Source: a virus
DNA length: 28,578 nt
Virus record (IMG/VR): IMGVR_UViG_3300032397_000060
Location: 1-28,578 of that record
Direction: 5' to 3' (one strand)
The position numbers and the translations under genes are program-made. The notes below the pieces were generated by a model, which did not search any database, was not told the DNA's origin, and saw only the letters and a program-made list of their open reading frames with translations. Shown here one piece after another: positions 1 to 28,578 of the stretch. The stretch's first letter is position 1; every line of letters begins with the position of its first letter.

Positions 1-126
1 AAAATAGCACTTAGAATTAAAGAAACAGTCAAGACAGACTTTGAACCACAGCAGAAAAAATTCAATACAACAAAGATAAAAGGTTATTTTTCAGCAACAG
101 GTGAATTCAACAATAAACAGGAGTAG
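1..126 (+). CDS. C-terminal end of an unidentified protein (5' partial)
   Basis: Frame 1 is open from the first base to a TAG at 124-126 and gives the last 41 residues of a protein whose start lies outside the window. The tail is Lys/Thr/Phe-rich and ends GYFSATGEFNNKQE. I do not recognise the family. Its stop codon lies inside the GGAGTAGGAGG ribosome binding site of the next gene, so the two are translationally close and probably in one operon. Being an open frame that ends exactly at a good ribosome binding site is the main reason to believe it is coding. Confidence 0.6.
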   Translation, partial: KIALRIKETVKTDFEPQQKKFNTTKIKGYFSATGEFNNKQE

Positions 127-134
127 GAGGTAAA

Positions 135-356
135 ATGTTTGTGGAATTTAAAGCTTCTGTATGGAAAGCAGAAAAAAATATTTTTGGTGAACCTGAATTA
201 GCTTATTCTGATGATGAATCTATTATAGTAGTGAACACAAAATATATTTATTCAATTGAAAAAGACACAGAAACAACTAGTACTATAAGAACACCTGTTG
301 GTACTTATAGAATAAATCAGTCTTATAAAAAAGTTCTTGAATTAATGAAAGAATAA
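135..356 (+). CDS. Small conserved-type phage protein, FlbD-like fold possible
   Basis: This is a 73-residue protein with an excellent ribosome binding site (GGAGG, spacer 4-5) before ATG 135. The C-terminal half has the pattern 'VNTKYIYSIEKD...TIRTPVGTYRINQSYKKVLELM': a strand with an I-x-x-I-E motif, a strand with a turn, then a short helix. That is how the small FlbD family of beta-barrel proteins looks, but the resemblance is by eye only. There is no signal peptide, membrane segment or cysteine. It lies 14 bases before the next gene in the plus-strand operon. Function is unknown. Confidence 0.75.
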   Translation: MFVEFKASVWKAEKNIFGEPELAYSDDESIIVVNTKYIYSIEKDTETTSTIRTPVGTYRINQSYKKVLELMKE

Positions 357-370
357 TGAAGGAGACCTGA

Positions 371-709
371 ATGCCTGGAAAAAAACAACAATTCGGTCAT
401 GACTGTCCTGGATTAAAAAGTTTATTCATCAGGGCAAAATGGGACAAAAAAGCCTATTGCCCCTTAAATCTTTCTGTTGCAGAAAGGGGTGAACAGTGTG
501 CCTGGGAGTACAAGAATGTAAAATATCAGTCTATCTTGTGTGAAGTGTGTCCAGCATTTATTAAGAAATATGGTAATAATCATCATGATACTATTCAGAA
601 AAAAGAAAGTCTTAGAAAATTCAAGAATAAAGAATCAAAACCTTTAAGTTCTGATGATAGTAGATTGAGAGCAAATAGAAATGCAAGAAAAAAAGCTGAA
701 ACAGTCTGA
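371..709 (+). CDS. Cysteine-containing small protein, possible zinc binder
   Basis: This 112-residue protein is preceded by GAAGGAGACCTGA, a strong ribosome binding site. The first 60 residues carry five cysteines (about C12, C30, C43, C57, C60) including one CxxC (CEVC), which could bind a metal ion. From about residue 70 the protein is a low-complexity, highly charged Lys/Arg/Ser tail typical of nucleic-acid contacting extensions. I do not recognise the family. The 3' end overlaps the longest version of the next ORF by 29 bases. The zinc-binding idea is inference. Confidence 0.7.
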   Translation: MPGKKQQFGHDCPGLKSLFIRAKWDKKAYCPLNLSVAERGEQCAWEYKNVKYQSILCEVCPAFIKKYGNNHHDTIQKKESLRKFKNKESKPLSSDDSRLRANRNARKKAETV

Positions 710-896
710 AAATAAAATGAGATTTATTATGGGTGTGCCAAAACGTTATGAAATAACAGAAACTAAAATTGTCATTAAAAATAATAACTCGAGCACATTT
801 GATAGAAACGAATTAATGAAACTTTTAAGAACAGATAATGACGGTACCAAACACTACGAGGTCAAAGAGGACAACCCCTATGTTACCTATAAATAA
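681..896 (+). CDS. Small hypothetical protein; start uncertain
   Basis: The longest reading is 71 residues from ATG 681, overlapping the previous gene by 29 bases. In-frame ATGs at 717 and 729 are alternatives. The 729 start (MGVPKRYEITETK, 55 residues) has a weak GAGA about 7 bases upstream and removes the overlap, and I find it slightly more natural. The body alternates charged and polar residues with two predicted short strands and a short helix (NELMKLLR). Nothing identifies the family. It is followed by a 53-base spacer with no clear terminator and then the methyltransferase-like gene. Confidence 0.55.
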   Translation: MQEKKLKQSENKMRFIMGVPKRYEITETKIVIKNNNSSTFDRNELMKLLRTDNDGTKHYEVKEDNPYVTYK

Positions 897-949
897 CCAA
901 TAACAGCCGGACTCGTCCTTAAACGTGATATGTTAGAAAGGAAATCTAG

Positions 950-1447
950 ATGAATTTACCAAAGGATTTTTATATAGGTGATAAAACAATAGAACTTAGG
1001 ATGCCATGGATTGTACCCGAGTCAATAGACGATATTTTAAGTTATATCAAGCCAGAACACAAAATTTTAGAATTTGGTTCAGGTGGTTCAACACTATTTT
1101 TTGCAGACAGGTGTTCATATGTTTTGTCATTTGAAACATTAAGACCGTGGTATGAAAAAATGAAAGAAATAGTACCTGTACATGTTGATCTTAAATTTGT
1201 TTCTAATATTAATGAAATAAAGGCTGATGCAATATTTGATCTTGCATTGGTTGACATATGTAACATTTCAAGACCTGATCTTATGAAATTTGCAATGACA
1301 AAATTTAGAAACAATAGATCACTTAAATTATTAGTAATTGATAATTATGATGCAGACTACTGTAAAGGTATTGATTCTTCATTGTTACATAAAGATTTTG
1401 ATGATTGCCATTGGGCAGGTAAAGGTACAAGAGTCTATTACTTATGA
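950..1447 (+). CDS. Class I SAM-dependent methyltransferase-like protein
   Basis: This 165-residue protein shows the nucleotide-binding signature of Rossmann-fold methyltransferases. Motif I is ILEFGSGGST at about residues 39-48, followed by a second strand ending in an acidic residue (LSFE, about 59-62, expected to bind the ribose of SAM). A strand FDLALVD follows at about 96-102 and then LLVIDNYD at about 127-134. It is short for the family, as in compact phage enzymes. The substrate is not visible; sugar, protein or nucleic acid are all possible. Its stop overlaps the glycosyltransferase start as ATGA (1444-1447), so the two are translationally coupled and plausibly modify the same target. 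The ribosome binding site is AGAAAGGAAA. Confidence 0.75.
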   Translation: MNLPKDFYIGDKTIELRMPWIVPESIDDILSYIKPEHKILEFGSGGSTLFFADRCSYVLSFETLRPWYEKMKEIVPVHVDLKFVSNINEIKADAIFDLALVDICNISRPDLMKFAMTKFRNNRSLKLLVIDNYDADYCKGIDSSLLHKDFDDCHWAGKGTRVYYL

Positions 1448-2148
1448 ACTTATTCATTACGTCATTTTTCCGCAGACATTTCACAGAACGACTTGTAAAA
1501 GAATTGTATGAACGTACTACATACCCTTTCAACATTCATATTTATGATAATGGTAGTGACAAAGAAACAAGGGATTACTTGATTTCTTTACTTGACAAAA
1601 AGTTGATTACGTCATTAGTTCTTGATTCTCGCAATACAGGGTGCCTCTACCCAAAACTGATATTTAATTCAATGACAGAATCTATTGATCCTTATTATGT
1701 TGTCACTGATAATGATTGTTTTCCACCACTTTTACAACCATGTTGGTTGACACAAATGGTTAAGATCATGGATGACAATAAAGATATCGACATGTTGTCT
1801 CCTCAGTTTCCACCTGTTGTTTGTATGGGACCAACTGTTGAAGGTATTCGAGAAGACTTTGTATACTGTAAAGCAATAGGTAATGCTTTAAAGATTGTTA
1901 GAAGAAGTAGTTTTCCTGTTTATGAACAGATGTTGGCAACTTATGGTGATGATGAATTTATATCAAGTTTTTTAAAAGTAGCATTTTGTCGCAAAATCTT
2001 CTGTTTCCATGCAGGGCAATCAAAAAATTGGGGATACAAAGAAGAAGAAATCTCCCTTGATCCCCGTAAGTCTACTTATACAAATCCTTTTATACTTGAG
2101 GTTGATCCGATTTCTTATCGACCGAAGGATTTGACGGTAACACTTTGA
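1444..2148 (+). CDS. Glycosyltransferase, GT-A fold (family 2-like)
   Basis: This 234-residue protein has a GT-A layout. The N-terminal strand MNLFITSFFR is followed by a helix and the strand-turn IHIYDNGSDKETRDYL (about 31-45), which is the donor-sugar binding turn seen in family 2 enzymes. A metal-binding DxD-type motif sits in YYVVTDNDCFPP (about 84-95). It transfers a sugar from a nucleotide donor, but donor and acceptor cannot be read from sequence. There is no membrane segment, so it should be cytosolic. It starts inside the methyltransferase stop codon (ATGA). Its last 59 bases overlap, tail to tail, the 3' end of the minus-strand holin-like gene. It could decorate virion fibres or alter host surface sugars; both are inference. 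Confidence 0.85.
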   Translation: MNLFITSFFRRHFTERLVKELYERTTYPFNIHIYDNGSDKETRDYLISLLDKKLITSLVLDSRNTGCLYPKLIFNSMTESIDPYYVVTDNDCFPPLLQPCWLTQMVKIMDDNKDIDMLSPQFPPVVCMGPTVEGIREDFVYCKAIGNALKIVRRSSFPVYEQMLATYGDDEFISSFLKVAFCRKIFCFHAGQSKNWGYKEEEISLDPRKSTYTNPFILEVDPISYRPKDLTVTL

Positions 2149-2362
2149 CTTTCTTCGGCAAATGTTTTACCCAGTTATTTAGACCGTGAAAAAGTCCTGT
2201 GACAGCAGAAGTTCCCAAGATGATCATTGTTGCTTGTTGTTCTTCTGGTATGCCCACACCTAATTTCTTTGTGAGCCATAAAGAAGTTGCAACAACACCA
2301 TAAGACACAAGAACTTCAATTACGTTTATCGCACCTTTTTTTACTGAAATGATTTTTGACAT
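2090..2362 (-). CDS. Holin-like small membrane protein
   Basis: This 90-residue protein has two hydrophobic stretches, about residues 11-33 (VIEVLVSYGVVATSLWL) and 44-62 (ATMIILGTSAVTGLFHGL). It also has a basic start and a charged, Lys/Pro-rich C-terminal tail. Size, topology and position as last gene of the late operon fit a phage holin, which forms lesions in the inner membrane at lysis. No endolysin is visible in the window, so the role rests on topology and position. It has a very strong ribosome binding site (CAGGAGGGATAAG before ATG 2362). The last 59 bases overlap the oppositely transcribed glycosyltransferase. Confidence 0.6.
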   Translation of the reverse strand: MSKIISVKKGAINVIEVLVSYGVVATSLWLTKKLGVGIPEEQQATMIILGTSAVTGLFHGLNNWVKHLPKKVKVLPSNPSVDKKSDQPQV

Positions 2363-2380
2363 CTTATCCCTCCTGTTAAG

Positions 2381-4543
2381 TTACCAATCAAAACCCATAC
2401 TTGTGAAAAGATCATCTAACCATGCACAACAAGCACCTATTGAATATAGATTTCTTTTATCAGGTAATTGTCTAGCCCTTATATCTGTTGTTTGACCTGT
2501 TGCTAAAGATGCTGTACCAGTTTGCCATAAAGGTCCGTTTGGTTTTATTTCTAAAAATCTGTTTGAAGTGTTAACTAGATCTGAAAAACAATTTACTGCA
2601 GATAATGATCTTAGGCCTGCTTCTGAACCAGAAGTATCTGATGATGCACATTTACTAAATGTCCCACTTTGAGAACCATAACAAACACCTGAAGCAGGAA
2701 ATGAAGCACAATTCCTTAAAGCTACACAGTTTGCTGCAATAGCAGATGCACCATCATAAGTTGTAAGATTCCAGATACTTGCCCTATTAGTACCAGCAAG
2801 AACATTATATGCAGAAGTTACAGGTTTTATGACAATAATATTATAAATACTTAATGTTACTCCATTAGCATTTGAAGACAAAGCATTTAATGCATAACCT
2901 GCACAATCAATTATTAAATCATGAACTTTTGCTGTACCTGAACCTTGGTAAAAATAAATAAGATCACCTATAGCAGAAGAACAATGAATTCTTAAATTTT
3001 TTATTTCTAAATTTATTGATGCAGTTGGGTTCATCACTATAAAATAAGACGAAGTACTACCAGCACTAACTACAGATTTCCAACCTTTAGTTATGTCACC
3101 ATTATGTGTTACTTCACTTGTTAAAGTTAAAGATTTACCCCCTGGATTAAAAGTCCACCAGTTACCAGCAGAACCCTCGGATGTGTCTGAAATTTGTATA
3201 AAAGTTTTATTTTCTGTTAATGTAGTATTACGTATTGCAGTCTTAACTGCATTCCAATTTTCATAAGTACCATAATTACCAACATAATAAGTTCCTACAG
3301 GGGTAATATCTGTCAATGTTACTGTTGTTGCAGTATAATTTATAGTCAAATCCCTATATTTTCTAAAAGATGTACCTTCAGAATAATTAGAAAACGTACC
3401 AGAAACTGTACCTGCTGAAATTATTGTATAGACAGTTGCAAGTGTTGAATTTGAACAAGTTGAAACAACTAAACTACCACCAATAGTAACAGTTCCTGTT
3501 GTTGATATTAGACTAATAACTCCTGTTTTATCTAAATAAACTGTATAAGTTGAACCTGTTGAAATGTCTTTATTTACAGTTAAACCACCTGCATTGACAA
3601 TAGTTGTCCCTGAATAAGTAATTCCTGCACCTGATAAAATCTGATTACCTACGCCATTTTTTACTACATTGATTGTACCTGCAGTATTTTGTAAAGTACC
3701 ATTGAAAGTTTGAGCACCACCATTAGTTATTGTTATGTTTGAAGTTCCTGCAACTGTTTTATCAATAGTTCCAGAACCACTAATTTCAGAACAGTTTATG
3801 TCAGAATCATATAAGTCTAAAGTACCTGAAACTAATAATTTAGGAGGATTTGTCCCCCAAGTAAAACCAGTATTTGTTAGTTGTGCACCTGCTTGAATAT
3901 CAATAGTTGATGTCGTTGTTATAGAAACATTATTACTTGAACTTGCACTAAATGTACCGCCTGTTATTCTTAATGTTCCTGAAGAACCTGTAAATATAGT
4001 TGTACCTAGTGCAGGTGTTGTATTTCCATCAAGAATTAAAGTACTATTAATAGACCAAGTTCTTGGTACAGTATTAAAAGCACCTAAACTACATTTCAAA
4101 ATTCCATTATTCAGAGTTACTCCTCCTGCAAATGTATTATTTCCTGATAAAATTGTAGTATTACTTCCCTGTACTGTTATACCATAAGTAGTTCTTAAAC
4201 TACTAATTATACCACTTATAGTTATGTCTGCTGTTGATGTAACAATAGTTCTTGAAGCAGTCAACAATAAATCATGTTCAATTGTTTGAAGATTTGATGA
4301 ACTATTTGTAATAGTTCCATTTACTGCAATTCTATTACCTGTATTCGTAAAAGCAGAAGCACCTGCATTAAATGTTATGGTAAATTTTGTGTCTTCAGGT
4401 AAATCATTAACAGTAGTAGTTCTTGTACTACCTGCAAATTGTAAGACATCACCACCAACTGGTGTTCTTAATAATGACCAATTATCTGGGTCACTCCAGT
4501 TAGATGTTGTAGGACTTAAACCTGTCCAAATTGTTGTTGCCAT
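2381..4543 (-). CDS. Beta-helical tail spike / receptor-binding protein with autotransporter-type strand repeats
   Basis: This is a 720-residue protein rich in Thr, Ser, Asn, Gly, Ile and Val. The N terminus (WTG...NWSDPDNW...TPVGGDVLQFAG, residues 6-38) matches the entry motif of proteins that carry autotransporter-associated beta-strand repeats. Repeat-like units follow at about 123-152 (ILSGNNTFAGGVTLNNGILK) and 285-320 (ILSGAGITYSGTTIVNAGGL). After about residue 400 there is a parallel beta-helix-like region, and the C terminus has TTDIRARQLPDK..YSIGA, like the D-x-R-x-R-P...IGA closing motif of secreted beta-helix proteins. No signal peptide or autotransporter barrel is present, so it is probably a virion protein assembled in the cytoplasm. 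It lies 8 bases after the large collagen-like fibre and has an AGGAA ribosome binding site. Confidence 0.7.
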   Translation of the reverse strand: MATTIWTGLSPTTSNWSDPDNWSLLRTPVGGDVLQFAGSTRTTTVNDLPEDTKFTITFNAGASAFTNTGNRIAVNGTITNSSSNLQTIEHDLLLTASRTIVTSTADITISGIISSLRTTYGITVQGSNTTILSGNNTFAGGVTLNNGILKCSLGAFNTVPRTWSINSTLILDGNTTPALGTTIFTGSSGTLRITGGTFSASSSNNVSITTTSTIDIQAGAQLTNTGFTWGTNPPKLLVSGTLDLYDSDINCSEISGSGTIDKTVAGTSNITITNGGAQTFNGTLQNTAGTINVVKNGVGNQILSGAGITYSGTTIVNAGGLTVNKDISTGSTYTVYLDKTGVISLISTTGTVTIGGSLVVSTCSNSTLATVYTIISAGTVSGTFSNYSEGTSFRKYRDLTINYTATTVTLTDITPVGTYYVGNYGTYENWNAVKTAIRNTTLTENKTFIQISDTSEGSAGNWWTFNPGGKSLTLTSEVTHNGDITKGWKSVVSAGSTSSYFIVMNPTASINLEIKNLRIHCSSAIGDLIYFYQGSGTAKVHDLIIDCAGYALNALSSNANGVTLSIYNIIVIKPVTSAYNVLAGTNRASIWNLTTYDGASAIAANCVALRNCASFPASGVCYGSQSGTFSKCASSDTSGSEAGLRSLSAVNCFSDLVNTSNRFLEIKPNGPLWQTGTASLATGQTTDIRARQLPDKRNLYSIGACCAWLDDLFTSMGFDW

Positions 4544-4551
4544 AGTTATTC

Positions 4552-7500
4552 CTAATATTTAAAATTAAGAACTGATGAACACATTAAATTAGTACCATCA
4601 AAATAAAAACCAAGAATATCTGTACAACCAGTTTGACCAGAAAATACAGGTGCAACTGCAAGTGGATATTGACAACCAGTTGGTGTCAAAGGTACTGAAT
4701 TTGCTAAATATTGAATTATTACAGAAGTGTTTGCTCCTGTTGCATTATTAGCAAAAATCATTTTGCAACCAGTTGAACCTAAATTTGCTATAGCTCTTTG
4801 TTTTCTACCATTTGCCCAATCAACAGTAAAAGACGTACCAGTTGACATAGTACCTGCATCATATTGACTTGTTGGTATAACACCTGTTTGACCTTGCAAG
4901 CCAGTTGCACCACCTGGATCGCCAGTTATACCTTGGACACCTGTTAAACCTTGAACGCCAGTAGGTGAAGTACCTGTCAGACCTTGAACACCAGTAGTTG
5001 CTTGTGCACCAGTGAGACCAGTAGCACCCTGCAACCCCTGTATTCCTTGCGTTCCTGTAATTCCAACTGTACCAGTAATTCCAACTGTTCCAGTAATTCC
5101 AACTGTTCCAGTAATACCGATTGTTCCAGTATTACCGACTGAACCTGTATTCCCTTGTACTCCTTGTGCACCAGTGATACCTTGTAGACCAGTAGCACCC
5201 TGCAACCCCTGTATTCCTTGCGTTCCTGTAATTCCAACAGCACCTGCAACTCCATTTTCACCTGTTATTCCTTGTAAACCGTTTTCACCAGTAATTCCGT
5301 CTGCACCTGCAATTCCATTTTCTCCAGTAATCCCTTGTTCTCCAGTTATTCCTTGTAAACCGTTTTCACCAGTAATTCCGTCTGCACCGGTTATACCTTG
5401 AACTCCATCAAGACCTGTAATACCGTCAATTCCAGTTATTCCCTGTACTCCATCTGCCCCTGTAACACCATCAACACCATTTATTCCAGTTGTACCATCA
5501 ATACCTTGTGATCCAGTTATGCCCTGCACTCCATCAGATCCAGTAATTCCTCGTAATCCAGTTTCTCCTTGTACTCCGTCTGTCCCTGTAAGTCCTTGCA
5601 CTCCATCTGATCCAGTAATGCCTTGAACCCCGTCAAGTCCTGTAATACCCCAAGTTCCTGTAATTCCTTGTATCCCATTTTCTCCCGTAATTCCATAAGT
5701 TCCTGTCTCACCTTGAACTCCTTGTTGACCTGTTATGCCAATGACACCAGTGACACCTTGAATTCCGTCTTCACCGGTGACACCTTGAATTCCGTCTTCA
5801 CCAGTTATTCCCTGAACTCCATCAGTTCCTGTAATACCAATAATACCAGTAATGCCTTGTTCTCCGGTAATACCCTGAACTCCGTCAAGTCCGGTAATTC
5901 CGTCTATTCCAGTAATACCTTGTACACCATTTTCGCCTGTAATTCCAATGACACCAGTAATGCCTTGTACTCCATCTTCTCCGGTTATACCTTGAACTCC
6001 GTCAAGTCCAGTAATACCGTCTATTCCTGTCAATCCTTGTAACCCAGTTTCTCCCTGTTCTCCTTGAATTCCAGTAAGTCCTTGTACACCGTCGAGTCCT
6101 GTAATCCCTTGTACACCATCCAATCCAGTAAGTCCTCGACTGCCGTCATCCCCTGTGATTCCTTGAATTCCTTGTTCTCCTGTGATTCCAATTGTTCCTG
6201 TATCACCTTGAACTCCTTGTGTTCCAGTAATACCTTGTAAACCTTGTTCTCCTGTAATGCCCTGTATTCCTTCAGAACCTGTGATACCTTCAGTTCCAGT
6301 AATTCCCTGATTGCCTTGTTCACCGGTAATTCCTTGAATTCCATCTGAACCAGTAATGCCCTGAATGCCATCAATTCCTGTGATACCTTGATCTCCTGTA
6401 ATGCCCTGTATTCCTTGTTCTCCTGTGATTCCAATTGTTCCTGTATCACCTTGAACTCCTTGGTCACCTGTTATTCCCATCAAACCAGTAATGCCCTGTA
6501 CTCCGTCAAGACCTGTAATCCCGTCTATTCCAGTAATCCCTTGTAGTCCTGTTTCTCCCTGTATTCCGTCAACACCTGTAATTCCCTGTACACCATCTAA
6601 ACCTGTAATGCCGTCTATTCCTGTTATACCTTGAACTCCGTCAAGACCTGTAATCCCGTCTATTCCAGTAATCCCTTGTAGTCCTGTTTCTCCTTGGACA
6701 CCATTTTCGCCAGTAATGCCCTGAACTCCATCAGTTCCTGTAATACCCTGAACTCCATCAGTTCCTGTAATACCCTGAACGCCATCAAGACCAGTAATTC
6801 CATCAATTCCTGTGATCCCTTGAATACCCTGGTCACCTGTTATGCCAACAACGCCTGTATCACCTTGTATTCCTTGGTCTCCAGTTATCCCTACGGGTCC
6901 CTCTAAGCCGGTGATACCTTGAACCCCTGTATTACCTATGGTGCCTGTATTTCCTTGAACTCCAGCCAACCCTGTGATACCCTGGATACCTTGCTGTCCT
7001 GTTATACCAATAATACCTGTATTTCCTTGAATTCCTTGTTGTCCTGTAATGCCTTGAACACCTTGTTGTCCTGTTATACCAATAGTTCCCGTAATGCCGA
7101 CAACACCAGTATTTCCGACTGAACCTGTATTGCCAATTGAACCAGTATTACCAACAGAACCAGTATTCCCTTGAATTCCTTGCTGACCCGTAATGCCGAC
7201 AACACCAGTATTTCCAACTAAACCAGTCAAACCTTGAACACCTGTATTTCCTACTGAACCTGTATTCCCTTGTGTTCCTTGAGCACCAGTAGGAGCAATT
7301 GCACCTGTATTTCCAATTGAACCTGTAATTCCTTGAATCCCCTGAACTCCAGTGATTCCCTGAATGCCTTGAGAACCTGTTATACCAATAGTTCCAGTTG
7401 CAGCAATACCTTGCTCACCTGTTATTCCTTGAAAACCAATACCAGTTACACCTTGAGCACCTTGCAGACCAGTAATGCCCATTACACCAGTCTCACCTTG

Positions 7501-7614
7501 ATACCCATGGATACTGGTTATGATCCATTTGTTATCTTGTGATTTGAATGTGTAAACAGTACCGAGACTGTTTGTGAATGTTTCATTGTTGACTGGTGAA
7601 GTTGGAAAAGGCAT
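4552..7614 (-). CDS. Giant collagen-like tail fibre (1020 residues)
   Basis: There are three zones. Residues 1-36 (MPFPTSPVNNETFTNSLGTVYTFKSQDNKW) match the short 'P.NPT.GQTFTN..G..YT....N.W' adaptor common at the start of phage fibre proteins. Residues about 37-911 are Gly-X-Y repeats dominated by GIT, GVQ, GIQ, GLQ, GNT and GDQ. Proline is almost absent and Thr or Gln fills Y. The last ~109 residues (VDWANGRKQRA ... DILGFYFDGTNL) match the beta-sandwich C-terminal cap of many phage fibres ('DWSNGNKQ...DIISFLYDGTN'), a likely trimerisation domain. The cap contains cysteines. The ribosome binding site is AGGAGTTCTAA before ATG 7614. The fibre should be a homotrimer on the tail tip; exact placement is inference. 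Confidence 0.85.
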   Translation of the reverse strand: MPFPTSPVNNETFTNSLGTVYTFKSQDNKWIITSIHGYQGETGVMGITGLQGAQGVTGIGFQGITGEQGIAATGTIGITGSQGIQGITGVQGIQGITGSIGNTGAIAPTGAQGTQGNTGSVGNTGVQGLTGLVGNTGVVGITGQQGIQGNTGSVGNTGSIGNTGSVGNTGVVGITGTIGITGQQGVQGITGQQGIQGNTGIIGITGQQGIQGITGLAGVQGNTGTIGNTGVQGITGLEGPVGITGDQGIQGDTGVVGITGDQGIQGITGIDGITGLDGVQGITGTDGVQGITGTDGVQGITGENGVQGETGLQGITGIDGITGLDGVQGITGIDGITGLDGVQGITGVDGIQGETGLQGITGIDGITGLDGVQGITGLMGITGDQGVQGDTGTIGITGEQGIQGITGDQGITGIDGIQGITGSDGIQGITGEQGNQGITGTEGITGSEGIQGITGEQGLQGITGTQGVQGDTGTIGITGEQGIQGITGDDGSRGLTGLDGVQGITGLDGVQGLTGIQGEQGETGLQGLTGIDGITGLDGVQGITGEDGVQGITGVIGITGENGVQGITGIDGITGLDGVQGITGEQGITGIIGITGTDGVQGITGEDGIQGVTGEDGIQGVTGVIGITGQQGVQGETGTYGITGENGIQGITGTWGITGLDGVQGITGSDGVQGLTGTDGVQGETGLRGITGSDGVQGITGSQGIDGTTGINGVDGVTGADGVQGITGIDGITGLDGVQGITGADGITGENGLQGITGEQGITGENGIAGADGITGENGLQGITGENGVAGAVGITGTQGIQGLQGATGLQGITGAQGVQGNTGSVGNTGTIGITGTVGITGTVGITGTVGITGTQGIQGLQGATGLTGAQATTGVQGLTGTSPTGVQGLTGVQGITGDPGGATGLQGQTGVIPTSQYDAGTMSTGTSFTVDWANGRKQRAIANLGSTGCKMIFANNATGANTSVIIQYLANSVPLTPTGCQYPLAVAPVFSGQTGCTDILGFYFDGTNLMCSSVLNFKY
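5016..5238 (-). repeat. 52-bp identical direct repeat inside the collagen-like gene, 171-bp offset
   Basis: Positions 5016-5067 and 5187-5238 are identical over 52 bases (each copy begins gaccagtagcaccctgcaac). The offset of 171 bases is 57 codons, or 19 Gly-X-Y triplets, so a copy could be gained or lost without breaking frame or helix register. Confidence 0.85.
6501..6693 (-). repeat. 58-bp identical direct repeat inside the collagen-like gene, 135-bp offset
   Basis: Positions 6501-6558 and 6636-6693 are identical over 58 bases (each begins ctccgtcaagacctgtaatc). The offset of 135 bases is 45 codons, or 15 triplets. Perfect DNA identity, including synonymous positions, points to recent duplication or gene conversion rather than selection on the protein alone. 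Confidence 0.85.
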
Positions 7615-7628
7615 TTAGAACTCCTGAT

Positions 7629-8210
7629 TTAATATTTGTAAAAGAATAAACTTTTAGGCACTGGATTATACCAAACTCTTAATAAAGTCTGTGCAACATA
7701 ATAAGTATTTCCAGCATAATACTTACTTGCATCAATATAACAACCTGCCCAAATTGTGTTTACATCGGTCCATTTAAAAACTTCTCCAGGATGATAACTT
7801 TCAAAACCCAAATCAACTCTTTCAAATCTTGCTATAGATGCCCACCATACATTTTTTTTAAAAGTAACTGATTTGTTTGCACCGTATGAAGTAGGAGATC
7901 CTGTATAATTTAAAATAAAATTTCCTGTGCAATCACTTGATGAAGAATATGAATTAGTATATTTTGTAAATAATTGGACATCTATTTGAGTAATCCATGA
8001 TTGCAAAATAAAAGTATCTGTTTCGCTATTAAATTTCACTGAAAGTGTACAATTAAAAACAGGATTTGAATAACTTGGTGTTGTATAATCACTTTGATTA
8101 CTTTGATCTATACCAACATTTGCAGTTGTTGCAGTAAAATTATTTCCAGTACCTGACCCACTTTTTGCATAGTAATCTTTGTGTTTGTTTACACCTGTTG
8201 TAGCACTCAC
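7629..8210 (-). CDS. Unidentified structural protein between two collagen-like fibres
   Basis: This 193-residue protein starts at GTG 8210, supported by TAAGGAG six bases upstream; the TAA of that site is the stop of the preceding fibre gene. It is rich in Ser, Thr, Tyr, Asn and aromatic residues, with no long helix, which suggests an all-beta fold such as a carbohydrate-binding or fibre-tip domain. The segment WWASIARFERVDLGFESYHPGEVFKWTDVNTIW (about 125-157) is the most distinctive, but I do not recognise a family. There is no collagen repeat, signal peptide or membrane segment. Its place between the two fibres suggests a partner, chaperone or tip protein for one of them. That role is inferred only from position. 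Confidence 0.7.
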   Translation of the reverse strand: MSATTGVNKHKDYYAKSGSGTGNNFTATTANVGIDQSNQSDYTTPSYSNPVFNCTLSVKFNSETDTFILQSWITQIDVQLFTKYTNSYSSSSDCTGNFILNYTGSPTSYGANKSVTFKKNVWWASIARFERVDLGFESYHPGEVFKWTDVNTIWAGCYIDASKYYAGNTYYVAQTLLRVWYNPVPKSLFFYKY

Positions 8211-8220
8211 AATTTACTCC

Positions 8221-10461
8221 TTAAAATCCTTGACATATTGCAATGTAATCCCATTTTGAATCTGTAGCATTATAAATAAATCCATAATAAGAATGTTTAC
8301 CTGCCAATGTAAGTGAAGGTAAGAATGTAAGATCTGTTGAAGCCCTGAAATCTGAAGTCCATGATAAACTCTGACTACTTGTTGTTTTTACTCTTATTGT
8401 AAGTTTTTGTGCTTCTCCTGGTGTACCTGAAGGACTCAAAAAATTCAATGTTCCTGATCCTGCAGTAATATTAAATTGATCATACAAATTTGTGTCAATT
8501 GAAACACCTCCAGGTGCTATCATTCCTGTAGAATAAGTTCTATTACCACCTATTAAACCAGTTGCACCCATTAAACCAGTGTTTCCTAATATTCCAGTTC
8601 TACCTTGTGCACCTGTCTGACCTATCAAACCAGTAACACCAGTAAGACCTGTAACACCAGTAAGACCTGTAACACCTTGAACTCCTGTTCTACCTTGAAC
8701 ACCTGTTGCACCTATCAAACCAGTAACACCAGTAAGACCAGTAAGACCTGTAACACCTTGAACTCCTGTGGCACCTTGAACTCCTGTTCTACCTTGAACA
8801 CCTGTTTGACCTATCAAACCAGTAAGACCTGTAACACCTTGAACTCCTGTAGCACCTTGCATACCAGTAACACCTTGAACTCCTGTAGCACCTTGAGGAC
8901 CTTGAATACCTGTTACACCACCAACTTCACCTTGTGGCCCTGTAATTCCTCTTTCACCAGTATTCCCTTGACTTCCCTGAGGCCCTGTAGAATATGATAT
9001 ACCTGTTAAACCTTGAAACCCAGTAATACCTGCAATACCTGTCTTTCCTTGCAACCCAGTTATTCCTTGATAACCAGTAATTGCTTGAGCACCAGTAATT
9101 CCCTGTAATCCTGCACTACCTGTTACACCCTTATGTCCAGTCAAACCTTGAATTCCTTGTGCACCAGTAACTGATTGTGCACCAGTAATACCTTGATTTC
9201 CTGCAATACCATTTTCACCAGTAATACCTTGAGGACCTATTAAACCGGTAGGTGCTTGAATTCCTGTTATGCCAATTTCACCTGTATTACCCTTAATTCC
9301 TTGCTGACCTGTAATTCCTTGCTGACCTGTCAATCCAACAAAACCTTGCTCACCATATAAACCTTGCACACCTGTTATTCCTTGATTACCAACAAGTCCA
9401 TCTTCACCAGTCACACCTTGAACACCTACATTACCAGTAATACCCTTCTCACCAGTAACACCTTTTATTCCTGTTCCTCCTACAATTCCCATTCCAGTAA
9501 TGCCCTGTTTACCAGTTATACCTTGCAAACCTTGACCACCTGTAGGTGCTATCTGACCTGTCAAACCTTGTCTTCCTTGAAGTCCATCTTCACCTGTCAC
9601 ACCCTGAGGTCCGATAATTCCAGTAATTCCACGTATACCTGTTATCCCTTGTGTTCCTGTTAACCCTACGAGTCCATTCGAGCCGGTGATACCTCTATGC
9701 CCAGTTAACCCCTGGACCCCTTGACTACCTGTTATCGCTTGTGCTCCAGTAATCCCACGTAATCCCGTAGGACCCTGTAAACCAGTGGTCCCATCTGTTC
9801 CTGTACAACCTTTTGCACCAGTGTTGCCAATTAAGCCTGTGATACCACTTGAACCAGTATTTCCAAGTGCCCCTGTATTGCCAACAAGTCCTTGAATTCC
9901 AGTCTGACCTGTTAAGCCAGTAGCACCAGTTAAAGAACCTGCAGAAATCTGGACCCAGAAATTAACTCCTGTAATTCGAGCATAAAGTGCATTGTCATTG
10001 ACATTCCAAAGAAATTCAGGATGAGAAAGAGCGCCTGTAGGAAAACTATTTCTTTCAATCCAGTTTGCAAGTCCAGTGACACCTTGTAAGCCAGTAACAC
10101 CTCTGACACCAGTAACTCCTTGACCACCTCTGATTATATTGTCTATGACAGATTTTTCGACTGTTTGTAATAGGTCTTTGATTTCAATGCTAACAGTTCG
10201 CCCGGGTGTATAGTTGTCATCACCTGTGAACTTGACCCATGATTGAAATTTCCAGACACCTATTTGATTGTTTTCTGTACCAGTGACGTCTTTATAGATT
10301 TGTGTTGGGTATCCTGATACTAATTGGGCATCCCAATAGGCAGATGTTTCGTCTGGTTTTTCATACAAGATTTTGATTGAAGAAACAGAAGAAAGATCGA
10401 CATCTGTTTCAAGAACTAACTGATAGGGCTGATTAATGAAGAACGATTGTGTAGTGGCCAT
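8221..10461 (-). CDS. Collagen-like tail fibre with duplicated N-terminal adaptor domain (746 residues)
   Basis: Residues 1-110 form an adaptor-like beta domain (SFFINQPYQLVLETDVDL ... QIGVWKFQSWVKF) that is clearly related to the neighbouring 134-residue protein. Its IKILYEKPD core is reminiscent of N-terminal domains of phage baseplate upper proteins. About 113-130 is a short collagen-like run, about 131-176 a globular insert (WIERNSFPTGALSHPEFLW), and about 177-638 a long Gly-X-Y run with GVT, GIT, GLQ, GPQ and GNT. The last ~107 residues (NLYDQFNITA ... PSGTPGEAQKLTIRV) match a C-terminal beta domain frequent in phage fibres. The ribosome binding site is GGAGTAAAGA. It is probably a trimeric side or tip fibre. 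Confidence 0.85.
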   Translation of the reverse strand: MATTQSFFINQPYQLVLETDVDLSSVSSIKILYEKPDETSAYWDAQLVSGYPTQIYKDVTGTENNQIGVWKFQSWVKFTGDDNYTPGRTVSIEIKDLLQTVEKSVIDNIIRGGQGVTGVRGVTGLQGVTGLANWIERNSFPTGALSHPEFLWNVNDNALYARITGVNFWVQISAGSLTGATGLTGQTGIQGLVGNTGALGNTGSSGITGLIGNTGAKGCTGTDGTTGLQGPTGLRGITGAQAITGSQGVQGLTGHRGITGSNGLVGLTGTQGITGIRGITGIIGPQGVTGEDGLQGRQGLTGQIAPTGGQGLQGITGKQGITGMGIVGGTGIKGVTGEKGITGNVGVQGVTGEDGLVGNQGITGVQGLYGEQGFVGLTGQQGITGQQGIKGNTGEIGITGIQAPTGLIGPQGITGENGIAGNQGITGAQSVTGAQGIQGLTGHKGVTGSAGLQGITGAQAITGYQGITGLQGKTGIAGITGFQGLTGISYSTGPQGSQGNTGERGITGPQGEVGGVTGIQGPQGATGVQGVTGMQGATGVQGVTGLTGLIGQTGVQGRTGVQGATGVQGVTGLTGLTGVTGLIGATGVQGRTGVQGVTGLTGVTGLTGVTGLIGQTGAQGRTGILGNTGLMGATGLIGGNRTYSTGMIAPGGVSIDTNLYDQFNITAGSGTLNFLSPSGTPGEAQKLTIRVKTTSSQSLSWTSDFRASTDLTFLPSLTLAGKHSYYGFIYNATDSKWDYIAICQGF

Positions 10462-10464
10462 TCT

Positions 10465-10869
10465 TTACTCCAAAGTTGGTTTTACTTCTAAAAGTATCGT
10501 CCACGTACTGATTGTTTCTTGATCAGGAAAATCTAATAAAGATTGAAAAGTCCAAACACCTATTTGATCTATTTCAGAACCTAAAAAACTACAGGAAAGA
10601 ATAGAACCACTATAACTAGCGTTCTTAATAAAGGCAATAGAATCGGGCTTTTTGTACTTTATCTGCTTAATTGTTGCTAGACTTAAAGTTAGATATGTTT
10701 CAATATTTACAGTATAGGACTGATTTATGAATGCAGTTTCATGTATTACTGTACTCAAGCTTCTGTCTAATGTTGAGTCAAGAGTCAAAGAATTGTAAAT
10801 CTTTGACCCAAGGTTTGCAACCCTTTGAATAAAGCTACCTAAATAAATTGGTTTTTTTTCTGAGTTCAT
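10465..10869 (-). CDS. Small adaptor protein, paralogous to the N-terminal domain of the next fibre
   Basis: The frame is open from ATG 10890 (141 residues), but I prefer ATG 10869 (MNSEKKPIY, 134 residues). It removes a 20-base overlap with the preceding gene and sits in a TAATATG stop/start arrangement; neither start has a strong Shine-Dalgarno. Residues ~45-134 share FINQ-Y, the ET dipeptide, an I..Y.KPD motif and QIGVW.FQS with residues ~7-78 of the adjacent collagen-like fibre, so the two arose by duplication. There is no collagen or C-terminal cap. It may fill the same socket on the baseplate as a short version or act as an adaptor. Confidence 0.75.
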   Translation of the reverse strand: MNSEKKPIYLGSFIQRVANLGSKIYNSLTLDSTLDRSLSTVIHETAFINQSYTVNIETYLTLSLATIKQIKYKKPDSIAFIKNASYSGSILSCSFLGSEIDQIGVWTFQSLLDFPDQETISTWTILLEVKPTLE

Positions 10870-10870
10870 A

Positions 10871-11236
10871 TTATGGGTTCTCGAGTGCATCTATTCTTGA
10901 TAAAATATCATCTAATGCTTCTTTGACTGTTGTTGCTGTTGTCAAAACATTTGAATAAGGTGTGCTTAAGTCTGTAAGACCATCAAGTGCAACTCTTACA
11001 TCTGCAACAAGTGGAGTTAAAGCATTATCATATTCAACTTGATTGGCATCAATAATGATTTCATCACCACCAGAACTATTGTCCATCTGTGTGTAATAAA
11101 TCATTGTGCCATCAGAATACTTATGAGCAATTTCAAGTGTGTCAGAACAATAACCTGTTTGTTGATTTCTTAATGTTGATGGCATGTCTGCTTTTAATGC
11201 TTCAATTCTTATGACATCCTTATTTTCTGTAGCCAT
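10871..11236 (-). CDS. Small baseplate/fibre-associated protein
   Basis: This 121-residue protein has an AAGGAT ribosome binding site. The first ~50 residues (IRIEALKADMPSTLRNQQTGYCSDTLEIAHKYSDGTMIYYTQ) resemble the short module at the start of many phage fibre proteins, which reads like '...L..GQ.GY.TDT..L.IG......'. The end (TTATTVKEALDDILSRIDALENP) is a helix of the type that trimerises or docks fibres ('T.VEEALD.I...'). It lies immediately after the tail-tip gene (3-base gap) and before the adaptor and fibres. A link between tail tip and fibres is the best guess. Confidence 0.65.
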   Translation of the reverse strand: MATENKDVIRIEALKADMPSTLRNQQTGYCSDTLEIAHKYSDGTMIYYTQMDNSSGGDEIIIDANQVEYDNALTPLVADVRVALDGLTDLSTPYSNVLTTATTVKEALDDILSRIDALENP

Positions 11237-11239
11237 AAA

Positions 11240-14074
11240 TTATCCTTCAGTTATTGTGTCTGTTGAACTACCTGTTTCAGTAATAGTATCTGCTTGCGAA
11301 CCATTTTCAGTAATTGTGTCATCACCAACACTTCCTATATCTGTGGGTTCTAACATTGTTGTGATTACAAGTTGATCCTTCTTTGTGTCTAATTCTATTT
11401 TTGAAATGTAACCTTTTCTGTCTATTGAATTAGTATAAATTGGGTCATTGAAATTCACAACATCACATAATTCTAAAGAAATATTCCAAAGTGACAAATT
11501 ATATGTGACTAAATCTTTTTGTCTTGATGTCCATTCTACTAAGTTCTTTAATAAAAGATATGCAGACGATTTTGTCCCTTTATAAATATTGTATGCAGCA
11601 TCGTCTGTAAAAACACAGACATCTATATACCATGGCAATTCTGTTTCTTTGTTTGCAGAAACAACATTTGCCCTTAAATAACTTTGGTGACATAAGTCCC
11701 ATATTATTTTTGCATCTAGATAAGAATCAAGTCCACCGACATAATCTGTCCAGTTTGAACTTTCTAATGGGAATGCATCTTCTTCTATTTTATTGACAAA
11801 CATTGTTCTGTCATATTCTGAACTACTAGGGTTAAAATTATATTTCAAGTTAAAAGTATTTAAGACGTCTTGAATGTTTGTCTTTGACCAATTTTTTACT
11901 GAACCCCTTATTACATTTATTTGATCATGTGTTGGTGGATATTCTGTTGTAAGATCACGCCATGCAACAAGTTTTCTTGTGCCAGTTCTTGATGGAAATA
12001 ATGCAACAAATGAATGTTTGCATAATTCTTGCAGATATTCGAAACTTGTTTTTCTGTCTAAAACTTGTCTACCCACATGCCATAAATTTCTAGTTGTTGC
12101 AATATTGCCATAATTTATTTCAGCATCAGTCAGACCGTCATAATCTTCGAGAATGTGTCTGAATGTATTATAGACATTATTTGTTTCTTCTGTATGTGTA
12201 AGTTCACCTTTAATTCTTGAGAATACATCACCTTTGACTGTGTCAACTTTTCTTGTGCCAATAAATCCTATTTCTTTTACAGCAAATGTTGCAGGGATAT
12301 ATACCCCTCCTGCAAGACCTGTATATGAAATCCAGATTTTTATATATACTTCTGAAAACATACCTGACTTCAGACCTGAAACTAAATCATCAGTTAAAGC
12401 AAGTTGGTCATAAACAATTGTGTCACCACCAATATCCACAGTCAAACCAAAAGCTGAATCTGGGTCATTATTCGTTTCATAAGTAAAATTTGAACTTCTG
12501 TAATATTCATTTGATAAAAAATTCAAATTTGTCAGGCTACTAAAATCAGATGTCTTATAAATTTGTTCTGTTTGTTCAAAGGCAGCGTTGTATTTGCCAT
12601 AACAATCTTTTACTTGAATCTTGCACCAAGTAGTAAAAGGTCTATGACATTTTATTTGAAGATCCATACCCACATAAATATTGTCATAGTCTTTAATGTC
12701 TGCTGTTTCAAATATCTTTTTTGTAACGAATATACTACCAAAAGTCACAGCCCAGTTTTTATCTAAATTTATTGACTGAGAAAATTGAAATTCCCTTGTC
12801 ATATCTGTCATATAACCAATTTCAGTTGGAGTTGCAGAAACTGATACTGCACCTGCAGAACCCCAAGTATAAAAAATATAGACTTGATCACCCCTTGCAG
12901 TATCTATAGTAATTGGTATCTTTGTTGCAACAACAACTTGACCGTCATCATTGACTGCATTAGTCAAAAGTGCTAATTCACCTGTTACAGGATTAATAGA
13001 AATTAGATCTTTTATGTCATCAAATTTAAGTGTGTCTTTATTCCAAGACCATAATTGAATTTGATTGTCTTTTTTATAGTAAGTAAAACTTGAATCCGTT
13101 GATGCCTGTGTAATTACTTTAAGTTCGAATGTCTTAAACCACCATGTATCAGCATTTGAACCAGTACCTTCACCTGCAAGATCATATTTGTATGTTGATT
13201 GAAAAGTTGCTGTTGTTGTAAGACTTAATGCATCTTCTAATGTCAATAGCGTGTAATAATACCAATGACCATCTGCTTTTATAGTAGGACCACTTGACTT
13301 GATCTTAATTATCCTGTCTGTTTCAGCACTTGTTCCAGATATTGCAACTAAATAATGACCTTTAAGATCATTTGATCCAAATATCTTTCCCTGTGTTATT
13401 AAGTAAAGATAATTACCTGCAGAAGTAGATGAATATTCACTTGCTGCCGCAACATAACTGTCTATTCCACCATTAATACTAAGAATATCAAAATTCTCAG
13501 AAATATCTTCAATTTTCATCAATTTTGCATAAGGTATGTCACCAAATGCAACAGGTACAGCTTTTGATTGATCAACACCTGAAGTAGTACTTGTTATGAC
13601 ATTAGGCGGGAAATTCTTGTGTATTTTTCTGAATTCATCTGTGCAAACAAATTGATAATTGAGTTCATCCATCGGATTGTTAGATATAGCACCTTGCCAG
13701 ACATTATAGAATATCCCATTCAATACAACATAAAACTTTATTTTTTTATTGGTAAGAAAAATATTGTTAGTCTTAACAAAATTCCAGAATTTGTCTGTGT
13801 TTTTTATTACAAAATTAAAACCAGAAAGAACACCATAGTCACCGGATACTGTCAAATCAACTTGTCTGACTGGATTTGAAAGACCATCTTTTATTATGAA
13901 CCCTTCATACCAGTGATATAAGTTATTAGTAAAATTTTCCCATGTGGGATAAGGTGGCACACCTAAATACCCAGGTGCACCAGTAATAAATCTGAATGCA
14001 CCATCAATACATGCAAATGTTGCATCTGTAACTGGATAACCTGTTTCTATTTCTATTGCATATTCTACAGACAT
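11240..14074 (-). CDS. Large tail-tip / baseplate hub protein
   Basis: This 944-residue protein lies two genes after the tape measure, where siphophages encode the tail-tip protein that closes the tube and contacts the host. The N-terminal ~150 residues contain GVLSGFNFVIKNTDKFWNF and IKFYVVLNGIFYNVWQG, a beta-rich domain seen in such hubs. The middle has alternating strands and several aromatic motifs (e.g. WHVGRQVLDRKTSFEYLQELCKHSF, about 645-670) that resemble tail-hub domains. No peptidase or lysozyme motif was recognised. The extreme C terminus carries three copies of a DTITE(N/T)G unit. ATG 14074 overlaps the stop of the preceding gene as TAATG. Confidence 0.75.
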   Translation of the reverse strand: MSVEYAIEIETGYPVTDATFACIDGAFRFITGAPGYLGVPPYPTWENFTNNLYHWYEGFIIKDGLSNPVRQVDLTVSGDYGVLSGFNFVIKNTDKFWNFVKTNNIFLTNKKIKFYVVLNGIFYNVWQGAISNNPMDELNYQFVCTDEFRKIHKNFPPNVITSTTSGVDQSKAVPVAFGDIPYAKLMKIEDISENFDILSINGGIDSYVAAASEYSSTSAGNYLYLITQGKIFGSNDLKGHYLVAISGTSAETDRIIKIKSSGPTIKADGHWYYYTLLTLEDALSLTTTATFQSTYKYDLAGEGTGSNADTWWFKTFELKVITQASTDSSFTYYKKDNQIQLWSWNKDTLKFDDIKDLISINPVTGELALLTNAVNDDGQVVVATKIPITIDTARGDQVYIFYTWGSAGAVSVSATPTEIGYMTDMTREFQFSQSINLDKNWAVTFGSIFVTKKIFETADIKDYDNIYVGMDLQIKCHRPFTTWCKIQVKDCYGKYNAAFEQTEQIYKTSDFSSLTNLNFLSNEYYRSSNFTYETNNDPDSAFGLTVDIGGDTIVYDQLALTDDLVSGLKSGMFSEVYIKIWISYTGLAGGVYIPATFAVKEIGFIGTRKVDTVKGDVFSRIKGELTHTEETNNVYNTFRHILEDYDGLTDAEINYGNIATTRNLWHVGRQVLDRKTSFEYLQELCKHSFVALFPSRTGTRKLVAWRDLTTEYPPTHDQINVIRGSVKNWSKTNIQDVLNTFNLKYNFNPSSSEYDRTMFVNKIEEDAFPLESSNWTDYVGGLDSYLDAKIIWDLCHQSYLRANVVSANKETELPWYIDVCVFTDDAAYNIYKGTKSSAYLLLKNLVEWTSRQKDLVTYNLSLWNISLELCDVVNFNDPIYTNSIDRKGYISKIELDTKKDQLVITTMLEPTDIGSVGDDTITENGSQADTITETGSSTDTITEG

Positions 14075-14841
14075 TATACAACCTCAGCAAACTTAAGTTT
14101 CATACGCCAGTGATCATTCCATGCCTGTCCTAAATCGGACCATTCTATTAGTTTTGCTGTCAAAGGATATGTGCCTCTATTTGGACCAAAGGGATAAGTA
14201 ACTCCAGAAATACCAGCAATAGTATAGTTTGATCCTCTGTTAGTCTTTATGTAATTTCTTAAAAGTATCATTTCTGCATCAGTAAAAAAGAATGTACCTT
14301 CAAAAATTCCTGAATTTGATTTGTCATCAGCATAACTCATTTCACCAGTATAAGTATCAAATTTATTTACTGCAACTTTTGCAGTACCAGTATATCCGAT
14401 ATCAAGATGTAAAAGGGAAGGGAAACTGGAAGACCCGACAAATGAGGGAGACAAGTGCCTCATAGTAAGATCCACCCTGAATCCCTTCCATGTTTTTTGC
14501 AACCTGTCTGAAATTTTTAATATTGTTGCTGAAATCGAATAAACAGAATAGTTTATGTTTGCACCAAAAATATGTTCACCAGAATTGAATTCAGACAAAC
14601 AAATAACATGATCATCAATTAGTCTATTACCTTCTAATTGCAGCAAAAAGTTATTGATTTCAGATTCTTTACCATAAGCAGATAATGCAGCATTATAAAT
14701 GTCACAAGAAACACCTCTGTCTGTTGAATAATAGTTGCCATTGGATGTCTGGACCCAATTTAATGCTAATTCAGTCTCAGGTTTGAACCCAGGTTGAATG
14801 TTTAGATCAAAACCCGTTATACCATTGCCCTCGATATGCAT
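14074..14841 (-). CDS. Distal tail protein (Dit-like)
   Basis: This 255-residue protein sits directly between tape measure and tail-tip gene, the normal place of the distal tail protein that forms the hexameric ring at the end of the tube. The sequence is beta-rich, has no membrane segment, and contains a mid-region SGIFEGTFFFTDAEMILLRNYIKTNRG and a C-terminal LIEWSDLGQAWNDHWRMKLKFAEV, a pattern found in tail proteins of this slot. Direct sequence similarity to classic Dit proteins is not obvious by eye, so the call rests mostly on position and size. A weak TAGG lies before ATG 14841. Confidence 0.6.
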   Translation of the reverse strand: MHIEGNGITGFDLNIQPGFKPETELALNWVQTSNGNYYSTDRGVSCDIYNAALSAYGKESEINNFLLQLEGNRLIDDHVICLSEFNSGEHIFGANINYSVYSISATILKISDRLQKTWKGFRVDLTMRHLSPSFVGSSSFPSLLHLDIGYTGTAKVAVNKFDTYTGEMSYADDKSNSGIFEGTFFFTDAEMILLRNYIKTNRGSNYTIAGISGVTYPFGPNRGTYPLTAKLIEWSDLGQAWNDHWRMKLKFAEVV

Positions 14842-14895
14842 TTTTACCTACTTACGAGTCCTAGAATTAAAGGTAAGCCCATACCCCATGGTTTC

Positions 14896-17154
14896 CTATA
14901 TCTGCCCCGTATATTGTAACTCTCGATACATAGATTTGAATTCTAGTAACTGTTCTTGACGTTTTGTGTTTATTAATTCTGCTGCAGCAGCATCAACATT
15001 GCCATAGACAATGATTGACATATCAATATTTGCTGCTTGTTGAGGTCCATTGACATTTTGCGAAGAAAGTGGTGTTATTTGAACTCGTTCTCGACCACCT
15101 GGGTTATCACCAACAGTAATTGTCTGGCGACCATTAGTGACAAAATCACCACCAAGAGCAAATTTCTGTGAATTTATGACTGCAATTTCAGAAGCAGTAA
15201 GACCTACTTGAATTGCATTCATTATACCACCTATTACAAGTCCATAATCAGCAAAGTTTTTCATTACTGCTAATGCACCAGAAATCAATGCTTGTCCTAT
15301 TGCCCAATCTTTCTGTTGATTTTGTAACTCTTTTGTTTCTTCTTCAGCTTTATCTTTAATTTCTTTTTCTTTCTTTGCCCTTTGTTTTGAAGACAAATGC
15401 TGTTCATCTAATGCTTTAATTTCGGCATCACGTCTTTTATTAATATTGTTTATGTCTGCTTGTAAGAAATTAGAAAAGATATTTGTAACTCCTGTTGCCA
15501 TCATACCATATTTTTGTGCTTCTTGATTTATTGCATCTAATGTTATTTGTAGTCTTTCATCAGTATATTTTTTGTGAATTTTAGAAATTAAATCTTGATT
15601 ATATTCGTATAATTCAGGTTTTCTGTCAATAATATCATAAAAATCAGAAAGTTCTTTTGATTCTGCTTCTTTTGACATTATTAACTGTTTATTGTAACCT
15701 TCTTCTATTGTACTAAGTCTTATTTCATGCAATTTAGAAAAATCATCAACATTTTGTTGTTCTTCCCTTTGTCTTTTTTCATTATAATTAAGCCTAAGTT
15801 TATAAACAGAACTTAACATGTACTTTTCTTTATCAATTATTTCTTGAAAGTTTTTCTCAATTCTATCTTTTTCAGCTTTGTCTAAAACTTCTTTTTCTTT
15901 AAGAAGTCTTTCTTTTTCTTTTAGTATTAAATTTTCATATGTTTTTCTAATTATGTCTTTTTGTTCTTCTGTTCTTCCAACAACAATCAGTTCTTGAACC
16001 ATTTGTGTTGCTAGAATATTAAGTTTTCCATCTTTTTCTGTTTCCCAATATTTCATTTTAAGTTTTAATGTTTCATCAAGAATACTTTTTTGTAATGCAT
16101 TTTCAACATCTTTTGCATTTTGTATTTTTGCATCTTCTTGTAATTTATCATATGCATCAACAGCAGCCTGCATTTCTGCAATAGCTTTAAGTCTTATTTC
16201 TTTTTCTTTTTGTGAAGCACCTTTTAATATTTCAGCATTCTGATTATATTGATAAATCAATGATTCCCTCATTTGATTTATCATTTCATCTTTGGGTTGT
16301 GGTTGGAATATTTTCCCAAAATCTTCTTTTAATTGATCCCACCATACACTCCATCTATCAATCTCATCCTTTGCACCTGCTACTGCAATTGCTTGATCTT
16401 TAAATTTTAATGTAAGCCCATTTGTAATAGATGCAGCTCTTTCAGAACTGCCTGCAACACCATCTATCTTTATTTTAAGTTTTGCCATTTCAGCACCATC
16501 ATCAGCAAGTGCACGTCCAACCATTTCTGCTGCTGATGTAAGATCCATATCTTTTGCTGTTGCTAAATACATTACTGCTTCTGTTAAACTTTTTAATGCA
16601 CTTTCTTCTTTTGTATAGTTTGAAAGTCTTACTTGCACTTTTTTAACTTCATCATCATCAATTATAAGGAGTTTACCTAATGCTGTGGCTTGTTCATTTA
16701 GTTTAGAAGAAACAAAACCTAAAGAACTTGAAAGTTGTGCATTTACTTTTATATTTTCTTGTGCTTCTTTTCTTGCATCCATAAAAAAACTTACTACTTT
16801 TTTCACACCCTCAAACCCTAACCAAGCAATAACTGCACCTTTAATTGCATTAGTAAATGTACCACCAATTTCTTGACTTAAATTTGAAAATAATCCTTTA
16901 TTTTGTTCTAATTGTGCACCTTGTTTCTTCATTGTTTCAGATGCATTTGCAACTGTAGAAGAACTTGTAGTTACTGCATTAGCAAAATCCCCTGAGACTA
17001 CTTTAGACAAGTCTGTAAATGCTGCTTTAGACTTTTGTAGCGCATCATCCTGAAGTTTGATTTGCGCCTTAAGTCCCTCAACCATCTGCTTAAACTTGGG
17101 ACTTATATCATCTTCATATGTTCCTACTACTTTTATTTCTTGTGTTGTTGGCAT
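14896..17154 (-). CDS. Tail tape measure protein
   Basis: This is a 752-residue, mostly helical protein. Long charged coiled-coil stretches (about 330-600, rich in Glu, Lys, Gln) alternate with hydrophobic segments (about 102-123 and 630-670). The C terminus has the familiar tape-measure ending ALGGDFVTNGRQTITVGDNPGGRERVQITPL, like the 'GE.G.E.V.PL' motif of the family. It sets tail length and is ejected with the DNA. Using the usual ~0.15 nm per residue, the tail would be near 110 nm. The ribosome binding site is AGGGACACAT before ATG 17154, lying inside the end of the chaperone frame, so the genes overlap by 41 bases. Confidence 0.9.
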   Translation of the reverse strand: MPTTQEIKVVGTYEDDISPKFKQMVEGLKAQIKLQDDALQKSKAAFTDLSKVVSGDFANAVTTSSSTVANASETMKKQGAQLEQNKGLFSNLSQEIGGTFTNAIKGAVIAWLGFEGVKKVVSFFMDARKEAQENIKVNAQLSSSLGFVSSKLNEQATALGKLLIIDDDEVKKVQVRLSNYTKEESALKSLTEAVMYLATAKDMDLTSAAEMVGRALADDGAEMAKLKIKIDGVAGSSERAASITNGLTLKFKDQAIAVAGAKDEIDRWSVWWDQLKEDFGKIFQPQPKDEMINQMRESLIYQYNQNAEILKGASQKEKEIRLKAIAEMQAAVDAYDKLQEDAKIQNAKDVENALQKSILDETLKLKMKYWETEKDGKLNILATQMVQELIVVGRTEEQKDIIRKTYENLILKEKERLLKEKEVLDKAEKDRIEKNFQEIIDKEKYMLSSVYKLRLNYNEKRQREEQQNVDDFSKLHEIRLSTIEEGYNKQLIMSKEAESKELSDFYDIIDRKPELYEYNQDLISKIHKKYTDERLQITLDAINQEAQKYGMMATGVTNIFSNFLQADINNINKRRDAEIKALDEQHLSSKQRAKKEKEIKDKAEEETKELQNQQKDWAIGQALISGALAVMKNFADYGLVIGGIMNAIQVGLTASEIAVINSQKFALGGDFVTNGRQTITVGDNPGGRERVQITPLSSQNVNGPQQAANIDMSIIVYGNVDAAAAELINTKRQEQLLEFKSMYRELQYTGQI

Positions 17155-17476
17155 ATGTGTCCCTAAAAACTTTTAGATCATCTTTTTGTGGCTTTTTAAG
17201 TTTCTCCGAATAGTAAAGATTATACTTTTGATTATAGTACCTAACACCCTCAACAAACTTATTAGAAAGTTCTTCGATTTTGGGTGCACATCCTGGTATT
17301 TCTTTGTAGATATTGTAAGTGTCATAGAAATCTACAATGTCATATGTGATAAATTTCTTTGGGCATGAAAAGAATTGGTCTTCTTCATCCTCCCAAACTG
17401 CTATTTGTGATGGGTTCTCACAACCAAGAATTTCTTTTTGGTCATCCGAGCATGTAGAACAATCAAGTTCTATCAT
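17114..17476 (-). CDS. Tail assembly chaperone, downstream (T) frame, reached by -1 frameshift
   Basis: This 120-residue frame lies between the upstream chaperone gene and the tape measure, the position of lambda gpT. Its ATG at 17476 lacks a Shine-Dalgarno. The reading frame stays open upstream through the end of the previous gene, in the -1 frame relative to it, and meets a canonical slippery site at 17500-17506. It is therefore most likely made as the C-terminal part of a G-T fusion (adding GCC TTA GCT ... before the ATG). The N-terminal half has spaced cysteines (DCSTC, GCENP, FSCP) common in this chaperone part. It binds tape measure and major tail protein during tail assembly. Confidence 0.8.
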   Translation of the reverse strand: MIELDCSTCSDDQKEILGCENPSQIAVWEDEEDQFFSCPKKFITYDIVDFYDTYNIYKEIPGCAPKIEELSNKFVEGVRYYNQKYNLYYSEKLKKPQKDDLKVFRDTYANNTRNKSSRNI

Positions 17477-17493
17477 GCCTGAATGAATAGCAG

Positions 17494-17922
17494 CTAAGGC
17501 TTTAAACCCAATTTATCAATGTCAAGTATACCAGAAATCTGTGACAATTTAAAAAGAATATCACCTGTAACAGAAGCAGGTAATGATTCGAACAATTCTT
17601 TATTACAACCACCATTTACTGGATCTGCTGAAAAAAGTATCTCACTACCAGTACCTACATCAAATACATTTTTCCAGTTTACTACTTTCTTTCTTATAAG
17701 TTCTGTTACTGCTTCTTCCTTGGTATTCTTCATGTCAAGAAAGATTTTCTTTGCCTGTGTTGCTTCTGTTTTGTTAAATGCTTTGATTTCAAAAGTTGGT
17801 CTGAACTCTTCTTCAATTTCTTTAAACTTAGAAGGGGTATACCAAAGTGTTGCATTAACTGAAAAAGGGAGATTACCCAACATTTTCTCCCTTAATTCAT
17901 CAGTCAGTTTACGTTCTTCCAT
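17494..17922 (-). CDS. Tail assembly chaperone, upstream (G) frame
   Basis: This 142-residue, acidic, largely helical protein follows the major tail protein and precedes the tape measure, as lambda gpG does. It has a strong AAAAGGAGACAAGT ribosome binding site before ATG 17922. The motif EFRPTFEIKAFNKTEATQAKKI (about 39-60) is typical of tail chaperones, which often carry a 'P.F.I....' strand followed by a helix. A fraction of ribosomes should shift at TTTAAAG near the stop and make the longer G-T product. The ratio of short to long form controls tail assembly in related phages. Confidence 0.8.
   Translation of the reverse strand: MEERKLTDELREKMLGNLPFSVNATLWYTPSKFKEIEEEFRPTFEIKAFNKTEATQAKKIFLDMKNTKEEAVTELIRKKVVNWKNVFDVGTGSEILFSADPVNGGCNKELFESLPASVTGDILFKLSQISGILDIDKLGLKP
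17500..17506 (-). promoter_or_regulatory. Programmed -1 ribosomal frameshift site (T TTA AAG)
   Basis: Read on the minus strand, the zero frame is TTG GGT TTA AAG CCT TAG. The heptamer T TTA AAG fits X XXY YYZ exactly in the zero frame, two codons before the upstream chaperone's stop. After a -1 slip, translation continues GCC TTA GCT GCT ATT and so on without a stop into the downstream frame. The position just before the tape measure gene is where tailed phages conserve this recoding event. Confidence 0.85.
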
Positions 17923-17984
17923 ACTTGTCTCCTTTTATGGATTGTGTGTTTGTTTTGTTCATTAAACCATCAAGTATCCTTAAT

Positions 17985-18010
17985 GGGACTACCCTTGTTA
18001 GAGTAGTCCC
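17985..18010 (-). terminator. Stem-loop after the major tail protein gene
   Basis: GGGACTAC and GTAGTCCC form a perfect 8-bp stem around a 10-base loop, 10 bases past the major tail protein stop. No U-run follows on the transcript, so it may be an attenuator or a 3' end stabiliser rather than a strong terminator. The tail chaperone gene continues downstream. Confidence 0.6.
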
Positions 18011-18020
18011 TCAGCCAGGT

Positions 18021-19019
18021 TTATGATTTTGTACCAATGAGAATTTCATGAGTGCATTCATCATCGAGATCACTGTCAGAAGAACCATTTCTGCACAGTT
18101 TATAGTTTTGATCCCAAGACACAAGACCTTCACGATTTGCAACAGTAGCAGAAAGTAACTGTGCCACAGGTGCTTTGATTATGATATTAGTCATAGTCAT
18201 AGTAATAGCATCAGTTGTTTCATTCATTATTCTACCATATGGGTTATCAACAGAAAATGATTGTACTAACGGATTACATGAGAATCTTGGTGTTCTTTTA
18301 GAAATCCCATAAGTTGTATAACCTGTTGCTTCAGACTGATCAATAACAGGAGTGACTGCATTACCTGCTGTCAATTTAAACGAAGAAATCTTGAACGACG
18401 TTGCACCAAAAGTAAGTGTAGTATTCAAGAGTTTATCGGGTAATTCAGTATCAGGAGAAGTAAGCACATTGAGTGCTGCAAGGTCTTGTGCAGAAATATT
18501 TTCTATTGATGTAAGTTTTCCTGTGAAAGTGAATTTTGCTGTAATGGGTTTACCAATACCGTCACAACCGAATTCAACTGTACCTACACAACCTGCAAAC
18601 TTATAAGCAAGTCCTACTGGGTTTGCACAACGAGCAACATCAACAACCCACATTGTAAGTGATTTGCAGTCTTGTGTTTTCTTTGGCCACAGACCAACAC
18701 CAGTTGTAGTATATGTCTGTGTTTCATAACCGCAGGCATTAAACCACTTGAACCAGTTCGGTACAGTCGTTACTGCACCACCCCAAGCAAGTTTTTCTGT
18801 GAAACTAATGGTGCCTGACTGTGCACCAATGATCGAAGTAGTTTCACCATGATCACCAGTTGCAAATTTTGCACCTTCGTCATCTACATCTAAAATAGGT
18901 GTGACTTCTGGTGCATAACAACGACAATTGAAATCTTCTGCAGCAAGTGTTTCGGCTGTTCCTGCAGTTATTTCAAGCTTACCTACTACAAAACGAAGAT
19001 CTAACAAAAGATTAGCCAT
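18021..19019 (-). CDS. Major tail (tube) protein
   Basis: This 332-residue, beta-rich protein is encoded between the tail terminator and the chaperone frames. It contains the pattern GDHGETTSIIGAQSGTISFTEKL (about 55-77), a feature of siphophage tube proteins with long variable loops. Several cysteines (C32, C34 and others) are present. It should polymerise into the tail tube. The ribosome binding site GGGAGGGTTTC before ATG 19019 is among the strongest in the window, and a stem-loop follows the gene. Both fit a highly expressed virion protein. Confidence 0.8.
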   Translation of the reverse strand: MANLLLDLRFVVGKLEITAGTAETLAAEDFNCRCYAPEVTPILDVDDEGAKFATGDHGETTSIIGAQSGTISFTEKLAWGGAVTTVPNWFKWFNACGYETQTYTTTGVGLWPKKTQDCKSLTMWVVDVARCANPVGLAYKFAGCVGTVEFGCDGIGKPITAKFTFTGKLTSIENISAQDLAALNVLTSPDTELPDKLLNTTLTFGATSFKISSFKLTAGNAVTPVIDQSEATGYTTYGISKRTPRFSCNPLVQSFSVDNPYGRIMNETTDAITMTMTNIIIKAPVAQLLSATVANREGLVSWDQNYKLCRNGSSDSDLDDECTHEILIGTKS

Positions 19020-19030
19020 GAAACCCTCCC

Positions 19031-19525
19031 TTATGCAAATTGTGTCGGCTGTTGCCTATCTTGTGAATATGTTACTTGCCATGTTGACTCGAGATGACCA
19101 GGGATAAAAATGTCTCCGTTTTTCTTATAAACTCTTCTTGAACTTATGTACTGAATAGTATCACAGACACAAACACCATCAACTGTAAGTGAATAATTTG
19201 TACCAAAGAGTTTCTTGAGATCATCTAATGTTTTATTCCAGATTTTGTTGATCTCAAAAGTTGGTATTTCTTTTTCTGCTAGTAAAGTACCTACTACTGT
19301 TATCAAGAATGTATCTACACAAGTGTAACACCCTGCATGTGCCCCAGTATCTATGATTGCAACTTCGTCAGGATTTAAAGTCACAAGTGCTGTAGGATAT
19401 TGAACCTTTGCCATGTCTGGGATATTAGCATACAACCAGTCATAGTTATAACCGTCAGAAACACGAATAGCTTTTATGAGTGTTTCTATGTTTGTTTCTA
19501 TTCTGGTAAGTATTGGTTCAGCCAT
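19031..19525 (-). CDS. Tail terminator / minor tail protein
   Basis: This 164-residue protein is read from ATG 19525 (MAEPILTRIETNIETLIKAI). A longer reading needs a TTG at 19555 and would lie inside the preceding small gene. The ATG overlaps that gene's stop and has GGGAG 12 bases upstream, so ATG 19525 is the better start. The N-terminal helix followed by GYNYDW, a strand PTALVTLNPDE and a C-terminal beta region (HLESTWQVTYSQD) match the tail terminator family that caps the finished tube and joins it to the head. Position directly upstream of the major tail protein agrees. Confidence 0.7.
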   Translation of the reverse strand: MAEPILTRIETNIETLIKAIRVSDGYNYDWLYANIPDMAKVQYPTALVTLNPDEVAIIDTGAHAGCYTCVDTFLITVVGTLLAEKEIPTFEINKIWNKTLDDLKKLFGTNYSLTVDGVCVCDTIQYISSRRVYKKNGDIFIPGHLESTWQVTYSQDRQQPTQFA

Positions 19526-19682
19526 TTTTGAAGAAACTCCCGACAACAGTTGCAAGTGTTGCTATTGCTAAAACATAGAACCCTGTCATCTTGACATTAA
19601 GTGATGCTAGGGCTTCTTGTATGAACTTGTGACGTTCATCACATAACTTGCTATTAAATTTTGATTCTTCTTCTGTTGTCAT
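19518..19682 (-). CDS. Small membrane-anchored neck-region protein (54 residues)
   Basis: The reading frame from ATG 19682 to TGA 19518-19520 encodes 54 residues: an acidic, charged first half (MTTEEESKFNSKLCDERHKF) and a hydrophobic C-terminal segment (FYVLAIATLATVVGSFF, about 35-51) that looks like one membrane helix. It has an AGGGGATAAAATA ribosome binding site, and its stop codon overlaps the start of the tail terminator gene. A soluble coiled part followed by a membrane helix recalls XhlA-type lysis accessory proteins, but its place in the neck region is unusual for that. The function is unknown. Confidence 0.7.
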   Translation of the reverse strand: MTTEEESKFNSKLCDERHKFIQEALASLNVKMTGFYVLAIATLATVVGSFFKNG

Positions 19683-19702
19683 TATTTTATCCCCTATGTC
19701 TA

Positions 19703-19861
19703 TTAAGAAACGTGCTCATGATGGTATTGGTCAGCTATATGTCCACTTTTTATTGAACACCACAAAATCGTTGCAATTCTGTTTTTGAAGATTTCTCTTA
19801 TGTTCACGTTGCTAGAAGCATTTATATCAAAGACAAGGTTAAAGACTTCTAGATTGTGCAT
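19703..19861 (-). CDS. Small neck-region protein (52 residues)
   Basis: The frame from ATG 19861 to TAA 19703 encodes 52 residues. It is preceded by TGAGGGGGAAAGTA, a strong ribosome binding site that overlaps the end of the previous gene. The sequence begins MHNLEVFNLVFDINASSNVN, then a helix IREIFKNRIATILWCSIKSG and a His-rich end (DQYHHEHVS). I do not recognise the family. With the 54-residue gene downstream it fills what would otherwise be a 317-base gap. Compact packing and good initiation signals support it as real. Confidence 0.65.
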   Translation of the reverse strand: MHNLEVFNLVFDINASSNVNIREIFKNRIATILWCSIKSGHIADQYHHEHVS

Positions 19862-19872
19862 TACTTTCCCCC

Positions 19873-20133
19873 TCAATTTTTCAGATGCTGCTCTAACAAA
19901 TCGTAAACAGTATCCACTATCTCACGATAACCTTGAGTTTCAGCACCTTCAGTTTCGTTTATAGGACAACCTAACTTTTGATATACTTCAAATCTTTTAA
20001 GCGGCAATTTATTGCATTCAGCACGAACTTCTTGTTCTGTTTCATTAGCGACTTGTTTGAGTGCAACCATAAGTGATCTACTATTAGGCATACCAACTTG
20101 TTCCATAAGTTGTTTACATCTTTCATCTGTCAT
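19873..20133 (-). CDS. Small neck-region protein of unknown function
   Basis: This 86-residue, mostly helical, acidic protein begins MTDERCKQLMEQVGMPNSRSLMVALKQVANETEQEV. That ERCKQLM..VGMP.S.SL..AL.QVANE start looks like a recurring small phage family in the head-to-tail gene cluster, but I know no function for it. The ribosome binding site is AGAAGG, 8 bases before ATG 20133. It follows a 146-base spacer and is 11 bases ahead of the 52-residue gene. Confidence 0.75.
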   Translation of the reverse strand: MTDERCKQLMEQVGMPNSRSLMVALKQVANETEQEVRAECNKLPLKRFEVYQKLGCPINETEGAETQGYREIVDTVYDLLEQHLKN

Positions 20134-20279
20134 AGCTAAACCCTTCTTCTTTTTCTAATTGTTTTAAATAAGCTTTTTACTCATTTTTGTACCTCACTTT
20201 GAATTTTTTTATTGATTTTTATACAATTCACAAAATTATTTTCCATCCCAATCAAATTTTTCTTTGCCGATGTGTAAAC

Positions 20280-20666
20280 TCACCCTCGAAAAATAATACC
20301 TGTTTGAATAGAACGGTCACGTAAACTATTTATAGAATTTGTTATCATCTCAAAAGTTATCAGATCTTTAAGTTGTGCTAATTCTTTTCTGTACATATTA
20401 TACTTGATCACATATTTTTCAAGTTCTGGTATGTCAACATTGTTTGTGCCGCATTTGTCTTGACATAAACGCATAATCACAAAACAGATTGCATACCTTT
20501 TCATCTTATAATGTAATGGGCTTGCAATATCTGTTGATGTCCTGACACCTTTTTCTTCTGCTAAATCTTCTATTTCTTTGTATGATTCTGTAAGATAAGC
20601 AGAAAGATCAAAACCAGAAACGATATTGTCAGTTATATCATCTGATGAAATATATGTGTTGCTCAT
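20280..20666 (-). CDS. Head-tail connector (gp6-like)
   Basis: This 128-residue, predominantly helical protein with MSNTYISSDDITDNIVSGFDLSAYL at the start and a helical core (LHYKMKRYAICFVIMRLCQDKCG) matches the size and helical layout of the head-completion adaptor that binds below the portal. It starts inside the stop of the upstream gp10-like gene (overlap 20663-20666). The assignment rests on helical pattern and gene order; sequence identity to HK97 gp6 is not evident by eye. Confidence 0.6.
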   Translation of the reverse strand: MSNTYISSDDITDNIVSGFDLSAYLTESYKEIEDLAEEKGVRTSTDIASPLHYKMKRYAICFVIMRLCQDKCGTNNVDIPELEKYVIKYNMYRKELAQLKDLITFEMITNSINSLRDRSIQTGIIFRG

Positions 20667-21043
20667 GTTAGATTTAGCTTTCTAAAGACATTGTTTATTG
20701 TCTGTTCTACTGCTTTGACAATACCTTCGACATGTCTATTAAATGCATTGTATAAAAAGCGATCTGGTGCCCAAGTACCATGACCTTCATGTGTAAAGAC
20801 ACCATAACTTGCTATACCAGTATCAAGAAAATCTTCAACAACCATCATTGTCGGATTTCTTTGTGATATTGAATGCTCTGTCATACCAGTTCTTGTAGTA
20901 AATCTATGAGTATGTTGTGCATCTATAATCACGTCTTGCATTTCTTTCTTAAGAGTAGTATTTATTGACTTGTTTAACTCATCAGGTGCTTTTGCTAAAG
21001 CAGCCAATAGTTGTGTTGCATCACAAGTAATAGTTATGCTCAT
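20663..21043 (-). CDS. HK97 gp10-like head-tail joining protein
   Basis: This 126-residue protein carries the family pattern. An N-terminal helix (LLAALAKAPDELNKSINTTLKKEM) is followed by AQHTHRFTTRTGMTEHSI, then DTGIASYGVFTHEGHGTWAPDRFLYNAF. The 'H.F.TRTG....SI ... A.YG.F.HEG...W.PD.FL..A' signature is that of HK97 gp10-type proteins acting at the neck, between head completion and tail terminator. It overlaps both neighbours by four bases (ATGA-type coupling). Confidence 0.8.
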   Translation of the reverse strand: MSITITCDATQLLAALAKAPDELNKSINTTLKKEMQDVIIDAQHTHRFTTRTGMTEHSISQRNPTMMVVEDFLDTGIASYGVFTHEGHGTWAPDRFLYNAFNRHVEGIVKAVEQTINNVFRKLNLT

Positions 21044-21330
21044 TCTTGTATCTTTCTACGTCTTTTCGGTGTTTCTTCTTCTTTAGGTTCTTCTAAAGGT
21101 ATTTCTTTTACAAGTTGTCCAATGCATACTGCTTGTGCAAGTGGGACATCAACACCAACTTTATAACCTTCACCATTACCGATATTTACGAATTTAACTT
21201 TTTCAGAACCTATGATCATTTTTGTGGGAGCAGGTGACTTAAAGTAACCATGGGTCTGCCAGAAAGAAAAGTCTGCGTCATTAATCTGTGCGTGTTCACC
21301 CTTGATATTTTCGATATACATTCGAGCCAT
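21040..21330 (-). CDS. Small head/neck protein of unknown function
   Basis: This 96-residue protein begins MARMYIENIKGEHAQINDADFSFWQTHGYFKSP and ends in an acidic stretch followed by a basic tail (PKEEETPKRRRKIQE). It has a strong AAGGAGACAAGGT ribosome binding site at ATG 21330 and is the first gene after the stem-loop that follows the head fibre, so the neck cluster may be re-initiated here. It overlaps the gp10-like gene by four bases. The fold is probably a small beta domain with a flexible charged tail. The function is not recognised. Confidence 0.7.
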   Translation of the reverse strand: MARMYIENIKGEHAQINDADFSFWQTHGYFKSPAPTKMIIGSEKVKFVNIGNGEGYKVGVDVPLAQAVCIGQLVKEIPLEEPKEEETPKRRRKIQE

Positions 21331-21390
21331 ACCTTGTCTCCTTGTCTCAGAATGATTCTAGTTATGCGAGTCATACTTTGTGATAGGTGG

Positions 21391-21406
21391 CCTATGTTAT
21401 CATAGG
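21391..21406. other. Perfect short palindrome beside the head-fibre stem-loop
   Basis: The sequence cctatg-ttat-catagg is a perfect 6-bp inverted repeat with a 4-base centre, adjoining the outer arm of the larger stem-loop. It could extend that structure or be a protein-binding site in the 121-base spacer ahead of the neck genes. No promoter boxes are convincing. Confidence 0.4.
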
Positions 21407-21451
21407 TAAAGTTCTAGGGAGGCTTTTAGACCTCCCTAGATTAACTTTTAC
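21406..21451 (-). terminator. Long stem-loop after the collagen-like head-fibre gene
   Basis: CTAGGGAGG and CCTCCCTAG form a perfect 9-bp stem around an 8-base loop. It continues outward after a small bulge with GTAAAAGTT pairing to AACTTTAC, giving about 17 paired positions. It starts at the base next to the head-fibre stop codon. It lacks a long U-run, so termination is likely but may be partial. Confidence 0.7.
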
Positions 21452-22117
21452 TTAAGCAACTTCGCCGGTTATACCCTGCATACCAGTTATGCCCTGAGTA
21501 CCAGTAATACCGACTGTACCAGTGAGACCCTGTACACCGTCTGCACCAGTAATGCCGATAGTTCCAGTAATACCAGCAGTTCCAGTAATACCGACCGTAC
21601 CAGTAATACCGACTGTACCAGTGAGACCCTGTACACCGTTCTGACCAGTAATACCGATAGTTCCAGTAATACCAGCAGTTCCAGTAATACCGACCGTACC
21701 AGTGATACCCTGAGTCCCTGTAATACCGACAGAACCAGTAAGTCCGACTGTTCCTGTGATACCTCTTGTACCAGTAATACCGATCGTACCAGTATTTCCA
21801 ACTGAACCTGTGATACCCTGTACACCCTGAACTCCAGTGGATCCAGAAATGTCATAAGCAGTCCATGTACCATTGACTTTCTTTTGAGAAGTCAAAACAC
21901 CAGCATTATTAAAAATTCTCATGCTGTTGTTGACATCAGGATCACCTAAGAAAAGATAACCTGAGAGGATTATATCATTGAGTTCTTCATCGGAGGGATC
22001 TGGTGAAAAATCACCACTGGATCCTACATCGACCCAGCCAGCAGTAGTCCATGTGCTTAAATCACTGAAATCGATGTATGCATATACACCGTCTTTCCTT
22101 ACATATGTGTTTGCCAT
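21452..22117 (-). CDS. Collagen-like head fibre / capsid decoration protein
   Basis: This is a 221-residue protein. The first ~91 residues form a globular domain (MANTYVRKDGVYAYIDFSDL ... MRIFNNAGVL) that probably binds the capsid. Residues ~92-221 are Gly-X-Y repeats of GIT, GTV, GTA, GVQ and GLT with no proline. There is no C-terminal cap: the chain ends GITGMQGITGEVA within the repeat. Its position directly after the major capsid gene, isolated by stem-loops on both sides, fits a head fibre. The ribosome binding site is AGAAGGCACA. A 99-bp tandem repeat lies inside. Confidence 0.75.
   Translation of the reverse strand: MANTYVRKDGVYAYIDFSDLSTWTTAGWVDVGSSGDFSPDPSDEELNDIILSGYLFLGDPDVNNSMRIFNNAGVLTSQKKVNGTWTAYDISGSTGVQGVQGITGSVGNTGTIGITGTRGITGTVGLTGSVGITGTQGITGTVGITGTAGITGTIGITGQNGVQGLTGTVGITGTVGITGTAGITGTIGITGADGVQGLTGTVGITGTQGITGMQGITGEVA
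21501..21698 (-). repeat. 99-bp tandem repeat, two copies, in the head-fibre gene
   Basis: Positions 21501-21599 and 21600-21698 are nearly identical copies of a 99-base unit, equal to 33 codons or 11 collagen triplets. Differences are clustered at ccgtctgcacc versus ccgttctgacc. The unit length preserves reading frame and Gly register. Confidence 0.85.
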
Positions 22118-22151
22118 TGTGCCTTCTTTGTTAGATTGTGTGTTTTATTAA

Positions 22152-22179
22152 GTCTGGTGAGCCGGAGGACCCACCAGAC
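22152..22179 (-). terminator. Stem-loop after the major capsid gene
   Basis: GTCTGGTG and CACCAGAC form a perfect 8-bp stem with a 12-base GC-rich loop, about 25 bases past the capsid stop. On the transcript it is followed by TTAATAAAACACACAATC. It is probably a partial terminator or RNA stabiliser that separates the very highly needed capsid message from downstream genes. Confidence 0.6.
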
Positions 22180-22203
22180 ACCCCATCATCACCATTCACA
22201 CAC

Positions 22204-23319
22204 TTATCCGCAAAGAATGCAACCGTATTTCGGCTGTACGACACGGGCACCAATATAAAAGTCCCATGTCCATATATTCTTGAGGTATGACTGATCAAAG
22301 TTACTTGAAACTCGGATCGAAATACCTTTTGAACTTGCAACACTGACACCGGCACCTACTGCAGGAGGAGTAACCATTGCCAATGCAAACGCAACAGGAT
22401 TGAAAACAACATTGTGTTTGAATGCAGTTTCAAAGGTCACAGCAGCAGTAGAAGGAGAAGTTGCAAGAACTGGATAAATGCTAAGTGCTGCAACTGCATT
22501 ACTTGCAATTGTCGCATTTTCCATAACGGTATAAATTGTTGCATCACCAGCAACAACAAACCGTGTACCTGCATAAATAGTACCAGTTGAGGAAGAAAGT
22601 GAAGCAAGTGAACAAGTTGCCGCAGCAGCAGTACCAGAAGCAGTTACCGAACCAGTGATATCACCACGTGTATAAGTCCCACTATATGGTGAACGGAAGA
22701 AATCCATACCTGCCATTTTTCCAAGACTGTTACTTACAAGTGCTGAAGGTCTGTTCGGACCATAATCAGAACTCGTAAATACTGTTGCCTGTAACAATGA
22801 GGCATGCGCTGTTGAACTAATTATGCTTACAAGTTGGTTTTCGTTTGCTTTGTTGTCAAATATTTTCTTTTCAGCGGCAACAATGTGAGCAAGTGTAGAA
22901 GGTTGATTACCTGCTGTACCTGCAAGGTTCTGAGCAAAACCACCGCAAAGCTTTTCAAGAAAATATGTTTCTGCTTTGAGAACAAGGGCATCAATGACAG
23001 GATACTGCACCAAAGCATTGAAATCATCAAGACTATAAGTTAATTCCTCAGAAGTAACTTCTTTCTTGATATAAATATGTTTTTCAACGACAACAGGTAC
23101 TCTGGATTCAGTGATGTCATCAACGTTAGTAGTACCACCAACAGCAAGTTCAGAAGCAGTAGCAATCGGGGGAACTTTTACATAAACAGTCGAACCAACT
23201 TTACCGTTAAACTTTGTTTCAACACTTCTATTCCCCATCAGACCTACTAACAAATTGTCCTGGAGAATAAGACCGGCATCCCTACTTACATCTGTAGAAG
23301 TAAGAAATGTATTTGACAT
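22204..23319 (-). CDS. Major capsid protein, P22 coat-like
   Basis: This 371-residue protein is read from ATG 23319. A GTG two codons upstream is in frame, but AGGGAG sits 6 bases before the ATG, which decides the start. The N-terminal arm (STDVSRDAGLILQDNLLVGLMGNRSVETKF), the segment GSTVYVKVPPIATASE and the C-terminal end SYLKNIWTWDFYIGARVVQPKYGCIL resemble coat proteins of the P22 type within the HK97 fold. A Ser/Ala/Thr-rich stretch at about 235-300 is likely an inserted surface domain. It follows the scaffold gene, as expected. Confidence 0.85.
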   Translation of the reverse strand: MSNTFLTSTDVSRDAGLILQDNLLVGLMGNRSVETKFNGKVGSTVYVKVPPIATASELAVGGTTNVDDITESRVPVVVEKHIYIKKEVTSEELTYSLDDFNALVQYPVIDALVLKAETYFLEKLCGGFAQNLAGTAGNQPSTLAHIVAAEKKIFDNKANENQLVSIISSTAHASLLQATVFTSSDYGPNRPSALVSNSLGKMAGMDFFRSPYSGTYTRGDITGSVTASGTAAAATCSLASLSSSTGTIYAGTRFVVAGDATIYTVMENATIASNAVAALSIYPVLATSPSTAAVTFETAFKHNVVFNPVAFALAMVTPPAVGAGVSVASSKGISIRVSSNFDQSYLKNIWTWDFYIGARVVQPKYGCILCG

Positions 23320-23391
23320 ACACACTCCCTTTTGGTTAATGTAGATTTATATTAGTTCTACTTTTCCTCCAGGGAATTTCGAAACTGTTGT

Positions 23392-24093
23392 TTAAAAAAT
23401 AACTTTGTTCAAATTACGTAAAGTCTTGATTCTTTCTGCATCAGCATTCTTATCTTGTGCTGTTATTGTTGTCTGATGTGAGTCTGCTCCAGGTTGCTGG
23501 TTGTTCTTTTTGATATCAGGTCTTGATTCTAAGAATTTCTTGATACCTGCTTCAAGATCTAACTTTGTGTCACCTTCTATAAAAAGAACGTTTTCATTCT
23601 CATCTATACCAACCTTACCTGCTGAAATCAAACTTTCAATGATCAAGTCTGCACCGTAAATCTCATTGCCTAATTTGCTTGTCAAAACTTCTTTTATCTT
23701 ACTTTTCTGTGCTTTGTCCTTAAGTAACTGTGCTGCCTTGCGTTCATCAGCCAATTCTTTCTGTGTCTTTTCAAAATTAGTCTTGAGATTGTTGAAGTCA
23801 TTTGTGAGTGAATCCAAAGTTGTCTTGACTTCTTTACCTTTTGCTGCTGTTTCTTTAGACGTTTTCAGTGTTGTTAAAAAAGTTTCAAGTTCAGTTTCTT
23901 CCGGGTTAAATCCAAGTGATTCCAGACCAATCTTGTATTTCCTGAGATTCTGATTTTCCTTGTTGCCTTTTTGACTTTCAAGCACACCTTTTTGCTTTTC
24001 GGCCTCAACTGTACTTACGACTGCTTCAAGATATTCTTTTCCTTCTGGCGTCTTTTCTAAAAAACTTTTTACCTCATCAAATGACTTAGGCAT
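23392..24093 (-). CDS. Capsid scaffold protein
   Basis: This 233-residue, highly charged, coiled-coil protein (Lys/Glu/Gln-rich; LTNDFNNLKTNFEKTQKELADERKAAQLLKDKAQ) lies directly upstream of the major capsid gene. Its C-terminal tail (AERIKTLRNLNKVIF) is a short basic helix like the coat-binding end of scaffolds. Two ATGs are in tandem at 24096 and 24093; AGGAGG is 2 and 5 bases away respectively, which favours 24093. No protease domain is visible, so a P22-like non-cleaved scaffold is plausible. Confidence 0.8.
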   Translation of the reverse strand: MPKSFDEVKSFLEKTPEGKEYLEAVVSTVEAEKQKGVLESQKGNKENQNLRKYKIGLESLGFNPEETELETFLTTLKTSKETAAKGKEVKTTLDSLTNDFNNLKTNFEKTQKELADERKAAQLLKDKAQKSKIKEVLTSKLGNEIYGADLIIESLISAGKVGIDENENVLFIEGDTKLDLEAGIKKFLESRPDIKKNNQQPGADSHQTTITAQDKNADAERIKTLRNLNKVIF

Positions 24094-24215
24094 CATGACC
24101 TCCTGGGTCTGTTAAAGTGAGTTCCTGACTCTACATTACGTACTTAATAAAAGGTATAGAACTTGTTGTGAATGACGTTCAACCAGAAATTAAGAATAAA
24201 TTCTGGTAATGTCGA

Positions 24216-24365
24216 GTGTATAGAATTATAGTATGGAATGAAACTCAACACAAGTGTGCTATCATTTATCATTCAGCTTTAAGAAAAGGAATACTTACAC
24301 CACCAAAATTATGCTCAAAGTGTGGAATGCCTAATAAACCTAACAAACTTAAATATAGTTCTTGA
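24216..24365 (+). pseudogene. Truncated HNH-nuclease-like remnant on the opposite strand
   Basis: The 290-base space between scaffold and MuF gene (24097-24386) has no minus-strand gene. On the plus strand a 49-residue frame from GTG 24216 reads HKCAIIYHSALRKGILTPPK then LCSKCGMPNK before TGA 24363-24365. This looks like the start of small phage HNH proteins ('...A...V..G.L..P..C..CG...' normally followed by HHxDY...PL.V.WLC..CH). The catalytic His pair and second zinc half are missing and were not found in another frame just downstream. An inverted repeat (accagaa 24182-24188 / ttctggt 24201-24207) precedes it. It is probably a decayed homing-endonuclease insertion. Confidence 0.45.
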
Positions 24366-24386
24366 AAGAAAGCCTGTTAAAAGAAT

Positions 24387-25292
24387 TTAAACCTGTCTGA
24401 AAACAGGTGAAATTCCACATAAACAATTTATGTGCACGGGCACATCTGGTCCTTCCCCTAATGCAAATACTTGACCTATATAATTATCACATTCGTCACT
24501 TGTACTATGTGCTGAACTTAAAGTTAATTCCCATCCTATAACATCAGGGTCTGATTCAAGTCTTTCAAATGTGCCTGTTGCCCATGCTTTGGTTGCTTCA
24601 TTACGTGCTATGCGCTCACTATTGTACCGAGCTTTGCTGTTGATTGCACGTTCTATACCTTTTTCAAGTCCCTCTTGACTTAACTTTTCTACTTGATTGA
24701 CTACATTTGCATATGCTTTCTTTAATCTACTTGAAGCAACAGTACCAGTTTCACCTTTAAGCGATTCTATCTGTAGTTTTGCTTTATAAAGTGATTTTCT
24801 AAAAGGTTGTATTGCTCCTGAATCACCATTCATTACACGTTTTGCACTTGATTCTAATTTTCTGATGTACTGTGGTAAATCACCTTTTGTCAAATCTAGT
24901 CTAACAAGTTCTTTGGTTATCTTTGATATTGCATTGTTTTCATTAAGTTGGCGCCTTATTGTGTCCTTGATAACTGGTAGCAACTTTACCTTATTGATCC
25001 TGCTTGATAATGTAAGTTTAGAGCCAGGCCAAGTTGACCCTAGTAATGATTGCTTTATGGCGGAGACAGGTGTTTTGACTTCACCTTGGATACCTTTAAG
25101 ATAGCCTGCCGTGACCGTTTCTAACACAAACGCTTTAAACTTAGATTGGATGTTTAGTTCTTTAAATGTGGCATCAACAGCTTTTATGTAATTCTGTCCT
25201 GCATCAAGTTTAACTTTAAGATGGGACATGAACTGTTTTGAGATCAAGTCCCACTGTTTACTGAATTCTGTAATCTTGGGTGGTCTTGGCAT
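24387..25292 (-). CDS. MuF-like minor head protein
   Basis: This is a 301-residue protein. The C-terminal ~75 residues carry the MuF signature: ERIARNEATKAWATGTFERL, then GWELTLSSAHSTSDECDNYIGQVF and HINCLCGISPVF with the closing CxC. MuF proteins lie between portal and scaffold, are few per virion, and act in head assembly or early ejection. The N-terminal two thirds is helical. AGGGATTA precedes ATG 25292; the AGGGA overlaps the TAG of the small gene upstream, so the genes are tightly packed. No toxin domain is fused. Confidence 0.85.
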   Translation of the reverse strand: MPRPPKITEFSKQWDLISKQFMSHLKVKLDAGQNYIKAVDATFKELNIQSKFKAFVLETVTAGYLKGIQGEVKTPVSAIKQSLLGSTWPGSKLTLSSRINKVKLLPVIKDTIRRQLNENNAISKITKELVRLDLTKGDLPQYIRKLESSAKRVMNGDSGAIQPFRKSLYKAKLQIESLKGETGTVASSRLKKAYANVVNQVEKLSQEGLEKGIERAINSKARYNSERIARNEATKAWATGTFERLESDPDVIGWELTLSSAHSTSDECDNYIGQVFALGEGPDVPVHINCLCGISPVFRQV

Positions 25293-25298
25293 TAATCC

Positions 25299-25478
25299 CT
25301 AACTTTTTGTAAAATCTAATTGTTCAATAGTACGTGTATCTGCCTTGTTTACTTCTTGTATTAAAATTCTAAAATGTCTAAACCCATAGTCTGATTTGAA
25401 TTTTTTTACAATTTCTTTAAATTCATTTTCTAAGTATTTACTTATTTTATTAATTTTGACGTCTTTTATGTCATTCAT
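25299..25478 (-). CDS. Small protein between portal and MuF gene (59 residues)
   Basis: The open frame extends upstream to ATG 25583, but the real start is most likely ATG 25478 (MNDIKDVKINKISKYL). AAAAGGAGACAAGA lies just before it, and the upstream part of the frame is occupied by another small gene in a different frame. The product is a basic, helical 59-residue protein (ISKYLENEFKEIVKKFKSDY), then FRHFRILIQEVNKAD. No family is recognised. Its stop codon forms part of the MuF ribosome binding site. Confidence 0.7.
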   Translation of the reverse strand: MNDIKDVKINKISKYLENEFKEIVKKFKSDYGFRHFRILIQEVNKADTRTIEQLDFTKS

Positions 25479-25491
25479 TCTTGTCTCCTTT

Positions 25492-25617
25492 TCACTTTTT
25501 ATGCCATCCATGTTTAACCGCCTGTGCCACTCTTTCAAAATTGTTTCGTGCTCTTTCTGAACGAAACTTTCTGATTTCTCCATTGGTCATTTTCAAGCGT
25601 TTCTTTCCTATCTTCAT
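25492..25617 (-). CDS. Very small basic protein coupled to the portal gene (41 residues)
   Basis: ATG 25617 overlaps the portal stop as ATGA, with AGGAG 8 bases upstream inside the end of the portal gene. The 41 residues (MKIGKKRLKMTNGEIRKFRS, then ERARNNFERVAQAVKHGWHKK) are strongly basic. The ending FRSERARNNFERVAQAVKHGW resembles a short conserved protein found near portals in other phages. It is out of frame with the long form of the next ORF. Function unknown; a nucleic-acid or portal-binding peptide would fit the charge. Confidence 0.75.
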   Translation of the reverse strand: MKIGKKRLKMTNGEIRKFRSERARNNFERVAQAVKHGWHKK

Positions 25618-27074
25618 TGTGCCACTCCTGTTATGCCACCTATTTCTGTCACAGTTTCATCTGTTTCTGTTGCACCAGACAACTGTTCGTCTTCTGTTGC
25701 AAGTTTAATTTCGTCTATAACTTCTTTCATAGTTTCTTCATCTTCATCTGAGAACAACAGTTTCACAACTTTCTGTTTCAGCAAACCTTTAGAAAGTGGC
25801 GGCAAATCCATGAGCATTGCTTTATCCAGATTAGCTAATTGATTTGTGACATCTTGAGGTTGGAAGTCATCTTTGTATTCTACTTCAAGTTCTAATGGCT
25901 GTTTTGTATAAAGACAGAACATAGAACCTGATGCTTCTTCAAAATCCTCAGCCAGACTTGATGTCTTTTCAAGTACTGCTTCTTCTGCAAAGAAATACCA
26001 CTGTAAAGCAATACCAGAAGTTCCCTGTTGAACACCTGATACACCGTTCTGTTGTGCAATTCTAAACAAGTCCTCACGTAGTTTCTCACCTGAATCTGAA
26101 AGACCTTTAAGAATTGCAGCATCTGGACTTGCAAACCCAGGTGGGATTGTCGAACCTATAGGCAGATACAGAACATTCTTATTACCAAGAGTAATATTGC
26201 CTGTCTGGTCTGACTGTAAATAAAAGACAGAAAAGCCTTGTGCTCTTTCTTGATCCCTTATTTCACTGTCTTTGTTGAAAATAGTGAAGTTAATTTTTGC
26301 AAGATCGTAAAGTGGTGGGTCTACTAAGATTTGTTCATTAGATTTACGTTTTGCACAATAGACAGAAATTACTGGTACTGTTCCAAGATTGTGTACTTTT
26401 GGTTGTTCTACAGCATCACCATTATCATTGACTAAAGTCGAGTCAACCTTTGTCCATTTGCGATATAGTTGATTACCTTTGTCGTCTTTCTTGTCTGTGA
26501 ATGTAATTGATTCTAACTTGCCGAACTTGTCGACAATAAAACCATTCTCAGATTTTATTTGTTGACTTGTCTTGATGTACATATAAGGGTAGATTCTATT
26601 GTCTTTTGCTTCTTTTTCTGTTGCTGGTTGTACTTCAAAGTTATCCATGACAACAAAACACACACCGTGTAATCTAGCATATTCCAAGACTTCCTGTGTA
26701 AAAGGTTGCATTGGCATGCCAGTATTTGTGACGTCTTCTATAAACTCATTCAACAGTGAGTCTTCAACTATAGTACCATTTGTGTCCTGAATAACACGTA
26801 GTGCTTCTTCATTGAATACTGGTTCAATCATTGCTTTCAAAATAGGTTTCATGAAGTTTCTGTAATAACATTGTTTGCGTCTTGAATCATAGTTCATCTC
26901 CCTGTCATGTGCAACAAGATATGAACCGTCACGATAACCACCAGTACCATTTAATGAGTTGTCCATAAAGTCATAGACATTTTCATTTGATATTAGTTTC
27001 TGGTTTAATGTTTGAGCAACATTTGGGTCAACATATACTTCTGTCAATAATTTGTCTGCAGCATCCATTGTCAT
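25614..27074 (-). CDS. Portal protein
   Basis: This 486-residue protein directly follows the large terminase, as portals do. Features include an N-terminal wing region (MNYDSRRKQCYYRNFMKPIL), a mid-region VPVISVYCAKRKSN..LVDPPLYDLAKINFTIFNKDSEIRDQERAQGF typical of portals of the DUF4055-like group, and helical stem and crown segments with acidic Glu/Asp runs near the end (KLLFSDEDEETMKEVIDEIK). It forms the dodecameric ring through which DNA enters. The ribosome binding site AAAGGAGAACAAC lies before ATG 27074. Confidence 0.85.
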   Translation of the reverse strand: MTMDAADKLLTEVYVDPNVAQTLNQKLISNENVYDFMDNSLNGTGGYRDGSYLVAHDREMNYDSRRKQCYYRNFMKPILKAMIEPVFNEEALRVIQDTNGTIVEDSLLNEFIEDVTNTGMPMQPFTQEVLEYARLHGVCFVVMDNFEVQPATEKEAKDNRIYPYMYIKTSQQIKSENGFIVDKFGKLESITFTDKKDDKGNQLYRKWTKVDSTLVNDNGDAVEQPKVHNLGTVPVISVYCAKRKSNEQILVDPPLYDLAKINFTIFNKDSEIRDQERAQGFSVFYLQSDQTGNITLGNKNVLYLPIGSTIPPGFASPDAAILKGLSDSGEKLREDLFRIAQQNGVSGVQQGTSGIALQWYFFAEEAVLEKTSSLAEDFEEASGSMFCLYTKQPLELEVEYKDDFQPQDVTNQLANLDKAMLMDLPPLSKGLLKQKVVKLLFSDEDEETMKEVIDEIKLATEDEQLSGATETDETVTEIGGITGVAQ

Positions 27075-27086
27075 GTTGTTCTCCTT

Positions 27087-28289
27087 TTATGAAAAGAATT
27101 TGTTTCTGTCTGCTATTACAACTTTAACTAATAGTTTTCCGAGTATGGCATAACGCCTGCTGTCCATGCAATGATCGAAGCCTTCTTGAGGCTTGTTTGT
27201 GATCTTACCACTTGAGTCCTGAATGTACTTATAGTTTCTTTGTTCTTTGATTGCATTTAGACTTCTTTTTGTCCAGACTAATTTGTATTGATTTACTCGT
27301 TGAATACCATTTTCTACTGAGTCTGGTCCTTTTGGTGCACCTTTGATATTATAACCATATAGTTTGATTTCTTGTATAGATTTTGGTTCTGCTGCATCTG
27401 CAAATATCTCATCAAAGTTTTTCTTTACACCAAAACTTGGGAGTCTGTTTGCTATTTCATTATTTGTGAGTCCTGTTTCATAGATTAATTCATCTGAATA
27501 GATTGTGTCTCGTGTTATCAAGCATTTTACTAATGCTGTCGGATCTGAACTATAACCAAAGTCAAGACCGTATACCAGAATGCCGGGTTCATTAGGGAAT
27601 TCATCTACTTGTCCATCCAGTGCATGTATGAGTCCTTCTATGTTCCCGACTAAACCGAGTCCATAGATTCTAAACCAGTTTACATCATGTCTTCTTGATT
27701 CTATTTTGTCGAAGATGTTCTGTAATGATTGTGCATCTTCTGGTTCTAATTGTGATAGTAAAACTTTGCTGTCTTGATATGTACTGTGTATGTACTCAAC
27801 ATCTTTTTCTGTTCTGATTAAGTCATGTGCCCAGAATTCTTGTACAGGGTTAAAGTCAAGAAATGTGCATTTAGATGTTCTAATGAATAATTCAAGAAAT
27901 GAGTCCTTGGTGATGTTATTGCACTCATTGATATACAGGATATGTCTTCTACCACCTCTTAATCGAGCAGAAGCATCAGCACTAAAGAATTCAATGATTG
28001 TCCCGTTACCAAAATCATAAGTAAAGTTTGATGCGTTCCAGCAGTCATCATCAAAGTCTTCACCCATGATTTTCTTGTAATCACGAATACAACCGCGCTT
28101 CAAGTGTGGTATAGACTCAGAAACTATAGAAATAAGCAAGTCTGGTGTATGCATTGCAATGATGATAAGCAATTGCAAGATAGACCAAGTTTTAGAACTT
28201 GTTGTCCCGCCTTCATTGATTATTAACCGCTTGTAATCATTGAAAGCTTTGAGATTCTTTGAGAATACGCCTGTAGTATGCATTTGCAT
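27087..28289 (-). CDS. terL: Terminase large subunit
   Basis: This 400-residue packaging ATPase and nuclease has a Walker A-type loop GGTTSSKT (27-34), less usual than GGxGSGKS but found in PBSX-type terminases. Walker B with catalytic Glu is ILYINE (117-122), followed by CNN where related enzymes have ANE. The nuclease half begins VYGLDFGYSSDPTA (239-251, catalytic Asp243), continues EIFADAAEPKSI (294-305, Asp298) and ends FDHCMDSRRYAI (371-382, Asp372/Asp376). All expected catalytic acids are present. The ribosome binding site is weak (GAGTGAA), so translation may be coupled to the small subunit 38 bases upstream. Confidence 0.9.
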   Translation of the reverse strand: MQMHTTGVFSKNLKAFNDYKRLIINEGGTTSSKTWSILQLLIIIAMHTPDLLISIVSESIPHLKRGCIRDYKKIMGEDFDDDCWNASNFTYDFGNGTIIEFFSADASARLRGGRRHILYINECNNITKDSFLELFIRTSKCTFLDFNPVQEFWAHDLIRTEKDVEYIHSTYQDSKVLLSQLEPEDAQSLQNIFDKIESRRHDVNWFRIYGLGLVGNIEGLIHALDGQVDEFPNEPGILVYGLDFGYSSDPTALVKCLITRDTIYSDELIYETGLTNNEIANRLPSFGVKKNFDEIFADAAEPKSIQEIKLYGYNIKGAPKGPDSVENGIQRVNQYKLVWTKRSLNAIKEQRNYKYIQDSSGKITNKPQEGFDHCMDSRRYAILGKLLVKVVIADRNKFFS

Positions 28290-28327
28290 AATGTACTATT
28301 CACTCGAGTTTAAGAATGTCAAAGAGC

Positions 28328-28578
28328 TTAACCTGTGATCTTTTTTAGTTCATTGCTTGTTGCTTTATCAACTACGAATACATTTGTTTGGGTATTTTCT
28401 ACTTTTCCTGAATGTTTTACACTCATTTTGTCTATAAATGCTGCTTTTGTTCTACCAAGTAATTCTAAACCTTTTAGTTTCCCCCAAGTTTTAGTTGTAG
28501 TTTTTTCTACTTCTTCTTGTATTTTTTCTATTATTTTCTGCTTAGACCATAACTTCTCGTCTGCTAATTTAGACATTA
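28328..28578 (-). CDS. Terminase small subunit, C-terminal part (cut by window edge)
   Basis: The frame is open from the window edge to TAA 28328-28330 and gives at least 82 residues. The segment TWGKLKGLELLGRTKAAFIDK with the following hydrophilic tail matches the 'K..ALELLGK...MF.DK' end of terminase small subunits, which normally have another 60-90 residues with a DNA-binding domain before this point. The ATG at 28576 is two bases from the edge, so it is probably internal rather than the start. Position directly upstream of the large subunit supports the call. Confidence 0.75.
   Translation of the reverse strand, partial: MSKLADEKLWSKQKIIEKIQEEVEKTTTKTWGKLKGLELLGRTKAAFIDKMSVKHSGKVENTQTNVFVVDKATSNELKKITG

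Follow-up and report, generated by a model that had tools for sequence, protein, structure and literature searches.

Collagen-like tail fibres are common in phages, and the protein of 1020 amino acids described here, encoded by an uncultured phage, is a real and extreme case of them. In phage 80alpha the upper tail fibre FibU (gp68) consists of a BppU domain followed by collagen (PMC7048315). This baseplate collagen fibre resembles a 746-amino acid protein of our phage in having a BppU-like N terminus and then collagen; however, its repeat amounts to ~10 triplets (residues 178-208), compared with 156 in the 746-amino acid protein and 287 in the 1020-amino acid fibre, which has no BppU domain. 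The side-tail proteins EPclA and EPclB of Escherichia coli prophages are likewise phage collagen-like fibres with end domains, and EPclA forms trimeric, extended molecules ~50 nm long (PMC3368898). The EPcl proteins have 48% Pro at X and about one-third charged residues at X and Y, whereas in the fibre of our phage Pro is down to 0.3% and basic residues are very few. Averaged over viral collagens, Pro takes 22% of X and 9% of Y positions (PMC3368898).

The collagen-like trimer gp12 of SPP1 is encoded beside the major capsid gene (PMC6316719), and by repeat and gene position it parallels a third collagen-like protein of our phage, although gp12 has 64 amino acids and its counterpart 221. The streptococcal adhesins Scl1 and Scl2 also possess long Gly-X-Y stretches without hydroxyproline, and NCBIfam Scl models match the 1020-amino acid protein above their cut-off, through the repeat only. 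We rejected this match as a composition artefact; the fibre is found in a phage setting and lacks the LPXTG anchor, no LP dipeptide being present anywhere in the 1020 residues. The sequence matches in the PDB to animal collagens cover only the repeat and were set aside as indicating no wider kinship.

Genomic setting of the fibre gene

The window is the entire 28,578-base IMG/VR record IMGVR_UViG_3300032397_000060, of class 'linear', which is probably a fragment of the phage genome; its features are listed in Table 1. The nearest relatives of the terminase are those of Flavobacterium phages (42% identity), and on this kinship a Bacteroidota host is therefore likely. Searching with the capsid protein for close phage relatives returned one 6.5-kb fragment (L209), cut inside the gene. 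The 752-amino acid protein matches no family among the Pfam, PHROG and NCBIfam profiles, and its position and C-terminal motif make it a probable tape measure. From this gene the order runs through tail proteins and the BppU-like collagen gene to the fibre gene, which sits in the tail-tip module.

Table 1. Positions of the features within the 28,578-base window
Feature	Position	Strand	Basis or remark
Structural module (terminase, portal, capsid, tape-measure-like and tail-tip proteins, three collagen-like genes)		minus	
Large terminase	27087-28289	minus	Pfam Terminase_3C
Portal	25614-27074	minus	phrog_145
Major capsid protein, P22 coat family	22204-23325	minus	profile match, E 9.7e-17
Third collagen-like protein, 221 aa, 43 triplets, 0 Pro	21452-22117	minus	adjoins major capsid gene
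Tape-measure-like protein, 752 aa	14896-17154	minus	position and C-terminus ALGGDFVTNG...ITVGDNPGGRERVQITP
Paralogue of the 746-aa N-terminal domain, 141 aa	10465-10890	minus	34% identity
Second collagen-like fibre, 746 aa, 156 triplets, 1.9% Pro	8221-10461	minus	BppU/80alpha-fibre-like N-terminal domain
Collagen-like tail fibre, 1020 aa	4552-7614	minus	ORF, Pfam PF01391, PHROG tail fibre families
N-terminal cap, aa 1-36 (FPTSPVNNETFTN...VYTFKSQDNKW)	7507-7614	minus	sequence; weak PHROG match phrog_17970, E 0.0034
Gly-X-Y region, aa 37-913, 287 triplets, six runs	4876-7506	minus	
Longest unbroken Gly-X-Y run, aa 110-871, 254 triplets (762 aa)	5002-7287	minus	
Acidic central rod, aa 221-760	5335-6954	minus	~17-18% D/E in X+Y
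C-terminal non-collagen domain, aa 914-1020	4555-4875	minus	all-beta model, low confidence
720-aa protein after the fibre gene	2381-4543		autotransporter passenger-type repeats (PATR, slightly under cut-off)
GT2-like glycosyltransferase	1444-2148	plus	weak match, E 7.9e-5
Methyltransferase-like protein overlapping the GT2-like gene	950-2148 (pair)	plus	by eye only

The 1020-amino acid protein matches the Pfam Collagen family PF01391 with an E value of 2e-131 and 428 bits against a cut-off of 27.2, and its PHROG matches are to tail-fibre and 'collagen like minor tail' families. We consider it likely that the protein forms a trimeric collagen-type fibre at the tail tip. Its 746-amino acid neighbour contains six in-phase Gly-replacement sites, five of them with Ala or Ser. 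For an AlphaFold2 model of the N-terminal domain of this neighbour (pLDDT 79), the best Foldseek matches were baseplate chains of NF5 (9m8o) and 80alpha (6v8i), the leading ones at E 1.5e-4 to 3e-4 and the whole set at E 1.5e-4 to 9.7e-4 with TMq of 0.64-0.68; generic Ig-like folds come close behind, and the modelled fold is BppU-like. The 221-amino acid collagen-like protein is a candidate head fibre. The 720-amino acid protein encoded after the fibre gene is probably a beta-helical tail spike, and the overlapping methyltransferase-like and GT2-like genes are convergent with the structural module.

The Gly-X-Y repeat among phage collagens

The plus strand across the fibre gene is full of stops, so the coding strand is the minus. 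A preliminary description of this DNA had reported an open reading frame of 1020 codons with Gly-X-Y over most of its length, and this stands, 861 residues lying in 287 triplets. It had also called some 875 of the residues uninterrupted, which they are not: there are six runs (aa 37-60, 60-71, 74-106, 110-871, 886-903 and 902-913) and five breaks. The longest run is flanked on either side by an in-phase Ala for Gly (GAIAPTG at aa 107 and GAQATTG at aa 872), and its 254 in-phase Gly residues lie far outside chance, since 1000 shuffles of the region gave in-phase Gly runs of 11 at most. Between the best-matching internal copies of the repeat, the Gly codons differ by 133 synonymous and 0 non-synonymous changes, the zero arising partly by construction because the unbroken run is defined by Gly. 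The age of the repeat is therefore sufficient for the codons to have become scrambled, with Gly itself kept fixed.

At X (n = 287) the most frequent residues are Ile (106, 37%), Val (45, 16%) and Leu (33, 11.5%), together 64%, followed by Glu (24) and Thr (21); at Y (n = 287) they are Thr (110, 38%), Gln (91, 32%) and Asp (35, 12%), Thr and Gln together making 70%. Pro occupies two of the 574 X and Y sites (0.3%), one of each kind, and at 1 of 287 X residues the Pro-rich X of canonical collagen is absent. The near absence of Pro, the dominance of Thr and Gln at Y and that of Ile, Val and Leu at X had all been described correctly; Asp and Glu, which had been counted among the main X residues, are a minority there (11.5%), Asp favouring Y (35 compared with 9 at X). 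This placement of Asp mainly at Y, as in GLDGVQ and GIDGIT, is unlike that in Pro-rich phage collagens. Acidic residues are largely confined to aa 221-760 and both ends of the rod are nearly uncharged, which gives a polyanionic middle with neutral ends.

Beyond the repeat, the sequence of the N-terminal cap suggests that it is probably an attachment segment. The C-terminal 107 residues are predicted to be all-beta in a poor model (pLDDT 48) that is compatible with a fibre tip and goes no further, and the domain, for which searches of IMG/VR, GenBank phages, GTDB genomes, the PDB and PHROG returned no sequence relative, is a candidate trimerisation domain or receptor-binding tip.

A survey of Pro content in phage collagens had been suggested in the preliminary description. 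Ours combined 80 loci similar to the 1020-amino acid query with a second sample from IMG/VR, found by a composition-neutral DNA pattern of in-phase Gly codons; among the matches listed, 204 ORFs remained after the samples were pooled and near-duplicates dropped. In the neutral set, among the matches listed, the Pro content of Thr/Gln-type collagens was ≤1% in 5/80, ≤2% in 9/80 and ≤5% in 17/80, and low-Pro phage collagens are therefore a recurrent minority; the fibre is Pro-poor, as described, and not unique. Among the matches listed, it ranks first of the 204 ORFs both in hydrophobic X (64%) and in unbroken run length, and 13th in triplet number. Some Pro-free collagens carry Gln in place of Thr (L069, L043 and L054), L069 having 93% Gln and 0.7% Thr at Y. 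At L137:240-8639 a 2800-amino acid open frame contains 665 Gly-X-Y triplets, which would nominally extend over ~570 nm; Thr fills 70% of its Y sites, and Pro amounts to 0.2%. A GxFAGQG break recurs, spaced along the low-Pro phage collagens L026:5044-9111, L016:5794-12276 and L043:5839-7836, as if marking hinges. The Pro content of phage collagens increases with GC (rho 0.38), and the 2.8% Pro background of the window predicts ~16 Pro in the fibre compared with the two observed, the repeat copies not being independent in this comparison; a mutational explanation through GC for the missing Pro is a partial one.

With a rise of 0.286 nm, the 861 residues of all triplets would span 246 nm and the longest unbroken run 218 nm. 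These lengths are a plain multiplication, and within the survey they do not stand out. The helix of ~250 nm proposed earlier is thus matched when all triplets are summed, and as one piece would reach only ~218 nm. By the rule of thumb of ~0.15 nm of tail per tape-measure residue, the 752-amino acid protein would set a tail of ~113 nm, and the claim of a fibre longer than its tail is nominally supported (~246 compared with ~113 nm). Fibres longer than the tail are ordinary in T4 and in short-tailed phages, and to exceed the tail is not strange in itself. Because low-Pro phage collagens recur, others reach greater lengths (as many as 665 triplets, in L137) and such fibre lengths are ordinary, the surprise is smaller than had been claimed.

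A proposed triple helix without Pro and its possible stabilisers

Three comparisons point to collagen-like behaviour without Pro, none of them a proof, and from the sequence we infer a triple helix. When Pro is excluded, the preference of residues for Y over X agrees with that in Pro-rich phage collagens (Spearman rho 0.80, p 6.5e-4). In-phase Gly replacements in low-Pro phage ORFs are Ala or Ser in 47/53, many of the 53 coming from duplicated repeats and so not being independent events; the predominance of Ala and Ser would arise because the tight Gly core requires small residues. The third comparison is with folded bundles of short polyproline-II helices, to which the long run free of turns is ill suited. 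A host-guest propensity scale shows no significant correlation with the X/Y bias of the fibre (rho 0.24, p 0.5), Ile in the X position and Asp in the Y position running counter to it, and by the same scale the mean additive triplet stability of the fibre ranks at the survey's 20th percentile. We dropped host-guest propensities as proof of a triple helix, the correlation being significant in Pro-rich phage collagens only.

It had been suggested that the chain might fold otherwise, and a single chain could in principle form a bundle of polyproline-II or polyglycine-II helices instead of a triple helix. The adhesin of Salmonella phage S16 and the snow-flea antifreeze protein fold in this manner, likewise with Gly at every third residue and no need of Pro. 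Such bundles are built of short helices joined by turns, yet 254 triplets run here without a turn, and the X/Y preferences track those of Pro-rich phage collagens; together with the Ala and Ser replacements of Gly, this makes a self-folded bundle highly improbable.

If the triple helix is adopted, it would need a stabiliser other than Pro, and acid-base pairs, Thr glycosylation and Gln networks had been put forward. Salt bridges are ruled out by the composition of the fibre, which has 71 Asp or Glu, two Lys or Arg and 0 K/R-G-D/E pairs, whereas phage collagens rich in Pro have 4.3 such pairs in every 100 triplets. Glycosylation would have the Thr residues at Y modified by the phage's GT2-like enzyme, the sugars replacing Pro as proposed for BclA (PMC8968730). 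In addition to that precedent, it draws on the 110 Thr at Y and on the weak GT2 match (E 7.9e-5) situated 2.4 kb from the fibre gene. The enzyme has no relatives in viral contigs or phages. We rejected a phage glycosyltransferase as the modifier of the fibre because no association emerged across 60 collagen-phage records, GT2 genes being present in 11/30 low-Pro and 9/30 mostly Pro-richer records (p 0.78). Pro-free relatives such as L069 have Gln and hardly any Thr at Y, and the fibre contains no D[ST][AILVMT] site, which we take to be the Bacteroidetes O-glycosylation motif. EPclA is not glycosylated (PMC3368898). Thr glycosylation thus gained no positive support and is a very unlikely source of stability.

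The stabilisers that remain for a triple helix are perhaps Gln and Thr at Y, length, the end domains and possibly packing between rods through the hydrophobic X residues. This last feature could be taken further, with several trimers bundling laterally through the 64% Ile, Val and Leu at exposed X, in the style of the C1q stem, into a thicker and possibly shorter appendage. The packed C1q stem is lined by hydrophobic residues (PMC11869133), and the hydrophobic X fraction of the fibre is the highest of the 204 surveyed ORFs, among the matches listed; however, the acidic centre (aa 221-760) should repel neighbouring rods, and nothing in the sequence speaks to their number. We regard such bundling as unlikely.

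The model that we prefer is a single trimeric fibre. The short N-terminal segment would dock onto the baseplate, the ~287 triplets of three chains would make up a rod reaching ~246 nm at most, and the C-terminal beta domain would set the register of the three chains, bind the host surface, or both. Pro would be replaced by Thr and Gln at Y and by Ile, Val and Leu at X. Stability would most likely derive from sheer length, the anchoring of both ends, hydrogen bonding by Thr and Gln on the Y side and a modest temperature, with no part for salt bridges or sugars, and hydrophobic X faces may pack rods laterally. In long bacterial collagens the melting temperature reaches a plateau of 36-39 C above ~150 residues, with a weaker dependence on sequence (PMC7824840). 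In the virion the fibre could be truncated, unstructured or bundled.

Significance for collagen stability and phage biology

The stability of collagen is usually credited to Pro and hydroxyproline, to ion pairs or to glycosylation, and the 1020-amino acid fibre is without the first two; relatives with only Gln at Y have no sites for the third. Phages thus supply natural test pieces for what a triple helix needs at the least, and templates from which recombinant collagens free of hydroxyproline could be designed. For phage biology, the record contributes a long fibre, encoded by an uncultured phage with a terminase closest to those of Flavobacterium phages. We propose tentatively, at somewhat less than an even chance, that Gly-(Ile/Val/Leu)-(Thr/Gln) alone sustains a true triple helix that is several hundred residues long and all but devoid of imino acids and ion pairs, and that the fibre is one of a group of Pro-free phage collagens that recurs and has been little described. 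If this is true, a triple helix would require none of Pro, salt bridges and sugars.
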